Assembly (NCBI GenBank): GCA_002070275.1 | Contig: MWCY01000009.1 | Span: 1-64,000, forward strand | Length of the DNA stretch: 64,000 nucleotides | Source: Candidatus Hydrogenedentes bacterium ADurb.Bin170 | GTDB lineage: Bacteria > Hydrogenedentota > Hydrogenedentia > Hydrogenedentales > CAITNO01 | Direction: 5' to 3' | In this document: positions 1-64,000 of the stretch, one piece after another | How positions within the stretch are numbered: the first letter of the stretch is position 1 | Layout of the letters: each line of letters begins with the position of its first letter | Position numbers and translations under genes: made by a program | Notes under the pieces: generated by a model | Databases searched by the model: none | Seen by the model: the letters and a program-made list of their open reading frames with translations, nothing else | What the model was told of the DNA's origin: nothing

Positions 1-239
1 GTCGAACGTCCTGCTCTGCCAGCGCCTATTGATGCCCCAATTGTTCGAGTCGGTTGGCAGTCTCCTCCGCCTTGACGTTCTTGTAGACCTCTGCAAACTT
101 TTCAACTGATTTGCCTTCTTATCAAACTTGAAGGAAATACCGCCAATCTGGCAAGAATCCTTTTTTTCCAGCAAATGGGTTGTCATGGCAGAGGCGCACG
201 GAATTGGGGTGACTGAATTACAACAGGTTTCCGTATCGT
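1..239. other. Window edge without a confident gene
   Basis: No complete gene can be supported here. On the minus strand the frame containing an ATG at 186 is open to the window edge. A second minus frame ends in a TAG at 26-28 after a charged, coiled-coil-like stretch (VEKFAEVYKNVKAEE, about 107 down to 63). The two frames would join by one frameshift near position 107, so this could be the decayed 3' end of a gene or simple coincidence. No ribosome binding site is visible at the ATG. Confidence 0.25.
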
Positions 240-273
240 AAAAAAAGGGACGGCAGGAGAAGTTCCTGCCGTC
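240..273 (-). terminator. Rho-independent terminator after aqpZ
   Basis: A perfect 10-bp inverted repeat (GACGGCAGGA at 249-258 and TCCTGCCGTC at 264-273, 5-nt loop) is followed on the minus strand by a run of seven T. It lies about 60 nt past the aqpZ stop codon. Confidence 0.85.
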
Positions 274-331
274 GTAATATGCTCTGTTTTACCATTCAGC
301 CAGGTATCATGATCCAATGTTCAGTCTGAAT

Positions 332-1027
332 TCAGTTTTCTTCTTCAAACCACTTGTAAAGAATACCGGCGAAGGCAGCCCCGATAAGAGGAGCGACCCA
401 GAAAAGCCAGAGTTGCTTTACTGCCCAACCGCCGACAAAAAGAGCCGGTCCGGTACTCCGGGCAGGGTTCACGGAAGTATTAGTCACCGGGATACTGATC
501 AGATGAATAAGCGTAAGACCCAGACCGATGGCAATGGGCGCAAAGCCTTGAGGAGCACGTTTATCTGTGGCGCCCAGAATAATCATTAAAAACATGAAGG
601 TCATAACGATTTCTGTCACCAAACCGGCGCCAAGAGAATAACCTCCCGGAGAATGCTCTGCAAAACCATTAGATGCAAGACCGCTGCCAAGGTCAAAACC
701 TGCCTTTCCGCTGGCGATGAAATAGAGAACGCCTGCGGCGGCAACAGCGCCCAATACTTGCGCGATAATATAGGCAGGCAGTTTCGCCACAGGAAAGCGG
801 CCGGAGGCTGCCAGTCCTACGGATACTGCCGGGTTTAAATGACATCCAGAAATATGCCCGATAGCAAAGGCCATTGTTAATACAGTCAAGCCAAAAGCCA
901 GGGCGACCCCAAGAAGTCCGATGCCCACTTCAGGAAATGCTGCCGCCAGAACAGCGCTTCCACATCCACCCAGTACCAGCCAGAAGGTACCGATAAATTC
1001 CGCCGCAACACTTTTTTTAAGAGACAT
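332..1027 (-). CDS. aqpZ: Aquaporin Z, water channel
   Basis: A 231-residue six-helix channel protein of the MIP family, the same length as Escherichia coli AqpZ. Both pore-lining NPA boxes are present: HLNPAVSVG in the first half and [11 protein letters not shown] in the second, the latter carrying the selectivity-filter arginine. The family moves water across the inner membrane. The start at 1027 (MSLKKS) is preferred to an in-frame start further upstream because AAAGGA lies about 6 nt before it and because the membrane segment begins right after it. The gene is monocistronic, with its own terminator. Substrate could extend to other small neutral solutes, although the length and motifs fit the water-selective branch better than the GlpF branch. 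Confidence 0.92.
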
Positions 1028-1405
1028 GTTTTTTCCTTTCTTCAAAAGAGGTGTCAAAGAACAAAAAACAACTGCAATCGAAAACCGGATTCGAAAATAT
1101 AGATACACTTGCTCATTAGGAGTGCGTTCATCCCGCCCGTTCACCTCTATCCATTAAGGATACCTTAGTAACTATACCACATATTTTTGAATCCGTGTGG
1201 CACTTTATTTTTTTTTGCTCCCTATTCCTAAACACTGTTTTTCGTATAATTGGCTTTCATGCAGAAAACATACAGACGCCGATCAAAAGGTGTCTCTGTG
1301 GCAAATCTTCCCCTTTGCAAGGCCGCCATAACTTTTTGCCGCATGCCTGCGTCTGAAGTCCTCTTCGCAAAAAGATAAAAGGGGCCATCGTCTATTTTTT
1401 TTTGA
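1028..1405. other. Intergenic region upstream of aqpZ
   Basis: This stretch separates aqpZ from the nrdJ terminator, both on the minus strand. A TATAGT (1176-1171, minus) could be the aqpZ -10 element but has no convincing -35 partner. A 66-codon minus frame at 1228-1428 runs into the nrdJ terminator and has no family features, so I do not call it a gene. Confidence 0.4.
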
Positions 1406-1436
1406 TAAAAAAGCAGCGGAGCATTCACTCCGCTGC
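1406..1436 (-). terminator. Rho-independent terminator after nrdJ
   Basis: GCAGCGGAG (1413-1421) pairs with CTCCGCTGC (1428-1436) and is followed on the minus strand by T6 and further T-rich sequence. It lies 25 nt beyond the nrdJ stop and ends the thyX-nrdJ operon. Confidence 0.88.
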
Positions 1437-1460
1437 GACACTGAATTTTCTTTTCGGGTA

Positions 1461-3503
1461 TTATTCTATCACCGCTTCTTCCTCTTCGGTCCCGTCAAAA
1501 TCCACTTCCTGCTGTTCATGTATAGGCGTCATAACAGGAGCAGCACATTTATCTCCGTCACAATAGAGATCCTGTGTTTCATCCGTATTCATTGTACTGA
1601 AGTCGGGGACACTGAGTTTGGATACAGCAAGATCAAAGGCTTCTTTACTGATAGCCTGATACGGTGCCTGCGGATAGTTATGATCGACCAGCGGCAGAAA
1701 AGAAATTGATTTGAGGCGGGTTTCATACAATTCCAGAATATAAGGAATATCCAGCGCCTCTTCCGGCTTGAAAGTGATCGTGGCACTCACCTGATTATCT
1801 GCCCAGTAATATTGAATTTGAGCGACATTTTCAACCTGTTCCCAGACACTCACATCGTTTTTGCTGCGCAGGAAAAACTTTTCTTTTACAGGGAAATAAA
1901 CGACCAGCGTATTGTCGCCATAAACTGATTCTTCAATACGGTATCCCGCTTTACGCAATGGCTCAACGAGGGCACTCGTTTTATCCAGCCGGATCGTGCG
2001 CCAGTAATATTGGCTGTGGGGATAATGGATTCCGGGGGTCACGCCCGGCATCAGCGAAACAGTGCCGCTGGGTTTGATACTGGTGCGTTTGATGCTTTCC
2101 GGCACACAAAGCCACTGAGAATAGATGCGATCCAGTTTGCAGATGTACTGATACCCTTCATCGCACCAGCGGAAATGCTCACGGCGTCCATGACGGGTAA
2201 AACTTTCGACAATGCCTGACTGTGACAATCCGATGCGGCGGTTGCGCAGCATAATGGCATTGGTACGTTCGTTATGGGTCGGAATCAATGTCACGGTTTT
2301 TGCATAGAGATAAGCAAATTTAAGGGTTCGTTTATATTCTTCGAGTGATTCATGACGGGAGGGAAAAGTTTCGACCAGATTGCAGATCTCATAGGATTCG
2401 AGGCTCTGCTCGGCACAGGGATTTGTGCCTGCCACTTTGGCGTCGGCATAAGTGGGTCCGTCTTTCAGACGTCCGTAAGCTCTGGCATTCTCAAGCCAGA
2501 AATAACCGGGTTCGCCATTGAAAGCGGTCTGCGTCCCGGCCTTCATGTAGTCCATGCCTTCCCGGGCGATGACGCTGTTGTTGGAAGCCCAGCGCCACGC
2601 CATCAGCTGCTCCTGACACCGCTTGGGATCTTTCAGCTGCAAGTATTCTTCATCATCCGGAGAACCGAGCGCCAGCTCCGCCGTACGACGCACGCCGCCC
2701 GAAACGACACATTTCCCGATAACATTCATAAGGTCTGTGATATCGGTGGATGAGATGGGATGTCCATCTCTTGGCGTCAGAATCTTATCGATATTGCTGA
2801 TACATTCTTTCAGGGGATCAGGTCCGGGGGCGATTCCGCCAAAGGTTTTGATCTGTGAGCCCTGCGGTCTGATCTTGCTGTAGTCGATCTCACTGGGGCG
2901 TTTGCCTCGCCCGACATAGGCGTTGAGAATCGTACGGACAAGATCCGCCCATCCTTCTTTGGAGTCTGCCACTACATGGGTATATTCGCCTGTCTGTGGG
3001 GAACGGATGGTTACTTTGCCCGCCCCTTTGGTATCGAAAGCCACCCCGGTACCGAGCATGGACATATCCATGAGAAAGCAGAAAGGCTCGGCAAAGTCCG
3101 TATCGATTTCCTCGGTGGAGACAAAGGCACAGTTGTTGAGGGCTGCGCTTCCGCGCTGATAAATGTATTCGGAACCCATCATCCACAGACCTCTGCCCGG
3201 CGGCAGAAATTTAAAATCCCACATGAGCCGGAACATTTCCTGAGCGGAGCGCTGCGCTTTTTCGGGTTTCCAGGGCAATTTTAAACTGGCGCAGTGATTC
3301 CACTGGATGGTGTAGCAGCCTTCAACCACACGTTGAAGGGTTTCCCAGAACTCTTCTGTACGCCCGTTCGGATCATCGGGAACCACCCGCGCATAGGTGC
3401 GCTTGTAGGTGATATACCCGAGAGGGCCCCAGTCGGGCTGGCGATCTTTGAATTGAGCTAGAAAACGGGCATCCAGAGCAAACCGCTCTCTGACAGCAAA
3501 CAT
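1461..3503 (-). CDS. nrdJ: Class II ribonucleotide reductase, adenosylcobalamin-dependent, monomeric type
   Basis: A 680-residue enzyme that makes deoxyribonucleotides with adenosylcobalamin as radical source. It resembles the monomeric Lactobacillus leichmannii ribonucleoside-triphosphate reductase (about 740 residues), not the longer NrdJ/NrdA-like type. Visible hallmarks are an N-terminal-half cysteine in LNNCAFVST, the active-site loop NPCAEQSLESYEICNL with its thiyl cysteine and catalytic glutamate, and a C-terminal CDGDKC pair that would shuttle electrons from thioredoxin. It follows thyX by 83 nt and is probably cotranscribed with it, so reduction of ribonucleotides and dTMP synthesis are under one promoter. 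No cobalamin riboswitch is visible in front of it. Confidence 0.93.
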   Translation of the reverse strand: MFAVRERFALDARFLAQFKDRQPDWGPLGYITYKRTYARVVPDDPNGRTEEFWETLQRVVEGCYTIQWNHCASLKLPWKPEKAQRSAQEMFRLMWDFKFLPPGRGLWMMGSEYIYQRGSAALNNCAFVSTEEIDTDFAEPFCFLMDMSMLGTGVAFDTKGAGKVTIRSPQTGEYTHVVADSKEGWADLVRTILNAYVGRGKRPSEIDYSKIRPQGSQIKTFGGIAPGPDPLKECISNIDKILTPRDGHPISSTDITDLMNVIGKCVVSGGVRRTAELALGSPDDEEYLQLKDPKRCQEQLMAWRWASNNSVIAREGMDYMKAGTQTAFNGEPGYFWLENARAYGRLKDGPTYADAKVAGTNPCAEQSLESYEICNLVETFPSRHESLEEYKRTLKFAYLYAKTVTLIPTHNERTNAIMLRNRRIGLSQSGIVESFTRHGRREHFRWCDEGYQYICKLDRIYSQWLCVPESIKRTSIKPSGTVSLMPGVTPGIHYPHSQYYWRTIRLDKTSALVEPLRKAGYRIEESVYGDNTLVVYFPVKEKFFLRSKNDVSVWEQVENVAQIQYYWADNQVSATITFKPEEALDIPYILELYETRLKSISFLPLVDHNYPQAPYQAISKEAFDLAVSKLSVPDFSTMNTDETQDLYCDGDKCAAPVMTPIHEQQEVDFDGTEEEEAVIE

Positions 3504-3586
3504 GGCGTGGCTCTCCTGAACTGTTGATTTTATCTTTTACAGCATCAGAGTCGCTCTCAGCAGCGCATCTGATAGCATATTTTTCC

Positions 3587-4369
3587 CTAGACCTTGCGAT
3601 TCCCTGTTTTCACCCAGGGCAATCCATCCACCATTTCCACTTCATAATCAGAGAAAAGGTTCGGATAGCGTTCGCAAACGAGACGGTAGACTTCAGCAAA
3701 GAGAAATCTGATTTCTTCTTCGGCATGGGGATCGGTACGCATTTCGATCACATGCCGCACTGTCCGGAAATTGCAGGACCAGCCGATGGTTGTGGCAAGT
3801 CCTATGGGCGCAATCCGACGGAAAGCGGAAGTCAGCTTTTTCTTGACATCAAACTGTTTTTCTTCGTTAATCTGGTAGATCTCTGCAAGTTCCCTCTGCA
3901 GTTCTTCCAGATGTTCAATGGTGCGGACAAAAACTTCCATGCCCTTTTCGTTTTCACGAATGTGCACCGGCACATAAGCGGAGAGGTTGTCCAAACGCAC
4001 AAAGCGCAGCGATTCCTGCGAGATGGCGACACCGGCGCGGTGCCGTACCAGTTCATGGGTCACTACACGGCTCACATCAGCGAAAATAAAATTAAGCGAT
4101 GCATGCTCAAGAACGCTGCCGTGGCCGACTTGCAGTATGTTGGACAGATAGGGCTTATTGCCTTCGCGCACCCGGGTCACATTTGGATTGAGACCGGGGC
4201 TGAAGGAACGGTAGCAGAGTCTGCCCATCACCTCGCACAGGAGTTCAGAGTCACTGGGCGCATCACTTTTCCATTCTGGAGCCCCCACATGCTCTAAAAA
4301 CTGCTCCAAGCCCTCGGGAACGATCCGCGTTTCACCGACAAGAAATACTTTGGGAACAACGGTTTTCAC
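3587..4369 (-). CDS. thyX: Flavin-dependent thymidylate synthase
   Basis: A 260-residue ThyX, which methylates dUMP using methylene-tetrahydrofolate and FAD/NADPH. The signature reads RHRAGVAISQESLRF. Relative to the usual RHR-x7-S pattern it has one extra residue between RHR and the serine, but the SQES-R part is typical. It heads the thyX-nrdJ operon, so both steps feeding dTTP synthesis are coregulated. Its leader holds a strong promoter, a palindromic operator and a terminator-like hairpin, listed separately. No thyA is seen in the window. Confidence 0.92.
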   Translation of the reverse strand: MKTVVPKVFLVGETRIVPEGLEQFLEHVGAPEWKSDAPSDSELLCEVMGRLCYRSFSPGLNPNVTRVREGNKPYLSNILQVGHGSVLEHASLNFIFADVSRVVTHELVRHRAGVAISQESLRFVRLDNLSAYVPVHIRENEKGMEVFVRTIEHLEELQRELAEIYQINEEKQFDVKKKLTSAFRRIAPIGLATTIGWSCNFRTVRHVIEMRTDPHAEEEIRFLFAEVYRLVCERYPNLFSDYEVEMVDGLPWVKTGNRKV

Positions 4370-4395
4370 GTGCCGCTCCTTGACCGCATGCGGAT

Positions 4396-4435
4396 AAAAA
4401 GCCCTTCGCGATGCCGCGAAGTCAGCCGGCTTTTT
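4396..4435 (-). promoter_or_regulatory. Terminator-like hairpin in the thyX leader
   Basis: Nested inverted repeats: AAAAAGCC/GGCTTTTT (4396-4403 and 4428-4435) outside and CTTCGCG/CGCGAAG (4404-4410 and 4415-4421) inside. Read on the minus strand, the inner stem is followed by GGGCTTTTT. It lies 27-66 nt before the thyX start and downstream of the thyX promoter, so it could act as an attenuator. An alternative is that it terminates transcription arriving from the aldolase gene. Confidence 0.6.
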
Positions 4436-4479
4436 CCTTCCACTACCGCATGATTTTGGGGTATTAAAACAAAACCATA

Positions 4480-4489
4480 CAACATGTTG
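4480..4489. promoter_or_regulatory. NrdR-box-like operator at the thyX start site
   Basis: The perfect palindrome CAACATGTTG begins right after the -10 element of the thyX promoter, covering the expected transcription start. Its core fits the published NrdR box pattern (C-w-A-t-A-T-a-T-w-G) with two deviations. The same palindrome and two closer matches occur at the promoter at 35.9 kb. Assignment to NrdR is inferred; no nrdR gene lies in the window. Confidence 0.55.
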
Positions 4490-4518
4490 ATTATAAATTA
4501 TCTTTCCACGGATATCAA
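4490..4518 (-). promoter_or_regulatory. Sigma70-type promoter of thyX-nrdJ
   Basis: TTGATA (4518-4513), a 17-nt spacer and TATAAT (4495-4490) form a near-consensus promoter on the minus strand, about 120 nt upstream of the thyX start codon. The rest of 4519-4698, up to the aldolase stop codon, shows no gene. Confidence 0.8.
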
Positions 4519-4698
4519 GCTTGTTTTTTTTAGGCGTAAAAGTTCAATAATTCGAGGGGTTTGCGTTAACTGGTTTGCGCTTGCATACCGTGCTGATGCG
4601 CATCTTTGCCAAAAGACCTCTGACATTCGCATTATTCTTATAAAAAAGACGTAATGTCGAAGTCTTCAAGAACAGAAATGCGATTCGCCTGAACCGGC

Positions 4699-5361
4699 TT
4701 AGGGGAAGGGGTATGGCGGAGGAGGCGTGCAGGAAGGAACAGCGACCGCCATGAGTTTGGCCAGTTCATCGGGCGGTATTACAGGAGGTTTTCCCAGAAG
4801 GCTGCAGAGATAAAGCGTCTTGGCGGCATGCTCGAGCCGTTCCATGCGCATATATGCTTCCTGCAAATCGGCGCCCACCGTAATCGCCCCATGGCGCTCA
4901 AGAAGGAGTGCATCGTACTCTTTTATGAGTGCGGTTATGGCGTCCGCCCCTTCTCTGCTGCCGGGAGTGGCATAAGGAGCAACAGGCAGTGCGACCATGT
5001 TCATCACCACTTCGGGCAGAATCGGTGCCGTAGTATTGACACCCATAATGGTCAGAACGGTTGCATAAGTGGGGTGCGCATGAATGACAGCCTGTGTTTC
5101 AGGACGATTCTGATAAGCGGCGAGGTGTGTAAAAAATTCGGAGGTTACCTTCCCCTCCCCTGCCACTTTTTCACCGCAACTATCAGCAATTACGATGTCA
5201 TCCGGTCTCAGAAAGCCTTTGGAAACTCCGCTGGGTGTGCATAAGAACTGGTCGTCACCAAAGCGCACACTGATGTTCCCATCCGCAGCAGCAATCATAT
5301 CCCGTTGATGCAGCCGTCTTCCTATCTCACAAATCCAATTTCGCAGAAGCATTTCAGTCAT
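4699..5361 (-). CDS. Class II aldolase/adducin family protein (FucA/AraD-like)
   Basis: About 220 residues of the zinc-dependent class II aldolase/epimerase fold, whose members cleave or epimerise sugar phosphates such as L-fuculose-1-phosphate or L-ribulose-5-phosphate. Seen are GNISVR near residue 30, the zinc-binding pair HAHPT near residue 90 and a third histidine in LERHGAITVG near residue 155. I prefer the ATG at 5361, which has AAAGGG about 10 nt upstream and overlaps the preceding gene by 8 nt; a GTG at 5370 is also possible. No kinase or isomerase partner is adjacent, so the substrate cannot be named. The C-terminus ends in a proline-rich tail. Other members of the fold act in methionine salvage (MtnB). 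Confidence 0.8.
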   Translation of the reverse strand: MTEMLLRNWICEIGRRLHQRDMIAAADGNISVRFGDDQFLCTPSGVSKGFLRPDDIVIADSCGEKVAGEGKVTSEFFTHLAAYQNRPETQAVIHAHPTYATVLTIMGVNTTAPILPEVVMNMVALPVAPYATPGSREGADAITALIKEYDALLLERHGAITVGADLQEAYMRMERLEHAAKTLYLCSLLGKPPVIPPDELAKLMAVAVPSCTPPPPYPFP

Positions 5362-5743
5362 GGTCTTCACCCTTTTCAGGTGGTGTATTGGAAGAGTCCG
5401 GATCGTCGCCGGTGTGTTCTGTTCGAAGCATTTTTTTCTGTAACTGTCTCCGGGTGACAGACCAAACAGAAAAGGAAATCAGCAGGCACACACCGAAATG
5501 CGTTGAAACTGCATAGAGATGCGACTTAAAGTCCGGAGCACCGGGCTTCATCATCTTGTGCCAGGATGTCCAGGCTCTCACTTTTACGGTCTGCTCCTGC
5601 AGCACAACGCCGTTAGAATCTTTGAGCGTATAGGTCTGTGCCAGCAAAGGAATCCAGGATGTAATGACCAGTACCAGCAACAGATTCAGAAGGAAACGCC
5701 ACGAAAAGAAAACCATCCTGCAGCGAAGGATAAAAGAGGCCAT
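5354..5743 (-). CDS. Small two-helix membrane protein, unknown function
   Basis: A 129-residue protein I do not recognise. It has an N-terminal membrane helix (about residues 12-35), a polar outside segment of about 50 residues, a second helix (about 75-95) and a charged, acidic C-terminal tail ending in EDHD. The start at 5743 (MASFILRC) has AGGAG at the right distance; a longer frame would run into ilvE. It sits 14 nt behind ilvE and overlaps the aldolase start, so it is likely cotranscribed with both. Nothing in the sequence ties it to either pathway. Confidence 0.65.
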   Translation of the reverse strand: MASFILRCRMVFFSWRFLLNLLLVLVITSWIPLLAQTYTLKDSNGVVLQEQTVKVRAWTSWHKMMKPGAPDFKSHLYAVSTHFGVCLLISFSVWSVTRRQLQKKMLRTEHTGDDPDSSNTPPEKGEDHD

Positions 5744-5757
5744 GATATCTCCTGCTC

Positions 5758-6687
5758 TCAATAGACTTCCCGGCACCACTTCCGGTATTCAGGCACTTTT
5801 CCCTGCACCACGTTAAAATACAAATCCTGCAGTTTTTTTGTAATAACGCCGGTGGTGCCTTTACCTATGAGACGTCTGTCCACGGATCTTACAGGCGCCA
5901 CCTGAGCCCCGGTTCCGCAGAAAAAGAGTTCATCGCAAATATACAGTTCTGTTCTTGCAATAGGCCGTTCAACGACCTCAATGCCCAATGCTTCCCGGGC
6001 AAGTTCGATCACCGTATTTCTGGTGATACCCACAAGGATATCCGCATTCACGGGAGGCGTAATTAGTTTTCCTCCATGCACCATAAACAAATTCATGGCA
6101 CTGCCTTCGGCGACGGTTCCGTCCTCACGCAGGAAAATGGCTTCGTGGAAGCCAGCCGATTTTGCCTCCGATGCGGAGAGAGAGGAGTTGATGTAACTTC
6201 CTGTGGACTTCAGGCGGGTCGGTATTGCATTGTCCGACAAACGCCTCCAGGAGGACACAGCGACATCAAGGCCTTTTTCTGTGTCGCAGTAGTCACCCAA
6301 TTTTATGATGTAGCAGCAGAGGCTGGAAGCGACGCCGAGCACTGTCGGTCCGAGAGATTGTTCGGATTTGTAAATAATGGGACGAATATATACGCCCTCT
6401 TTGAAGCCGCTTTTCTTCACCAGTTCAAGACAGATTTCTTCGATGGCGGCACCGTCTTCCGGAATGTCCATGCACAGGACTTTTGCATTACGCATCATAC
6501 GGTCAACATGCTCCGGGAGCCGAAAGATCAGTATATTGTCCTCTTCAACGTTGTAATACCCGCGGATCCCTTCAAAAAGACCTGTTCCGTAATTGAAAGC
6601 ATGGGTCATAATGCTGATTTTCGCTTCTTCAACAGGCACAAATTTTCCGTTAAAATAAGCAACGGGACCAGGATGCATAGCAGCCAT
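5758..6687 (-). CDS. ilvE: Branched-chain amino acid aminotransferase
   Basis: A 309-residue PLP-dependent fold-type IV transaminase, catalysing the last step of valine, leucine and isoleucine synthesis. Seen are the N-terminal THAFNYGTGLFEGIRGY motif, the RLKSTGSYINSSL segment with the PLP lysine, EGSAMNLFMV and the C-terminal ELFFCGTGAQVAPV loop that binds the PLP phosphate. These match IlvE better than D-amino acid transaminase or PabC. GGAG lies 8 nt before the ATG. It is followed closely by the small membrane protein gene. No leader peptide rich in branched-chain codons is visible upstream. Confidence 0.92.
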   Translation of the reverse strand: MAAMHPGPVAYFNGKFVPVEEAKISIMTHAFNYGTGLFEGIRGYYNVEEDNILIFRLPEHVDRMMRNAKVLCMDIPEDGAAIEEICLELVKKSGFKEGVYIRPIIYKSEQSLGPTVLGVASSLCCYIIKLGDYCDTEKGLDVAVSSWRRLSDNAIPTRLKSTGSYINSSLSASEAKSAGFHEAIFLREDGTVAEGSAMNLFMVHGGKLITPPVNADILVGITRNTVIELAREALGIEVVERPIARTELYICDELFFCGTGAQVAPVRSVDRRLIGKGTTGVITKKLQDLYFNVVQGKVPEYRKWCREVY

Positions 6688-6852
6688 AATGATATCTCCA
6701 CTATTTGAAACTATTCCCTTGGTAATGGGGAGGGGTTGCAGTATCTGAAGGCCTTTAGTATGCGCTTTTCTTGCGTGTAATGCAAATTACCCGGGAGAGC
6801 GGCGCCTTTCTGTCCGCCGGCAAAACCTCAGCACAATGCACCTGAAATCGCC

Positions 6853-7758
6853 TTAAAACGACCATATCCAGAGTGCTGAAAAGAAGATACTGAACGCAAG
6901 CAGGAGTTTTCCGGTGTCCGCCAGGCGCTGGTTCAGAATGGCTCCTTCCTGCACCCAGACCCGCTTGATGAGGCAGTGTCCCGGAACACATAAAAGGAGA
7001 ACCGCCAGACAGAGCACAACAGTCGGATCATGCCATACCAGCAGCAGCGGCACACCCGCCAGTGCCAGATATAAAGACACGGCATATTCCCATTTTGCAA
7101 ACGTCTTTCCAAAGCGTACCGCCGGCGTTTTCTTGCCGCTTTTTAAATCCTGTGCGTAGTCTCTCAGGTTGTTGACGCTGAGGATTGCAACAGACAGCAA
7201 ACCGGTTGAAAAGCCTATCAGAACTGCCGGTATGGAAAGAAAGTGCGCCTGAACATAGAAAGTTCCCCCTGTTGCAACAGGACCGAAAAAAACCAGAACA
7301 AATAAATCGGCTATACCCAGATACCCCAAAGGCCAGGGCCCTCCAGTGTAAAGCACAGCGAAAAGAAGGGAGAGAAGACCTATCACCAGAATAGGAATCC
7401 CACCCCGCCATACGAGGTACAATCCCGGTATCGCGGCTGAAACCAGAACGCAAGCAGTTGCAAAAAGCATTTGTCCCGGTGTTACCCAACCGGCCTGGGT
7501 CGCCCGTACGGGCCCCAGCCGTTCTCCCTCATCTGCTCCTTTCAGGCAGTCATAATAATCGTTGGCGTAATTTGCGCCGATTTGAATCAGCAGAGCACCC
7601 GCCAGAGCCGCCAAAGCGGAAAGAAAATGAAAAGAGTCTTCCTTCCAGGCAAAAACAGTCCCGAGTATCACCGGAGCGGCGGCAGCGGGCAGAGTGCGGG
7701 GACGTGCTGCTAAAAGCCATATTTTCCAACTGAGTCCTTTTTGCTGTGTCATAGGCAC
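6853..7758 (-). CDS. menA: 1,4-dihydroxy-2-naphthoate polyprenyltransferase
   Basis: About 300 residues of the UbiA superfamily with eight or so membrane helices. It attaches the polyprenyl chain to DHNA in menaquinone synthesis. Both aspartate-rich Mg-prenyl-diphosphate motifs are present: NYANDYYDCLKGAD near residue 65 and NNLRDYAQDLKSGKKT near residue 195. The start is uncertain: GTG at 7758 is best placed behind AAAGGA, with ATG at 7752 and TTG at 7767 as alternatives. Together with the ubiE/menG gene at 39.2 kb it indicates respiration on menaquinone. About 165 nt separate it from ilvE. Confidence 0.9.
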   Translation of the reverse strand: MPMTQQKGLSWKIWLLAARPRTLPAAAAPVILGTVFAWKEDSFHFLSALAALAGALLIQIGANYANDYYDCLKGADEGERLGPVRATQAGWVTPGQMLFATACVLVSAAIPGLYLVWRGGIPILVIGLLSLLFAVLYTGGPWPLGYLGIADLFVLVFFGPVATGGTFYVQAHFLSIPAVLIGFSTGLLSVAILSVNNLRDYAQDLKSGKKTPAVRFGKTFAKWEYAVSLYLALAGVPLLLVWHDPTVVLCLAVLLLCVPGHCLIKRVWVQEGAILNQRLADTGKLLLAFSIFFSALWIWSF

Positions 7759-7910
7759 GGCAGTCAATTCCTTTATCGGTCATTCGCTATGTGACAAATC
7801 GCAGTGCATATGCCATTTATGATACGATTATTTCCAATAGTAAATAAACGATTATCCTTATTTGTTTTCCCGTTCGTTATTTTCATTTATCAGATATAAA
7901 GGATAGCGCC

Positions 7911-9023
7911 ATGAAACTTTTGATTTTAAAACTGATCGCCCTGCTTCTTCTTCTCGGAGGCGCCCTGATGCTGGGTATGGCGCTTAATCTGGATCAGGCG
8001 TGGAGTGTCTACAACCAATGCCTGGGTTACTGGCCTGCCGTTGAAAATGGTACCCCCTATTTCGGAATCCCCGGTATTTTTCTGGGTGCTTTCATGACAC
8101 TGCTTGGTCTTTATGCCTTTTTACCGCGCATTCCTTCCGCCAAAAACAAGTACATCACCTATGCGGGTGATCAGGGTACTGTCATGCTTGAGTTGGCACC
8201 CATGCGCAAGTCCCTTTTAAAAATTCTGGGGAAGATGGACGAAATTGCAAAGATCAAGATCCAGCTGCGTCCGGATCGTCGCAGGCAGCATGTTTGTGTT
8301 ACCGCCAATGTCATTCTGAACAGCCGCAAAGACTTCAGCAAAGAAGCGGATGCGAAAACGATCGCCCGGTGTCTTTCTGTTGCCTGCAGGGAAGTGCTCG
8401 GTTTCGAAGGAATCAGCTCTGTAGTGGTGAATGTTCGCGGTATCAGGCTTAATCCTGCTGAAACCGAAAAAAAAATTCGAAAACACCTCAGTGAGCTGGA
8501 CGCGCAGAAAGAAGCCGTAGCATCGCCGCCTGCTAATGGATCGGATGCCACCGCTGCAGAAAAAGAATCCGAGATTAAAGAACAGCCAGAGGCATCTTCA
8601 GACACAACCACGCCTCTGAAAGAAACCCCGGCAATTTCTGAGAGTCCCGCCCCTGTGGCGGCACCTGCTCCTGCTGAAGAACAAAACGAAGCATCATCCG
8701 AACAGGAAGAACCGCCCGTTGCTGACGTTAGCTCCGATACGGACAATGCTCCCTGCTGCTGTGCATCAGCTGCTGAGGATGACACACCGGAAGAAGCTGA
8801 TAATGCGGACACCCTGCCGGAAAGCCCTGCGCCGGAAGAGGCTGCAGAAAATGAAGCTGTCGGCACCTGTGCAGCCGATGATACAGTTTGTGAAGAATCA
8901 TGCCCGGAAACACTGCCTCCGCTGGCTTCCGAAGAGGAAGATATTCCTGATGCCCTGCCTGAAGCAGTGAACAGTGATGATTCCGAAGAGGAAGAAAAGA
9001 ACTCAGGCACATCCTGGCAATAA
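7911..9023 (+). CDS. AmaP-like membrane-anchored protein with long acidic tail
   Basis: A 370-residue protein. Two N-terminal membrane helices (about 5-25 and 50-72) are followed by a small soluble domain (about 80-195). That layout resembles the alkaline-shock membrane anchor AmaP, which tethers Asp23-type proteins in Gram-positive bacteria. The last 170 residues are low-complexity, rich in Glu, Ala, Pro, Ser and Asp, and probably unstructured. AAAGGA lies 7 nt before the ATG. The gene ends 46 nt before hisF. Family assignment rests on layout and is moderate. The tail contains a run of cysteines (CCCAS) of unknown meaning. Confidence 0.6.
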
Positions 9024-9069
9024 GCGTTTGCTTTTATTTTTGGATTTTTTCCTGGAAAAAGAAGGTTTT

Positions 9070-9846
9070 ATGCATACGAAACGAATCATTCCCTGTCTGG
9101 ATGTGGTGGACGGGCGTGTCGTAAAAGGTGTCAAGTTCCTTGGACTGAGAGACGCCGGAGATCCTGTTGAAATTGCACACCGTTACGACGAAGAAGGCGC
9201 CGATGAACTCGTCTTTCTGGATATCCGCGCTTCTACAGACAATCGTGCTACACTCGTAGACGTCGTGGAACGAACAGCCGCCGGGCTAACCATTCCGTTA
9301 TGTGTCGGCGGCGGGATCCGCACGCTTGACGATATTCAGCGGATTCTCGATGCAGGTGCCAGTAAAGTATCGATCAATACACCGGCGATTGAACGGCCGG
9401 ACTTGATTAACGAGGCGGCAGACCGTTTCGGTTCAAGCTGTCTGGTTGTGGCAATAGATGCAATAGAGAAAGACGAGACATCGGGCGGTGGCTATATTGT
9501 AAAAAGCCATGGCGGCCGGGATGGCGGACGTACGACATCCCTGGATCCGGTCACCTGGGCGCAGGAAGCAGAATCCCGGGGTGCCGGCGAAATTCTCCTG
9601 ACATCCATGTCACAGGACGGTGTAAAAGCCGGCTATGACATCGCTCTTACACGACTCGTTGCCGATGCTGTTAAGGTGCCCGTCGTCGCAAGCGGCGGCG
9701 CAGGCAGTTTGGAACATCTGCGGGCTGCTCTTCAGGAAGGCGGTGCCGATGCCGCCCTGGCAGCATCCATTTTCCACTTCCGTGAAGTCACCATCAGGGA
9801 AGCCAAACAATATCTTCACAGCAAAGGTATTTCTGTGCGCCTTTAA
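9070..9846 (+). CDS. hisF: Imidazole glycerol phosphate synthase cyclase subunit
   Basis: A 258-residue (beta-alpha)8 barrel that, with HisH, converts PRFAR and glutamine-derived ammonia to imidazole glycerol phosphate and AICAR in histidine synthesis. Seen are the N-terminal IIPCLDV with the catalytic aspartate, [12 protein letters not shown], the second catalytic Asp in [12 protein letters not shown] and VVASGGAGS for phosphate binding. The ATG at 9070 is preceded by AGAAGG; an in-frame start further upstream would overlap the previous gene and add unrelated residues. No hisH or other his gene is adjacent, so the pathway genes are scattered. It lies just upstream of the trp leader. Confidence 0.94.
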
Positions 9847-9877
9847 CTTAAACATGCAACTGGAAGGACTTACTTTT

Positions 9878-9931
9878 ATGAAAGGGCTCGAACAACACGT
9901 ACGCTGGTGGCGACGCTCCGCCTTCTTCTGA
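9878..9931 (+). CDS. trpL: Tryptophan leader peptide (17 aa)
   Basis: A 17-codon reading frame, MKGLEQHVRWWRRSAFF, with two consecutive Trp codons (9905-9910), 70 nt before trpE. AAGGA lies 9 nt before the ATG. Tandem Trp codons in a short translated frame directly ahead of trpE are the hallmark of ribosome-mediated attenuation. A longer frame can be read through from inside hisF but the ribosome binding site favours this start. The role is inferred from position and content. Confidence 0.75.
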   Translation: MKGLEQHVRWWRRSAFF

Positions 9932-9999
9932 AATGCGTGTCTGGAACAGATATCCAGCGCCACGGTTGTTTATTCTCTTTAACTAAAAGGAATCCTTTT
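9902..9999 (+). promoter_or_regulatory. Attenuator-like alternative structures before trpE
   Basis: A hairpin CTGGA/TCCAG (9941-9945 and 9953-9957) competes with long-range pairing. CGCTGG (9902-9907) or GTGGCG (9907-9912), both overlapping the Trp codons, can pair with CCAGCG (9954-9959) or CGCCAC (9958-9963). The trpE Shine-Dalgarno sits in a small stem (AAAAGG/CCTTTT, 9985-9999). There is no clear terminator with a T-run before the stem, so control may act on translation. The folding is by eye only. Confidence 0.5.
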
Positions 10000-10000
10000 T

Positions 10001-11488
10001 ATGTTAATCCCCTCTCTTGATGAGTTCCGGCGGCTCGCCCATCAAAACGCCATTATCCCCGTCTACAAAGAAATTCTGGCGGATCTTGAAACACCTGTAA
10101 CGGCTTATTTGAAATTGTCCCGCTATACGCCCTGCTCTTTTCTGCTGGAAAGTGTGGAGAAGGCGGAGAACATCGGACAATATTCATTTATTGGTGCCAA
10201 TCCCTCCACTGTTTTCCGGTCAAAAGGAGAAGCGGGTGTATTGATTGAAAACGGTGTGGAGCACCCCTTTACATCGGCAAGCCCTCTGGATCGTCTGAAA
10301 GACTACATGGCTCAATATAAGCCCGTTTCTGTTCCCGGGCTCCCTGCGTTTCACGGCGGTGCAGTCGGCTACGTTTCTTATGACGAAGTGCGTCACTTTG
10401 AAAAACTGCCGGAAGAAAATCCCGATACACTCGGGCTCCCCGATCTCTATTTCGTCATTACCGATACTCTTGTCATATTCGACCACGCAAACAACAAAAT
10501 AAAAATCGTTTCCAACGCCCATGTACAGGATAATCCCGATGCAGTGTACAACGAGGCTTCCCGCAAAATCTCAGAAATTGAAGAGCGTCTTCGCGGTCCC
10601 CTTGTCGTTTCAACGGAACGTCTGCACAGCGCACCTACGGAGCCTCTGATTTCTTCCAACTTCACCCGGGAATCATTCTGTGAAGCAGTTGAAAAAGCCA
10701 GGGAATACATCCGGAAAGGCGAAATATTTCAGGTTGTTCTGTCACAGCGGTTTAAAAGAGAAGTGGGTATCAGCCCTACCAATCTTTACCGTGCCCTGCG
10801 TTGCATTAACCCTTCCCCGTATATGCTGCTGCTTCAATTCCCCGACTTTGCTCTGGTCGGATCGAGCCCGGAAGTAATGACGCAGGTCAAACATGGCCGT
10901 GCGATGGTGCGTCCCATCGCAGGCACGCGACGCCGCGGCATCACGCCTGAAGAGGATCTGGCTCTTGAAGCGGAGCTGCTCGCTGATGAAAAAGAAATCG
11001 CTGAACATGTTATGCTTGTCGATCTGGGAAGAAATGATCTGGGCAGGATCAGCGAGCCGGGCACAGTGGAGCCGGTACCGCACAAATATATGGTCATTGA
11101 GCGGTACTCACACGTGATGCATATTGTGAGTGAGGTAACGGGAACGCTTAAAAAAGACTGTTCGGCACTGGATGCACTTATTGCCACTTTCCCCACAGGC
11201 ACCGTAAGCGGAGCGCCCAAAATTCGCGCCCTGGAGATCATAGAAGAACTGGAGCCGGAGCAGCGTGGCCCTTATGCAGGAGCCTGCGGCAGTATTTCCT
11301 ATTCAGGAGATATGGACACCTGCATTCTGATCAGAACCATGGTTGTTAAAGACGGACATGCCTATATTCAGGCCGGAGCGGGAATTGTTCATGACAGCAA
11401 TCCCGACAAAGAATATGAAGAAACCGTAAACAAAGCCAAAGCACTTATGAAAGCGATTGACTTTGCTGAAAAAGGGCTCGAGCCATGA
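10001..11488 (+). CDS. trpE: Anthranilate synthase component I
   Basis: A 495-residue chorismate-using enzyme, the first committed step to tryptophan. The N-terminal LLESVE motif (about residue 49) is the tryptophan feedback site that separates TrpE from PabB. The C-terminal catalytic half shows PIAGTRRRG, the HVMLVDLGRNDLG segment, GTVSGAPKIRALEII and QAGAGIVHDS. Its stop overlaps the trpG start (ATGA), so the two subunits are translationally coupled. A Trp-codon leader lies upstream, so transcription or translation is probably tryptophan-controlled in addition to feedback inhibition. All catalytic motifs of the ammonia-dependent half look intact. Confidence 0.95.
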   Translation: MLIPSLDEFRRLAHQNAIIPVYKEILADLETPVTAYLKLSRYTPCSFLLESVEKAENIGQYSFIGANPSTVFRSKGEAGVLIENGVEHPFTSASPLDRLKDYMAQYKPVSVPGLPAFHGGAVGYVSYDEVRHFEKLPEENPDTLGLPDLYFVITDTLVIFDHANNKIKIVSNAHVQDNPDAVYNEASRKISEIEERLRGPLVVSTERLHSAPTEPLISSNFTRESFCEAVEKAREYIRKGEIFQVVLSQRFKREVGISPTNLYRALRCINPSPYMLLLQFPDFALVGSSPEVMTQVKHGRAMVRPIAGTRRRGITPEEDLALEAELLADEKEIAEHVMLVDLGRNDLGRISEPGTVEPVPHKYMVIERYSHVMHIVSEVTGTLKKDCSALDALIATFPTGTVSGAPKIRALEIIEELEPEQRGPYAGACGSISYSGDMDTCILIRTMVVKDGHAYIQAGAGIVHDSNPDKEYEETVNKAKALMKAIDFAEKGLEP

Positions 11489-12048
11489 TCATAATTATCG
11501 ATAACTATGATTCTTTCACCTACAATCTCCTGCAGCCTCTTGCCGGATTGAAACAGGAAATGCAGGTGGTGCGCAATGATGCGCTTACGGTAGAAGCCCT
11601 GAAAGAAATGAAGCCGGATAAGATCCTTATCTCTTCCGGTCCGGGAAACCTGAAAGATACAGGCATCTGCCTGGAAGTCATCCGTGAAATGGGAGAATAT
11701 ACACCCATATTGGGCATATCTCTGGGCTGCCACTGCATCGCCCGGCTATTTGGCGCAGAACTGATTCCGGCGGATACGATTATGCACGGTAAAAACAGCG
11801 ATATTTCCCACGGCGACACCGCTTTATTTAAGGGAATTCCTTCCCCCTTTTCAGCGACATGCTACCATTCACTGCTTGTTGACCGGGCCTCTCTTCCTGC
11901 CTGCCTTGAGGTCATTGCCACAGACGCAAAAGGGTCTGTTATGGGAATAGCCCATCGCTCCTTCCCTGTTTTCGGTGTGCAGTTTCACCCTGAAAGCATT
12001 CAAACGCAGCATGGCGGTCTCCTTCTCCGGAACTTTGTGGGTCTTTAG
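11485..12048 (+). CDS. trpG: Anthranilate synthase component II, catalytic Cys replaced by Ser
   Basis: A 187-residue class I glutamine amidotransferase that normally hydrolyses glutamine and passes ammonia to TrpE. IDNYDSFTYNL at the N-terminus and VQFHPESI near the C-terminus (His168, Glu170 of the triad) are intact. The nucleophile motif, usually GVCLGHQ, reads G-I-S-L-G-C-H: Ser79 (codon TCT) stands where the cysteine should be, and the oxyanion segment is SSGPGN instead of SPGPG. Cysteines occur three and five residues later (Cys82, Cys84). The frame is otherwise complete and coupled to trpE. It is either a glutaminase-dead structural subunit (ammonia-dependent synthase) or a variant nucleophile. 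Confidence 0.85.
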   Translation: MIIIIDNYDSFTYNLLQPLAGLKQEMQVVRNDALTVEALKEMKPDKILISSGPGNLKDTGICLEVIREMGEYTPILGISLGCHCIARLFGAELIPADTIMHGKNSDISHGDTALFKGIPSPFSATCYHSLLVDRASLPACLEVIATDAKGSVMGIAHRSFPVFGVQFHPESIQTQHGGLLLRNFVGL

Positions 12049-12189
12049 CATTTTTTCAATCTTGCCCGAACAGACCCTTTTGCTCTTTTCAAATGCTGTT
12101 AATTAATGAATGAAAGTTGCTGCCCGTCGTCCAGTTGTATGAAAGCAAGTTTATTCATCCTCACAGCAATTTGAAAGGAGGGCCCCAGC

Positions 12190-14682
12190 ATGAAGGCTTT
12201 CACCCATTCTTTATTAACTTTTTTGATTGTGACGATTGCCTTTGCCGCCAGCTACGGTGCGGACGACTTTGTTGTTCACGGTCGTGTCAGTTTTGATACC
12301 GGCGGTTTTATGGTTAAAAATGCCTCTGAAACCGACTGGGCCCTTGCGGCTGTGAATACTATGGTTCTTCCGGGCGACACCGTTTGGGTTGATGAAGAAG
12401 GAACTGCAGAAATTGAATTACCCAATTCCTCTTTTCTGCGCCTGTCGGACGGAAGTAAAGCGGAAATCACTGCGCTCCCGCCCAATGCCCTGCTGAGAGG
12501 ATGGGTCGGCTCCTTTTATGTTCATCGCCTTTCCCGCAGTGCGGGAGCTTTCACGCTGACCACTCCCTCCGCCACTACAACCATTGCTCCGGATTCCATG
12601 GTGCGCATCGATGTCAATGCGGAGGGCGGCACAGCCGTGTCTGTCCGCTGGGGCAGCGCCACGGTCCAGGCGCCGCAGGGCGATGCTGTCACTGCCACCG
12701 AATCGAACCGCGTCTGGGTAGATCCCGGCTACCTTCCCTCTAATCCCACGCCATTTGATCGTAATGTCACAGACGCTTTTGACAACTGGAATAATGACCG
12801 CGCCCGGCTGCTTGCTGAAGGTGCAAAGACCATTCCCCGCGAGATTTACTCTGAAACAGCGCCCAGCGTGGGTTCCTATGATCTGGCACGTTACGGCGAT
12901 TGGGTGATGGTGGACAACAGGAGCTACTGGCGGCCTACGGTTGTGGTCGACTACGTTCCTTACCACTACGGCTGCTGGAACTACATGCCCGCTGTTGGTC
13001 ATGTATGGGTGGATGAGTATCCGTTCGGGTACATAACAAGCCACTACGGCAGATGGCGGTACACCGCCAGTTACGGTTGGCTCTGGTCATATGACCCGGT
13101 GTGGAGCCCCGCCTGGGTTGCCTCCGTTCACGTTTCAAACTATCACGTCTGGGCGCCCGTCGATTATTACAACCGGCCTGTCTTTGTTACCGGCGGCACC
13201 TTTTTTACCATTGGCGGCGTTTCATTCTGCAGCTACGGCACCAGTTATGTATCTTCCTCCTACCTGTATTCAGGGCCGGGTTATATCGGAGTCCCCAACA
13301 CGACTATCATCAATGTGTTCAACACGACACCATCCCGGGAGATTAATATCTGGAATCTGAGTCCTCATGCGCACCGCCGCCCGGCCATACCCTGGCAGGG
13401 AGGTATTCTTGCGCAGGAACGTGATTATAATCCCAGGCGCTCCATTCGCGGTTTTAGTGGAAACACGGAGCTTACGCTTGCCTCTCGTGACCGTGTCGAA
13501 CGCTTGGAAAGAGCACTCAACCGCGATTCCTTCGCTCCACGACGTGAAACAGCTGCCCGCCAATCCGAGCGCACTACGCTCCAGAATCGTTCAGTTGCGG
13601 CAATGCCCAGAAGCGTCCGGATGAACCAGAGCGAGCAAACCTATCGCCCCAGGGGTGAACAGGCAGGAGGCCGGGGAGACACTGCCCGCTCTCTTGTTCC
13701 TGAATCAGCGCGTATCGGCCGTACTCCTTTCAGCCCCGGCGACAGACAGCGCGATTCGAATACAATGGAGGCACGCAGTACCACTGCTGCACCGCAGCGT
13801 GGCACTGTGAATACGGATTCAATGAGGCAGCCCAGAAGCGCTGCAGGCCGCCAGAAAGGAACTGCGGGCACACAAGGTACCAGAGGCGGGATAAGAACAA
13901 ATCCCACCAATGTTGCCGTGCGTGACCTTGATACGGCAGCGCCTGCGCCCAGAGGAAGCGGCCAACTGCAGCGTACCCCTGTGAGAGAAAGCCAACCAGT
14001 CCCCCGAAGCGGACGTGGCGCTGCGGAAAATCCGCGCAATACGCCGGCGCCTCCTGCGGCAACTACGGGCAGACAGGCTCCGGAAGCACGCCCGATTCCC
14101 ACAGGCACCAGAACAGCACCCGCCCCGACTCCGCCAACCCGCTCTATGGCACCTTCTGCATCGACTGCGCCGTCTACACGTCCTGCGCCAACTCATACAG
14201 TGCCCGCTCCCTCAGTTCGCACCGCTCCGGCGCCTTCAGTGCGTACAGCTCCGGCTCCGGCGCCCTCGGTTCGCACCGCTCCGGCGCCTTCAGTCCGTAC
14301 AGCTCCGGCTCCGGCGCCCTCGGTTCGCACCGCTCCGGCGCCTTCAGTCCGTACAGCTCCGGCTCCGGCACCTTCGGTTCGCACAGCTCCGGCTCCGGCA
14401 CCTTCGATTCGCACAGCTCCAGCGCCTTCAGTGCGTTCCATGCCTGCACCTTCAGTGCGCACAGCTCCAGCTCCGGCGCCTTCAGTACGTTCCATGCCTG
14501 CACCCAGCGCGCCCAGAATTGCACCTGCACCATCCGTACGTTCTGCACCAGCGCCCAGTGCGCCCCGTGGTTTCTCTTCTCCGTCTATCAGTACCCGCTC
14601 CATGCCAAGCGCCCCCAGCGGATTTTCGACACCATCCGTCCGCTCTGCTCCTTCCGGGGGCTCTGTTCGGCGCGGACGTTGA
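12190..14682 (+). CDS. FecR-domain and DUF6600 surface protein with Ala-Pro repeat tail
   Basis: An 830-residue exported protein. A signal peptide (about 1-24) precedes a FecR-like beta domain (about 28-180). Next comes a Trp/Tyr-rich DUF6600-type region (about 230-400) with repeats such as HYGRWRY and GWLWSYDPVWSPAW. The remaining half is low-complexity, Arg/Ser/Thr rich and then dominated by APAPSVRT repeats. AAAGGAGG lies well placed before the ATG. FecR domains without a sensor partner are common in envelope proteins of PVC-type bacteria. No sigma factor or TonB receptor is adjacent, so this is not a classical FecIR system. An envelope or extracellular structural role is a guess. Confidence 0.7.
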   Translation: MKAFTHSLLTFLIVTIAFAASYGADDFVVHGRVSFDTGGFMVKNASETDWALAAVNTMVLPGDTVWVDEEGTAEIELPNSSFLRLSDGSKAEITALPPNALLRGWVGSFYVHRLSRSAGAFTLTTPSATTTIAPDSMVRIDVNAEGGTAVSVRWGSATVQAPQGDAVTATESNRVWVDPGYLPSNPTPFDRNVTDAFDNWNNDRARLLAEGAKTIPREIYSETAPSVGSYDLARYGDWVMVDNRSYWRPTVVVDYVPYHYGCWNYMPAVGHVWVDEYPFGYITSHYGRWRYTASYGWLWSYDPVWSPAWVASVHVSNYHVWAPVDYYNRPVFVTGGTFFTIGGVSFCSYGTSYVSSSYLYSGPGYIGVPNTTIINVFNTTPSREINIWNLSPHAHRRPAIPWQGGILAQERDYNPRRSIRGFSGNTELTLASRDRVERLERALNRDSFAPRRETAARQSERTTLQNRSVAAMPRSVRMNQSEQTYRPRGEQAGGRGDTARSLVPESARIGRTPFSPGDRQRDSNTMEARSTTAAPQRGTVNTDSMRQPRSAAGRQKGTAGTQGTRGGIRTNPTNVAVRDLDTAAPAPRGSGQLQRTPVRESQPVPRSGRGAAENPRNTPAPPAATTGRQAPEARPIPTGTRTAPAPTPPTRSMAPSASTAPSTRPAPTHTVPAPSVRTAPAPSVRTAPAPAPSVRTAPAPSVRTAPAPAPSVRTAPAPSVRTAPAPAPSVRTAPAPAPSIRTAPAPSVRSMPAPSVRTAPAPAPSVRSMPAPSAPRIAPAPSVRSAPAPSAPRGFSSPSISTRSMPSAPSGFSTPSVRSAPSGGSVRRGR
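14203..14560 (+). repeat. In-frame 54-bp tandem repeats (Ala-Pro-Ser-Val-Arg)
   Basis: Roughly three copies of a 54-bp unit encoding TAPAPSVRTAPAPAPSVR, followed by diverging shorter units ending in SMPAPSVR and SAPAPSAPR. The copies differ mostly at third codon positions (GCC/GCG, TCA/TCG, GTC/GTG). This suggests expansion followed by synonymous drift under selection for the protein repeat. Confidence 0.85.
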
Positions 14683-14722
14683 AGGTACACACATTTAAAC
14701 TCAACAGGCAGGATCAAATAAT

Positions 14723-15634
14723 ATGAAAAATTTAAAAACACTGTCTTTTCCTGTTATGGCTCTCCTTCTGGCTGTGGCACTGTCGGGCTGTCCTTCAGGC
14801 AAAGAATCTGAATACAATCTGGGGTTCAATGTCGGCTTTTTGAATGACGCCAAGTACTGGGAAGGCTTTGACGACAGTTACGAAACGGTCCCTGACGGGC
14901 CTATCTTTTATGCTGGTGCCTCTATCCCTGAGCTAACAGACGGCAGTTACGACGCCGGATACTGGGACGGCATCTGGTACGCCTATAATGACGGTTATTT
15001 CGTCTGTTACGATTATGCTTTTATGATCGGGTTCAGTGAAGGCTATGATGCCGCCTATCAGAAAAACTGGAAATCCTTTCTTCTGCAAGACAGTCATCCT
15101 GAATATTTGGACGGAAGTTTTGAAGACGGATACAACGATGGATTCACAGAAGGAAGCGTTTTTGGCGCGGACGACTATAAAAGAAAAGCGCCCTTTAACT
15201 GGCAGGACGCTCTTTGGGATTATCGGGACAACATAGATGTGTATCTGGATGAACTTGGCTTCGGTACCGGAGAATGGGGTGATGTATTTCTGTACGAGTA
15301 TGGAACTGACCCCCATGAGTTTTACAAAACGAAAAACGCCGCGGCCTCCGGGACTGCCACGCGCCTTCTTTTTCAGAAAAACAATGGCGGACGAGGGCTC
15401 CGCGGAACAGCACTGCAGGCTAAAGCAGCGGTGAATGCAGCCGCACCAAAAGCGGAAGAACTGGAGATACCCGCTCTTTCCTACCGATCCCTGCCCGGCC
15501 GGATCCAGCAGTCTCTGCCAACCCGTACTCTTTATGTTGACCGCCGCCAGGGCACGGAGTCTCATTTAAACACAACCTGGTTGCAGCGTATCAATGCTTA
15601 TAGAGATGCAATCGGGAAAAACAGCGGAGAGTGA
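14723..15634 (+). CDS. Lipoprotein with Gly-Tyr/Asp repeats, unknown function
   Basis: A 303-residue protein with a signal sequence and lipobox (VALSGC, Cys at about 23), so it is likely lipid-anchored. The region from about 30 to 150 carries loosely repeated G-x-x-x-G patterns rich in aromatic and acidic residues (NLGFNVGF, YDAGYWDGIWYAY, GFSEGYDAAY, FEDGYNDGF). They resemble the glycine-rich helical repeats seen in some outer-membrane-associated proteins. The C-terminal third is basic. It lies 40 nt behind the FecR/DUF6600 gene and is followed by a strong terminator, so the two probably form an operon and may act together at the surface. No family name can be given. Confidence 0.65.
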   Translation: MKNLKTLSFPVMALLLAVALSGCPSGKESEYNLGFNVGFLNDAKYWEGFDDSYETVPDGPIFYAGASIPELTDGSYDAGYWDGIWYAYNDGYFVCYDYAFMIGFSEGYDAAYQKNWKSFLLQDSHPEYLDGSFEDGYNDGFTEGSVFGADDYKRKAPFNWQDALWDYRDNIDVYLDELGFGTGEWGDVFLYEYGTDPHEFYKTKNAAASGTATRLLFQKNNGGRGLRGTALQAKAAVNAAAPKAEELEIPALSYRSLPGRIQQSLPTRTLYVDRRQGTESHLNTTWLQRINAYRDAIGKNSGE

Positions 15635-15723
15635 AACATTTTTACCCGTTCAGTTGTATTCCAATTAACAACGGTTATTATTTCTTCAACTGAACAGGGC
15701 ACCACCTGCCTGATTTTATAGAG

Positions 15724-15758
15724 CCCTCCGGGCATGAACTGATGCCCGGAGGGGTTTT
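15724..15758 (+). terminator. Rho-independent terminator
   Basis: A 12-bp stem (CCCTCCGGGCAT at 15724-15735 with ATGCCCGGAGGG at 15742-15753, 6-nt loop) followed by GTTTT. It closes the two-gene surface-protein operon. Confidence 0.9.
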
Positions 15759-15821
15759 CTCAAAAGTGCTTACACACTGAAGATTCAGGCATAATTTTGA
15801 CCCGCTACCAGGATAGATTCC

Positions 15822-17168
15822 GTGCAACAACGACGCTTACTTGTTTTAGATGCTCTCCGAGGTTTTTTCATCCTTTTTGTCATATGCATTCACGCCGTGA
15901 GCGGCGTTATTTATGGCAACAATGCCCAGGCATTGGAAAATGTACCGTTATGGCAAATCATCCTTTTTGCGCCTTTGCTGCTGATTTCCACGTGGGCGCC
16001 TATTTTTGTGGTGATATCCGGAATGGCGCAGGCCTATGTGTTAAGCGGACTGATTCTTTCCAAAAAAGCCGCAAATGCCCTCTCCCTCAGGAACTTTTTT
16101 GGCGGTGTCCTCGTCACCAGCCTGTTTTTATACCTGCTATCGCTGGTAAATATGGCGTTTTTCCATCATCCGATGGACTATGCAGGTGAATTCCGCTATA
16201 CCTTTTTGACGGGAGCATTGCATGCCGGACATTGGGTTCCCTTTGACATGCGTCTGCTTTTTTACAACGATGCGCTTTCCATGATTTCGATTAACGGACT
16301 ACTGGTCACCTGTATCCTGTATTTCCTATGGAAAATCAACTGGATTCCTCGAACAAGAAAAGCCTCTCTGCTGTTACTGGGTGTTGCCGCTTCTTTTTTC
16401 GCTCTTTCACCGCTGCTGCACCAGAAATTGGATCCGATTTTTCTGACAGCCGTTGAAAATGGTCATGCAGGAACAGCGTTTTTCCTGCGATTCTTCGTGG
16501 GCATAGGATTTTCCACATTCCCTTATGCGGCATACGGTCTGACGGGTGCCATTTTAGGTCTGTTTCTTGCAAAACGCAAGGAAGAAATAAGGTTGCGTCG
16601 TGACGGATACCGTGCTGCTACGGCGATGGTCCTCTCTTCCGTCGTACTCATGGGCATCACCGGATTTGCTCCCAAAGATGTCATTCATCACCCGTACCCC
16701 TTTAAAATGCAGCTTCTGGTACTGGGCACCATCCTGCTGACTTGCATCTGGCTTATACTTAAGTTGGAATACTTCACTGAAGAACAGCGTGCCTACAGAG
16801 CTAAAAAAACGGTGTGGCTCCGCCGTTTTGGCTTGCTTGCCCTCACCATTTTCTGTTTTGAAAGCGTTCTCTCCATGCTGTTCAGCAAGGCGTACTGCTT
16901 TCTATGGGGCTTCGATGAAGCCTTTCCCAAGACAGCCCCGCACATTTTGTTTTTTCTCGCTTTGAATGTGCTGTTCTGGACATTCGTTCTGAAATTCTGG
17001 GAAAAAATCAATTTCAAATACAGTATTGAATGGTGGATTTCCTGTCTGGCCGGAATTGTACGTGGCCGCCCTTCGGCAAGATTACAGGCAGATGCTGTTC
17101 TGTACAAGCCCTGCCTTCTCCCGGAACCTGTCGCCTCGCCATGTCCTGCAGGTCTGGAAAACCGATAA
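15822..17168 (+). CDS. Integral membrane acyltransferase-like protein (DUF1624/HGSNAT-like)
   Basis: A 448-residue polytopic protein with about ten hydrophobic segments. It opens with RRLLVLDALRGFFILFVICIH, the arginine/LDALRG opening typical of the membrane acyltransferase and heparan-alpha-glucosaminide N-acetyltransferase (DUF1624) group, which move acyl groups across membranes onto sugars or lipids. A histidine at residue 24 could be catalytic. The start is a GTG at 15822 with AGGATAG upstream. It is alone on the plus strand and converges on folC with a 31-nt gap and no obvious terminator. The substrate is unknown; classical OafA-type acyltransferase 3 is the main alternative. Confidence 0.6.
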   Translation: MQQRRLLVLDALRGFFILFVICIHAVSGVIYGNNAQALENVPLWQIILFAPLLLISTWAPIFVVISGMAQAYVLSGLILSKKAANALSLRNFFGGVLVTSLFLYLLSLVNMAFFHHPMDYAGEFRYTFLTGALHAGHWVPFDMRLLFYNDALSMISINGLLVTCILYFLWKINWIPRTRKASLLLLGVAASFFALSPLLHQKLDPIFLTAVENGHAGTAFFLRFFVGIGFSTFPYAAYGLTGAILGLFLAKRKEEIRLRRDGYRAATAMVLSSVVLMGITGFAPKDVIHHPYPFKMQLLVLGTILLTCIWLILKLEYFTEEQRAYRAKKTVWLRRFGLLALTIFCFESVLSMLFSKAYCFLWGFDEAFPKTAPHILFFLALNVLFWTFVLKFWEKINFKYSIEWWISCLAGIVRGRPSARLQADAVLYKPCLLPEPVASPCPAGLENR

Positions 17169-17199
17169 GCCGCTCTGCTGCCACGCTCTGTATCGTTCC

Positions 17200-18534
17200 T
17201 CAGCTGCGCCTAAACGCCGGCGCACTGACTCCCCAGTTCCTGATCATGTAGTCCCGTGCTTCACCGCATGCATAGATTGAGCCGGTAATTAAAAGCGGTT
17301 TTTCGGGGGAAGCTTCTCTTTTTCCCGCCTCCAGCGCCTCGGCAAGAGAAGGTACAATTATACATTGAGCGGAATCGGCAAATTGACGGAGCGCTGTTAA
17401 AGGAAGACTTCTTTCACCGGTGTAACAGGTTAAAATAAGGGGCCGAGCAATTCGCTTCAGCAAGGCAAGCATCGTCGCCGCGTCTTTATCGGATGACACA
17501 GCAAAGACTGCGGTACAGTTGTCTACGGCTTCCACCAACGCGGCGCAACCTGCCGGATTATGAGCAACATCCATGAGTACAGGTGGTGAATCCAGGAGCC
17601 TTTCCAGCCGACCCGGCCACACCGCTTTTTCCAGTCCCGAAATAATAGCGCTGTCCGTCAGCCGTGGAAAATCTGATTGAAGCTGTAAAGCCACGGTAAG
17701 TGCAATGGCAGCATTTTCGATCTGATGCATTCCGGCAAGCCCTAGCTGCACATTTTCAAATACTTTGCCGTTCCCCCGGTACGTTAAAACAGGCGTTAAA
17801 GGAGAGCCTCCTTTTTCCGCTTCATATTCGATCCCCCATCGAAAAAGCGGCACAGCGCGGGCAGCGGCCTCCTGTTCAATTACCCGCTGTGCTTCCGGAT
17901 CAATTCTGCCCAGCACAGCCGGGATATTCTTTTTTAAAATACCTGCCTTTTCAAAAGCGATCTCTGCCAGAGTGCTGCCAAGATAACGTGTATGATCCAA
18001 AGCGATATTGGTAATGGCACAAATGCGGGGCTGCACCACATTGGTTGAGTCAAAGCGACCGCCCATGCCCACTTCTAATAATGCCACATCGACTTTTTTC
18101 TTTTGGAAACAGTAAAAAGCCATGGCGGTATTCGCTTCGAAATAAGTGGGGACGCAAAGAGCGCGCGCAGACATGAGCTGGCACCAGTGCGCTGACTCTT
18201 CCAGTGTGGCATTACAGACAGGCACTGCATCAATGAGAAAACGCTCAGTCACGTCAAGCAGGTGCGGGCTTGAAAAACGTCCTGTCCTGTATCCGGCTGC
18301 AAGAAGCATGGCGTCCAGAAATGCAAGAACGCTTCCTTTTCCATTGGTGCCGCCTACATGTACTACCGGGCAACTGTATTGCGGCTCTCCCCCTTCTCTT
18401 AGGATGGCTTCAATGTTGGAAAGTCCGAGTTTAATCCCATGCAGTATTAAACTATCCAAGTACTCACGTGCAGCCAGCGCATCCGAAGGCTCTGCGACAA
18501 GCCCGGTACCCCCATCGGAAAGGTCATTCTGCAT
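17200..18534 (-). CDS. folC: Folylpolyglutamate synthase / dihydrofolate synthase
   Basis: A 444-residue Mur-ligase-type ATPase that adds glutamate to dihydropteroate and/or tetrahydrofolate in the cytoplasm. Seen are the P-loop VGGTNGKGSV near residue 60, the FSSPHL segment, EVGMGGRFDSTN with the Mg-binding glutamate, and the central DHTRYLGSTLAEIAFEKAGI with the carbamylated-lysine motif. The C-terminal domain has VLMDVAHNPAG. It starts 5 nt after the stop of the DUF164 gene and is probably cotranscribed with it. The folate link is sensible in an organism that relies on ThyX, but the genes are not adjacent. Confidence 0.92.
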   Translation of the reverse strand: MQNDLSDGGTGLVAEPSDALAAREYLDSLILHGIKLGLSNIEAILREGGEPQYSCPVVHVGGTNGKGSVLAFLDAMLLAAGYRTGRFSSPHLLDVTERFLIDAVPVCNATLEESAHWCQLMSARALCVPTYFEANTAMAFYCFQKKKVDVALLEVGMGGRFDSTNVVQPRICAITNIALDHTRYLGSTLAEIAFEKAGILKKNIPAVLGRIDPEAQRVIEQEAAARAVPLFRWGIEYEAEKGGSPLTPVLTYRGNGKVFENVQLGLAGMHQIENAAIALTVALQLQSDFPRLTDSAIISGLEKAVWPGRLERLLDSPPVLMDVAHNPAGCAALVEAVDNCTAVFAVSSDKDAATMLALLKRIARPLILTCYTGERSLPLTALRQFADSAQCIIVPSLAEALEAGKREASPEKPLLITGSIYACGEARDYMIRNWGVSAPAFRRS

Positions 18535-18539
18535 AAAAA

Positions 18540-19271
18540 TCAGGCGCTTTCTTCAATGGTTTCAGCTCCAGACAGACTGACATTATCGGGGTAATACAAA
18601 ATACGGTGGCAGTGCTGGCAGGTGTGCACCTTTTCGCTGCCCATAATTTCATTGACAATTTGCGGACGAATGGTCATAAAACATCCGCCACAGGATTCTG
18701 CATTCAAAGGCACCACAGCGGGGACACGTACTTTTCGAATCCGCTCATACAAACTGAGCAGTTGGGGCTCCACTTCCTCTTTGAGCTCGGGACGTTTCGC
18801 CTGCAGTGCTTTGCGGTGCTGTACAAGTTCGGCAAGATCAGCGTCTATCGCTGCGCATTCGGCATCCAGTTTGCTGATCTCCCCTTGCACCCGTGTTTTA
18901 TCTTCTTCTAATTTTGCCAGAGCTTCCTCATGGGCATCCATGAGTACAAGGACTCTTTCTTCCTTATTGCTGATCTGCTTTTTCTGCATTTCTATTTCAT
19001 GAAGCACCGCTTTATACTCTTCATTTCTTTTGATATCCGGAAGCTGACCTTCATACTTTTTTATTTTTTCCTGCAGCTGTTCAATCCCGGCTTCGCACTC
19101 ACGCTGCTCCGCCTGAATCTTCCGGCAATGTTCTTCGCTGTTTTTTATTTCTTCAGCAAGCCTTTCCTTCTGAATGAAAAATTTATCTTTCTGCCGTGGC
19201 AGTTCTTTTTCTTTTTGGATACAGTCCGCGATATTCGTATCCAGCCTTTGAAGTTTCAGTAAGTTGATCAA
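18540..19271 (-). CDS. DUF164 / C4-type zinc-ribbon coiled-coil protein
   Basis: About 243 residues: a long charged coiled coil (about 10-180) followed by a C-terminal zinc ribbon with CGGC and CQHC pairs (CGGCF...CQHCHRILYYP). This is the DUF164 family, related to Chlamydia CT398, which binds sigma54 and type III secretion components in that genus; the general role is unsettled. I choose a TTG at 19271 because AAGGAG lies 9 nt upstream and the family normally begins at the coiled coil (INLLKLQRLD). It lies immediately downstream of a structured RNA with an intrinsic terminator, which may control its expression. It is upstream of folC in an apparent operon. Confidence 0.85.
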   Translation of the reverse strand: MINLLKLQRLDTNIADCIQKEKELPRQKDKFFIQKERLAEEIKNSEEHCRKIQAEQRECEAGIEQLQEKIKKYEGQLPDIKRNEEYKAVLHEIEMQKKQISNKEERVLVLMDAHEEALAKLEEDKTRVQGEISKLDAECAAIDADLAELVQHRKALQAKRPELKEEVEPQLLSLYERIRKVRVPAVVPLNAESCGGCFMTIRPQIVNEIMGSEKVHTCQHCHRILYYPDNVSLSGAETIEESA

Positions 19272-19303
19272 GATCAGACACTCCTTGCCGACTCTGTTGG
19301 AAC

Positions 19304-19333
19304 AAAAAAACCGCAACCCTGAAAGAGTTGCGG
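19304..19333 (-). terminator. Intrinsic terminator 32 nt before the DUF164 start
   Basis: CCGCAAC/GTTGCGG hairpin with an 8-9 nt loop followed by T7 on the minus strand. It either ends a stand-alone small RNA or acts as an attenuator in the leader of the zinc-ribbon gene. Confidence 0.88.
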
Positions 19334-19563
19334 CTGATCGAAGACGCTTGGGGCATCCCATTTAAAGAACGGGGTTCCGCCAACGGAACATAAAGAGGCG
19401 CGCAGCCGCCCTGATTCAGGGCCGCACGGCCGTATTGGCAGATTTATGGGCATGGACGCAGTATTCATTCTTTTTCTGAATTCTGGTAAAACGCTTTTCG
19501 CTGCGAATGGAATTTCTTCAACTGTAACTGCATATCAACATACCATGCAGTAAAACCTGATGA
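19304..19563 (-). ncRNA. Candidate structured RNA (about 260 nt), unassigned
   Basis: A promoter-like TATACT (19575-19570) and the terminator above bracket about 260 nt without a convincing frame. On the minus strand it can fold into several stems. There is a 5' hairpin ACTGCAT/ATGCAGT. A helix CAT-G-CCCAT / ATGGG-ATG (19446-19454 with 19354-19361, one bulge) encloses two more: a GC-rich arm closed by CCCTGA/TCAGGG (19408-19422) and GTTCCG/CGGAAC (19374-19389). I do not see RNase P, tmRNA, SRP or T-box signatures. 6S-type RNA is not excluded. It may be a free RNA or a cis-regulatory leader. Confidence 0.5.
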
Positions 19564-19569
19564 CGTAAA

Positions 19570-19592
19570 AGTATAGCAGAAAAAAGAGAACA
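19570..19592 (-). promoter_or_regulatory. Promoter of the candidate RNA
   Basis: TATACT -10 element (19575-19570) within TTTTTTCTGCTATACTTT. An almost identical T-tract plus CTGCTATACTTT occurs before priA at 28.41 kb, which supports it being a genuine promoter. A good -35 box is not visible. Confidence 0.55.
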
Positions 19593-19620
19593 AAAAAAAA
19601 TATGTGATCCAACATTGCAG

Positions 19621-19658
19621 GGCGGATTCAAGGCTGAAATGCAATTCTTGAATCCGCC
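19621..19658. repeat. Perfect 12-bp inverted repeat without T-run
   Basis: GGCGGATTCAAG (19621-19632) and CTTGAATCCGCC (19647-19658) with a 14-nt loop lie between the divergent candidate RNA and phosphoesterase genes. No T-run follows on either strand, so it is not a standard terminator. It could be an operator or a REP-like element. Confidence 0.7.
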
Positions 19659-19758
19659 TTACGACACAAACATCGGATAATCTTGTTTAACTACCCTGAA
19701 GACAGGCATAATGACCGGCATAAGTATCTTTTTTCTGTTCTCAATAAGGAGAGAAAAC

Positions 19759-20565
19759 ATGGTGCCCTTACTTACCCGGCGCGACTTTTTGAAAATCAGT
19801 GCTGCAGGGATCGCAGCCGCCGCGTTGCCTGTGCCCTCTGTTCTGGGCGAGCCCCGGAAAACCGGTTCCTTTACCTGGGCAGGCATCAATGACTTGCATA
19901 TAAAAAACCGGGACTGCCTTCCTTATATTTCACGTGTAGTAGCAGCACTTAACGATAATCCGGCTGTTAGTGGCGTTGTTGTTTTGGGCGATCTGGCAAC
20001 AATGGCGCAGCCGGAAGAACTGCGCCTTGCGAAAGAAGCCTTAAAACCTCTGAACAAGCCCTGCTATATTCTTCCGGGAAATCACGATATCGGCCCGGAA
20101 ACCGAAGGCGCTCTGAAACGTTTTAATGATATTATCGGTCCGGAGCACTGGCTTCTTGAGTGGGAACATTGGACATTTCTTGGATTTAATTCCTGTGTCG
20201 GCGCTAAGAGCGACGTTATTCTTCCGGAATCCGAAATAAACTGGCTGCGGGACCAGCTGATTTCCATCGATTCTGAACGGCCGCTGGCGCTTTTTTGCCA
20301 TCATCCCCTGAATCCTCATTCAAAAGCTTATCGCATCATTAACGGTGATGAAATACTGGATCTGTTTTCGCATCACGCCTTACGGCTGGTTTCTTCCGGA
20401 CACTGGCATGGGAACCAGGAGGAATCTACCGCGCAGCACTTGTTTACTACGACTGCCTGCTGCTCCTCTACGAGAGACAACTTTGACAAAACTGCAGCGA
20501 AGGGATACCGCTTATTTCACTTTGGAGAAGACCGTGCAGACACCGAGTTCGTCGAAGTCCGGTAA
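19759..20565 (+). CDS. Tat-exported metallophosphoesterase
   Basis: A 268-residue calcineurin-like phosphoesterase with a twin-arginine signal (LTRRDFLKISAAGIAAAAL). It is therefore exported folded, presumably with its metals. Metal-binding motifs are in order: NDLH (D-x-H), GDLA, PGNHD, CHHP and GHWHG near the C-terminus. The ATG at 19759 has AAGGAG 7 nt upstream; an earlier in-frame ATG would bury the Tat motif. It stands alone, with about 290 nt to the ATP synthase operon. Substrate (phosphodiester, phospholipid or nucleotide) cannot be told from sequence. Confidence 0.88.
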   Translation: MVPLLTRRDFLKISAAGIAAAALPVPSVLGEPRKTGSFTWAGINDLHIKNRDCLPYISRVVAALNDNPAVSGVVVLGDLATMAQPEELRLAKEALKPLNKPCYILPGNHDIGPETEGALKRFNDIIGPEHWLLEWEHWTFLGFNSCVGAKSDVILPESEINWLRDQLISIDSERPLALFCHHPLNPHSKAYRIINGDEILDLFSHHALRLVSSGHWHGNQEESTAQHLFTTTACCSSTRDNFDKTAAKGYRLFHFGEDRADTEFVEVR

Positions 20566-20678
20566 CCCCTGCCCTCCAAGAGTGTTCAGCCTTTTCTTAT
20601 CGCCTCGTTAGGGTATTGATAAGTCCGTTTTTTAAAAAAACTGACGGTCCTTTTTCTCCTTTCCGCTTCCCGGGCAAT

Positions 20679-20708
20679 TTGTATTTGAGGTCCGTTTTGT
20701 AGTAAAAT
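20679..20708 (+). promoter_or_regulatory. Probable promoter of the ATP synthase operon
   Basis: TTGTAT (20679-20684), an 18-nt spacer and TAAAAT (20703-20708), about 45 nt before the first well-placed ribosome binding site. Other -10-like hexamers follow in the AT-rich stretch to 20721, so the exact start site is uncertain. Confidence 0.5.
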
Positions 20709-20752
20709 TCTATTATATTACTCAGGATTTAATGAGTCTTTTCGGAGGCGTA

Positions 20753-20959
20753 ATGAAACACTCCTTCGAACGATTCGTGTTCACGTGCGGGAGGGAAGGT
20801 TCTGCTTTGTTTATTTGTTTTTTTATGAACCTGCTTGACGATCAGATGACTTTCCATGACTATTTTCCTGAACTTTCAAAGAAAACTTTTTGCAGGCATT
20901 CTGCTTCTTACCGTGCCTGCTGCGCTTCTTTTCTGGCAGCTGTCCCATCCTTTTACTGA
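20753..20959 (+). CDS. Possible small upstream ORF overlapping atpI (68 codons)
   Basis: An ATG at 20753 preceded by an excellent GGAGG with 4-5 nt spacing opens a frame beginning MKHSFERFVFTCGREG. It overlaps the first third of atpI in another frame. No family is recognised and the second half is probably only the shadow of atpI. Its interest is that atpI itself has no visible ribosome binding site, so ribosomes could load here and reinitiate. It could also be a non-functional accident. Confidence 0.25.
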   Translation: MKHSFERFVFTCGREGSALFICFFMNLLDDQMTFHDYFPELSKKTFCRHSASYRACCASFLAAVPSFY

Positions 20960-21272
20960 GGCATACCTCATTGGCCTTGCAGCAGCACTCATCAGCCTGT
21001 TGCTGAAATTCAGGCTTGCCCACATGACGCTGAAGCGATTAACCTACACCTTGCCCTGGCATAGCCTTTGTTCCATGTCTCTGTATATGATGGCTTTATA
21101 CGGCGGCTACAAAATTCATGCGAAACATTTACTTGGACTTGCAGGGGTCTCTATTGCGCTCGGGCTGGTGCTGCTTGTCCTTTTTTTTCTGGGGCTTACA
21201 GAATTGGATTTACTGGGCACCGGACACCACAGTTCGGTTTTTCGTACCGGTCATCGGAAGGATGAGAAATAA
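20856..21272 (+). CDS. atpI: ATP synthase subunit I-like assembly protein
   Basis: A 138-residue protein with four hydrophobic helices and a basic loop, at the head of the F-type ATP synthase operon. Position and topology fit AtpI/subunit I, which helps c-ring assembly; sequence conservation in this family is weak. The ATG at 20856 is the first possible start in frame after a stop. No Shine-Dalgarno is visible, and the stop codon overlaps the atpB start by one base, so its translation is probably coupled to neighbours. Confidence 0.7.
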   Translation: MTIFLNFQRKLFAGILLLTVPAALLFWQLSHPFTEAYLIGLAAALISLLLKFRLAHMTLKRLTYTLPWHSLCSMSLYMMALYGGYKIHAKHLLGLAGVSIALGLVLLVLFFLGLTELDLLGTGHHSSVFRTGHRKDEK

Positions 21273-22033
21273 TGGAAGATCTGGGACACCGTCTGGTCTG
21301 GCATTATATACCCTTCACGAATCTGGAGATCCCTTTCGGCGGAGTTAATATTCTTACTTTCGCCAATACCGCTTTTGTCTTTGTTGTGGCACTCGGTCTT
21401 CTGTGGCTCGGAGCAAGAAAGCGGGAAACCATTCCCGGGCGCGGACAGATGCTTTTTGAATTTCTGATTCAGACTTTCCGGGATATGCTGGAACCGTCGG
21501 TTAAGCAAGAACATCTTCGCATTGCCCGTCGCAGCCTTCCGGTCATCATGTCTCTTTTTTATTTTATTCTGGTTTCCAATGCAATCGTGCTGCTTCCTAT
21601 TCCGCATGTGGAAGAGCCTACAGGAGACCTTAACTGCACTTTTGCTCTGGCAGTTGTGGCAGTAACCTATGCGATTTTATCAGGCATCCGTCAATCCGGC
21701 CTCAAGGGTACTTTCGGGGAATTCTGCGGTCCTTTCTGGCATCAGGAAAATCAGAGTGGCTGGGGTTTTTACGCGGGGAAATTATCCGCCCTGTTTTTTT
21801 TCCCCCTTCGTATTCTTGAGGAAATCAGCCGGATGATTTCGCTTTCCTGCCGACTGTTCGGAAACATTTTTGGCGTTGCCATCGTCATTGCAGTGGTATC
21901 ATCCATTACTTACTACGTTATGGTTCCCCTTGCGCTGTATGGCGTTCTTGTTGTTTTTGAAGCGGGCCTACAGGCATTTGTATTTGCCACATTGTCGGTC
22001 ACCTATTTATCATCAGCAGTAAATCCTCACTAA
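21272..22033 (+). CDS. atpB: F0 ATP synthase subunit a
   Basis: A 253-residue membrane stator subunit that forms the proton half-channels next to the c-ring. The conserved helix with the essential arginine is visible as MISLSCRLFGNIFGVAIVIAV (about residues 188-208), and the C-terminal helix contains FEAGLQAFVFATLSVTYLSSA. It begins in the stop codon of atpI and is followed 20 nt later by atpE with a GGAG site. Gene order I-B-E-F-F'-H-A-G-D-C is the ordinary bacterial F-type order with a duplicated b subunit, and differs from the N-ATPase order. Confidence 0.94.
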   Translation: MEDLGHRLVWHYIPFTNLEIPFGGVNILTFANTAFVFVVALGLLWLGARKRETIPGRGQMLFEFLIQTFRDMLEPSVKQEHLRIARRSLPVIMSLFYFILVSNAIVLLPIPHVEEPTGDLNCTFALAVVAVTYAILSGIRQSGLKGTFGEFCGPFWHQENQSGWGFYAGKLSALFFFPLRILEEISRMISLSCRLFGNIFGVAIVIAVVSSITYYVMVPLALYGVLVVFEAGLQAFVFATLSVTYLSSAVNPH

Positions 22034-22053
22034 CTAAAGGAGAAGTTCTAAAA

Positions 22054-22377
22054 ATGAATGGAAGTATTTTTGTTACATTCATGCAATCCGTCGCTGCTCA
22101 GGCTGAAGCAGCTCAGGCAGCGCAGGGCGTTTCAGGCATGGATCTCAGAGTTATTTTTGCCTGTATCAGTGCTGCACTGGTAATGAGTCTTGCCGCTCTT
22201 GCAACCGGTTTAAGCGAAGGTCTTGCTACGGGAAAAGCAGTGGAAAGCATCGGGCGCAATCCTGAATCGGCGGGCGGGGTAACCCGTGCCTTAGTCATCG
22301 GCCTCGCCATCACAGAAGCTGTTGCCATTTATGCACTGCTGATCGCTGCCATGATCCTTTTTATGGTCATTGACTGA
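22054..22377 (+). CDS. atpE: F0 ATP synthase subunit c, two-carboxylate type
   Basis: A 107-residue c-ring subunit with two helices around the polar loop GKAVESIGRNPESAGG. It has an extra N-terminal stretch of about 30 residues rich in Ala and Gln. The ion-binding carboxylate is Glu88 in AITEAVAIY. Exactly 33 residues earlier, where sodium-type and chloroplast c subunits carry Gln (GQG), this protein has Glu55 (LSEG). The Ser-Thr pair after the Glu that marks sodium enzymes (ESTGIY) is replaced by Ala-Val. Proton coupling is the likelier reading. Two-carboxylate rotor sites are known mainly from N-type ATPases. Confidence 0.92.
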   Translation: MNGSIFVTFMQSVAAQAEAAQAAQGVSGMDLRVIFACISAALVMSLAALATGLSEGLATGKAVESIGRNPESAGGVTRALVIGLAITEAVAIYALLIAAMILFMVID

Positions 22378-22831
22378 TCCGTTATTTCTGTCTGCACGCA
22401 TGTTAACGCTTAATTTCACAAGTGTTGTTGCGCTGGCTGTTTTTCTTATTTTTTTAAGAATTGCCAGTCGTATTTTCTGGCGTCCCATGATTCGTCATAT
22501 GGTGCGCCGGGAGCGGCTTTTTGCCGTTCAGGAAGAGAGCATCCAGCAGCAGCTATCTGATGCCAAAGCACTGCAGGAACGCATACAGCAGCGATTGGAT
22601 CAGAAAAAAAAGATTTTGAGCCATGACGTGGATCTGAAACTTCAGCAGGCCCATTCCAGTCGGCGGTTAATGCTCGCATCAGAAAAGAATAAAACCGAGC
22701 AGCATCTGGTACAGCTGCATGATCAGATGCAGGAGTACCTGGAAACAGAACGGCGCCGTTTTGCGGAAGCCCTCCCGCGCCTTATAGAGGAGATGGATCT
22801 CCGCTTTCAACAAGGGGGGCCGCATTTATGA
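22370..22831 (+). CDS. atpF: F0 ATP synthase subunit b (first copy)
   Basis: A 153-residue peripheral-stalk subunit: one N-terminal membrane helix (about 14-30), then a long alpha-helical coiled coil rich in Gln, Arg and Glu. The TTG at 22370 overlaps the atpE stop (TTGACTGA); an ATG at 22400 is the alternative, and neither has a clear ribosome binding site, so coupling is likely. It ends four bases into the next b-like gene. Two different b subunits imply a heterodimeric b/b' stalk. Confidence 0.82.
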   Translation: MTDPLFLSARMLTLNFTSVVALAVFLIFLRIASRIFWRPMIRHMVRRERLFAVQEESIQQQLSDAKALQERIQQRLDQKKKILSHDVDLKLQQAHSSRRLMLASEKNKTEQHLVQLHDQMQEYLETERRRFAEALPRLIEEMDLRFQQGGPHL

Positions 22832-23586
22832 AAAACCAACGTATTTTCTTCGCTTTTTTCTGCATCGCCTATGCGCTTTTGTCTGCAACAGGGATATTCC
22901 TCTTCGGCCGCCCCGGCTATTCCAAAGAATATCTGGCAAACAATCATGAGGATCACAAGCGTTATCTGGCTATCAGCAAAAACCCTCTTTATCAGAAATA
23001 TTGTGAGCGCCCGCTACTGAACCCGCTGGATCAGCATCTCCAGAAAGAAGCGGATTTTGCCGCAGCCTACACTGCCCGCCCGGCATTCAGAGCTGAACGT
23101 ATGCGCATGTTTTTGTATGCGATATGGTTTAAAGTGCTGAATGCCCTGTTTCTCTTTATCCTGTTTGTTCGTTTCGGGCTGCCGATAGCCCGCACTTTCC
23201 TTGACTCACACATTCATCAAATACAGACAAAAAAAGATACTTTGGAAGACGAACTTGCCAGAGCATCTTCCCAGGCTGCTGAAAGCCGGGAGGCTTTCAG
23301 TCATCTGCCCAATCAGGAAGCTGCACTTGAGCAGTCTTTTGATGATCTCTATAAGAAAAAACTGGCAGATATTGAAAAACAAAGTCAGCACGCACTTGAA
23401 CAACTGGCAATCGATACTGAAAAACGTATTGCGGCTGAAGAGCAGGCTGCAGCTGCTGCAGTACGCCGTGAACTGGTAGATAACGCACTGCATGAACTGG
23501 AGAGGAAATACCGGAAAGAACCTTCTCAAGAGCATTTAATTAAAAGTGTGGAACAATTCTGTCAGTATATGGAAATCATTTCATGA
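22828..23586 (+). CDS. ATP synthase b-type subunit with extra N-terminal helix and loop domain
   Basis: A 252-residue second b subunit. A first hydrophobic helix (about 6-26) is followed by about 65 polar residues (NNHEDHKRYLAISKN, Tyr and Pro rich) that would lie outside the cytoplasm. A second helix (about 95-118) precedes the usual coiled-coil stalk. A normal b subunit has one helix and about 160 residues. The start overlaps the previous stop by 4 nt (ATGA) and the end overlaps atpH the same way, so it belongs firmly to the operon. The first helix could be a cleaved signal peptide, as in long b subunits of some Deltaproteobacteria. Confidence 0.75.
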   Translation: MKNQRIFFAFFCIAYALLSATGIFLFGRPGYSKEYLANNHEDHKRYLAISKNPLYQKYCERPLLNPLDQHLQKEADFAAAYTARPAFRAERMRMFLYAIWFKVLNALFLFILFVRFGLPIARTFLDSHIHQIQTKKDTLEDELARASSQAAESREAFSHLPNQEAALEQSFDDLYKKKLADIEKQSQHALEQLAIDTEKRIAAEEQAAAAAVRRELVDNALHELERKYRKEPSQEHLIKSVEQFCQYMEIIS

Positions 23587-24146
23587 GACCGGAGCAAATT
23601 GCCGTAAAATACACCCTTGCCTTGCGGGCGACCCTTCATACTGAAGAGGATCTTCATCGCACGGTCGCCACTTACCGGCAATTTATGACAATCTGCGGAA
23701 AAGAGCCCGATCTGCTCCGCACTTTAAGCAATTCGATTGTCCCGCTGGATCACAGAAAACAGCTGCTTGAAACAGCGCTAAGCATATGTAATCCCCCGCC
23801 CTCATTGACAGCACTGGCATTTTTACTGCTGGAGAGAAACCGTTTTTCTCTTTTACCCGTCATCGCCCGGCAATTTGAACAGCAGATGGATCAGTGGCTC
23901 AATCGTGTGGAAGTAGAGGTTATTACAGCCATCCCGCTTTCGGCTGAGCTGTTTCAAAAAGTGCATCACACCATGGAACTGTTTACGAAAAAGACTGTGC
24001 GTCTGGTTCAGAGCATTGACCCTGATATTATCGGCGGACTTATCATAAAAATGGAAGGGCTGGCGATGGATTTCAGTTACAGGGCCCGACTGGAAAAACT
24101 GAGAGAAAAACTTCTTTCAGAGGGAAGAAAAATTCATGGCGCTTAA
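23583..24146 (+). CDS. atpH: F1 ATP synthase subunit delta
   Basis: A 187-residue OSCP/delta subunit joining the top of the catalytic head to the b stalk. The N-terminal helical domain ([15 protein letters not shown]) and the C-terminal region with [18 protein letters not shown] (the conserved GG motif) are both present. It overlaps its neighbours at both ends, by 4 nt with the second b gene and 11 nt with atpA. Confidence 0.9.
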
Positions 24147-25663
24147 TCCACGAACAGACGAAATCGTTGAAATCATCCGACGCCAGATCAGTGATTTTAT
24201 CTGGTCTGCTGAGACGGCTGAAGTTGGCACGGTCATTCAGTCCGGAGACGGTATTGCCCGGATTTTCGGTTTGGATGATGTGGCAGCCGGAGAAATGCTT
24301 GCATTCCCGCATGGCGTCAAAGGGATGGCCTATAATCTGGAGTCCGACCATGTCGGCGCCATCCTTTTCGGTGACTATCACAAAGTGCGGGAAGGCGACA
24401 CTGTCAAAAGAACTGAGAATATCACCTCCGTTCCGGTGGGTGAAAGCCTGATCGGACGAGTCGTAAATGCCCTTGGTGAGCCGGTTGACGGGAGCGGCCC
24501 CCTCACTAACACAACCGATCTGCCCGTGGAACGGCTGGCGCCCGGCGTAATCGACCGGCAGCCTGTGAACAAACCGCTGCAAACAGGTATAAAAGCCATT
24601 GATTCGATGACACCTATAGGAAAAGGCCAGCGTGAATTGATAATTGGAGACCGTCAGACGGGTAAAACCGCCATCGCACTGGACACCATGATCAATCAGC
24701 GCGGAAAAGACGTTATCTGCATTTATGTTGCCATCGGGCAAAAGCAGTCTACCGTGGCACGGCTTATGCAGGAACTCGCCGATCATGGTGCAATGAAACA
24801 CTCCATCATTGTAACCGCTTCCGCATCGGAACCTGCGCCCATGCAGTATCTTGCTCCTTACACGGGCTGCACTATAGGTGAATATTTCCGGGATAGCGGT
24901 AGAGATGCACTGGTTATTTACGACGATCTGTCCAAGCATGCCGTTGCGTACCGTCAGCTTTCCCTGCTGCTGCGTCGCCCTCCCGGCCGCGAAGCATACC
25001 CGGGAGACGTTTTTTATCTTCACAGCCGTTTGCTGGAGCGTGCGGCGGCTCTGAGTGAGGAAAAAGGCGGGGGCACCCTTTCCGCCCTGCCCATTATAGA
25101 GACTCAGGCGGGCGACGTTTCCGCTTATGTTCCGACGAACGTCATTTCCATTACGGACGGACAGATTTATCTTGAATCCTCCCTTTTCCACGCAGGGATC
25201 CGGCCCGCCATTAACCCGGGCATCAGTGTCAGCCGTGTAGGCGGAGCGGCGCAGGCGGATGCCATGAAAAAGGTTTCCGGTCCTCTTCGTTTAAATCTTG
25301 CCCAATTCCGCGAACTGCAGGCTTTCGCGCAGTTCGGCAGTGAATTGGATAAGACCGCACAGGCACAGCTGGAGCGCGGTGAACGGCTGGTCGAAATCTT
25401 AAAACAGGATCAGAGCAAACCGCTCTCCGTTTCTGCTCAGATTCTGATCATCCGCTGCGCATCCATCGGTCTTTTGGACGACATCGCTGTTCGGGAGCTT
25501 GACCGGTTTGAGGAAGAACTATTTGCATTCTTTAACCTGAATCATGAAGCGCTGCTGGAAGAGCTCGCCTCAACCCGACATTTTGACGAAGCTCTTAAAC
25601 AGAAACTGGATGAAAGCCTGAAGCACTTTAAAGAACAGTTCTTCTGCGGAGAATCCCGGACAG

Positions 25664-25671
<8 letters not shown>
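24136..25671 (+). CDS. atpA: F1 ATP synthase subunit alpha
   Basis: A 511-residue non-catalytic nucleotide-binding subunit. Seen are the P-loop [11 protein letters not shown] (about 172), the Walker B region [13 protein letters not shown], the family signature [17 protein letters not shown] and the normal C-terminal helical domain. It overlaps atpH and atpG, consistent with tightly coupled translation. Length and motifs are entirely ordinary for bacterial F1. Confidence 0.96.
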
Positions 25672-28367
<2,696 letters not shown>

Positions 28368-28401
28368 TTTTTCTTTCATCGCTGGTTTCCTGAAGTCCTC
28401 T

Positions 28402-28419
28402 TTTTTTTTCTGCTATACT
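28402..28419 (+). promoter_or_regulatory. Probable priA promoter
   Basis: TATACT (28414-28419) preceded by a long T-tract and TCTGC, matching the promoter of the candidate RNA at 19.57 kb almost base for base. The priA start codon is about 85 nt further on; the leader between them (28420-28503) shows no gene. Confidence 0.5.
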
Positions 28420-28503
28420 TTACGGAGGCTTTGTAAAAACATCAGGAACCCAGCGTACTTGCTCTGCCAGGCAAAGGTCTTCGTCTGCCTGCTCAACTAA
28501 ATT

Positions 28504-30972
28504 ATGGACTTATTTTCATCCACATCCCCAGCTGTCAAAGTCGCGCTTCCTCTGAGTCTGGATAAGGTGCTGACTTGGCTTGTGCCGCCTGAACTGGTCG
28601 ATAAAGCCAGGCCTGGGATGCGGGCTCTTGTTCCCATCCAGTCCAGAATTGTTTTAGGAATCATTGTTGAGGTGCTCGCAGAAAGCGACGTGCAAGAAGC
28701 CAGGACGCTGATTGATATTCCTGATCATGAACCGGTTCTTGATAAAAACCTGCTTCGGCTCTGCAAATGGATCGCTGACTACTATTGCTGCTCCTGGGGC
28801 GAAGCGCTTTTTTCTGCGCTCCCTTCTTCGCTGAAGGCGGTGCCCAAAAAACAGTATTACCTCAATGAAAACAAACTGGATTCCGGCAGATTATCAGAAA
28901 TGCAGCGCAAAATTGTCGGCGCTCTTTATAGACAGAGTCCGCAGACCGTCGTACAACTTTCAAAATCTGTAGGAACAGGCGCTCTGCAAAGCGCCCTCAG
29001 ATCCCTGCTTTCCAGACAAATCATTTTTGAGGAGCATCTGTTTCAAGACCGCGCCCGCTCCATTCTCACAGAAACACGGGTTTCCCTTGCAGCTGATGCT
29101 CCGGGTGATCCTGAAACACTGCAGGCGCTTCAGAAAAAAGCACCAAAGCAGGCGGCACTTTACCTAGAATTGCTGTATGGGGAAAAAGAACAGTCCGCCG
29201 ATCTCCTCTGCCGGAAGCACAATACAACGAAAAGTACGTTTAAAAGTCTGGAAAAAAGAGGGTGGGTACACTTGCAGGAAACAGAAGTCTACCGTCGCCC
29301 TTCTCTGCCCGCCGGTTTTCACGCTAAAGACAAATTCAAACTCAATGAAGAGCAGCTCAACGCTTACAATGCCATGTGCACGCCCCTTTTAAAGCGGGAG
29401 TATCATTGCTTTCTGCTCCATGGCATTACGGGATCCGGCAAAACAGAGGTTTATCTGCAAATTATTGAAAAAGCGCTGTCCGTCGGAAGAACAGCGTTGA
29501 TGCTGGTTCCTGAAATCTCTCTGACGCCGCAGACGGTCGGCCGTTTTTATGCACGTTTCAATCAGGATATCGCTGTTTTTCACAGCGGTCTCAGTGAGGG
29601 TGAACGCTACGATGCCTGGCGCCGCACCCGTGAAGGGAAAGTGCGCATTGTTGTCGGAGCAAGATCTGCCATCTTTGCTCCGTTGCAGAATATCGCTGTC
29701 ATTGTTGTCGACGAAGAACACGATCATTCTTATAAGCAGGGAGAAGCACCCCGGTATCACGGCAGAGACGTTGCAATTGTTCGGGCCCGAATGGAAAATG
29801 CTCTTTGTGTCCTCGGATCCGCCACGCCGTCGGTTGAGTCTTTTTATAATTCCGAGCAAAAGAAATCTTCCCGGCTTGTACTGCTGAACCGCGCCACTAC
29901 CAGTTCCCTTCCTGAAGTTCGTATTATTGACATGCGCCGGGAAGTGGCAGAAACTCCGGGACAACTGATTCTTTCCACCGAATTGGAGAAAGCTGTTCAG
30001 AAACGTGTTGCGGCGAATGAGCAGGTCATTCTTCTTTTAAACCGGCGCGGCTTTGCACCTGTGGTTCTTTGCCCTGTCTGCGGATGGATACCGGAATGCG
30101 ATAACTGTCAGGTCAGCCTCACCTATCATCGTGCAGGCGGAAATCTGCTCTGCCATTACTGCAACACAAGCCGCTCCAATCCGCTGGTCTGCAGCCAATG
30201 CGGCTTCAATCCCCTTCTTTATCTTGGAGCGGGCACCCAAAAGGCAGAGGACTATCTTGTCCGCTCCTTTTCCGGAGCCCGTGTCGAGCGCATGGACGGC
30301 GACACAACATCCGGCAAAGGTGGTCATGCTAACATCCTGGAGCGTTTTGCCCGCCGGGAAATTGACATACTCATCGGCACCCAAATGCTCGCCAAAGGAC
30401 ACGATTACCCGGGCGTAACTCTCGTAGGTGTAATCAATGCAGATGCCGGATTAACCATTCCGGACTTTCGTGCCGCTGAACAGTCTTTCCAGCTTCTTAC
30501 GCAGGTGGCAGGCAGGGCGGGCCGGGGCAGCCTGGGCGGGGAAGTAATCATTCAGACCCATCGCCCGCAGCACTATGCGGTGCAAAGTGCATCACGCCAT
30601 GATTATGCTGCTTTTTACGCCCACGAGATCCAACAGCGGGAAGCAGCGGGCTACCCTCCCTTCAGACGTCTGGTTAATTTTCTGATAGAAGGTGAAGACC
30701 CTCTGTATACGGAAAAAGCCAGTCTCCTGCTGAGGCGGCTGGCGTTGGCCCAGGCAGATGAAATGGGGTTTCACGGGATTGCTTTTCTCGGACCTGCTCC
30801 GGCATCGGTACGGCGTGTCAAAAAAATCTATCGCTGGAATTTCGCCCTCATGTCACGCAGTGCCGCCAGAGTGAACGCTCTTTCCCGAGCGCTCCGTGAA
30901 GTTTTTGAAAATAATGCACCGGAAGGCAACATCCGCCTGAAAATAGATCTCGATCCATACGGCATGTTTTAG
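28504..30972 (+). CDS. priA: Primosomal protein N', replication restart helicase
   Basis: An 822-residue SF2 DNA helicase that reloads the replisome at stalled forks. Domains in order: N-terminal 3'-end-binding domain (about 10-110), winged-helix region, helicase with P-loop HGITGSGKTEVY (about 305) and DEEHDHSYKQ, then the zinc module with paired cysteines (CPVCGWIPECDNC, CHYC, CSQCG), and helicase motifs GTQMLAKGHDYP and QVAGRAGRG. All zinc cysteines are intact. It is monocistronic, followed by the tRNA gene on the other strand. Confidence 0.95.
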   Translation: MDLFSSTSPAVKVALPLSLDKVLTWLVPPELVDKARPGMRALVPIQSRIVLGIIVEVLAESDVQEARTLIDIPDHEPVLDKNLLRLCKWIADYYCCSWGEALFSALPSSLKAVPKKQYYLNENKLDSGRLSEMQRKIVGALYRQSPQTVVQLSKSVGTGALQSALRSLLSRQIIFEEHLFQDRARSILTETRVSLAADAPGDPETLQALQKKAPKQAALYLELLYGEKEQSADLLCRKHNTTKSTFKSLEKRGWVHLQETEVYRRPSLPAGFHAKDKFKLNEEQLNAYNAMCTPLLKREYHCFLLHGITGSGKTEVYLQIIEKALSVGRTALMLVPEISLTPQTVGRFYARFNQDIAVFHSGLSEGERYDAWRRTREGKVRIVVGARSAIFAPLQNIAVIVVDEEHDHSYKQGEAPRYHGRDVAIVRARMENALCVLGSATPSVESFYNSEQKKSSRLVLLNRATTSSLPEVRIIDMRREVAETPGQLILSTELEKAVQKRVAANEQVILLLNRRGFAPVVLCPVCGWIPECDNCQVSLTYHRAGGNLLCHYCNTSRSNPLVCSQCGFNPLLYLGAGTQKAEDYLVRSFSGARVERMDGDTTSGKGGHANILERFARREIDILIGTQMLAKGHDYPGVTLVGVINADAGLTIPDFRAAEQSFQLLTQVAGRAGRGSLGGEVIIQTHRPQHYAVQSASRHDYAAFYAHEIQQREAAGYPPFRRLVNFLIEGEDPLYTEKASLLLRRLALAQADEMGFHGIAFLGPAPASVRRVKKIYRWNFALMSRSAARVNALSRALREVFENNAPEGNIRLKIDLDPYGMF

Positions 30973-31005
30973 GTGAAAATGGCTCTGCTCTGCGTCTTTC
31001 AGCAC

Positions 31006-31037
31006 AAAAAAAAGGCTTACACCTATGTGTAAGCCTT
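31006..31037 (-). terminator. Rho-independent terminator after the initiator tRNA
   Basis: AAGGCTTACAC/GTGTAAGCCTT (31012-31022 and 31027-31037, 4-nt loop) followed on the minus strand by T8. It lies 9 nt beyond the tRNA 3' end. The same stem could slow transcription leaving priA but has no T-run in that direction. Confidence 0.9.
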
Positions 31038-31046
31038 GAGCATTAT

Positions 31047-31122
<76 letters not shown>

Positions 31123-31137
31123 TCAATTTCTAAAGGC

Positions 31138-31167
31138 ATTGTATCAGAAAAAAGGAGGCGACATCAA
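31138..31167 (-). promoter_or_regulatory. Promoter of the initiator tRNA
   Basis: TTGATG (31167-31162), an 18-nt spacer and TACAAT (31143-31138) end 15 nt before the mature tRNA 5' end. Confidence 0.7.
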
Positions 31168-31245
31168 GGGAATTGGGGCAGAATTTCAGCAAAAAACGGT
31201 TTTTTTTGTAAAAATTGAAGTTTTGTGGTTCGAAACCTCTTTATT

Positions 31246-32373
31246 TTAGTTTCTTTTACCTCTGCAGCCCAACCCGCGATCGATAAGTCTAACCCGCTCA
31301 ACACTTCGGTCCGTATACAGCGCACTCGTCCCGAGAATCTCATCGCCGAGCATAAGCCGCACATTCCCGCATTCAGTCCCTTCCAGAACAGGAGCTTCCA
31401 GGGAGACAGGGGCTGTTATTTCCAAAAACAAACGATCGCTCTCATCTTTGTTGATAAGAGCTGTTATGTCCGAGGCGGCGCGCAGCCCCACTTCTTCTTC
31501 CATACTTTTTTGCACAGGAATTGCTTTGCCAATGGACATGCCGGCAAACACCGGCTGTACTCGTGTTATTTTGGCGAAACATTCATTAAGAATATCACGC
31601 GTATGATTAAAACGACCTTCCCGATCGCTTCCCATAAGCACAGCGATCAGGCGGATGTCATTTCTCTTGGCGGTGGCTGTCAAACAGAAGCCTGAAGCTC
31701 GAATATAGCCTGTTTTCAGGCCGTCACAGTCCGGCATGCGATCCATGAGTTTATTCGTGCTGGGCCGGGGTGGCGTATTGGGGCGCAAAGCAAATTCCCG
31801 GGTACTGGATCGTACAAGCGTCTGAGGGTATTTAAGAGATTCCTTTGCCAGAATTGCCATATCCCGCGCGCTTGTAAGATCGAAGTTCTCGCGGTCTGCA
31901 GGCGGTAAGCCATGGACGCTGGTAAAATGCGTGTTTTTCATGCCCAGTTCTTCAGCGCGCCGGTTCATAGCATCAAGGCATGCAGGGACACTGCCCCACA
32001 GAGACTCTGCAACAGCTACAGAGGCATCATTGGCGGAAAGCACCGCCATCGCCATCAGCATGTCTTCCAGAGGAAAAATATCACCGGCAGCGAGATAGAT
32101 CTGCGTGCCGCCCATGCTCTGCGCCGCTTTTGAAGTGGTAATTGGTGTATCGTAGCTCCACTTACCTGCATGAACGCCTTCATCAGCCAGAAGCATGACC
32201 ATCATTTTCAGCATGCTTGCAGGCGGTCGCTGCAAGTCGGCATTTGATTCGGTAATAATCTTGCCCGTCTCCGCCTCAATACAAATATAACTTGGAGGCA
32301 GTTGTTCATATCCTTGCTGAACAGTCTGCGATGCAATATAAATAGAAACGGCTGCAATTAAACTGAAGGACAT
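31246..32373 (-). CDS. dacA: D-alanyl-D-alanine carboxypeptidase (PBP5/DacA family)
   Basis: A 375-residue penicillin-binding protein that trims the pentapeptide of peptidoglycan in the periplasm. An uncleaved or cleaved N-terminal signal (about 1-16) is followed by the S11 catalytic domain with SMLK (Ser53, Lys56), SAND near residue 114 and the KTG box in GLKTGYIRASGF. The C-terminal beta domain is present. GAGGAG lies upstream of the ATG. It follows the hybrid kinase gene by 18 nt on the same strand and may share its transcript. Confidence 0.92.
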   Translation of the reverse strand: MSFSLIAAVSIYIASQTVQQGYEQLPPSYICIEAETGKIITESNADLQRPPASMLKMMVMLLADEGVHAGKWSYDTPITTSKAAQSMGGTQIYLAAGDIFPLEDMLMAMAVLSANDASVAVAESLWGSVPACLDAMNRRAEELGMKNTHFTSVHGLPPADRENFDLTSARDMAILAKESLKYPQTLVRSSTREFALRPNTPPRPSTNKLMDRMPDCDGLKTGYIRASGFCLTATAKRNDIRLIAVLMGSDREGRFNHTRDILNECFAKITRVQPVFAGMSIGKAIPVQKSMEEEVGLRAASDITALINKDESDRLFLEITAPVSLEAPVLEGTECGNVRLMLGDEILGTSALYTDRSVERVRLIDRGLGCRGKRN

Positions 32374-32391
32374 TCTTGCAAAAACTCCTCA

Positions 32392-35202
32392 TTATGACTT
32401 ATGAAATGCTTCGTTTTTAAGCCTGCTTTTTTCCTGTTGTATATCACGCTGTTTTTTTATGAGCGCTGTCATGTCGCTAATGGGGAAAGGTTTATGCAGC
32501 ACCCCTGCAATCCCATCGAGCTTTGCGGCAGCATCCACCGTATTGCGCATACCTGAAATCAGAAAAAGCGGCACTCTTCTGGTTTCGCTGCTGATGAAAT
32601 ACGAATTAAGCAGTGCGGCAAGCTGCCCTGTCGGGATATCCGCATCGAGAAAAACGGCATCCGTTTTTTTCTGACCTACCAGTTCCAAAAGACGTTCAGG
32701 AGCTGTGGCAACCCGTGCTTCAATATTTTGAAGATGAAGCGCCTTGTTCATCCATTCCAGAAACTCCGCATCCTGATCAACGACAACCGCCTGCAGTTTA
32801 TCCGGATCTACCAGTGCTGAGGGATCTTCCAGCTCTTTTTTATAGACTTCATCTCCAGTCAGAATATAAAGGATCTTATCAGCAAGTGCCTGGGCGGTAC
32901 AGGGTTTATAAAAGAAAAAGACCTGCGAATCTGCATCCAGATCAGTAGTAATCTTCTCGACATCTTCATTGGTGAGTACAAGCACAGGGAGCTGTGCCAG
33001 GGAAAACTGCTGCCTCAATATCCGACGTGATGTGGAGCCGGCAACATCCGCCTGCGCATCATTGATAATAATGATGTCAAAGTCATCGGGGTCTTCCCAT
33101 CGTGTAACTTCGTAGGCATTGGAAGTGCAGGTCAGACGACAGTGCCGCAAAGGGGACATTGTTTTAAAAGCGGCTTGCCGTTCCGGACTTTCATCCACAA
33201 GAAGAATCCTGAGCGCACCCAGCAAAGGAATCATTTCTTCTTTTACGCCGGACAAGTACGTAGAATTGGGAAAGTGGACAGTAAATGTTGTTCCTTTCCC
33301 CTTTGCGCTCTGCACTGAAATAGAACCGTTGTGAGCCTGCACTATATTTAAAGCAATCGAAAGCCCGATACCTGCTCCTTCATACTGGCGCGTTTTGGAA
33401 CTGTCTACCTGAAAAAATTTCGCAAAAATCTTCTCGTGATATTTCTGGTCAATGCCAATACCGGTGTCCGCAACCTCAAAGGAAACAGTCCTGTGTGTTT
33501 TCATTGCTGCCCGAACTGTAACTTTTCCTCCTTTATCGGTAAATTTTAGGGCATTGTTCAGAAGAATGCCCAGTACCTGACTTATTTTGTCTCTGTCGCC
33601 CCAGGTATAAATGGCATTATCAGGCACTTCCACAGCCAGCGAAACGCCTTTTTCTTCAGCTGCCGGGACAAGCGAAGTCATTGCTTCCCGGGCAAGAGCG
33701 CTGGCATCATAAAGATTTGACGCAATCTGAACACCCCTGATTTGCATGCGGCTGAACTCGATCAGTTCATTAATATGATTCAGCAGATGCCGGGCATTGC
33801 GATCCATAATGACGAGGGCACGACGCTGCTCATCGCTGACAGTTCCCATATCGTCTTCTTTAAGCATCTCAATATAGCCCTGAATAGTGGTCAGCGGAGT
33901 GCGCAGCTCATGGGTGACATTGGACAGGAAACTGTCTTTGGCACGGTCATGAAGCCGGAGTCCTTCGTTCGCCCGTTCGAGATCTCTGGCACGGGCAACC
34001 AATTGGATCTGCATGCGTTTCAGATCATCTATAGGCGTGAGAACCAGCGAGAAGCCATTGTCTTTTTCTTCTTCAGACGGCAGATAAGCAACACCGACCA
34101 GAACAGACGTCTCCGGTTTGCCACCTTTAAGAAGTTCTATTTCCTGCCGGAGTGCATGTCCGGGCTTGTGTTCAATCGATTTTGAAAAAAGATTCATGAG
34201 ACGGGACCGCCCCACGCTGTCCACGAATTCAAAGATTTCCCGGCTAATCAGAGACTCCGTGCTGGCATTCAATAATTTTTCCGCCTGCTCATTAGCAAAA
34301 CGGATCCTGTATTGCATATCAACAGTTAAAAATCCCTCGTTCATTGAAAGAAGCAGCTGACGGAGCTGTTCTTCGGAACGGTGAAGTTTGCGTGTTTGCT
34401 CATCCACCAGCTGTTGCAGTCCGCGGGCATATTGCTCCACCCGGCTCGTAAGCTGGCGGTGTTCGGTAACATCGCGGATTGTTGCCATGGTTAGGCTATG
34501 ATTCCCCCGCTTATCAAATACAGGTGCGCCATTGAGGAGCAGAATCCTGGCTTCACCGTTAACTGTCCAGTTAATCTCGTATTCCGATGCTACACCCACA
34601 GCACGGTTATCCAACTGGCGTGCAATCGTCTCGAAGCCAAAGGATAATGCCAGTTCGCGGGCATTGTGTCCTATTACCGATTGGCGGGATTTTCCAAAAA
34701 TATCAAGGGCCTTCTGGTTCACGAGAAGCACGGTGCCGTCCGGCGTACTGAGAATGAAGCCATCAGAGATGTGTTCAGCCAGAAACCGGAAACGCTCAGC
34801 CAGTTCTTCAATTCCCGCGCCCTTGCGCATGATACTCATAAACACGACAACAAATCCGACAGAAAGGCTGATTATACCTATATATCGGGCGAGGACATTG
34901 ATGGAATCGGCTACATATTCAACTTCACTGAGCCGATCAAATACGCCTGAGAAAACCACTGAGGCGCCAGTCACCAGAAGCAGAAACCCCAGTGCCATGC
35001 CGAAGCGTTCCATGGGGCTTGTGTAATAGCGGACGAGAAGGCTGCTTCCCGTATAGAGCGGCACGAGCACGGAGAGGAAAAGCACAAACGCCCGCAGCGC
35101 CATGTTATCCAGTTGCTGCGAAAATGCGACCCCGCCAAGCCCAATCAGCACAGGAACAATGTAGTAGGTCAGTCTGCGTTTGAAAACGGTTGTCAGATTC
35201 AT
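32392..35202 (-). CDS. Membrane hybrid sensor histidine kinase with two C-terminal receiver domains
   Basis: About 936 residues. Four membrane helices (about 12-28, 36-58, 68-88, 104-124) precede two PAS domains (about 138-250 and 280-395) and a coiled linker. The HisKA box FLSNVTHELRTPLTTIQGY has His431, and the ATPase has NNALKFTDKGG, DTGIGID and GAGIGLSIAL. Two receiver-like domains follow (about 675-800 and 815-925). The first has Asn where the phosphoacceptor Asp should be (FDIIIINDAQ) and is probably not phosphorylated. The second has LDAD and LHKPF and looks competent. The ATG at 35202 starts right at the first helix. No response regulator is adjacent; the signal is unknown. Confidence 0.85.
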   Translation of the reverse strand: MNLTTVFKRRLTYYIVPVLIGLGGVAFSQQLDNMALRAFVLFLSVLVPLYTGSSLLVRYYTSPMERFGMALGFLLLVTGASVVFSGVFDRLSEVEYVADSINVLARYIGIISLSVGFVVVFMSIMRKGAGIEELAERFRFLAEHISDGFILSTPDGTVLLVNQKALDIFGKSRQSVIGHNARELALSFGFETIARQLDNRAVGVASEYEINWTVNGEARILLLNGAPVFDKRGNHSLTMATIRDVTEHRQLTSRVEQYARGLQQLVDEQTRKLHRSEEQLRQLLLSMNEGFLTVDMQYRIRFANEQAEKLLNASTESLISREIFEFVDSVGRSRLMNLFSKSIEHKPGHALRQEIELLKGGKPETSVLVGVAYLPSEEEKDNGFSLVLTPIDDLKRMQIQLVARARDLERANEGLRLHDRAKDSFLSNVTHELRTPLTTIQGYIEMLKEDDMGTVSDEQRRALVIMDRNARHLLNHINELIEFSRMQIRGVQIASNLYDASALAREAMTSLVPAAEEKGVSLAVEVPDNAIYTWGDRDKISQVLGILLNNALKFTDKGGKVTVRAAMKTHRTVSFEVADTGIGIDQKYHEKIFAKFFQVDSSKTRQYEGAGIGLSIALNIVQAHNGSISVQSAKGKGTTFTVHFPNSTYLSGVKEEMIPLLGALRILLVDESPERQAAFKTMSPLRHCRLTCTSNAYEVTRWEDPDDFDIIIINDAQADVAGSTSRRILRQQFSLAQLPVLVLTNEDVEKITTDLDADSQVFFFYKPCTAQALADKILYILTGDEVYKKELEDPSALVDPDKLQAVVVDQDAEFLEWMNKALHLQNIEARVATAPERLLELVGQKKTDAVFLDADIPTGQLAALLNSYFISSETRRVPLFLISGMRNTVDAAAKLDGIAGVLHKPFPISDMTALIKKQRDIQQEKSRLKNEAFHKS

Positions 35203-35236
35203 AGCACACTCTTTTTTACAAAACGAAACAGCCTTT

Positions 35237-35701
35237 TCATCGGGGTGCCTCGTAGTTTGCTGAAGCCCGCTGCTCTTCAATCGCTTTTGCTGCCAGCCGG
35301 TCGCAGGCCTCATTTAATTCATTGCCCGCATGACCGCGCACCCAGACCCATTCTATCTCATGAGAAGCAGATACAGCGTCCAGCTCTTCCCACAGATCCC
35401 TGTTAAGAACAGGTTCATTTTTGCGCTTCCAGTTATTGCGCTTCCATCCGGCAAGCCATTCCTGCATGCCTTTCACCAGATAGTTGGAGTCGGAATACAG
35501 AACAACTTTACAGGGACGCTTAAGCGATGACAATGCGGCTATAGCGGCGGAGAGTTCCATGCGGTTGTTGGTTGAATGAGGCTGACCGCCGTATATTTCT
35601 TTTCGACGTTCGCCGTACAGCAGTATGGCACCCCAGCCACCCACACCGGGATTCGGTTCACATCCGCCGTCTGTGTAGATGATCACTTGTGGCTTCGTCA
35701 T
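35237..35701 (-). CDS. rnhA: Ribonuclease HI
   Basis: A 154-residue enzyme that cleaves RNA in RNA-DNA hybrids. The carboxylate active site is complete: IYTDGGCEPNPGVGGWG, MELSAAIAAL, YSDSNYLVKGM and a late HAGNELNEACD. It is transcribed away from the NrdR-like intergenic region and lies 34 nt before the hybrid kinase, so the two may be cotranscribed. A TATAAT at about 35755 on the minus strand may be its -10 box. Confidence 0.94.
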   Translation of the reverse strand: MTKPQVIIYTDGGCEPNPGVGGWGAILLYGERRKEIYGGQPHSTNNRMELSAAIAALSSLKRPCKVVLYSDSNYLVKGMQEWLAGWKRNNWKRKNEPVLNRDLWEELDAVSASHEIEWVWVRGHAGNELNEACDRLAAKAIEEQRASANYEAPR

Positions 35702-35863
35702 CCCAAAAACTCACTCGGTTTCAGAAAATATTCTTTTTCCATTCTTTACTTCATTATACCCCTTTATATGGTGTTTATAAAATCTTTAATCGCTTATCAA
35801 TACAACATATCTGTTTTCAGACCACTCAAGCCAGTTGTAAAATCATAATTTTTTAAAAAAGCG

Positions 35864-35944
35864 CAACATGTTGCACTTTTTCCTCTTCTATGGTATTATA
35901 AGGTCAATATGTTGTGGTTCAAGTTATGAACATACAATATATTG
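35864..35944 (+). promoter_or_regulatory. Promoter with three NrdR-box-like palindromes
   Basis: TTGCAC (35871-35876), a 17-nt spacer and TATTAT (35894-35899) form a promoter. Three related palindromes surround it: CAACATGTTG (35864-35873, overlapping -35), CAATATGTTG (35905-35914, at +1) and CAATATATTG (35935-35944). The last reads ATACAATATATTGTGT and matches the NrdR box consensus acaCwAtATaTwGtgt at 15 of 16 positions. It lies 30 bp, about three helical turns, from the second. The rest of 35702-36022 holds no gene. Confidence 0.65.
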
Positions 35945-36022
35945 TGTATTTATGATTCCAGATAGCGCCTTACGACAAAGGGTAGACGGTATGCAACCAA
36001 AGATGCAACGGGAGGAAAAGAA

Positions 36023-37540
36023 ATGACACTTGTCCGACTTGTTTATCTGCCTGGTGAACCGGCAATCAATTCTTTATGCCCCAAGTCGGCGCTTCTGGAA
36101 GGTGTAGGTCAGCTTTGCGAGGCAGGCTTTCAAACCGATCTTCAGCACCTTGGAGAAGTGCGCTCGCATGGGGAGGCGTTGATATCTGAAACACCCCGCG
36201 TTGCATTGACCCCAGCCGAAGCAGTGAGCGGCCTTCCCGCCGCCGCATTAACGGTGTTTTATGCAGAATCCCGCGGGGACTATGAACAAGTCCGCAAAGC
36301 GAGTCTGCTCCTAGCGAAATATCATCCGGAGACAACGCAATTACTTGCCGGTCCCTTTGCGGTACATTTTGCAACCTGTGCTCTTGCTGACCTTCCGGTT
36401 TTAGACGGTGCGATTTCAGACCATCTGTCTGCTACGCTTCCACAGGCTGCGCTTTATCTTCTGGGAGGACAAAAGCGCCCGGACAGCGGCGACCTGTCTT
36501 TTCAGGAAAATGGCGGGAAAGCGGTATGGAAACGCCGGGCCGCCTTTACTACTCTTTCTCCTTTTGTATCAAGAAGACGCTGTGAGAAAAACAATCTCCT
36601 TCAATACTACCCTTTATCTTTTTCAGAAGGGCCATGCGCATTTTTTTATCAGGACAAAAAATGCAGTCAGCGCGGATCCAAATCAGCCGCGCTGCTCTTT
36701 AATGAAATTAAATGGCTCCATGAGAGCCATGATGCCACTGTTTTTCACATTGATATTCAACATGTTGCATCGGAAGAAGTGGAAGAACTTGCCCAGCGAC
36801 TATTAGACCACAACCTGATGATTCTCTACAGTCTTGGAAACGCCACACAGTCTTTTTCCCGCACTACGGCAAGACTGCTGCTTGCGTCCGGGTGCCGGAG
36901 TATCGGTTTCAGGATACCGACGGGCAGTCAGCGCATCCTGGAAGATTTTTACGGTATGCAGGTAAGTATCAGCGCCATGCAGTCAGTGCTTCGCCTTTGC
37001 CGTGATACCGGTCTGCAGACCGTCCTCCATCTGACGGGACCCTGTCCGATAGATGATATTCATAGCACGGCGGAGACTGTACGCTTTCTTGAAGACGCAC
37101 ACCCCCATAGCGTAACCCTCTCTCCGCTTGCCGTTGTACCACACTCACTTTGGTTTTGTCAGCCCCGTCGCTTTGGTCTTTCCTTCAGCTATAAGCACTA
37201 CCAGAAACAGATGGATCCTTTCCGCCTTCCTCTCACGCTTGCCGGCAAATGGAATAGGCATCGTCTTGCTTTTGTTAACAAAGTAATTCAGGATTACGCT
37301 TTCAAAGCGGGGCTTCTTTTTAACGCTGACGAGCGTTCGATGCTCCTGCTGCGCTTGCTTGGTATTGAGGGCGTGAGTGACTCAAGCCGCTTTCTGCAGC
37401 ATCTTTCGCGGCTGCTGGAGAGTAACGACGCTGCCGGTCTGTCTGATGTCATACAGAAGTTTAACCACCGTGCTACAGTAGCAGTTTCCAGGGATGCGGC
37501 GGCGATGCCCCATTTCGGTCAGGTTGCGATTTCCCGCTGA
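36023..37540 (+). CDS. B12-binding/radical-SAM-like protein lacking the CxxxCxxC motif
   Basis: A 505-residue protein whose outline matches cobalamin-binding radical SAM proteins. It has an N-terminal Rossmann-like half (VRLVYLPGEP, QLLAGPFAVHFATCALADL, LPQAALYLLGG), then a barrel-like half with ALLFNEIKWLHES, LLASGCRSIGFRIPTGSQRI and a glycine-poor TVLHLTGPCP. Where the [4Fe-4S] motif should be (usually SRGCPxxCxFC) it reads SEGPCAFFYQDKKCSQRG, with Cys205 and Cys214 only. A cluster of the usual kind cannot form. GGAGG precedes the ATG. It is under NrdR-like boxes and 142 nt upstream of trxA. Function unknown; a pseudo-enzyme, sensor or chaperone role is speculation. Confidence 0.6.
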   Translation: MTLVRLVYLPGEPAINSLCPKSALLEGVGQLCEAGFQTDLQHLGEVRSHGEALISETPRVALTPAEAVSGLPAAALTVFYAESRGDYEQVRKASLLLAKYHPETTQLLAGPFAVHFATCALADLPVLDGAISDHLSATLPQAALYLLGGQKRPDSGDLSFQENGGKAVWKRRAAFTTLSPFVSRRRCEKNNLLQYYPLSFSEGPCAFFYQDKKCSQRGSKSAALLFNEIKWLHESHDATVFHIDIQHVASEEVEELAQRLLDHNLMILYSLGNATQSFSRTTARLLLASGCRSIGFRIPTGSQRILEDFYGMQVSISAMQSVLRLCRDTGLQTVLHLTGPCPIDDIHSTAETVRFLEDAHPHSVTLSPLAVVPHSLWFCQPRRFGLSFSYKHYQKQMDPFRLPLTLAGKWNRHRLAFVNKVIQDYAFKAGLLFNADERSMLLLRLLGIEGVSDSSRFLQHLSRLLESNDAAGLSDVIQKFNHRATVAVSRDAAAMPHFGQVAISR

Positions 37541-37604
37541 GCACGCGGGGTTATTAATTTCCGGCGAACAGGCGCAGGTTGCTGCGCGTTTTCCATGTGT
37601 CCAG

Positions 37605-37634
37605 TTGGTATTTTTGCTGTCGATCCTGTATAAT
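37605..37634 (+). promoter_or_regulatory. Promoter of trxA
   Basis: TTGGTA (37605-37610), an 18-nt spacer and TATAAT (37629-37634). It lets trxA be transcribed independently of the upstream radical-SAM-like gene, which could also read through. Confidence 0.65.
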
Positions 37635-37682
37635 TCACGGCAGTCAAAAAGAAACACAGATCCAGATAAAAAGGGTATTGCG

Positions 37683-38003
37683 ATGAGTAACGTTGCTGAA
37701 CTTACAGAAGCCACTTTTAAAGATGCAGTGAATAGCGGTGTTTCGCTTATTGATTTTTGGGCAGAATGGTGCGGTCCCTGCCGGATGATGGGTCCTATCC
37801 TGGACGATGTCGCAAAAGCAGTCGGTGATACAGCCAATGTCTATAAAGTGAACGTTGACAATGCTCAGAACCTTGCGGCGACTTTGAATATTTCAAGCAT
37901 TCCTGCGCTGATTATTTTTAAAGACGGCGAAGAAGTCAAGCGCTTTGTCGGAGTCACTTCCAAAGGTGATCTTATCAGTGCGCTGGAAGCGGCGGCAGAA
38001 TAG
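37683..38003 (+). CDS. trxA: Thioredoxin
   Basis: A 106-residue thioredoxin with the redox centre WCGPC (FWAEWCGPCRMMGPIL) and the cis-proline region ISSIPALIIF. It reduces disulfides in the cytoplasm, including the C-terminal cysteine pair of ribonucleotide reductase. The ATG at 37683 follows AAAGGG; a longer in-frame start would overlap the preceding gene. Its position behind a gene with NrdR-like boxes links it to dNTP synthesis. A strong terminator follows. Confidence 0.95.
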   Translation: MSNVAELTEATFKDAVNSGVSLIDFWAEWCGPCRMMGPILDDVAKAVGDTANVYKVNVDNAQNLAATLNISSIPALIIFKDGEEVKRFVGVTSKGDLISALEAAAE

Positions 38004-38035
38004 TTCTTTTCTGCACCGTTAATCCAAACATTCAA

Positions 38036-38077
38036 GGCGCTCTGTAACAACAATGAGGTACAGGGCGCCTTTTTTTA
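38036..38077 (+). terminator. Rho-independent terminator after trxA
   Basis: GGCGCTCTGT (38036-38045) pairs with ACAGGGCGCC (38060-38069) with one mismatch and is followed by T8. Confidence 0.88.
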
Positions 38078-38147
38078 AAGTCCTCTGTCAGACAATTGAC
38101 ATACTTTTCTTCGGCAGAACTTAATAAGACAACCAAAAAAGGACACA

Positions 38148-39158
38148 ATGATGAGTACAAAAGTCGTCGCCGTTGTCGGCGCAACTGGTGTTGTCGGTCG
38201 CCAAATGCTGGAAACTCTGGAAGCGCGCAACTTCCCGCTCTCCCGCCTTGTCCCCCTTGCCTCCGAGCGTTCCCGTGGCAAAACAGTTTCCTTCAAAGGG
38301 GAGACAATTCCTGTGGAAGTTTTGTCCGAAAACTCTTTTGAAGGGATCGACATAGCGCTGTTCAGTGCGGGCGGTGGCACCAGTAAAAAATACGCACCTC
38401 TGGCGGCTGCCTCCGGTGCAGTTGTTATTGACAACTCCAGTGCTTTTAGAATGGACCCGGACGTGCCTCTAGTTGTTCCCGAGGTCAATGCACATGCTTT
38501 AAAAAATCACAAAGGCATTATTGCAAATCCGAACTGTTCAACAACACAGATGGTTGTCGTACTGAAGCCTCTGCATGATGCTGCCCGGATCCGGCGCATT
38601 GTCGTTTCCACCTATCAGGCAGTCTCCGGTGCGGGAATTGCAGCCATTACGGAGCTGCAGGAGCAGTCCCGTGCCCTTCTGGCGGGTGAGCCTTATGCAC
38701 CCAAGGTTTTTCCGCACCAGATCGCTTTCAACTGCCTTCCGCAAATTCCGCAAAGCGATGCTTTTCTTGACAATGGATATACCAGTGAAGAAATGAAGAT
38801 GGTTCATGAGACCAGAAAGATTCTAGGTGATGACAGCATAGCCGTCACAGCGACAACTGTTCGCGTCCCTGTCCTGAACGGGCACAGTGAAAGTGTCAAC
38901 GTTCAGACCGAGAAAAAGCTGACGGCAGCAGAAGCGCGTGCGCTTCTTTCCAAAGCACCCGGAGTGGTCGTACAGGATGACCCCCAGCACCAAATTTATC
39001 CTCTTGCCGTAAATTCAACCGGAAAATTTGACACTTTTGTCGGGCGCATCCGGGACGACATCTCTCACGAAAGTGCTCTGGACATGTGGATTGTGTCGGA
39101 CAACCTGCTGAAAGGTGCTGCGCTCAATACGGTACAGATTGCTGAAGAGCTTCTTTAA
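38148..39158 (+). CDS. asd: Aspartate-semialdehyde dehydrogenase
   Basis: A 336-residue NADP-dependent enzyme at the branch to lysine, diaminopimelate, methionine and threonine. Seen are the nucleotide motif VVGATGVVGRQML, the active-site cysteine in NPNCSTTQMVV (about residue 128), the STYQAVSGAG loop and RVPVLNGHSESVNV with the catalytic histidine. AAGGA lies before a double ATG (38148 or 38151). It stands alone between two terminators. Length and motifs fit the bacterial Gram-positive/archaeal-like shorter ASADH class. Confidence 0.95.
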   Translation: MMSTKVVAVVGATGVVGRQMLETLEARNFPLSRLVPLASERSRGKTVSFKGETIPVEVLSENSFEGIDIALFSAGGGTSKKYAPLAAASGAVVIDNSSAFRMDPDVPLVVPEVNAHALKNHKGIIANPNCSTTQMVVVLKPLHDAARIRRIVVSTYQAVSGAGIAAITELQEQSRALLAGEPYAPKVFPHQIAFNCLPQIPQSDAFLDNGYTSEEMKMVHETRKILGDDSIAVTATTVRVPVLNGHSESVNVQTEKKLTAAEARALLSKAPGVVVQDDPQHQIYPLAVNSTGKFDTFVGRIRDDISHESALDMWIVSDNLLKGAALNTVQIAEELL

Positions 39159-39185
39159 GCCCGCGATACACTTACCAAAACGCAA

Positions 39186-39218
39186 ACGCCCGGGTTCGGT
39201 CTCCCGGGCGTTTTTTTT
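39186..39218 (+). terminator. Rho-independent terminator after asd
   Basis: ACGCCCGGG (39186-39194) with CCCGGGCGT (39203-39211), 8-nt loop, then T8. It ends asd and overlaps the last bases of the convergent ubiE gene. Confidence 0.92.
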
Positions 39219-39951
39219 ATTCGCTCCGTGATGCCGTATAAAGTGTGACGACCCCGAAAGTCATGGGTCGGGATTGCACGACTTCAAACCCTGCATTGTA
39301 AAGATGATCACGGATCACTGAGGGTCTGGGAAAAGCCTCAACCGAACGGTTGAGATAGCGATACGCATCTTTTTGTCGGCTCAATTTCCCCGCTACCGGC
39401 GTCATAAGATAGCGGAAATAGAAGAGGTATGCGCTGCGAATCAAATAGTTTTCCGGTAAACTGAATTCAAGAATGACGACCTTTCCGCCCGGTCGCAATA
39501 CCCGGTAAATTTCTCTGAAGCTTTCGGAAAGCAGAGCAAAGTTACGAATTCCAAAGGCAATGGTTATTGTGTCCACACTTCGGTCGGCAAAACACAGCGC
39601 CGCCGCATCCGACTGCATAAGCACGGCTTGTGTCCGTCCGCCGTGCTGAAGTTTGTTTTGGGCAGCCTGCAGCATATTAAAAGAAATGTCCGCACCGAAA
39701 ACCGCAGCCTCCCCCGCTTCCGCCGCCAGCCCTTTCAAGACATCACCTGTTCCCGTCGCGATATCCAGAATCACATGGTTTTCATCCTTAAAGACGGTAC
39801 GCAGCATCGCTTTACGCCAGGCGACATCCCGGCGAAAAGAGAATATTCTGTTGATTACATCGTATCGCCGGGCAATCGCATCAAACATAAAACGTGTTTG
39901 ATTCCGCTGTGCGTGAATCATGTCCGGCTTAACCGGTGGTTCAGGCTTCAT
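39217..39951 (-). CDS. ubiE: Demethylmenaquinone methyltransferase
   Basis: A 244-residue class I SAM-dependent methyltransferase of the UbiE/MenG family, the last step of menaquinone synthesis. Seen are the N-terminal RRYDVINRIFSFRRDVAWR, SAM-binding VILDIATGTGDVLKGLA, FADRSVDTITIAFGIRNF and the family signature RVLRPGGKVVILEFSLPEN. With menA at 6.9 kb it supports menaquinone as the quinone; menG is an equally valid name. It overlaps rimI by 11 nt at the end of the HU-tsaB-rimI-ubiE cluster. Confidence 0.93.
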   Translation of the reverse strand: MKPEPPVKPDMIHAQRNQTRFMFDAIARRYDVINRIFSFRRDVAWRKAMLRTVFKDENHVILDIATGTGDVLKGLAAEAGEAAVFGADISFNMLQAAQNKLQHGGRTQAVLMQSDAAALCFADRSVDTITIAFGIRNFALLSESFREIYRVLRPGGKVVILEFSLPENYLIRSAYLFYFRYLMTPVAGKLSRQKDAYRYLNRSVEAFPRPSVIRDHLYNAGFEVVQSRPMTFGVVTLYTASRSE

Positions 39952-40441
39952 CCATGCCTTTCTTTACAGAGATTTCGTGCGGTTCCAGCTGCTTAAACAT
40001 CTCCAGTGCATTTTCACCGGTTCGTCGGTAATAACCGTTTCGATAGCGGACCGGGCGAAATCCAAGCGTCAGGTAAAGAAGAATTGCCCGGTAATTGGTC
40101 TCGCGCACCTCCAGACGTATTGCCTCCAGTCCCGAAGCGGAAACCTCTTTAATAAGATTTTTCATCAGCGGTCTTGCAAATCCCTGTCTTCTGTAAGGCG
40201 GCAGCACAGTCACCCGGGTTACATGTGCCTCATCCACAAGATCCCAGAATCCGGCATACCCGATCAGTTCTCCGTAACGGAGCATAACAAAGAAATGAGA
40301 CCGGATATTATAGATTTCCTGCAGCAGTTCGGAAGTATTCCAAGCTTCAGGGTACGCCTCTTTCTCCGCTTCTTCAACAAAAGGCAGGAAATAAAAATCC
40401 AAGGGATGAAATGTCAAGGCAATGCCGGGAAATTCATTCAT
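39941..40441 (-). CDS. rimI: Ribosomal protein S18-alanine N-acetyltransferase-like GNAT
   Basis: A 166-residue GNAT acetyltransferase. The acetyl-CoA site is visible as VTVLPPYRRQGFARPLMKNL and the C-terminal LRLEVRETN...AILLYLTLGFRPV pattern (here IRLEVRETNYRAILLY) is typical of RimI. The ATG at 40441 overlaps the tsaB stop (ATGA); longer frames reach into tsaB. RimI directly behind tsaB is a very common bacterial arrangement and supports the name. Acetylation of S18 is assumed from the family. Confidence 0.85.
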   Translation of the reverse strand: MNEFPGIALTFHPLDFYFLPFVEEAEKEAYPEAWNTSELLQEIYNIRSHFFVMLRYGELIGYAGFWDLVDEAHVTRVTVLPPYRRQGFARPLMKNLIKEVSASGLEAIRLEVRETNYRAILLYLTLGFRPVRYRNGYYRRTGENALEMFKQLEPHEISVKKGMDEA

Positions 40442-41217
40442 GGCCGGTGTTTTTCTGGGGTCGCTGCTTTTGTACCCGCAGCCTCTTTTGCCTGTTCGGC
40501 CTGGGACAGGCGATGATAAAGCGGTACGGCGTAAGCGGGATTGTGTTCCGTCTGTGTGAGCCACAAATCAAGAGCTTCCGCTGCGACTGCATCGGCACGG
40601 GGAAGTCCGCAATGTACTTCGGCAATCATCGCTTCAGGTGCCCGGCTGCGTATTTCACTCGCATAACGCTGTGCCCCATCACCAAGAAACACAAGAGGCG
40701 CTGTTGCGCTCAGAGCAGCTTCAATAAAAAAATCGACAGACGCTGCCTGATCGGGCACTATTTTTTCGCGGCATCCTTTTTGAAAGCGGTAAACAGCACC
40801 AAAAACTTCTTTCATCCGGGCATCCAGCAAAGGCACTAATGTTCCTTGGGGAAACGCATTCATTCGCGCGAGCGCATCCAGTGTCGGCACCGACACCAGA
40901 GGCAGTTGAAGAGCCAAAGCAAGTCCTTTCCAAAAAGACAGCCCTACGCGCAGTCCTGTGAATGAGCCCGGCCCGGTAGTCACCGCCAGACAGGAGAGAC
41001 TTTGCAACTCTGTCCCGGCCTTTTCAAGAACCCCTTCCACAGCTTCAAGCAGACGCTCGGAATGCAGATGCCGACTATCCAGCCCCATAGTGCTGATGGG
41101 AATGCATGAGGGTTTGTTTTTATCACATTGGCATAACGCCACCGTGCAATAGCCCGTGCTTGTATCTCCGGCAAGTATCAAAGGAAAGGTCTCAGTATTT
41201 GAGCAGGTATGCGCCAT
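40438..41217 (-). CDS. tsaB: tRNA threonylcarbamoyladenosine synthesis protein TsaB
   Basis: A 259-residue ASKHA-fold protein, the partner of TsaD and TsaE in making t6A37 in ANN-decoding tRNAs. Seen are LAGDTSTGYCTVALC, the helix with SRHLHSERLLEAVE and the conserved TTGPGSFTGLRVGLSFWKGL. The ATG at 41217 is 4 nt past the stop of the HU gene and probably coupled to it; an earlier in-frame start would overlap HU. The C-terminal 30 residues are an extra charged tail (AKEAAGTKAATPEKHRP). Confidence 0.9.
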   Translation of the reverse strand: MAHTCSNTETFPLILAGDTSTGYCTVALCQCDKNKPSCIPISTMGLDSRHLHSERLLEAVEGVLEKAGTELQSLSCLAVTTGPGSFTGLRVGLSFWKGLALALQLPLVSVPTLDALARMNAFPQGTLVPLLDARMKEVFGAVYRFQKGCREKIVPDQAASVDFFIEAALSATAPLVFLGDGAQRYASEIRSRAPEAMIAEVHCGLPRADAVAAEALDLWLTQTEHNPAYAVPLYHRLSQAEQAKEAAGTKAATPEKHRP

Positions 41218-41221
41218 GACT

Positions 41222-41539
41222 TTATGGTTTTCTTGTCTTAGGTCGGGTAAATTCCGCCGGGGAGGCGGCACGCTGCAGCATTTCCCTGCCCGGTTTAAAA
41301 ACAACATCGCGGTAGGAAGGCACAGCGACTTTTTCGCCTGTATGAATGTTTCTTCCCAGGCGCGGAGCACGCTGTTTGGTTCTGAAAACGCCAAAGTTGC
41401 GTATTTCCCAGTACTCACCTTCCAGCAGGGCATTCGCAAGAATAGAAAGAATCGTCTCCGTTGATTTGCGGGCAGCCTCCGGCTGCAGCTCAAGACGCTC
41501 AGCCATCTGTTGAGCAATGTCTTTTTTTGTTGTAGTCAT
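41222..41539 (-). CDS. HU/IHF family DNA-binding protein
   Basis: A 105-residue histone-like protein. The N-terminal helices begin TTTKKDIAQQMAERL, followed by WEIRNFGVFRTKQRAPRLGRN and the DNA-arm region HTGEKVAVPSYRDVVFKPG. The RxGRNxxTGE motif fits IHF-like members slightly better than HU. A short basic tail ending RPKTRKP is added. AAGGA precedes the ATG. It leads the tsaB-rimI-ubiE cluster. Confidence 0.92.
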   Translation of the reverse strand: MTTTKKDIAQQMAERLELQPEAARKSTETILSILANALLEGEYWEIRNFGVFRTKQRAPRLGRNIHTGEKVAVPSYRDVVFKPGREMLQRAASPAEFTRPKTRKP

Positions 41540-41601
41540 ATAGAAGAAGTCCTTACCTTAGATGCCTGGCGCTGTTTCCTGTACGGGCATCTTCCTTTAT
41601 C

Positions 41602-42762
41602 TTATATGGCTTCAAAATATTTTTCGTAGGCATGTATTGGAAGAATGTGCATGCGGCACAGCAGTTTAAAAGGCCACTTAAACAACTTCACCCATGAATA
41701 GTAGTTGGGATAATCCAGAAAGTATTTATTGGGGGCGGCGATGATGGCTTCAAATTCTTCTCTGGACATCTGCTGTTTTTCCAGGCTCTGACTTACAAAC
41801 TCTTCATTATCGAAATACGGCGGGGATGCCATAATAGCCAGCCCCTCTTCTCTTGTCAATATGCCTGTTCGCACCTGGGCAGCCACATCGACCACTCTCC
41901 AGTCAATGCCGAATTTCCGCCAGGCATAGTTATAAATGAGAATAAAAAGCTCGTTATCCATATGGTGCCCGTCAGGCTCCTGCCATCCATAACGCTCAAT
42001 CAACGTATTTTCTATCTGACGTCCCATGTCATTGTAATAGTTCGTCACATTAACAACTTTTATTCTCTTTATAAAAAGCCAATAAAGAAAATGATGAATA
42101 TCGGCATTTTTAAAATGATTTATTTTTGTTTTGGCAAACCGCTTGATGATTGCACGGGTATAGCGGGCGTCCATGTAATTCCACAACAGCGGTGCCACAC
42201 CTTCTTCTCTGAAAGAGTGACTTAATAAAATGTACTTAATGTCGTTTTTTGCTGCCGTGCTATACAAGGTATAAGCAATGCCTATGTCGTTGGTCAAATC
42301 AACATAAGGAACACAGGCACGAATATTGGCATTCGTCAACTCTCTGGAATCATCCCAGTCCATCGTGACAATATGCAAGTCAACTCCAAGTTTTGCGCAT
42401 ATGTTTTCCATGTTGGACCGCGCTTTTTCTGAAGTCCAGCCATTGTCAAAGTGAACCGCAAGCGGTTTCAGGCCCAGCACTTCTTTGGCATAATGGAGGC
42501 AATAAGAGGTATCTCTGCCGCCGCTGAAGCCGACAACACAGTCGTAGGGTTTCCCTTTGCCGCTCTTACGAATGGAAACTGCAATATCCTTCAATATTTT
42601 CTCGCCTGCTTTCCCAATAGGAAACAGTTTGTCCATGCTGTCGTGCATATGGCAGTAATTGCATACGCCGTCTTTATCAAATCGTATGCCGCCAACTGTT
42701 TCATCCATAATGCAACGGTTGCAGCGTACAGGTTCTTTTACTTCAGAGGCTGAGGTCGTCAT
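41602..42762 (-). CDS. N-acetyl sugar amidotransferase (WbpG/PseA-like, PP-loop)
   Basis: A 386-residue ATP-pyrophosphatase that, in relatives, turns an N-acetyl group of a nucleotide-sugar precursor into an acetamidino group during LPS or flagellin glycan synthesis. An N-terminal zinc module (CNRCIMDETVGG, CNYCHMH) precedes the PP-loop FSGGRDTSYCLHYAKE, and LSHSFREEGVAPL follows. I use the ATG at 42762 with AAGGA upstream; a longer frame lacks support. Such genes normally sit next to a HisH-like glutaminase and HisF-like partner within glycan clusters. Here none is adjacent, although a lone hisF is found at 9.1 kb. Confidence 0.82.
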   Translation of the reverse strand: MTTSASEVKEPVRCNRCIMDETVGGIRFDKDGVCNYCHMHDSMDKLFPIGKAGEKILKDIAVSIRKSGKGKPYDCVVGFSGGRDTSYCLHYAKEVLGLKPLAVHFDNGWTSEKARSNMENICAKLGVDLHIVTMDWDDSRELTNANIRACVPYVDLTNDIGIAYTLYSTAAKNDIKYILLSHSFREEGVAPLLWNYMDARYTRAIIKRFAKTKINHFKNADIHHFLYWLFIKRIKVVNVTNYYNDMGRQIENTLIERYGWQEPDGHHMDNELFILIYNYAWRKFGIDWRVVDVAAQVRTGILTREEGLAIMASPPYFDNEEFVSQSLEKQQMSREEFEAIIAAPNKYFLDYPNYYSWVKLFKWPFKLLCRMHILPIHAYEKYFEAI

Positions 42763-43202
42763 GGGTGAATTTGTCCTTGTCTTCCTTGAAAAGAGGAACA
42801 CACGAAGAGCCAACAATATTTTTGCGGCGCTTTGCGTGTATGTGCTATCGCCATCAGTCGATAATCCAGGAATACAACCTGAAAACGATGACAAAGCACG
42901 GAAAATAGAGTACCAAAAACATGCGCCCTATTGCATAAATTCAAGAAAGAACCGGAAAGGCGGGTTAACGGGATATTTTCGGCAGTCAGCGCTTGCGTAT
43001 TTCCTGCTCCTCTGAAATAGATTTTGTGTAACGGCTTGAGGTGCTCAACGGTATTTTGCTATAATAAATATCCAGCCGGATGATGGAAGCCAGTATATCT
43101 TTCTGCCCATGCGCCATGCCTGCTTCGGGGGGAATACTATTCTGCCATGCATCCGGAAAGAGTATTTTACTGCATAATAGTTGAAAAGGAAACGCATTTT
43201 TC
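42763..43202. other. Intergenic region with ndk promoter
   Basis: No gene is supported in this 440-nt stretch between divergently transcribed genes. A promoter for ndk is visible on the plus strand: TTGAGG (43036-43041), an 18-nt spacer and TATAAT (43060-43065), giving a leader of about 130 nt. Small frames on either strand here lack ribosome binding sites and family features. Confidence 0.6.
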
Positions 43203-43649
43203 ATGGAACGCACATTTGTCATGATAAAGCCGGATGGTGTGGGCCGTGGTCTTGCGGGCGACGTTATCAGCCGATATGAAAAACGCGGATTGAAGTTGGT
43301 TGCCCTTAAAATGCAGCATCTTACTGCAGCGCAGGCTGAACGACACTACGGCGAGCATAAAGGCAAATCTTTTTATAACGAACTGGTTTCCTTTATCACT
43401 TCGGGCCCTTCAATCCAAATTGTTCTTGAAGGCAAAGACGCTGTGGCACAGGTGCGGAAAATGCACGGTGCAACCAATTGTCTGGATGCACTGCCGGGTA
43501 CCATTCGCGGTGATTTTGGACTGAGCAACCAGAAAAATCTGGTCCATGCATCGGATAGCCCAGAAACGGCAGCCCGTGAAATTGCTCTGTATTTTGAAGA
43601 AGACGAAATTATTTCATATGAACTGCCTATAGCAGAGTGGCTGCGGTAG
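43203..43649 (+). CDS. ndk: Nucleoside diphosphate kinase
   Basis: A 148-residue enzyme that equilibrates nucleoside di- and triphosphates through a phosphohistidine. Seen are ERTFVMIKPDGVGRGL, the RKMHGATN region and the catalytic histidine in NLVHASDSPETAAREI. The sequence is complete and ordinary. GGA lies somewhat far from the ATG (AAAAGGAAACGCATTTTTC). It has its own promoter and is followed by a short basic-protein gene. Confidence 0.96.
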   Translation: MERTFVMIKPDGVGRGLAGDVISRYEKRGLKLVALKMQHLTAAQAERHYGEHKGKSFYNELVSFITSGPSIQIVLEGKDAVAQVRKMHGATNCLDALPGTIRGDFGLSNQKNLVHASDSPETAAREIALYFEEDEIISYELPIAEWLR

Positions 43650-43704
43650 GCTGTAAATTACAACGTATAATTGAAAACAACGGTTTAACCAGGAGGATTC
43701 TCTC

Positions 43705-43794
43705 GTGGCAGGTGGAAGAAAAGTTCGCAAAGCCAAAATCAACAAGCACAAACGTAAAAAACGTTCCAGACAGAACAGACATAAAAACAAATAA
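43705..43794 (+). CDS. 29-residue very basic protein (AURKAIP1/COX24-like)
   Basis: A tiny gene starting with GTG behind a perfect AGGAGG at 8-nt spacing. The product contains KVRKAKINKHKRKKRSRQ and is about 60 percent Lys/Arg/His. The K-I-x-K-H-K-R-K-K-R core resembles the AURKAIP1/COX24 domain found in mitoribosome-associated proteins and short bacterial proteins likely bound to the small ribosomal subunit. It lies 55 nt behind ndk. Too small for most gene finders; the strong ribosome binding site and composition make it convincing. Ribosome association is inferred. Confidence 0.7.
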   Translation: MAGGRKVRKAKINKHKRKKRSRQNRHKNK

Positions 43795-43927
43795 TCCTTG
43801 TTGAATGCTCAGGACGGTTTTGCTTCCTGTTTTTTTGATCGAAGGACGGCAATCCCTTTCTCTGCTGCGTGTTATGCTATGCAGATTATTGGCTTTGAAA
43901 TTAGCACAGCGGATAAGGTGAAACAAC

Positions 43928-44392
43928 ATGGATGAAATGAGAGTCCGGACAATTGTTGACGAGGATTGGAAAGCGCGCGTCCAGCGTGAAAAAGACATGG
44001 CGCGCAAGCGCGATGCAGGTGCCTCTCCTCAAACTCCTTCAGATGAAAATGCTCAGGACGCAGCCGAGCCTGAAGGCGATATCAACCCTGCCTTTGAGGC
44101 TCTTGTCAGCACCTTTGCCACACAGACTATGTTTTGTCTCGGGTTCATTGCCGCCCCGGGACAGGCTGCTCCAACGCTTAACCTTGATCAGGCGAAAGAG
44201 AGTCTGGAAGTGCTTCTGATGGTCTCAGAAAAGACACGCGGCAATCTGACTGCCAGTGAAAAAGCAATTCTCCAGGAGACGCTGGCAGAACTGCAGCGCC
44301 TATTCAGTGCCAGAGTCCAGCAAGTTCAGGCAGAAGCGATGCACCGCGCAGGGATTAACCCCTCCAACTTACGCGGCGATCAGCCCTCTTAA
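43928..44392 (+). CDS. DUF1844 domain protein
   Basis: A 154-residue soluble protein. After a charged, disordered N-terminus (about 1-55) comes the DUF1844 domain (about 58-140): FEALVSTFATQTMFCLGFI, then DQAKESLEVLLMVSEKTRGNL and LQETLAELQRLF, the usual Lx3AKxxIDxLxxLxxKTxGNLT pattern. The family is widespread in PVC bacteria, Acidobacteria and Deltaproteobacteria and has no known function. It sits 50 nt upstream of the TolC-like gene. Confidence 0.85.
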   Translation: MDEMRVRTIVDEDWKARVQREKDMARKRDAGASPQTPSDENAQDAAEPEGDINPAFEALVSTFATQTMFCLGFIAAPGQAAPTLNLDQAKESLEVLLMVSEKTRGNLTASEKAILQETLAELQRLFSARVQQVQAEAMHRAGINPSNLRGDQPS

Positions 44393-44442
44393 GTCTTTCC
44401 CTCTTTTTACTTATCAGCAGCACGGCTGCCAGGGAGTATTGT

Positions 44443-46182
44443 ATGCGTAACTTTGGGTTCATTTCTTGTTTGATTGCTGCTTGCTTTGCAGTTCATTTTT
44501 CAATCCACAGTCAGAATCCTGAAGAACCCGCGCTACCTGATAATGGTTCTGCCCTCTCCCCTTCCAACGACTCAGGGCAGACTGCAGGTTCCAACGCATT
44601 GCAAGCCGCTATTTCCGCCGACCTGATTGATTTGTGGGAATTACGCGCCGCGGTGGAAAAAATGCCTGAATCGGAAGTTCTGCGACTCAGTCTGCATGAT
44701 GCGGTTCGCCTGGCTGTAGACAACAACCCGGATATTTTGATTGCCGAGCTGGAGCCGGAGAAGGCCTCGGCTGAAACCTACGCTGCCCACGGCGAATTTG
44801 ATCCCATCTTGCAGCACACCTTCGGGTACACAAAAGCGGCGCTCTCCCTGAACCAGCAGCTGCGGAAATTTGCCGGCGCATTTATGCCCTCCGCCATCGA
44901 TTCCACCAGTATCACGAATGAAACCACTCTGGGGGGAAAGCTGACGACGGGTACGCAGTATGCCGTAAATTTTAATCTCGACTTTGAGAAAAACACCTAC
45001 GGCAGCAACGTTGGCGAATATGGCGCAACCATCGGGCTTATGCTCACTCAGCCCGTGATGCGCGGCTTCGGCAAGGACATTAACCGAATCCGCATTCGGG
45101 CGGGTGCCAATATGAAGGCATTGTCTGAAGCACAGCTGAAACTGGTTGTGCTTAATAAAACGGCTGATACCATAAAAGCATACTGGGATCTTGTCGGCGC
45201 AACTGAGGCTGTTCGTGTTTACGAGGGAGCCCTTCGCAATGCCGAGCGCCTTCTGACCATCAGTGAAACGCGCCGCAACATTGGAACCGCTGCCGACATC
45301 GATGTGCTGCAGGCAAAGGCAGGTGTTGCCATGCGTCAGTCGGAACTTATTCAGGCTTTTGCGCGCGTTTCTGATGCGGGTGACGTTTTAAAACTTCTCC
45401 TGAATATGCATGATAATCACCGTTTTTCTTCAATAACCATTCTGCCTCTGGATCGCCCGGATCCCGCAGACAATGCCATTTTCAATACCGATCTCTTCGA
45501 TGAAAGTCTGGAAAGATCCGTGGATCGCGCTCTGGAGCTGCGCCCGGAAAACACGATGACCGACCTTGAAATTGCCAACGCTCTTTTGGAAGAAGAGCGG
45601 GCACGCAATGATATGCTCCCGCAGGTGGATCTTGTTGCTCTATATGCCAGAGGAGGGCGCAACACCTTTCTGGGCCGAACCCTTGCCGGCATTCGGGATA
45701 ATCAGGATCATACCTACAACTTCGGGATTCAGGCAACCATCCCCATCAACAACCGTGCCGGGCGCGGTGCTCACCAGCGGGCGCGCATAGGAGTGCGCCA
45801 AGCTGAAGAACGCCGTAAGCAGGCTCAAATGGCAATGATGATGCGCGTCCATGTAGCTGCCCGCGGAGTACTTACCGGAAAAACACTGGTTGAAAGCAAT
45901 CATCAGACCACTCTTCTGCAGGAAACGAATGTTATGGCGGAAGAAAAACGTTTGAAAATCGGCATTTCAAACAGCTATCAGGTGCTCAAAGTGCAGGAGG
46001 ATCTGACGGCTGCCCAGGTTGCGGAATTGCAGGCTAACATTGCTTTTGAAAAAGCACTGGTTGAGCTGCAGCTCGCTGAAGGGTCGCTGCTGGACAATCT
46101 GGGCCTGGAGCTGACCCCGGAAACGTCTTCCATAGAGCCTGTTTCCTGGATAGAAAGCGTCGGGCTCCTCTACGAGCCTTAA
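44443..46182 (+). CDS. TolC-family outer membrane channel protein
   Basis: A 579-residue outer-membrane efflux protein. A signal peptide (about 1-23) precedes two repeated OEP domains (about 85-330 and 350-560) with long helices and beta segments, e.g. LRLSLHDAVRLAVDNNPDILIAE, the classical opening of TolC-like proteins, and ISNSYQVLKVQEDLTAAQVAELQ near the end. GGGAG precedes the ATG. No membrane-fusion protein or inner-membrane pump lies next to it. It shows that the organism has an outer membrane. The downstream FG-GAP gene starts 137 nt later. Confidence 0.88.
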   Translation: MRNFGFISCLIAACFAVHFSIHSQNPEEPALPDNGSALSPSNDSGQTAGSNALQAAISADLIDLWELRAAVEKMPESEVLRLSLHDAVRLAVDNNPDILIAELEPEKASAETYAAHGEFDPILQHTFGYTKAALSLNQQLRKFAGAFMPSAIDSTSITNETTLGGKLTTGTQYAVNFNLDFEKNTYGSNVGEYGATIGLMLTQPVMRGFGKDINRIRIRAGANMKALSEAQLKLVVLNKTADTIKAYWDLVGATEAVRVYEGALRNAERLLTISETRRNIGTAADIDVLQAKAGVAMRQSELIQAFARVSDAGDVLKLLLNMHDNHRFSSITILPLDRPDPADNAIFNTDLFDESLERSVDRALELRPENTMTDLEIANALLEEERARNDMLPQVDLVALYARGGRNTFLGRTLAGIRDNQDHTYNFGIQATIPINNRAGRGAHQRARIGVRQAEERRKQAQMAMMMRVHVAARGVLTGKTLVESNHQTTLLQETNVMAEEKRLKIGISNSYQVLKVQEDLTAAQVAELQANIAFEKALVELQLAEGSLLDNLGLELTPETSSIEPVSWIESVGLLYEP

Positions 46183-46318
46183 GTTTTCTCAGCAACGCGT
46201 TTTGCATACATAGTCTTACCTGATGCCTGTTCTCTTTTTCAGAGTGCCGGCATATATATCTTACAGGCAATATACACTTTCTCCTGATACATCCCAAGCA
46301 GCGGAAAAGGAAAACCGT

Positions 46319-47686
46319 GTGGCCTATCTGCTCTTTGTGATCTGCTTTGTTCCCGCAGAAGTGAATCCAAAACTTTTCACTCTTGAAGCCACGGCACATG
46401 TCTGGGACGTTTCAGCCGCTGAACTCAGCGTTTCCGGGCATAAAGATATTCTGCTTCTCGTAAATAATGAACAGGCTTTTCCTTCCTGCAAAGAACTTCT
46501 TGTTTATTGTCCGGATGAAAAGGGGGACTATCCGGGCACGCCAACGCGCAGCCTTTCGCTGCCGGAGGAGACCGGTGCTCTTTTTCTTGCAGAAGTTAAC
46601 GGACAGCACCCGCCGGAACTTGTAGCTGTGCACGGCTCCGGAGCATCGATTTATCAATACGGACAATCAGGTTTTTCCCGCCTGGACACAGTGACTTTTC
46701 AATCACTCTTCCCCAGCGGCAGCCGGGAACCCTGTTTTGTTCCAAAAGCAGCACAGGATTTAACCGGTGACGGTGTGGATGAATGGCTTGTTCCCGTTGC
46801 AGAAGGCATTCAGATCCGCACTGCTGGAAATGTCATTACAACTCTGGCATGCGATATTGTCAGCGAGATCCAATCCGGGGAGAGCCTTTATATCACTCAT
46901 CGCTTGCCCGACATCCATTCTTTTTCGCTGGAACACCAGCCAACGAAAGCACTGGCATTTCTGAGTGATGAATTTGCTGATTTTTACTGGGGCAGCAGTT
47001 GGAAAGAGCATAAACGCATCCGGCTCCCCATGAAACTGGACGAAAAATGGGACGCTTCCGCATTAATGAAAGACCTTACCGGTGACGGTTTTCCGGATCT
47101 TGTGATCACACAAACCCGCGGCACGGCACAAATGTATGCGGAAACTCAGGTGTATCTGGCGACGGAAGCTTTTACTTTTCCAGAAGTCCCTGACGCCGTA
47201 TTTTCAGAAAAAGGTGCCGTTTCGAGCCCCGTAGTTCTCGACGTGAATGGCGATGGAAAACAGGATCTTGTTTTTATACGTATTCCTTTTGGCGTTAAAA
47301 ACCTCGTGAATTTTTTTGTCCGCAATAAAATCAGCATACGTGCAGAAGTCTATCTTTTTGATGGTAAACGCTTCAGCCCAAAAGCCGACTATCACACGAA
47401 CTTGACCATGGATGCTCCGGAAGGACGGGCACGGGTGGCGCATTCTTTCGGTGATTTTAATGGTGACGGCAGGATGGATGTCGTTTATGGCAGTTCTAAA
47501 AACAGCCTGTCGATTTATCCCGGGGATCAAGACCGGTTTCTTGCGGCACGTTCCTGGAAAAGTTTTGAAATGCCTGCCTTCGGTACTGTCCGCTGCTATA
47601 AGTTAAATGAGAATGAAGCGGATGATATCATTTTTTTTCGCCCGGGCACAGCAGAAGCCACCCGTGTGGATGTCATCGTGTTTTAG
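46319..47686 (+). CDS. Exported FG-GAP/VCBS-repeat protein
   Basis: A 455-residue protein with a short hydrophobic leader (MAYLLFVICFVPA) and at least four calcium-binding FG-GAP type loops (DLTGDGVDE, DLTGDGFPD, DVNGDGKQD, DFNGDGRMD) spread over about 150-400. It probably forms a beta-propeller. The GTG at 46319, with AAGGA 7 nt upstream, places the leader at the N-terminus; a start about 100 nt earlier would bury it. Repeats of this kind mediate adhesion or enzyme scaffolding outside the cell. No specific function can be given. Confidence 0.75.
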   Translation: MAYLLFVICFVPAEVNPKLFTLEATAHVWDVSAAELSVSGHKDILLLVNNEQAFPSCKELLVYCPDEKGDYPGTPTRSLSLPEETGALFLAEVNGQHPPELVAVHGSGASIYQYGQSGFSRLDTVTFQSLFPSGSREPCFVPKAAQDLTGDGVDEWLVPVAEGIQIRTAGNVITTLACDIVSEIQSGESLYITHRLPDIHSFSLEHQPTKALAFLSDEFADFYWGSSWKEHKRIRLPMKLDEKWDASALMKDLTGDGFPDLVITQTRGTAQMYAETQVYLATEAFTFPEVPDAVFSEKGAVSSPVVLDVNGDGKQDLVFIRIPFGVKNLVNFFVRNKISIRAEVYLFDGKRFSPKADYHTNLTMDAPEGRARVAHSFGDFNGDGRMDVVYGSSKNSLSIYPGDQDRFLAARSWKSFEMPAFGTVRCYKLNENEADDIIFFRPGTAEATRVDVIVF

Positions 47687-47773
47687 TCAACGGGAAAAGC
47701 ACCTGCTGCTTACTGTATAATACTAAACATTCTTTTTGACTGGATGTTTTTGTTTTCGCTTTAGGAGATGTTC

Positions 47774-48367
47774 ATGTCATATACCATTTTCGACACCCCT
47801 TTCATTTCTGTCGTCGGCCGCCTATGGGCACGCATCTTTCTGGGCATCATCGGATGGAAAAAAGAAGGGGAGCTTCCGGACGCACCGAAGTTTGTACTTA
47901 TTGCTGCGCCCCATACGACCAACTGGGATTTGCCCATTATGCTGGCGCTTGGCTTCCTGCTCCGGGCAAAGCTTTTCTGGATGAGCAAGGAATCCATTTT
48001 TCGCTGGCCTTTCGGCGGTTTTTTACGATGGGTTGGCGGCATTGACATTGACCGGAGTAAGCCCAATGGCGTTGTTGGTCAATGTATAGAGCGGTTCGAA
48101 CAGACCGATACTTTAATTCTGGCTGTTCCTCCCGAGGGAACCCGCAAAAAAGTGCGTACCTGGAAAACTGGATTTTATCATATTGCAGTAGGTGCCAACG
48201 TCCCCATTGCTCTTGGCTATCTGGATTATAAACGTCGGCGCGGCGGTGTGCACAGCCTTTTTTACCCGACCGGCGACTACGAAAAAGATTTGGCGGAAAT
48301 CCAGAAATTTTACGCTGGAATAACGCCCAAATATCCCGCGCTTTATGAAAGCCTGGGTGAAAAGTGA
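47774..48367 (+). CDS. Lysophospholipid acyltransferase family protein (PlsC-like)
   Basis: A 197-residue acyltransferase. The catalytic HTTNWD (H-x4-D) is at about residue 45 and the glycerophosphate-binding PEGTR at about 120. The family makes phosphatidic acid or acylates other lipids at the inner membrane. This short form resembles the 1-acyl-sn-glycerol-3-phosphate acyltransferase-like group often found with glycolipid genes. I choose the ATG at 47774, since AGGAG lies 6 nt before it and immediately abuts the earlier ATG. Confidence 0.85.
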   Translation: MSYTIFDTPFISVVGRLWARIFLGIIGWKKEGELPDAPKFVLIAAPHTTNWDLPIMLALGFLLRAKLFWMSKESIFRWPFGGFLRWVGGIDIDRSKPNGVVGQCIERFEQTDTLILAVPPEGTRKKVRTWKTGFYHIAVGANVPIALGYLDYKRRRGGVHSLFYPTGDYEKDLAEIQKFYAGITPKYPALYESLGEK

Positions 48368-48476
48368 AGTTGGATCCAGCCACGCATCACTTTTTTCTAT
48401 TACACGCCGCTTCTTTTTTAAAAACCTGATTTCTTTTGCCGGCACAGAAATCGTATACTTGATTAATGCTTAGCGG

Positions 48477-50102
48477 ATGGGACTCCCTTTGGAAGATACT
48501 GCACAACAAAAACAGGCTGCGCCGGGTGAAGAAGCCAGTATAACTCGCTTCGCTGCCATTTTTGCAGGCGGCACTATGATCAGCCGCTTCGCCGGGCTTG
48601 TACGGGATATTGTTTTCGCTCATACAATTCCCGCCGTGCCGCTCGGTTCTTTTCTTTTTGCTTTCAGTCTTCCCAATATGCTTCGGGATATGCTCGGAGA
48701 AGGAGCGGTCAACGCTGCCCTTGTTCCGGTACTCAGCAAGGCACATGCCTCCAGTTCAGAGGAAGAATACCGCAAAGCCGTTTCTTCTCTTATGACCCTT
48801 ATGCTGGGATTTTTTCTGATTCTGACTGCAGCAGGCATTCTGGTCATGCCTCTTGCGCCTGCTGTCCTTTCTTCTTTGCGCACCTTTACGGGAAAAGAAC
48901 TTCCGCAAAGCGCTGAAGAATTACAGGAGACGGTCCGTCTGATGCAATGGACTTTTCCGTACCTCCTGTTTATCGGGGCTGCCGTTTTTGCCATGGCCCC
49001 GTTATTTATAGCCCGTCGTTACAGCACCCCATCGTGGTCACCGGCGTTACTGAATTTTACGTTTATCGGATGTGCCTTTTTATTCCGCAACCAATTCAGC
49101 AATCCTGCGTGGGCACTTGTTATTGGCGTATGGATAGGCGGCTTAATTCAGTTCATCGTCCTTTGGGTGGACATGTTTCTTCATATCGGCCCGGTTTTCC
49201 CAACCTTCAATCTGCATTACAGTGCCGTCTCCAGTGCCTTATGGCTTTTATTTCCTGTCATTCTGGGTCAGGCCGCCGGTGAAGTAAACAAACTGGTCGA
49301 TCGTTTTTTTGCTTTGTCTCTGGGAGAAGACACCGTACTGGCACTGTACATCTCCAACCGGCTAGTCCAGTTTCCTCTCTCCATTTTCGGCATTTCGGTG
49401 GCTGTCGCCATATTACCCGCACTGTCAAAAGCCTATGCGCTCAATCGGGACAAAGAGCAATGTACCCTGATGACCTCGGGTATCCGCCAGGCTTTCTTTC
49501 TGACGGCTCCGGCAACTGCCTGTCTGATCGTCCTGCGCAAGCCGGTCATCCGGCTGCTGTTTCAACGGGGCGAATTTGGCGAGACGGGAACAGAGATGGC
49601 GGCGTCGGCTTTATTGTATGCCGCCATGGGCCTTGTCTTCTTCTCCCTGGTGAAGGTGATGGTTCAAGGATTTTATGCGCGCCATAACACAAAAATTCCT
49701 GTAATTATCGCCAGTTTCAGCATGCTTTTGAATATTGTTTTAAATGCTTTACTGGTAGGTCCGATGGGCTATCAGGGTCTGGCTTTTGCAACGACCATCT
49801 CCTATGCGGTTAATTTTTCGCTTCTTTTCTTTTGCTACAACTTTCTGGTGCAGAAGTTACTATCCCCCGCTCTTATGCTTTCACTCATCAAGATCTCCGC
49901 AGCTTCAGTACTTATGTCTTTTTGCGTCTGGTATGCACACAACAGCCTGGAAAGCTGGCTCGGCATTACAAGTATGATACAGCGCCTTGTCACTTTCACC
50001 GGTGCCTGCGCTACTGCTGCTCTGGTTTATACTTTTTCCTGTTTCTTCCTTCGAATCGACGAATTTGCCGCTCTTGGAAGGCGTCTGCTGCGACGCAAAT
50101 AA
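48477..50102 (+). CDS. murJ: Lipid II flippase MurJ
   Basis: A 541-residue MOP-superfamily transporter with about 14 helices that flips lipid II for peptidoglycan synthesis. The opening GGTMISRFAGLVRDIVFAHTI and following SLPNMLRDMLGEGAVNAALVPVL are diagnostic. Helices continue with VDRFFALSLGEDTVLALYISNRLVQFPLSIFG-type sequence. The start is uncertain: the ATG at 48477 has no clear ribosome binding site and a TTG at 48489 is possible. A TATACT at about 48450 may be its -10 box. Confidence 0.93.
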   Translation: MGLPLEDTAQQKQAAPGEEASITRFAAIFAGGTMISRFAGLVRDIVFAHTIPAVPLGSFLFAFSLPNMLRDMLGEGAVNAALVPVLSKAHASSSEEEYRKAVSSLMTLMLGFFLILTAAGILVMPLAPAVLSSLRTFTGKELPQSAEELQETVRLMQWTFPYLLFIGAAVFAMAPLFIARRYSTPSWSPALLNFTFIGCAFLFRNQFSNPAWALVIGVWIGGLIQFIVLWVDMFLHIGPVFPTFNLHYSAVSSALWLLFPVILGQAAGEVNKLVDRFFALSLGEDTVLALYISNRLVQFPLSIFGISVAVAILPALSKAYALNRDKEQCTLMTSGIRQAFFLTAPATACLIVLRKPVIRLLFQRGEFGETGTEMAASALLYAAMGLVFFSLVKVMVQGFYARHNTKIPVIIASFSMLLNIVLNALLVGPMGYQGLAFATTISYAVNFSLLFFCYNFLVQKLLSPALMLSLIKISAASVLMSFCVWYAHNSLESWLGITSMIQRLVTFTGACATAALVYTFSCFFLRIDEFAALGRRLLRRK

Positions 50103-50283
50103 TTCCGGATTCAGTGAGCCGGTCCCTCCCCAGCGCTTGCTTTTTTCCTGCCGAAAAGAAAAGCCTGTCCCCCTTCGGCTTGAAGCTTGCCACCTTTTTA
50201 GTGCCTAATATCCCGCAATCGTTCGGGCACCTTTATCGGAGGTCGGCAGCCCTCTTCCCATTCTTAATTCAGAAAGCGCCACT

Positions 50284-51447
50284 GTGAACCGTACCCTTCT
50301 CCTGATTATCTGCTACGGCGGGATGATAAGTGTCGCCATATGTCTTAATCTTATGCCTGTCCATTACACGACTTTTTCGCATGAATTTGGCGGCCTTAAT
50401 GAAGAGCAGTTAGGACGGATATCAGCACTTGTCTTTGCCGGGGTGGTCGTCGGAGTTCTTCTGAGCGGGCCTTTAGCCGACCGCTTCGGTGCCGCACTGT
50501 TCACTTTTTTGGGGCTTATCATTTCATCATTAGGAATATTGCTTATCTCTTTAGCAAAAAACTATGAGCTGCTTCTTGCCGCAAGTATCACAGCCGGCTT
50601 CGGCGCAGGCATACTCGACATGCTGATGAGCCCCATAGTCTCCGCTGTATGTGTTGATCGGCGGGCATCGGCACTGAATCATCTGCACGCTTTTTACTGC
50701 ATCGGGGCGCTGGCAACTGTCCTCTTCGCATCAGCCTGCATGCATCTGGGCATTTCCTGGCGTATCCTCGCCGGAGCCGCCGCACTGGTTCCTCTGGCGT
50801 TGACAGTACTCATTTTTCTTACCGGATTTCCTCCCCTTGTTCACCCAGAACGCTCCCGGGACAGTATATTACACCTGGTTCTCAAGCCGCGCTTTATTTT
50901 TGCTCTGCTGATTATCTGGCTTATAGGAGCGACTGAAAACGGTATCATCCAGTGGTTGCCCGCTTTTTCTGAGAGAGGGCTCGGTTTTGACAAATCGATG
51001 GGCGGAATCGCTGTCGGGCTGTTTTCCTTATTTATGGCAGGAGGCCGCCTTGCTGCGCCACAAATTCTCCGGCGGCTTGGTGCCTACGGAGTTCTCTTCG
51101 CCGGCGCCTTTTTCTGTATCGTCTGCTATCTTGCCGGAACCCTGATCCCTGCACCCGGAATCGCTCTGTCCTTCTGTATTTTTGCGGGGCTGGCATGCAG
51201 TTTCCTGTGGCCGACCTGGCTAGGGATCACAGCAGATATTTTTCCTCATGGAGGTGCTTCCATGTTCGCCCTTCTTGCAGCGTTAGGCAATTTCGGCGGA
51301 CTCGTCCTCCCCTGGGCGATCGGAGGCATCGCCGAATATTCAAGTATACGCTCCGGGCTTCTTGCCGGTTCGCTTGCGCCTGTTGCCCTTATTATATTTG
51401 CATTAATCACACTCTATCAGGATCGTCACAATCCCTCTTCACTGTAA
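50284..51447 (+). CDS. Major facilitator superfamily transporter
   Basis: A 387-residue protein with 12 predicted helices. Motif A is visible between helices 2 and 3 as GPLADRFGAALFTFLG. The helix 4-5 region is glycine rich (GFGAGILDMLM). The layout resembles sugar or oligosaccharide permeases of the FucP-like branch, but substrate cannot be deduced. It starts with GTG at 50284 behind a weak AGAAAG. About 180 nt without a gene separate it from murJ. Confidence 0.82.
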   Translation: MNRTLLLIICYGGMISVAICLNLMPVHYTTFSHEFGGLNEEQLGRISALVFAGVVVGVLLSGPLADRFGAALFTFLGLIISSLGILLISLAKNYELLLAASITAGFGAGILDMLMSPIVSAVCVDRRASALNHLHAFYCIGALATVLFASACMHLGISWRILAGAAALVPLALTVLIFLTGFPPLVHPERSRDSILHLVLKPRFIFALLIIWLIGATENGIIQWLPAFSERGLGFDKSMGGIAVGLFSLFMAGGRLAAPQILRRLGAYGVLFAGAFFCIVCYLAGTLIPAPGIALSFCIFAGLACSFLWPTWLGITADIFPHGGASMFALLAALGNFGGLVLPWAIGGIAEYSSIRSGLLAGSLAPVALIIFALITLYQDRHNPSSL

Positions 51448-51503
51448 AGTATACTTCCCGATTCAGGAGAGGAACTCACGCAGAAATAATTGCGAAAAGA
51501 AAT

Positions 51504-51533
51504 TTGAATTTATCTGCTTCTATTTGTTACTAT
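51504..51533 (+). promoter_or_regulatory. Promoter of rplM-rpsI
   Basis: TTGAAT (51504-51509), an 18-nt spacer and TACTAT (51528-51533), leaving a leader of about 70 nt before rplM. No obvious L13-binding fold can be named by eye. Confidence 0.6.
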
Positions 51534-51612
51534 TAGGCTCCCCGTTATTGTTATTTCCATTGATCAACTCTAACCTATATTGTCGCTACGACTCCAACCG
51601 GAGGATTGTTTT

Positions 51613-52044
51613 GTGAAAACCTATGTCCCCACACAAGGGGCTGAGCCCAAACAATGGTATTTGATTGATGCTGAAGGGCAGTCCATTGGACGTGTTGCCG
51701 CTTTGGCAGCGTCCCTGCTGCGCGGTAAACATAAACCCCAATACACGCCGTTTCTTGATTGTGGCGATTCAGTCGTCATTATTAATGCTGCCAAAGTGCG
51801 TGTTATCGGCTCCAAAGGCAGGAAAAAAGTTTATTACCGGCATTCGGGTTATCCGGGCGGGATTAAAGAGACCCCCCTCGAAATTATGCTGGAAAAACAT
51901 CCCACCCGCGCCATGGAAATTGCTATAAAAGGGATGCTTCCCGGCAACCGGCTTGGAAGAAAACTGGCAACGCAATACAGGGTATATGCCGGTGCCGAAC
52001 ATCCGCACGAAGCGCAAAACCCTGTTGTTTACACAGTGAAATAA
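51613..52044 (+). CDS. rplM: 50S ribosomal protein L13
   Basis: A 143-residue L13, complete, with WYLIDAEGQSIGRVAALAAS, GDSVVIINAAKVRVIGSK, YYRHSGYPGGIKE and the signature RAMEIAIKGMLPGNRLGR. The GTG at 51613 has GGAGG 9 nt before it. It is followed by rpsI after 21 nt, the universal pair. Confidence 0.96.
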   Translation: MKTYVPTQGAEPKQWYLIDAEGQSIGRVAALAASLLRGKHKPQYTPFLDCGDSVVIINAAKVRVIGSKGRKKVYYRHSGYPGGIKETPLEIMLEKHPTRAMEIAIKGMLPGNRLGRKLATQYRVYAGAEHPHEAQNPVVYTVK

Positions 52045-52065
52045 ACTACCTACGGAGATACTGTT

Positions 52066-52467
52066 GTGATAGATAAAAACACGAATGAAATCGTTGCACT
52101 GGGAAGACGCAAACGTGCCTCCGCGCGGGTTCGGATTAAACCCGGCACAGGTCTCTTTATCGTCAATGGTCGTCCTGTAGACGAATACCTTGCCCGCGAA
52201 ACACTGGTACAGATGGCGGAGCTGCCTTTAGTGACTGCCGGTCTGAGAGACAGCATTGATGTCCGTGCACGCTGTGCAGGCGGCGGACTTGCAGGGCAGG
52301 CAGGCGCTCTCAGTCTGGGCATTGCCCGGGCACTTGTAGAAAAAGACGAAGAACTTCGCACCACGATGCGCGGCAAAGACCTGCTGACACGTGATGCCCG
52401 CGAAGTGGAACGCAAGAAATACGGGCAGCCCGGCGCACGCAAACGCTTCCAGTTCTCCAAACGCTAA
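52066..52467 (+). CDS. rpsI: 30S ribosomal protein S9
   Basis: A 133-residue S9 with ALGRRKRASARVRIKPGTG at the start, GGGLAGQAGALSLGIARALV in the middle and the basic C-terminal tail ending QFSKR that reaches the P-site tRNA. It starts with GTG behind GGAG. A terminator follows within 30 nt. Confidence 0.97.
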   Translation: MIDKNTNEIVALGRRKRASARVRIKPGTGLFIVNGRPVDEYLARETLVQMAELPLVTAGLRDSIDVRARCAGGGLAGQAGALSLGIARALVEKDEELRTTMRGKDLLTRDAREVERKKYGQPGARKRFQFSKR

Positions 52468-52493
52468 ATCTTTCTGTTTTATACCTCCATACT

Positions 52494-52524
52494 CCCGCCA
52501 GGATTCGTCCTGGCGGGATTTTTT
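52494..52524 (+). terminator. Rho-independent terminator after rpsI
   Basis: CCCGCCAGGA (52494-52503), a TTCG tetraloop, TCCTGGCGGG (52508-52517) and then A plus T6. Confidence 0.95.
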
Positions 52525-52558
52525 ATTGGGAGTCACCGTCTTTTTCTAATTATTAATT

Positions 52559-52586
52559 TTGACTCTCAGCCCAATACATGTACAAT
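52559..52586 (+). promoter_or_regulatory. Promoter of the NfeD/FloA operon
   Basis: TTGACT (52559-52564), a 16-nt spacer and TACAAT (52581-52586). It rules out an ATG at 52578, inside the -10 box, as the start of the next gene. Confidence 0.65.
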
Positions 52587-52637
52587 AAGATACGCTGTCA
52601 GAATTACGTAAAAACTAACTGTAGAGCCAACAGCCTT

Positions 52638-54386
52638 ATGATCCGAATCAGACAAACAACCAACATGCCTTTCAGAACTCTTCTGCTGTCGGTCGGGTTT
52701 TTTTTTCTTTTTGCCTCTACCCTGTTTTTTTCTTATGCCACACCTTCAACAGAGGAAAAGCCGGTTAAAAACATTCTTGTCTGCCCTGTTGAAGGCGAGA
52801 TCCGTGACAGTGTCAGTGTCCTTGTCGACCGCGTAGTTACAGAAGAAAGCAAGGACGCCGAAGCCATTGTTTTTACCATTGACACTTTTGGCGGCAGAGT
52901 GGACTCCGCCATAGATATTGCCTCCAGCATTCTTAAAGCTCGGGTTCCCACCATTGCCTATGTTACCGGAAAGGGAGCCATTTCAGCCGGGGCGCTCATT
53001 GCCTATGCCTGTGACACCATCATCATGGAACCGGGCGTGAATATCGGAGCCTCCACGCCTGTTATGCCGGGCGTGGAAATGTCTGAATCCATGAATGAAA
53101 AGTCCATGTCTTTTCTTCGTGCCAAATACAGAGCGCTGGGCGAAGAGAAAGGACATAATCCTCTTATCGGCGAGGCGATGGTAGATCCCCGTATTGAACT
53201 TTATTACACGAAATCCGGCGACGGAAGCGTAACTGTTTTCAAAGTTGAACAAGGCCGTGTAATCGAAAAATACCGATCAGGCTCTTTTTCCGTGCTGACG
53301 GCTTCACTCTCTCCGGGAGCACTAATCGCTTCTGCTGCCCCGGGCTTTTCTCAGGATTCGCTCAAAGAAGTGGAGAAACTTTTTCGGGGAACGCATCCTT
53401 CAACAGACGGGTTTTCGGGGTCTTCCCCTCAGGATAAGAAGCCGGAGCCTCCTGCAGAAAAATCGCATCTGCCCGCTTCTTCTGCTCCCGACCTTCTTCC
53501 TGAGCTTCCCTCCGATGCCAGGCTGCTGAGTCCGGCAGGCAACCTGCTGACGCTGACAGCACGCGAAGCACAGGAAGTCGCTCTTGTCACTTATCTCGCA
53601 TACAGTGTGGAGCAGGGACTCAAGCAACTGGGCTACACTTCCTTTACATCTGTCGCTATGAAGATGACCTTGCCGGAAAAAATCTTTTCTTTTCTGACAA
53701 GCCCCCTTATTGCGGGTCTGCTTCTTCTTTGCGGCGTTGCAGGGATTTACATAGAGATTAAAACGCCTGGCATCGGTCTGCCCGGTCTGATTGGCGTTGT
53801 ATGCCTTTCTCTTTACTTCGGCTCCCGTCTCATTTTCGGGCTTGCCAGCTGGCTCGATCTGCTCCTGGTTATTGTAGGGATCATACTGATCATTGCGGAG
53901 ATCTTTTTTATTCCCGGGTTCGGTGTTACCGGCATTACCGGCATTCTCTGTCTTTTTGCCGGCATCTATCTTTCTCTTATGCGGGTTCCCATCCCCACCT
54001 ACAGCTGGGACTTTGACCGTCTTCGCGATGGCGGCATCACGCTGCTTGTTGCAGGTTCCCTCTTTATCGCCTTTGTTGTTCTTACCTGGAAATACTTCCC
54101 GCGAAGTTCTTTTGCACGGGGTCTTCTTCTGGCAGATGCCCAGTTTGCCGAAGCAGGCTATACAGTGCAAACTAGGGAGGAGCAAGGAGCTATAGGTCAG
54201 ATTGGTATCACAGCATCCATGCTCAGACCTGCAGGCAAAGGTCGTTTCGGAAATAAAACGCTGGATATCGTAACGGAAGGTGATTTTCTTGATCCGGGCA
54301 CTCCAGTGGAAATTATTCTTGTGGAAGGCAACCGTTATGTTGTCCGCCAGCGGGCAGACAAGGAATCCCTGCATGAACAGCAATGA
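52638..54386 (+). CDS. NfeD1-type ClpP-fold membrane serine protease
   Basis: About 582 residues. A signal or anchor helix (about 10-30) is followed by an SppA/ClpP-like protease domain (about 45-340). TIDTFGGRVDSAIDIASSI binds substrate, GKGAISAGALIAYACD holds the catalytic Ser, and a lysine lies in the helix around RAKYRALGEEKGHN. A charged, Pro-rich linker leads to four or five C-terminal membrane helices and an OB-like NfeD domain. In related systems such a protease acts with stomatin/flotillin-type proteins. The start at 52638 is a choice among several ATGs; the next, 52668, is possible. It overlaps the following gene by 14 nt. Confidence 0.85.
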   Translation: MIRIRQTTNMPFRTLLLSVGFFFLFASTLFFSYATPSTEEKPVKNILVCPVEGEIRDSVSVLVDRVVTEESKDAEAIVFTIDTFGGRVDSAIDIASSILKARVPTIAYVTGKGAISAGALIAYACDTIIMEPGVNIGASTPVMPGVEMSESMNEKSMSFLRAKYRALGEEKGHNPLIGEAMVDPRIELYYTKSGDGSVTVFKVEQGRVIEKYRSGSFSVLTASLSPGALIASAAPGFSQDSLKEVEKLFRGTHPSTDGFSGSSPQDKKPEPPAEKSHLPASSAPDLLPELPSDARLLSPAGNLLTLTAREAQEVALVTYLAYSVEQGLKQLGYTSFTSVAMKMTLPEKIFSFLTSPLIAGLLLLCGVAGIYIEIKTPGIGLPGLIGVVCLSLYFGSRLIFGLASWLDLLLVIVGIILIIAEIFFIPGFGVTGITGILCLFAGIYLSLMRVPIPTYSWDFDRLRDGGITLLVAGSLFIAFVVLTWKYFPRSSFARGLLLADAQFAEAGYTVQTREEQGAIGQIGITASMLRPAGKGRFGNKTLDIVTEGDFLDPGTPVEIILVEGNRYVVRQRADKESLHEQQ

Positions 54387-54672
54387 AATTATCGTCCATA
54401 TGCTGCGGCAATTATTGAAAGAAATGGAAGTTGTTTCTTCTCAAGGAGCCGGGTATTATACCTGCGTGCCTTTTGCCCGCCGCTTCAATAAACTGCTTGA
54501 GCAGAGCCGCCTGCTGCCCGGTACGGACAACACACTGCTTGAAACTTTTGAATCTATGTCCGAGTTCGATCCCAAAGATCCCAGCGATAAAAGCAATGTC
54601 CTGCTGGGTATCCGCGTGGAAATATCTCAACTGATTACCTATTTGGAATGCCTGGATAGGAGCCCCTCCTGA
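54373..54672 (+). CDS. 99-residue conserved-looking protein inside the NfeD/FloA operon
   Basis: A small soluble, helical protein starting MNSNEIIVHMLRQLLKEMEV and containing a cysteine in YYTCVPFARRFNKLLEQSR. It is not recognised. It overlaps the protease gene by 14 nt and ends 2 nt before the second NfeD gene, so it is translationally embedded in the operon. It is the only non-membrane protein there besides FloA and may regulate or recruit it; that is inference from position. Confidence 0.6.
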   Translation: MNSNEIIVHMLRQLLKEMEVVSSQGAGYYTCVPFARRFNKLLEQSRLLPGTDNTLLETFESMSEFDPKDPSDKSNVLLGIRVEISQLITYLECLDRSPS

Positions 54673-54674
54673 TC

Positions 54675-55166
54675 ATGTGGTGGATACTTTTATTTTTTAT
54701 CTCCGGAATGCTGTTAATTTTTTCGGAGTTTTTCCTGCCTGGTGGGATTTTAGGCGTTATCGGCGGCTTACTGATCTTAATCAGTGCCGGCATGGGAGTA
54801 CGCAGTTATCCCGACTATTTCATTCTGATAATCGGCGGTGAACTGCTGGGGGCAGGCGTAGGTGTTATCCTTGGTTTTGTCGTCCTGACCAAAACCCGGG
54901 CATCACAATTGCTTACGCTGAACGATGCCCAGACACAGGAAGCGGGATATGTCAGTGCTGAATCCGATCTCAGTCTTATAGGCAAAGAAGGAATTGTTCT
55001 CTCCGCTTTGCGCCCGGCGGGAACTATTAAAATTGGTACCCAGCGCATTGATGTAGTCAGTGACGGCGTGTTTCTGGACGAAGGAACCCGCGTTGTCGTC
55101 GTTCAGGTACAGGGCAGCCGTGTTCTTGTCGAGGCGGTTGCGCAACGCTCAAAACAACCCGAATAA
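54675..55166 (+). CDS. NfeD-family short membrane protein
   Basis: A 163-residue protein with two to three membrane helices ([58 protein letters not shown]) and a C-terminal OB-fold ([38 protein letters not shown]). This is the short NfeD1 form, found next to flotillin-like floA as in Bacillus yqeZ-yqfA. The operon therefore holds two NfeD domains, one on the protease and one free. Confidence 0.88.
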
Positions 55167-55177
55167 GGAACAATACC

Positions 55178-56185
55178 ATGGATGCAATTATGGGTCTGAT
55201 CACGCTCGGAATTTTTGTGGTCTTTTTAGTTGTCTTGGTTGTTTTTATTTCCTATATCCGCCTTTGGCTGCGTGCCTGGCTGTCTCAGGCAAGTGTCGGC
55301 TGGCTGCAGCTGATCGGCATGAGTCTTCGGAAAGTCAATGCGGCTACCATTGTGGATTCGCGGATTATGGCGGTAAAAGCCGGTTTGAATGTCAGCACCA
55401 ATGAACTTGAAACCCACTATCTTGCAGGCGGTAATGTTGTGCGGGTGGTGCAGGCTCTGATTGCTGCCAACAAGGCCAACATCGACCTTTCTTTCCAGCA
55501 GGCAACAGCGATCGACCTTGCCGGACGCGATGTTCTTGACGCTGTCCAGACCTCTGTACGTCCCAAGGTAATCGACTGCCCCGACCCGACCAAAGGCGCT
55601 CCCACCGTGGCAGCAGTCGCCATGGACGGCATTCAATTAAAAGCAAAAGCACGGGTAACCGTTCGCACCAACATCCGCCGTCTTGTAGGCGGTGCTACAG
55701 AAGAAACGATTGTCGCCCGCGTGGGCGAAGGTATTGTGACCACTATCGGCTCCTCCCAGTCTCATAAAAAAGTGCTTGAAAACCCGGACAGCATTTCGAA
55801 AACAGTTCTGGCGCGCGGTCTGGATGCCGGGACAGCATTTGAAATTCTTTCCATTGATATCGCAGATGTCGACGTAGGTGAAAACATCGGCGCCGACCTG
55901 CAGATCAAACAGGCAGAAGCCGACAAGCAGATTGCTCAGGCGCGGGCAGAAGAACGCCGGGCCATGGCGCGGGCGCGGGAAGCAGAAATGGTCGCCTCGG
56001 TACAGGAAATGCGGGCACAGGTTGTAAAAGCTGAGGCACAGGTGCCCCTGGCGATAGCCGAAGCCTTTCGCAACGGCAATCTGGGCATTATGGACTACTA
56101 TCGCATGAAAAACATTTCTGCGGATACCAATATGCGTGAGTCCATAGCCAAGCCCGGAAGCGGCACATCAGAAGAGCTTAAATAA
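55178..56185 (+). CDS. floA: Flotillin-like protein FloA
   Basis: A 335-residue FloA/YqfA family protein that scaffolds ordered membrane microdomains. One or two N-terminal helices (about 5-30) precede the PHB/SPFH domain (about 60-250), with [20 protein letters not shown], and an Ala/Glu/Arg coiled region ([20 protein letters not shown]) for oligomerisation. The C-terminus is short. It sits 11 nt behind the short NfeD gene. The combination is the bacterial NfeD-flotillin pair. Confidence 0.93.
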
Positions 56186-56218
56186 ATCTTTCTAAAGATC
56201 TCTGAAAGGAATCAACTG

Positions 56219-56953
56219 ATGGAAGACCTTTTAGGGTTTTTAATCTTCATTGTTATTGCTGTGATCAGTGTTATCAGCAGGCTGGCGAAAGAAAAGACAA
56301 CTACGCCCGATATAGAAGAGACCCTGCCCAGACCCTTTCCGGTAGATGAACTGCCGGAGGCGACACGTCGCATGATTTACGGGGATGAATCCTGGGATAT
56401 TCCGGTGGCGACACCTAAAGGCGGCGGAAGAACTTTTGTACCGCCTGCAGAGCCCCGACGTCCTGCTGAGGAGCATCGCCGTATGCCTGCAGATGAGCCG
56501 CGAACGGTTCTGCCCTCGGAAACGAGACCGCCTGTTTTTTCGGAGCCCAGACAAGTTCTTGCGGGAGATCCACAGACTGCCAGACGCTCCCTAGCGCCGC
56601 AGGAGGCACCGTTTCGCCCTGCTGCAGGTCGTCCGTCTCCTCAACCTGTAACACTGCAAGAAGTGCTGCGCCCCGCTGCCTCCCCTCTTCCCGCGCGGAA
56701 ACATCAGGAACCTCCGCGGCGTGCACCCCGCCCGGCTGCTGCAAAGTCCAAACCTAAAGCCGCGCCCGCAGTCGTTACTGCAGCGGCACCCAAAAGGCAG
56801 GAGACCATGCGCCCAGCCGCAGCACCCCGTGCCGTTTCTTTTTTATCGGAAGAAGTGCTTCGCACATTTTCATCTCAGGAAGAAATCAGGCGCGCTTTAG
56901 TGCTGCGTGAAATTCTGGGACCGCCCCGGGCTTTTGAAGAAATCATGTTTTAA
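56219..56953 (+). CDS. Membrane-anchored Pro/Ala/Arg-rich protein, unknown function
   Basis: A 244-residue protein: one N-terminal membrane helix (LLGFLIFIVIAVISVISRLA), about 160 residues of low-complexity Pro/Arg/Glu/Ala sequence, and a conserved-looking C-terminal motif (EEIRRALVLREILGPPRAFEE). Similar helix-plus-linker-plus-motif proteins follow flotillin or other genes in PVC-type genomes, where the C-terminal motif recurs; the function is unknown. It comes 33 nt after floA and probably ends the operon. The linker is GC-rich and shows the same codon style as neighbours. Confidence 0.65.
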   Translation: MEDLLGFLIFIVIAVISVISRLAKEKTTTPDIEETLPRPFPVDELPEATRRMIYGDESWDIPVATPKGGGRTFVPPAEPRRPAEEHRRMPADEPRTVLPSETRPPVFSEPRQVLAGDPQTARRSLAPQEAPFRPAAGRPSPQPVTLQEVLRPAASPLPARKHQEPPRRAPRPAAAKSKPKAAPAVVTAAAPKRQETMRPAAAPRAVSFLSEEVLRTFSSQEEIRRALVLREILGPPRAFEEIMF

Positions 56954-56980
56954 CATTCTACAGTCAACCAAGGAGTTCCC

Positions 56981-58993
56981 ATGCCAAAGAAATCTCTCTT
57001 TCAGTATTCCAATTCCTTTTGTCTCTTCGCTTTTTTTATCATGCTTCTTTCCGGTATTGCCTCCGCTGCACAGCCGGTAGACCTGGGCACCCTTCTTGAA
57101 GAAATGGCTGATTTAAGCCGTTTGACCACTCTTGGAAAACAAGCCTATACGACCGGACAGTTTTCCAGTTATGACCGGCGTTCCACCGATCCTTCCATCG
57201 CAACCGAAGAAAATTGGTTTGCCAATACGGACCGCAACCAGCATTTGCGGGTGGAAGAACAGAGCGGGCGTAAGGAATGGGTGCTCATGGATGCGGCAGG
57301 TCCCGGCGCCATCGTCCGGTTCTGGTCTGCAAATCCGACCGAAGGCGGCGTTGTTCGCTTTTATCTGGATCACGCATCCGAGCCGGTCATTGAAATGCCT
57401 TTGGCTTCTCTTCTGGAGGGGAAAACAAAGCCCTTTATCAGTCCTATTTGCGGCGAGCGCGGGAAAGGCTGGAACAGCTATCTGCCGATTCCTTATGAAA
57501 AACACTGCAAAGTTACTATTGACGCAAGCGATATCTACTACATTATCAATTACAGAACTTATGTGAGCGACACAGAGGTTAAAAGTTTTACGCTTGCTGA
57601 TACAGAGAAATACAACAAGGAATTGCGCGCCGTTTCCGAGGCTTTCAAACATCCCGGGAACTTCGAAACTGCTCCAGGCGCAACGGTTAAGGCCTTTGAT
57701 GTAACGGTAGAAGGCGCGGACTCTGAAGACTGTTCTTTTGACGGGCCCTCAGCAATCAGCGGCATCCAATGCAAAGTCACGGCCGATGACCTGGAACAAG
57801 CCCTGCGTGGCTGTCTCCTCAAAATCAGTTTTGACGGGCAGGCACCCTCTGTTGTTGCACCGCTGGGTGATTTTTTCGGAACAGCCCCGGGCATTAACCC
57901 CTATCAGTCCCTTCCCTCTGGCGTATTAGCGGATAACACGCTTTACAGCCGCTGGATTATGCCTTTTAAAGAGAAAGCCGAAGTCGAGTTAATTAATTTT
58001 AACCGATTCCCGGTGACACTGTCTCTCAACTTTTTTATAACTCCGCGCGCCTGGACCGACGACACACTCTATTTCCATGCCAAGTGGAAGGGCGTTCAGG
58101 ATATTCCCACCCGTCCGATGCAGGACTGGAACTTCATGTCGGGCACAGGTGCCGGGCGTTTCTGTGGAGTTCTGCTTCATATAACAAATCCGGTAACTCA
58201 GTGGTGGGGAGAAGGTGATGAAAAGATTTACGTCGACGGAGACACCTTTCCGAGTTTCTTCGGAACAGGCAGTGAAGACTACTTCGGCTATGCCTGGTGT
58301 GACACAGAGGTCTTCACTCACGCCTACCATAACCAGATTCGCTGCGACGGTCCGGCCAATTTCGGGCAGAGTTGTGTGAGCCGTTTTCATATTATGGATG
58401 ATATTCCTTTCAGAAAGGATTTCCGGTTTGATATGGAGATTTGGCACTGGGCAGATGTGCTTATCTCTCAATCCATTACCGCATACTGGTACGCAGCAGC
58501 AGGCGCCACTGATAACTTCCCGGAACCGTCTGCAGATTTGCTGACCGTGCCGGTTTATCCAGTGCCGGAAGCCGTGAAAGGCGCTCTGGAAGGCGAAAAG
58601 ATGCGCGCTATTGAAGTTTCCCGCGGCACCGTGGATGCGCAGAGCGGCAGCTGGCCCTGGAGTTCCTTTCTCCAGTTATGGTGGCGCGGCGGTGAACCGG
58701 GCGATCATCTTAAATTGCGCTTCCCGGTTGCAGAAGCGGGCAACTATGAAGTGTCCGCTGTTTTCACAAAAGCGCCTGATTACGGTATTCATGAATTAGC
58801 CGTGAACGGAAAAGTTATTGCGCCCTCTGTGGATCTGTTCAATGCGGGAGAAGTTATTGTTGCTGAACCCGTTTCCCTTGGACGTGCGGATTTTACCAAA
58901 GGGCTCAATTTTATTGATGTAAAGATTCTTGGAAAACATCCGGATTCCACAGACTATATGTTCGGACTGGACTATATTTTGCTGACACCCTGA
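56981..58993 (+). CDS. Exported DUF2961 (GH172-type) glycoside hydrolase-like protein
   Basis: A 670-residue secreted protein with a signal peptide (about 1-31). The DUF2961 fold spans about 60-480; founding enzymes of GH172 act on difructose or arabinan linkages. Seen are a catalytic-type loop FFGTGSEDYFGYAWCDT with Glu near 430, HAYHNQIRCDGPANFG and the N-terminal WVLMDAAGPGAIVRFWS. A C-terminal carbohydrate-binding-like beta region (about 540-670, AGNYEVSAVFTKAPDYG) follows. All visible family motifs are intact. Its own neighbour on the other strand is a GH38 mannosidase, so a glycan-use function is plausible but the substrate is unknown. Confidence 0.85.
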   Translation: MPKKSLFQYSNSFCLFAFFIMLLSGIASAAQPVDLGTLLEEMADLSRLTTLGKQAYTTGQFSSYDRRSTDPSIATEENWFANTDRNQHLRVEEQSGRKEWVLMDAAGPGAIVRFWSANPTEGGVVRFYLDHASEPVIEMPLASLLEGKTKPFISPICGERGKGWNSYLPIPYEKHCKVTIDASDIYYIINYRTYVSDTEVKSFTLADTEKYNKELRAVSEAFKHPGNFETAPGATVKAFDVTVEGADSEDCSFDGPSAISGIQCKVTADDLEQALRGCLLKISFDGQAPSVVAPLGDFFGTAPGINPYQSLPSGVLADNTLYSRWIMPFKEKAEVELINFNRFPVTLSLNFFITPRAWTDDTLYFHAKWKGVQDIPTRPMQDWNFMSGTGAGRFCGVLLHITNPVTQWWGEGDEKIYVDGDTFPSFFGTGSEDYFGYAWCDTEVFTHAYHNQIRCDGPANFGQSCVSRFHIMDDIPFRKDFRFDMEIWHWADVLISQSITAYWYAAAGATDNFPEPSADLLTVPVYPVPEAVKGALEGEKMRAIEVSRGTVDAQSGSWPWSSFLQLWWRGGEPGDHLKLRFPVAEAGNYEVSAVFTKAPDYGIHELAVNGKVIAPSVDLFNAGEVIVAEPVSLGRADFTKGLNFIDVKILGKHPDSTDYMFGLDYILLTP

Positions 58994-59013
58994 TTTGCGT
59001 TCTTGCCATAAAG

Positions 59014-59066
59014 AAAAAAGCCGCTGCTCGATTTCCTTTTGGAACTGGAACAGCGGCTAACTTTTT
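59014..59066. terminator. Bidirectional terminator between GH172 and microprotein genes
   Basis: AGCCGCTG (59019-59026) pairs with CAGCGGCT (59051-59058), with an inner TTCC/GGAA stem in the loop. On the minus strand T6 follows directly; on the plus strand AAC then T5. It serves both converging transcripts. Confidence 0.85.
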
Positions 59067-59084
59067 AATGCTAATCAGCAGAAC

Positions 59085-59207
59085 TCAGGCAATCGGCGCT
59101 CCGAAAAAGAGGTCGGACAAAAAGGCAAAAAGCCCGTTCAAAAAGGTGTCAAGCAGGAAAGTCACTGCTGTGTTAACCAGACTTCCAATAAGTGCTGTAA
59201 AATCCAT
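59085..59207 (-). CDS. 40-residue hydrophobic/amphipathic microprotein A
   Basis: A 40-residue frame starting MDFTALIGSLVNTAVTF and ending in FGAPIA, with AAAAGGA 6 nt before the ATG. It is almost entirely hydrophobic, with Asp and Asn spaced along helices (LLDTFLNGLFAFLSDLFF), suggesting an amphipathic or membrane-inserted helix. It is second in a tandem pair with microprotein B and followed by a terminator. No family is recognised. Possible roles include a membrane-active peptide, a toxin-like protein or a small subunit of an envelope complex; none can be favoured. Confidence 0.6.
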   Translation of the reverse strand: MDFTALIGSLVNTAVTFLLDTFLNGLFAFLSDLFFGAPIA

Positions 59208-59262
59208 GGTTTTTCCTTTTCTAAATGCTTAAAAAGCGGTTGTATTTTTCTTTTACAGAAAA

Positions 59263-59379
59263 CTATTCCTGATCGTCTTCTTCGGGGGTAATCCATCCCA
59301 TAACGAGATTACTAAGCCAGTCGGCAAAAAAAGCGAAAGCTGTGGAAAAGAGTTTGCGGAAGAGTTCGAGTAAAATCAT
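59263..59379 (-). CDS. 38-residue amphipathic microprotein B
   Basis: A 38-residue frame starting MILLELFRKLFSTAFAFFAD and ending in an acidic tail, PEEDDQE. AAAGGAG lies 7 nt before the ATG, the best site in the area. Like microprotein A it has the pattern of a helix with regularly placed polar residues (FRKLF, FFADWLSNLV). The pair shares size, spacing and the F-x-F-x-D/ADWL-like motif, suggesting an old duplication. It lies 144 nt downstream of the mannosidase stop on the same strand; a separate promoter was not identified. Confidence 0.6.
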   Translation of the reverse strand: MILLELFRKLFSTAFAFFADWLSNLVMGWITPEEDDQE

Positions 59380-59523
59380 CTGATTTCTCCTTTGTTGTTT
59401 CTTGTTTTTCGATGCTCCATGCATCTGAATAAGATACAATTGCCTTTACAGACTGTTACAGCATTTGATAAAGAATTATTGGCAATATCCGCCATCACAC
59501 TGCGCAATGTGCTATTAACCATA

Positions 59524-62184
59524 TCACGTTTCATGCTTCCATGTAAAGCAAATGGTTTTTAATGAAAATGCAGGGATCGTTATTTGAATCGTACTGCCTG
59601 AGACAGGAATATCTGTTTCCTTCTCTTCATTCAAATTGCACAGCCAGGCACCAGACAATTCTCCGGTTGTTGCAAAGCCGTCTGACACGGTTTTTTCAGT
59701 GGGGTTCCAGAAGCGCACGATGCCGCCCTTGCCGTCTGCTGATCTCTTCAGAGCAGTCATAACCGCTTTTTGCGTCAGCTGATACAAGTGACTCTTCGTC
59801 GGAATCGCTTCACGGGATTCGTGATGTTTCGGTATCGCCTGCATTTCCGAGACATGTCTGATCAGCTGTCGGGGGTCAGCCTTTTCTGTAAGAGGTACAA
59901 GGGCGTATTCAAGTTCAATTGTTCCTGAAAGCTGCCCGTCTGTTTCCCCCTGTGTTCCGACCGTTTTGGCAAAGCCTCTGAAAAGGGTCAATGCCAATTC
60001 AGTGCGCGGTGTATCCAATGCAGCGTACTCATGCAGCCCTGCAGGACACAGCACGGCAAGCCCTCGGTCTTTGTCCTGAACACCGAAAAAAGTGGAGAAC
60101 GCTTTTTCTTCATTAACCCGCTCCTGCCAAAGGGCAGACTCTTCGGGGATTTCAATCTCTCTTTCAACCACGGCAAAAGGGGTTTCCGCAAAGGTAACAG
60201 ATGCATCGCAATCAGTCGGGAAGAGAACACGCAATCGGTGATCCTGTGCCGAATTACGAATAATTGTCCTGATTTTTACAAAGGGAGAATGTTTTTCGAG
60301 AGTGATCCGATCGATGATTTGCAGGTCTACCCTCTCTTCTGAACGGAATCCCGTTCCTTTCTCAATTTTCGATGGCACAGACAAAAGCCGCTCGACCCGG
60401 AAGGTGCAGCGCAGCGGCCCATTTTCTTCTATGGATGTCATCACCGCCGATCCATAAGAACGTACAACGAGGTCATTGACCGGAATTCCCCGTGTCCAGC
60501 CGTCACCGCAATCCCCCGCATCTTCATACTGCAGAAGCCCGCTGTACTGCTGCCCGTCCGGTGTTTCCAGAGAAAGGGCTCCCTGATTATCAAGACTTAT
60601 TTCAATCACTCCATTGGAAGCGGAAAGCGGCCCGGTCAACAGACTTCCAAATGTTCTGGTGGCATCGTTAGTACCTTCAATGAAAAATGAGGTGCTGCCG
60701 CAGGGCGGAAGTTCCAGTTCAACAGCCACATGGTACACATCGCCCGGCGCAGCCATTTCTCTGCCCCGCTCATTCAGCCGAGGCACTTCCAGATTGCGCT
60801 CAATCCGTTTATGCTGATAAGTGAGACGCTGCCCGTCGGAACGCACCAGATGAAACTTATTGTACCGCTCTCCCGTAGCAAGCCCGTCATGATAAATGTG
60901 TCCTGTTGTCTGTCCGTAATCTGAAGGAAAATAAAGGGCGAGATCATATACACCCTTGCGCGCATAAGGCAAGGGATTATGCACAGTAATGTGCTGCCAT
61001 TTCCCTTCATCAGCAGCCGCTTCGCCCAAAGCTGCCACAGCACGGCGAACAAGCCCTTCAGCAATTAATTCCGACTGATCATAGCGGTAGTGCATGTCCC
61101 TGTGCACCTGTTCAATACTGCAGCCGCAAATCGAATCATGGGGATGGTTTTTCATCAGGTATTCCCAGGACTTTTCCAGATAGGTCTCAGGGAAATGGAT
61201 CCCGTTCATGGCCGCCATAAGCAGCACAGGCTCACACCATTTTTCAAGCAATGCGGAGCACTGGTCGTTGCGCTTTTTAATATCTACCCGGGAAGAGAGG
61301 GTATGCACAATGAGATAATGTCCGTACCGGTCAGAATCGCGTACCGGCTCCCGCAATTCTCCCTTACGCACGGGATAGCTCTGCTTATGCTTGATCAGCT
61401 CATCGCCGAAGTCCTCGAGGCTAGACCAGACAAACTCAATATGGGGATACAGCCTGCGGAGCTCCTTGAAAATCTGCACCATTTCCGGATCAGGATCCTG
61501 ATGGTCAATGGCATCCAGCATGAGCACCAGCGGCACGGAATTTCTTGCTTTTTCACTTTCCAAGTATTTTTCAAAATGCTTCCTGAAACTTTCTTCTGTA
61601 AATCCGTCGGCACGAACCGGTCTTCTCACCTGAAAATCAAAGGGCCCGTAACTTCCCACATCGGATAGTTTACAGTACGCCATTGCGGTTCCGTCGGGAG
61701 CCTCCCAGAGAAATTGTGCCGGATAGTTTTCATCCTGGGCACCGCGCCACACGATACCGGCTTTAAAACCGAATCCGCCCATGATCATGGGAAGTGCGGC
61801 GATATGACCGAACTGATCGGGTGTATAGGCATAGTCCAGAGGCTTTACCCCGAGCCGTGCACAATCCCGAAAACCGCGCATCAGATTTCTTATAAGGCTT
61901 TCCCCGGAAAGCAGCCACTCATCAGGGAGGTTATACCAGGGTCCGATAAGAATCCGGCGCTCCTTCACCAGCTTCAGAAATCGCTCTCTTGATTCCGGGC
62001 GTATTTGGAGGTAATCATCAACGACGATGGTTTGCCCGTCCAGATGAAAAGCCCGAAAGGTTTCTTCATTTTCCAGTAAATCCATTGCTTTATCAACGCA
62101 CTCAACCAGCCACATCCGGAACTCCTGAAATGTTTTGTACCACTCCCGGTCCCAATGCGTTCCGACACAATAGAAAGCCTTCAT
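59524..62184 (-). CDS. GH38 alpha-mannosidase
   Basis: An 886-residue retaining alpha-mannosidase without a signal peptide, so cytoplasmic. The N-terminal zinc site shows GTHWDREWY (His10, Asp12), the nucleophile region TPDQFGHIAALP has Asp123, and the later zinc residues lie in KNHPHDSICGCSIEQVHRDM. The helical middle domain and C-terminal beta domains are present and the length is normal. I choose the ATG at 62184, with GGAG upstream; an earlier start would run into rsmA. Such enzymes process imported mannosides or mannosylglycerate-type sugars. Confidence 0.93.
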   Translation of the reverse strand: MKAFYCVGTHWDREWYKTFQEFRMWLVECVDKAMDLLENEETFRAFHLDGQTIVVDDYLQIRPESRERFLKLVKERRILIGPWYNLPDEWLLSGESLIRNLMRGFRDCARLGVKPLDYAYTPDQFGHIAALPMIMGGFGFKAGIVWRGAQDENYPAQFLWEAPDGTAMAYCKLSDVGSYGPFDFQVRRPVRADGFTEESFRKHFEKYLESEKARNSVPLVLMLDAIDHQDPDPEMVQIFKELRRLYPHIEFVWSSLEDFGDELIKHKQSYPVRKGELREPVRDSDRYGHYLIVHTLSSRVDIKKRNDQCSALLEKWCEPVLLMAAMNGIHFPETYLEKSWEYLMKNHPHDSICGCSIEQVHRDMHYRYDQSELIAEGLVRRAVAALGEAAADEGKWQHITVHNPLPYARKGVYDLALYFPSDYGQTTGHIYHDGLATGERYNKFHLVRSDGQRLTYQHKRIERNLEVPRLNERGREMAAPGDVYHVAVELELPPCGSTSFFIEGTNDATRTFGSLLTGPLSASNGVIEISLDNQGALSLETPDGQQYSGLLQYEDAGDCGDGWTRGIPVNDLVVRSYGSAVMTSIEENGPLRCTFRVERLLSVPSKIEKGTGFRSEERVDLQIIDRITLEKHSPFVKIRTIIRNSAQDHRLRVLFPTDCDASVTFAETPFAVVEREIEIPEESALWQERVNEEKAFSTFFGVQDKDRGLAVLCPAGLHEYAALDTPRTELALTLFRGFAKTVGTQGETDGQLSGTIELEYALVPLTEKADPRQLIRHVSEMQAIPKHHESREAIPTKSHLYQLTQKAVMTALKRSADGKGGIVRFWNPTEKTVSDGFATTGELSGAWLCNLNEEKETDIPVSGSTIQITIPAFSLKTICFTWKHET

Positions 62185-62209
62185 TTTCTTTTCTCCAGAA
62201 GATATGTGC

Positions 62210-63097
62210 TTACGATGCATTTTTAATGTTTCGGATAATTCCGGTCAGACGACCGAAATCAGTCCAATCCAGGGTCTGTGCCCGCCGGCTGTCCGCGATA
62301 TTTGCTTCTGCCAGTGCAACCATTACCTGATCTCTCGACAAACCGAGATTACCGCCAGTCAGGGTGTTGCGCAAGGTTTTCCGTCGCTGACGGAAAGCAG
62401 CGCGAACCACTTTCATAATTTCTGCTATCTCCAGCCCGGGAACCGGTGATTCCTTGTGACAGCGGAAGCGAACAATACAGCTGTCCACCTTCGGTTTGGG
62501 CAGAAAACAGGAGGCAGGAACCCGGTGCACAATGTCGGTATGGGCATAGAGTCTGGCGGCAACAGAAAGGACCCCGTATTCTTCGGAATTCACGGCGGCA
62601 GTCAGCCTATGTCCAACTTCCAGCTGCGTCATCACCACGAGCCGCTCAAAATAAAGGGGACTCTCAAGAAAATGAAACAGAACCGGTGTTGTCACATAAT
62701 AAGGCAGATTGGAAACCATTTTCAGAGTACCGGCGCCGGGAAGAAATTCTGCCACCAATTTGTCCAGTTCATGGTTAAGAATATCCCCGCGAAACAGCTG
62801 CACTTTGGGGTTATCGCCAAACTGTTCTTCCAGACAGGGCATAAAGGTAGGATCTATCTCAACACAGAGAAGCCGTCCTGCCTGCCGGACAAGTTTTTTT
62901 GTAAGTGCACCAAGCCCGGAGCCCACTTCTATCACAGTGTCTTCGGGAGTTAATCCGGCAGCACCCACCATGATGGTATTAATGTTATCGTCAAGCAGAA
63001 GGTTTTGACCGAGCTGTTTTTTGAATCGGATATTGTGTCGTTTACACAGTTCTTTCAGCCGCGGGTATTCAGGGGACTCTCCGTGTTCGGTGGTCAT
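62210..63097 (-). CDS. rsmA: 16S rRNA dimethyladenosine transferase
   Basis: A 295-residue KsgA/RsmA enzyme that dimethylates A1518 and A1519 of 16S rRNA late in 30S assembly. Seen are KKQLGQNLLLDDN, the SAM-binding VIEVGSGLGALTKKL, VEIDPTFMPCLEE, the catalytic NLPYYVTTP motif and the C-terminal helical domain with AFRQRRKTLRNTL. The gene is complete and lies between a lipoprotein gene and the mannosidase on the same strand. Confidence 0.95.
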   Translation of the reverse strand: MTTEHGESPEYPRLKELCKRHNIRFKKQLGQNLLLDDNINTIMVGAAGLTPEDTVIEVGSGLGALTKKLVRQAGRLLCVEIDPTFMPCLEEQFGDNPKVQLFRGDILNHELDKLVAEFLPGAGTLKMVSNLPYYVTTPVLFHFLESPLYFERLVVMTQLEVGHRLTAAVNSEEYGVLSVAARLYAHTDIVHRVPASCFLPKPKVDSCIVRFRCHKESPVPGLEIAEIMKVVRAAFRQRRKTLRNTLTGGNLGLSRDQVMVALAEANIADSRRAQTLDWTDFGRLTGIIRNIKNAS

Positions 63098-63116
63098 GGC
63101 TTCTTTCTCTTACGGC

Positions 63117-63722
63117 TTAAAAGGGAGTGATCATAACGCTGAACACGGTTTGCGGTGACGCGTCAAAAGTAAGGGCAAAAGGATGTTCTTCAGGCTGTCC
63201 GGATTTTTCAGCATCAGGAGAAGGCATTGGTACAGCAAAAAGGATAAGCCCTTCCTGGGATGTCTGCACCACCTCAAGCCCTTGTCCTTCACGTGGCTGT
63301 AAAATGCCCATAGGCTGATAAACGGGGGCTCCGGGCTTAAAACTGGGATAGACCGATGTGAATTTACCGGACAAGTACCATTTTCCTTCCGGCTGCAGTA
63401 CCAGGGCCCCATCAATAGCAATTCCTTTTACCGGGAAAGTCCCTTCCAACTTGTATGTATTTTCTACACTCTGGGGGACAAGTTTTATTAAAGGCATAGA
63501 AATAGCGCCCGTTGCATTTCCCTGCACCTGGAGAGGCACATTCAGGGTGGATATCCCTTCTGCTGTCTGGTGTTGCTTTGTCTCCGACGCGGCAGCAGCC
63601 TCTTTTTTTGCTGGCGCAGGTTTGTCAACGGGAACCGGAGCCGGAGAAGAGGGAATGCAGCCTGAAGCAAGTACAAAAAAGCACAACGCCAAAAGGAATA
63701 CGCCTGTAAAAATGGCTTTCAT
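63117..63722 (-). CDS. Lipoprotein, unknown function
   Basis: A 201-residue protein with signal and lipobox (FVLASGC, Cys at about 23), a Pro/Ala/Lys/Glu-rich linker (about 24-55) and a beta-rich domain (about 60-201). The domain contains VENTYKLEGTFPVKGIAID and LQPEGKWYLSGKF. The ATG at 63722 puts the lipobox at the usual place. It lies between the YggT gene and rsmA, 19 nt before rsmA, so all three may be one transcript. Not matched to a named family. Confidence 0.7.
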   Translation of the reverse strand: MKAIFTGVFLLALCFFVLASGCIPSSPAPVPVDKPAPAKKEAAAASETKQHQTAEGISTLNVPLQVQGNATGAISMPLIKLVPQSVENTYKLEGTFPVKGIAIDGALVLQPEGKWYLSGKFTSVYPSFKPGAPVYQPMGILQPREGQGLEVVQTSQEGLILFAVPMPSPDAEKSGQPEEHPFALTFDASPQTVFSVMITPF

Positions 63723-63736
63723 ACATTTTTCCCTTG

Positions 63737-64000
63737 TTACATGGACATGACAAAACTGCGGATCACCCACAAAACCAAAATTCCCGCAACAGGCGACCAA
63801 TCAGTAAAACCCATGGAAGGCAGTGTGTTGCGGATCAGTTTCAAGTAAGGATCGATGATAGGATTGAGCCAGACATAGGGTCTGGCATAGATGTTCAGAG
63901 ATAGAAATGGGGCAAGCCAGCGAAGAAGAAGCGCCATCATATACAGGGTAATCGCACTGTACAAAGCAGCGCCGAAGGCCGTTGGTGGAAGTATTGCAGT
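63737..64000 (-). CDS. YggT family membrane protein, 5' end outside the window
   Basis: At least 87 residues, open to the window edge. It shows the YggT pattern: a first helix (LYSAITLYMMALLLRWLAPF), the conserved NPIIDPYLKLIRNTLPSMG segment and a second helix (WSPVAGILVLWVIRSF). Relatives (YlmG/YggT) take part in osmotic tolerance and, in plastids and some bacteria, chromosome or membrane distribution. A TTG at 63964 could be a start but the frame continues upstream without a stop, so the true start is probably beyond position 64000. Confidence 0.8.
   Translation of the reverse strand, partial: TAILPPTAFGAALYSAITLYMMALLLRWLAPFLSLNIYARPYVWLNPIIDPYLKLIRNTLPSMGFTDWSPVAGILVLWVIRSFVMSM

Follow-up and report, generated by a model that had tools for sequence, protein, structure and literature searches.

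What does a protein do that is built like a cobalamin-dependent radical-SAM enzyme, has none of the cysteines for an iron-sulfur cluster, and lies behind what looks like a deoxynucleotide-responsive operator? The question is raised by a gene in the window, by which we mean the whole 64,000-nucleotide stretch of Hydrogenedentota DNA analyzed here. A sequence-only reading of the locus had proposed a conserved pseudo-enzyme that might serve as a sensor, a B12-handling protein or a reactivation factor. From the comparisons below, we conclude that the gene product is a conserved, putatively NrdR-regulated pseudo-radical-SAM protein. The gene and the elements within it are:

36010..36015, + strand: ribosome-binding site GGGAGG, read from the sequence; strong, 7 bases 5' of the ATG
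36023..37540, + strand: intact open reading frame with an ATG start, encoding a B12-radical-SAM-fold protein of 505 amino acids without cluster cysteines
36023..36500, + strand: N-terminal Rossmann-like (B12-binding-like) domain region, about residues 1-160, from strand/helix alternation in the model and from Foldseek
36605..36688, + strand: strand 1 and former cluster loop, residues 195-222, from alignments with intact orthologs
36923..36934, + strand: Gly301-Ser302-Gln303-Arg304, invariant or nearly so across the family in alignments
37040..37078, + strand: family hallmark Pro340-x-Pro-x-Asp-Asp-x-His-Ser/Thr-x-x-Glu-Thr (residues 340-352), from alignments

The segment order of B12-binding radical-SAM proteins, claimed by the sequence-only reading, is borne out by weak profile matches and by a structural model. 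A Pfam search of the window protein found no domain, PF02310 included; this profile matched 4 of 26 family members weakly, the window protein not among them. NCBIfam returned weak matches to B12-radical-SAM families (BzaD, HpnJ and a RiPP methyltransferase; 18-20 bits, E 3e-4 to 7e-4), which span residues 205-387. Its scores, 20 bits at most, fall far short of the equivalog or subfamily cut-offs (280-580 bits), which rules out assignment to BzaD, HpnJ or any other named NCBIfam radical-SAM family. The AlphaFold model, built from 26 sequences (mean pLDDT 82.7, pTM 0.85), has a radical-SAM barrel, and its best matches among solved structures are the cobalamin-type radical-SAM enzymes TsrM (top match, E 2e-14, TM 0.65), CysS, MgmA and TokK, and also AprD4. 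The match to cobalamin-binding radical-SAM enzymes extends across most of the chain, and the predicted fold is thus radical-SAM-like, as anticipated.

The window protein has its predicted two-domain fold in common with the cobalamin-dependent radical-SAM enzymes (TsrM, CysS, TokK and MgmA; ApyD, BzaD and HpnJ in NCBIfam), and the aGC motif of strand 4 with TsrM and AprD4. Unlike these enzymes, it has no CxxxCxxC and carries a motif of its own, P-x-P-x-D-D-x-H-T-x-x-E-T. AprD4, a radical-SAM diol dehydratase (fold match E 3e-11), is an example of one half of the architecture losing its cofactor: no cobalamin is known to bind to its B12-like domain. The cluster and the radical chemistry are retained in AprD4, whereas the window protein has lost the cluster instead.

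No CxxxCxxC occurs anywhere in the 505 residues. Alignment with intact orthologs places Pro204, Phe208 and Asp211 at the three cluster positions. Cys205 and Cys214, which had been read as a C-x8-C cluster site, are present, but their role as a replacement site is ruled out, because Ser and Arg occupy these positions in the same-genus ortholog (52% identity). That ortholog and the other closest relatives of the window protein also lack CxxxCxxC, and the missing cysteines prove to be a trait of the whole clade: they are absent from every ortholog in the window's family that spans the site, and from 51 of all 59 such orthologs. The motif is kept in eight (G028, G047, G052, G055, G057, G058, G061 and G067), all from one other family and distant from the window protein. 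Neither of the two findings that would have contradicted the sequence-only reading, an unrelated fold or a normal three-cysteine motif in close homologs, was obtained.

Might the gene be decaying, or might errors in sequencing or assembly explain the missing cysteines? The cluster loop does vary, with partial or complete deletions in several orthologs (G002, G006, G007, G011, G015, G027 and G037), and the protein diverges faster than the neighboring ketosynthase or nrdJ. Against this, frames are open throughout, the promoter is conserved, and dN/dS is 0.10-0.18 for pairs of cluster-less orthologs, similar to the 0.14-0.16 of cluster-bearing pairs, values with dS above 1 being rough. Cluster-less lineages are under purifying selection, as are the intact ones. 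With the loss in 51 of 59 orthologs as well, we consider local loss, sequencing error and pseudogene formation ruled out, and give decay or error hardly any probability; the earlier judgment of an intact, non-decaying gene with a strong ribosome-binding site stands.

The gene belongs to the core of the phylum. With a family profile, we detected it in 63 of 68 Hydrogenedentota genomes, mostly metagenome assemblies, and in all 38 genomes with a completeness of 90% or more; this agrees with the idea of a conserved pseudo-enzyme. A contig scan with two short motifs found no family member outside Hydrogenedentota, where relatives may still exist. On an ortholog tree made without the cluster loop, at least four transitions between presence and absence of the motif are needed; this tree was made quickly, many of its forks are weak, and the number is blind to gain versus loss. 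Since a precise three-cysteine site would be hard to regain, loss is the natural reading, and the [4Fe-4S] site has probably been lost repeatedly in this family. At the C terminus, 47 of 60 family members (for example, L053 and L057) end in a conserved A-V-G-N or A-V-A-N, a tail that the window's clade has lost.

What has been retained is a set of polar residues. Ser302, Gln303, Asp345, His347 and Glu351 are invariant or nearly so in both the cluster-less and the cluster-bearing groups. Judging from the strand order in the model, residues 302-303 follow strand 4 and residues 345-351 follow strand 5, which would make them neighbors at the barrel mouth. Such a site may suggest that the protein has kept an enzymatic function and has acquired a non-radical chemistry there through Asp345, His347 and Glu351, possibly using a metal or cobalamin alone. 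The invariance of these residues and of Ser302-Gln303 with or without the cluster is in favor of this idea, as is the residue after Phe241: 6 of 8 intact orthologs have Arg at this position and 36 of 51 cluster-less ones have His, counts that are not corrected for kinship. However, residues that are equally invariant in cluster-bearing orthologs may serve substrate binding only, and no known enzyme with the motif was found; we regard a new enzymatic activity as unlikely.

The second part of the question concerns control. Upstream of the gene, the following elements are found:

35871..35876, + strand: -35 element TTGCAC, from the sequence; the motif recurs in orthologs
35894..35899, + strand: -10 element TATTAT, from the sequence; orthologs have the same placement
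35903..35918, + strand: NrdR-type box 1, GTCAATATGTTGTGGT; matrix pair score 36.3
35933..35948, + strand: NrdR-type box 2, TACAATATATTGTGTA; 30 bp from box 1, with a 14-bp spacer

The promoter reads TTGCAC-17-TATTAT, and TTGCA-17-TANNAT recurs 5' of orthologs. The two 16-bp boxes lie directly 3' of the -10 element; their pair scores 36.3, whereas shuffled promoters reach 11.8 at most (99th percentile, 9.1 bits). A matrix scan of 55 ortholog promoters detected box pairs in 53, at distances of 29-33 bp; as the matrix was learned from these same promoters, independent tests weigh more. Across 476 kb of neighborhood DNA, pairs scoring 22 bits or more mark the gene in 50 of 60 genomes; the single additional one turns out to be the promoter of the gene in G052, where the open frame runs on across the start. 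The shuffles and the near-absence of pairs elsewhere rule out a chance AT-rich palindrome. A further palindrome, CAACATGTTG (35864-35873), overlaps the -35 element; the same ten bases recur at 4479-4488, where they make up the core of box 1 of thyX-nrdJ.

In published NrdR sites, palindromic boxes are about three turns apart and G-C pairs nine bases apart are conserved in each box; spacers of 14-17 bp are tolerated (PMC12051234). The spacing at the window gene and its conserved C...G nine bases apart agree with this description: two palindromic 16-bp boxes separated by a spacer in this range lie at the promoter. Similar boxes are present at the ribonucleotide-reductase genes and at part of the nrdR genes of the same genomes. 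In the window itself, the relevant features are:

1461..3503, - strand: nrdJ, adenosylcobalamin-dependent ribonucleotide reductase (RTPR), TIGR02505 above cut-off
3587..4369, - strand: thyX, first gene of the thyX-nrdJ pair, TIGR02170 above cut-off
4445..4491, - strand: paired NrdR-type boxes 5' of thyX-nrdJ (score 13.9, p 0.005 against shuffles)

Among related genomes, box pairs were found 5' of thyX-nrdJ in 21 of 23 (p ~0.005 each), near nrdR in 9 of 30 nrdR loci, and 5' of nrdD in 4 of 4, two of these weak. The nrdR gene is present in 62 of 68 Hydrogenedentota genomes. The window gene thus resembles the NrdR regulon (nrdJ, nrdD and nrdR), with its paired 16-bp boxes and ~14-17 bp spacers near the promoter. 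The regulated promoter with a dNTP-type operator, common to the gene and the thyX-nrdJ operon, is in line with the sequence-only reading. We infer regulation through an NrdR-type operator, with NrdR as the putative bound protein. Judged by its sequence, this operator connects the gene with the supply of deoxynucleotides.

Similar operator pairs also lie 5' of flagellar, pilus, mraZ and recF genes in other Hydrogenedentota, which suggests that the regulon may be wider than ribonucleotide reduction; the operator alone does not, therefore, mean a role in that process. Individual loci (L235, L236, L237, L238, L239, L241, L244, L246 and L249) have downstream genes resembling fliQ/fliR, fliF, mraZ, recF, pilB/GspE and pspA, names given by sequence reading rather than by family search. 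A strict version of the operator pattern has 22 matches in the 68 genomes, and the reversed pattern has none.

How far does the link extend to the adenosylcobalamin-dependent reductase itself? In the boldest reading, a former B12-radical-SAM enzyme would have become a dedicated cobalamin-handling or reactivation factor for this reductase, switched on by NrdR together with it; we know of no radical-SAM-fold pseudoenzyme in such a role, and this would be the first. A handling role for a radical-SAM-family protein has a precedent in the heme chaperones HemW and CgdH2, which act as tetrapyrrole carriers (PMC10320005). These proteins differ in that they bind heme, keep the cluster motif (CgdH2) and belong to another branch of the superfamily. 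The window's own reductase, an RTPR encoded behind thyX, suits the B12 idea of the sequence-only reading, but it is not the only one: the source genome also encodes a class III NrdD (G000:C7:71777-73498, outside the window). An NrdR-type box lies just 5' of this nrdD frame.

Since nrdJ, like the window gene, occurs almost throughout the phylum, their co-occurrence, which had been suggested as a check, says little. RTPR presence was judged by direct protein search only, PF02867 missing even the window's own RTPR. By this search, nrdJ is not detected in G003 (98% complete), which keeps the gene and NrdD; G029 keeps the gene and nrdJ, and NrdD is not detected. The second reductase, the G003 genome and the ketosynthase neighbor found elsewhere all argue against a specific RTPR link. 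The tie to the adenosylcobalamin reductase is weaker than that to deoxynucleotide supply, and we consider a dedicated cobalamin-handling factor improbable.

On the other side of the gene, the window shows:

37532..37587, + strand: two terminator-like hairpins at the 3' end of the gene
37605-37634: promoter-like site of trxA, which lies downstream of the gene

In both genomes of the genus, trxA directly follows the gene (window 37494-38003). Thioredoxin is the usual reductant of class II reductases. Within the window's own family, no conserved neighbor is common to all members.

The neighborhood is different in most other families, where a FabF-like ketosynthase gene lies 3' of the gene, often followed by that of a histidine kinase. 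One such ketosynthase follows the L053 match (G036:C20:69678-70919), and the same place is occupied likewise in about 35 other genomes; in many, a multi-pass membrane histidine kinase comes next, and in fewer a receiver-type protein. A close ortholog of this ketosynthase (52-80% identical to that of G036) adjoins the gene nearly throughout families f3, f4, f5, f8, f9, f10 and f11 where it occurs. All eight CxxxCxxC-bearing orthologs have the ketosynthase gene beside them. At the positions that we take, by analogy with FabF, to be the active site, it has Cys-His-Gln instead of Cys-His-His; Gln takes the place of the second His (KSM-x-GQ-x-Y) in almost all of 26 sequences.

These ketosynthase and histidine kinase neighbors point to acyl chemistry or signaling. 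We may imagine an acyl or polyketide pathway in which the ancestral enzyme acted on an acyl-pantetheine from the adjacent ketosynthase, the cluster-less forms being non-catalytic partners, or a remnant where the ketosynthase has been lost. This possibility, although doubtful, draws on the close ketosynthase ortholog in seven families with its altered second catalytic His, on the pantetheinylated substrates of the structural neighbors CysS and TokK, and on matches of some members to TIGR04072, a 'lipid biosynthesis B12-binding/radical SAM protein'. Yet a close ketosynthase ortholog is absent from the window's whole family (f1) and from f7, where gene and operator remain, which rules out a constant partnership; the ketosynthase cannot be the whole story. 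Neither an acyl carrier protein nor any other pathway gene is a recurrent neighbor, and NrdR control would be hard to explain.

The reading that we favor, tentatively and with a probability of about 0.45, is that of a ligand-binding, non-radical accessory protein of deoxynucleotide supply. Its ancestor would have been a cobalamin-dependent radical-SAM enzyme, of which the Hydrogenedentota protein would be a phylum-wide descendant. The [4Fe-4S] site has been lost, probably more than once, while the predicted two-domain fold and the polar barrel-mouth site (Ser302, Gln303, Asp345, His347 and Glu351) have been retained under purifying selection. Radical chemistry would have been abandoned, and the protein may instead bind a partner protein or a ligand, for example a corrinoid or something nucleotide-like. 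Because the boxes resemble those 5' of thyX-nrdJ, nrdD and a subset of nrdR genes, we infer that the protein would be produced when deoxynucleotides run low. Against this reading stand the ketosynthase and kinase neighbors of other families, the retention of the gene in G003, the operator pairs at unrelated genes, and the PF02310 search, which gave no direct indication that the window protein binds cobalamin.

Examples of pseudoenzymes are familiar from the kinases and phosphatases. In the literature searched, we found nothing on point for cluster-less radical-SAM proteins, for NrdR in combination with radical SAM or for Hydrogenedentota, and no B12-type radical-SAM-fold member of an NrdR regulon. 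A cluster-less radical-SAM-fold family that is core to a phylum and placed under a deoxynucleotide-type operator is unusual, and none has been described in that literature. The eight cluster-bearing orthologs, found at the same place, offer a natural before-and-after comparison, which would make a non-radical role of this fold directly testable.
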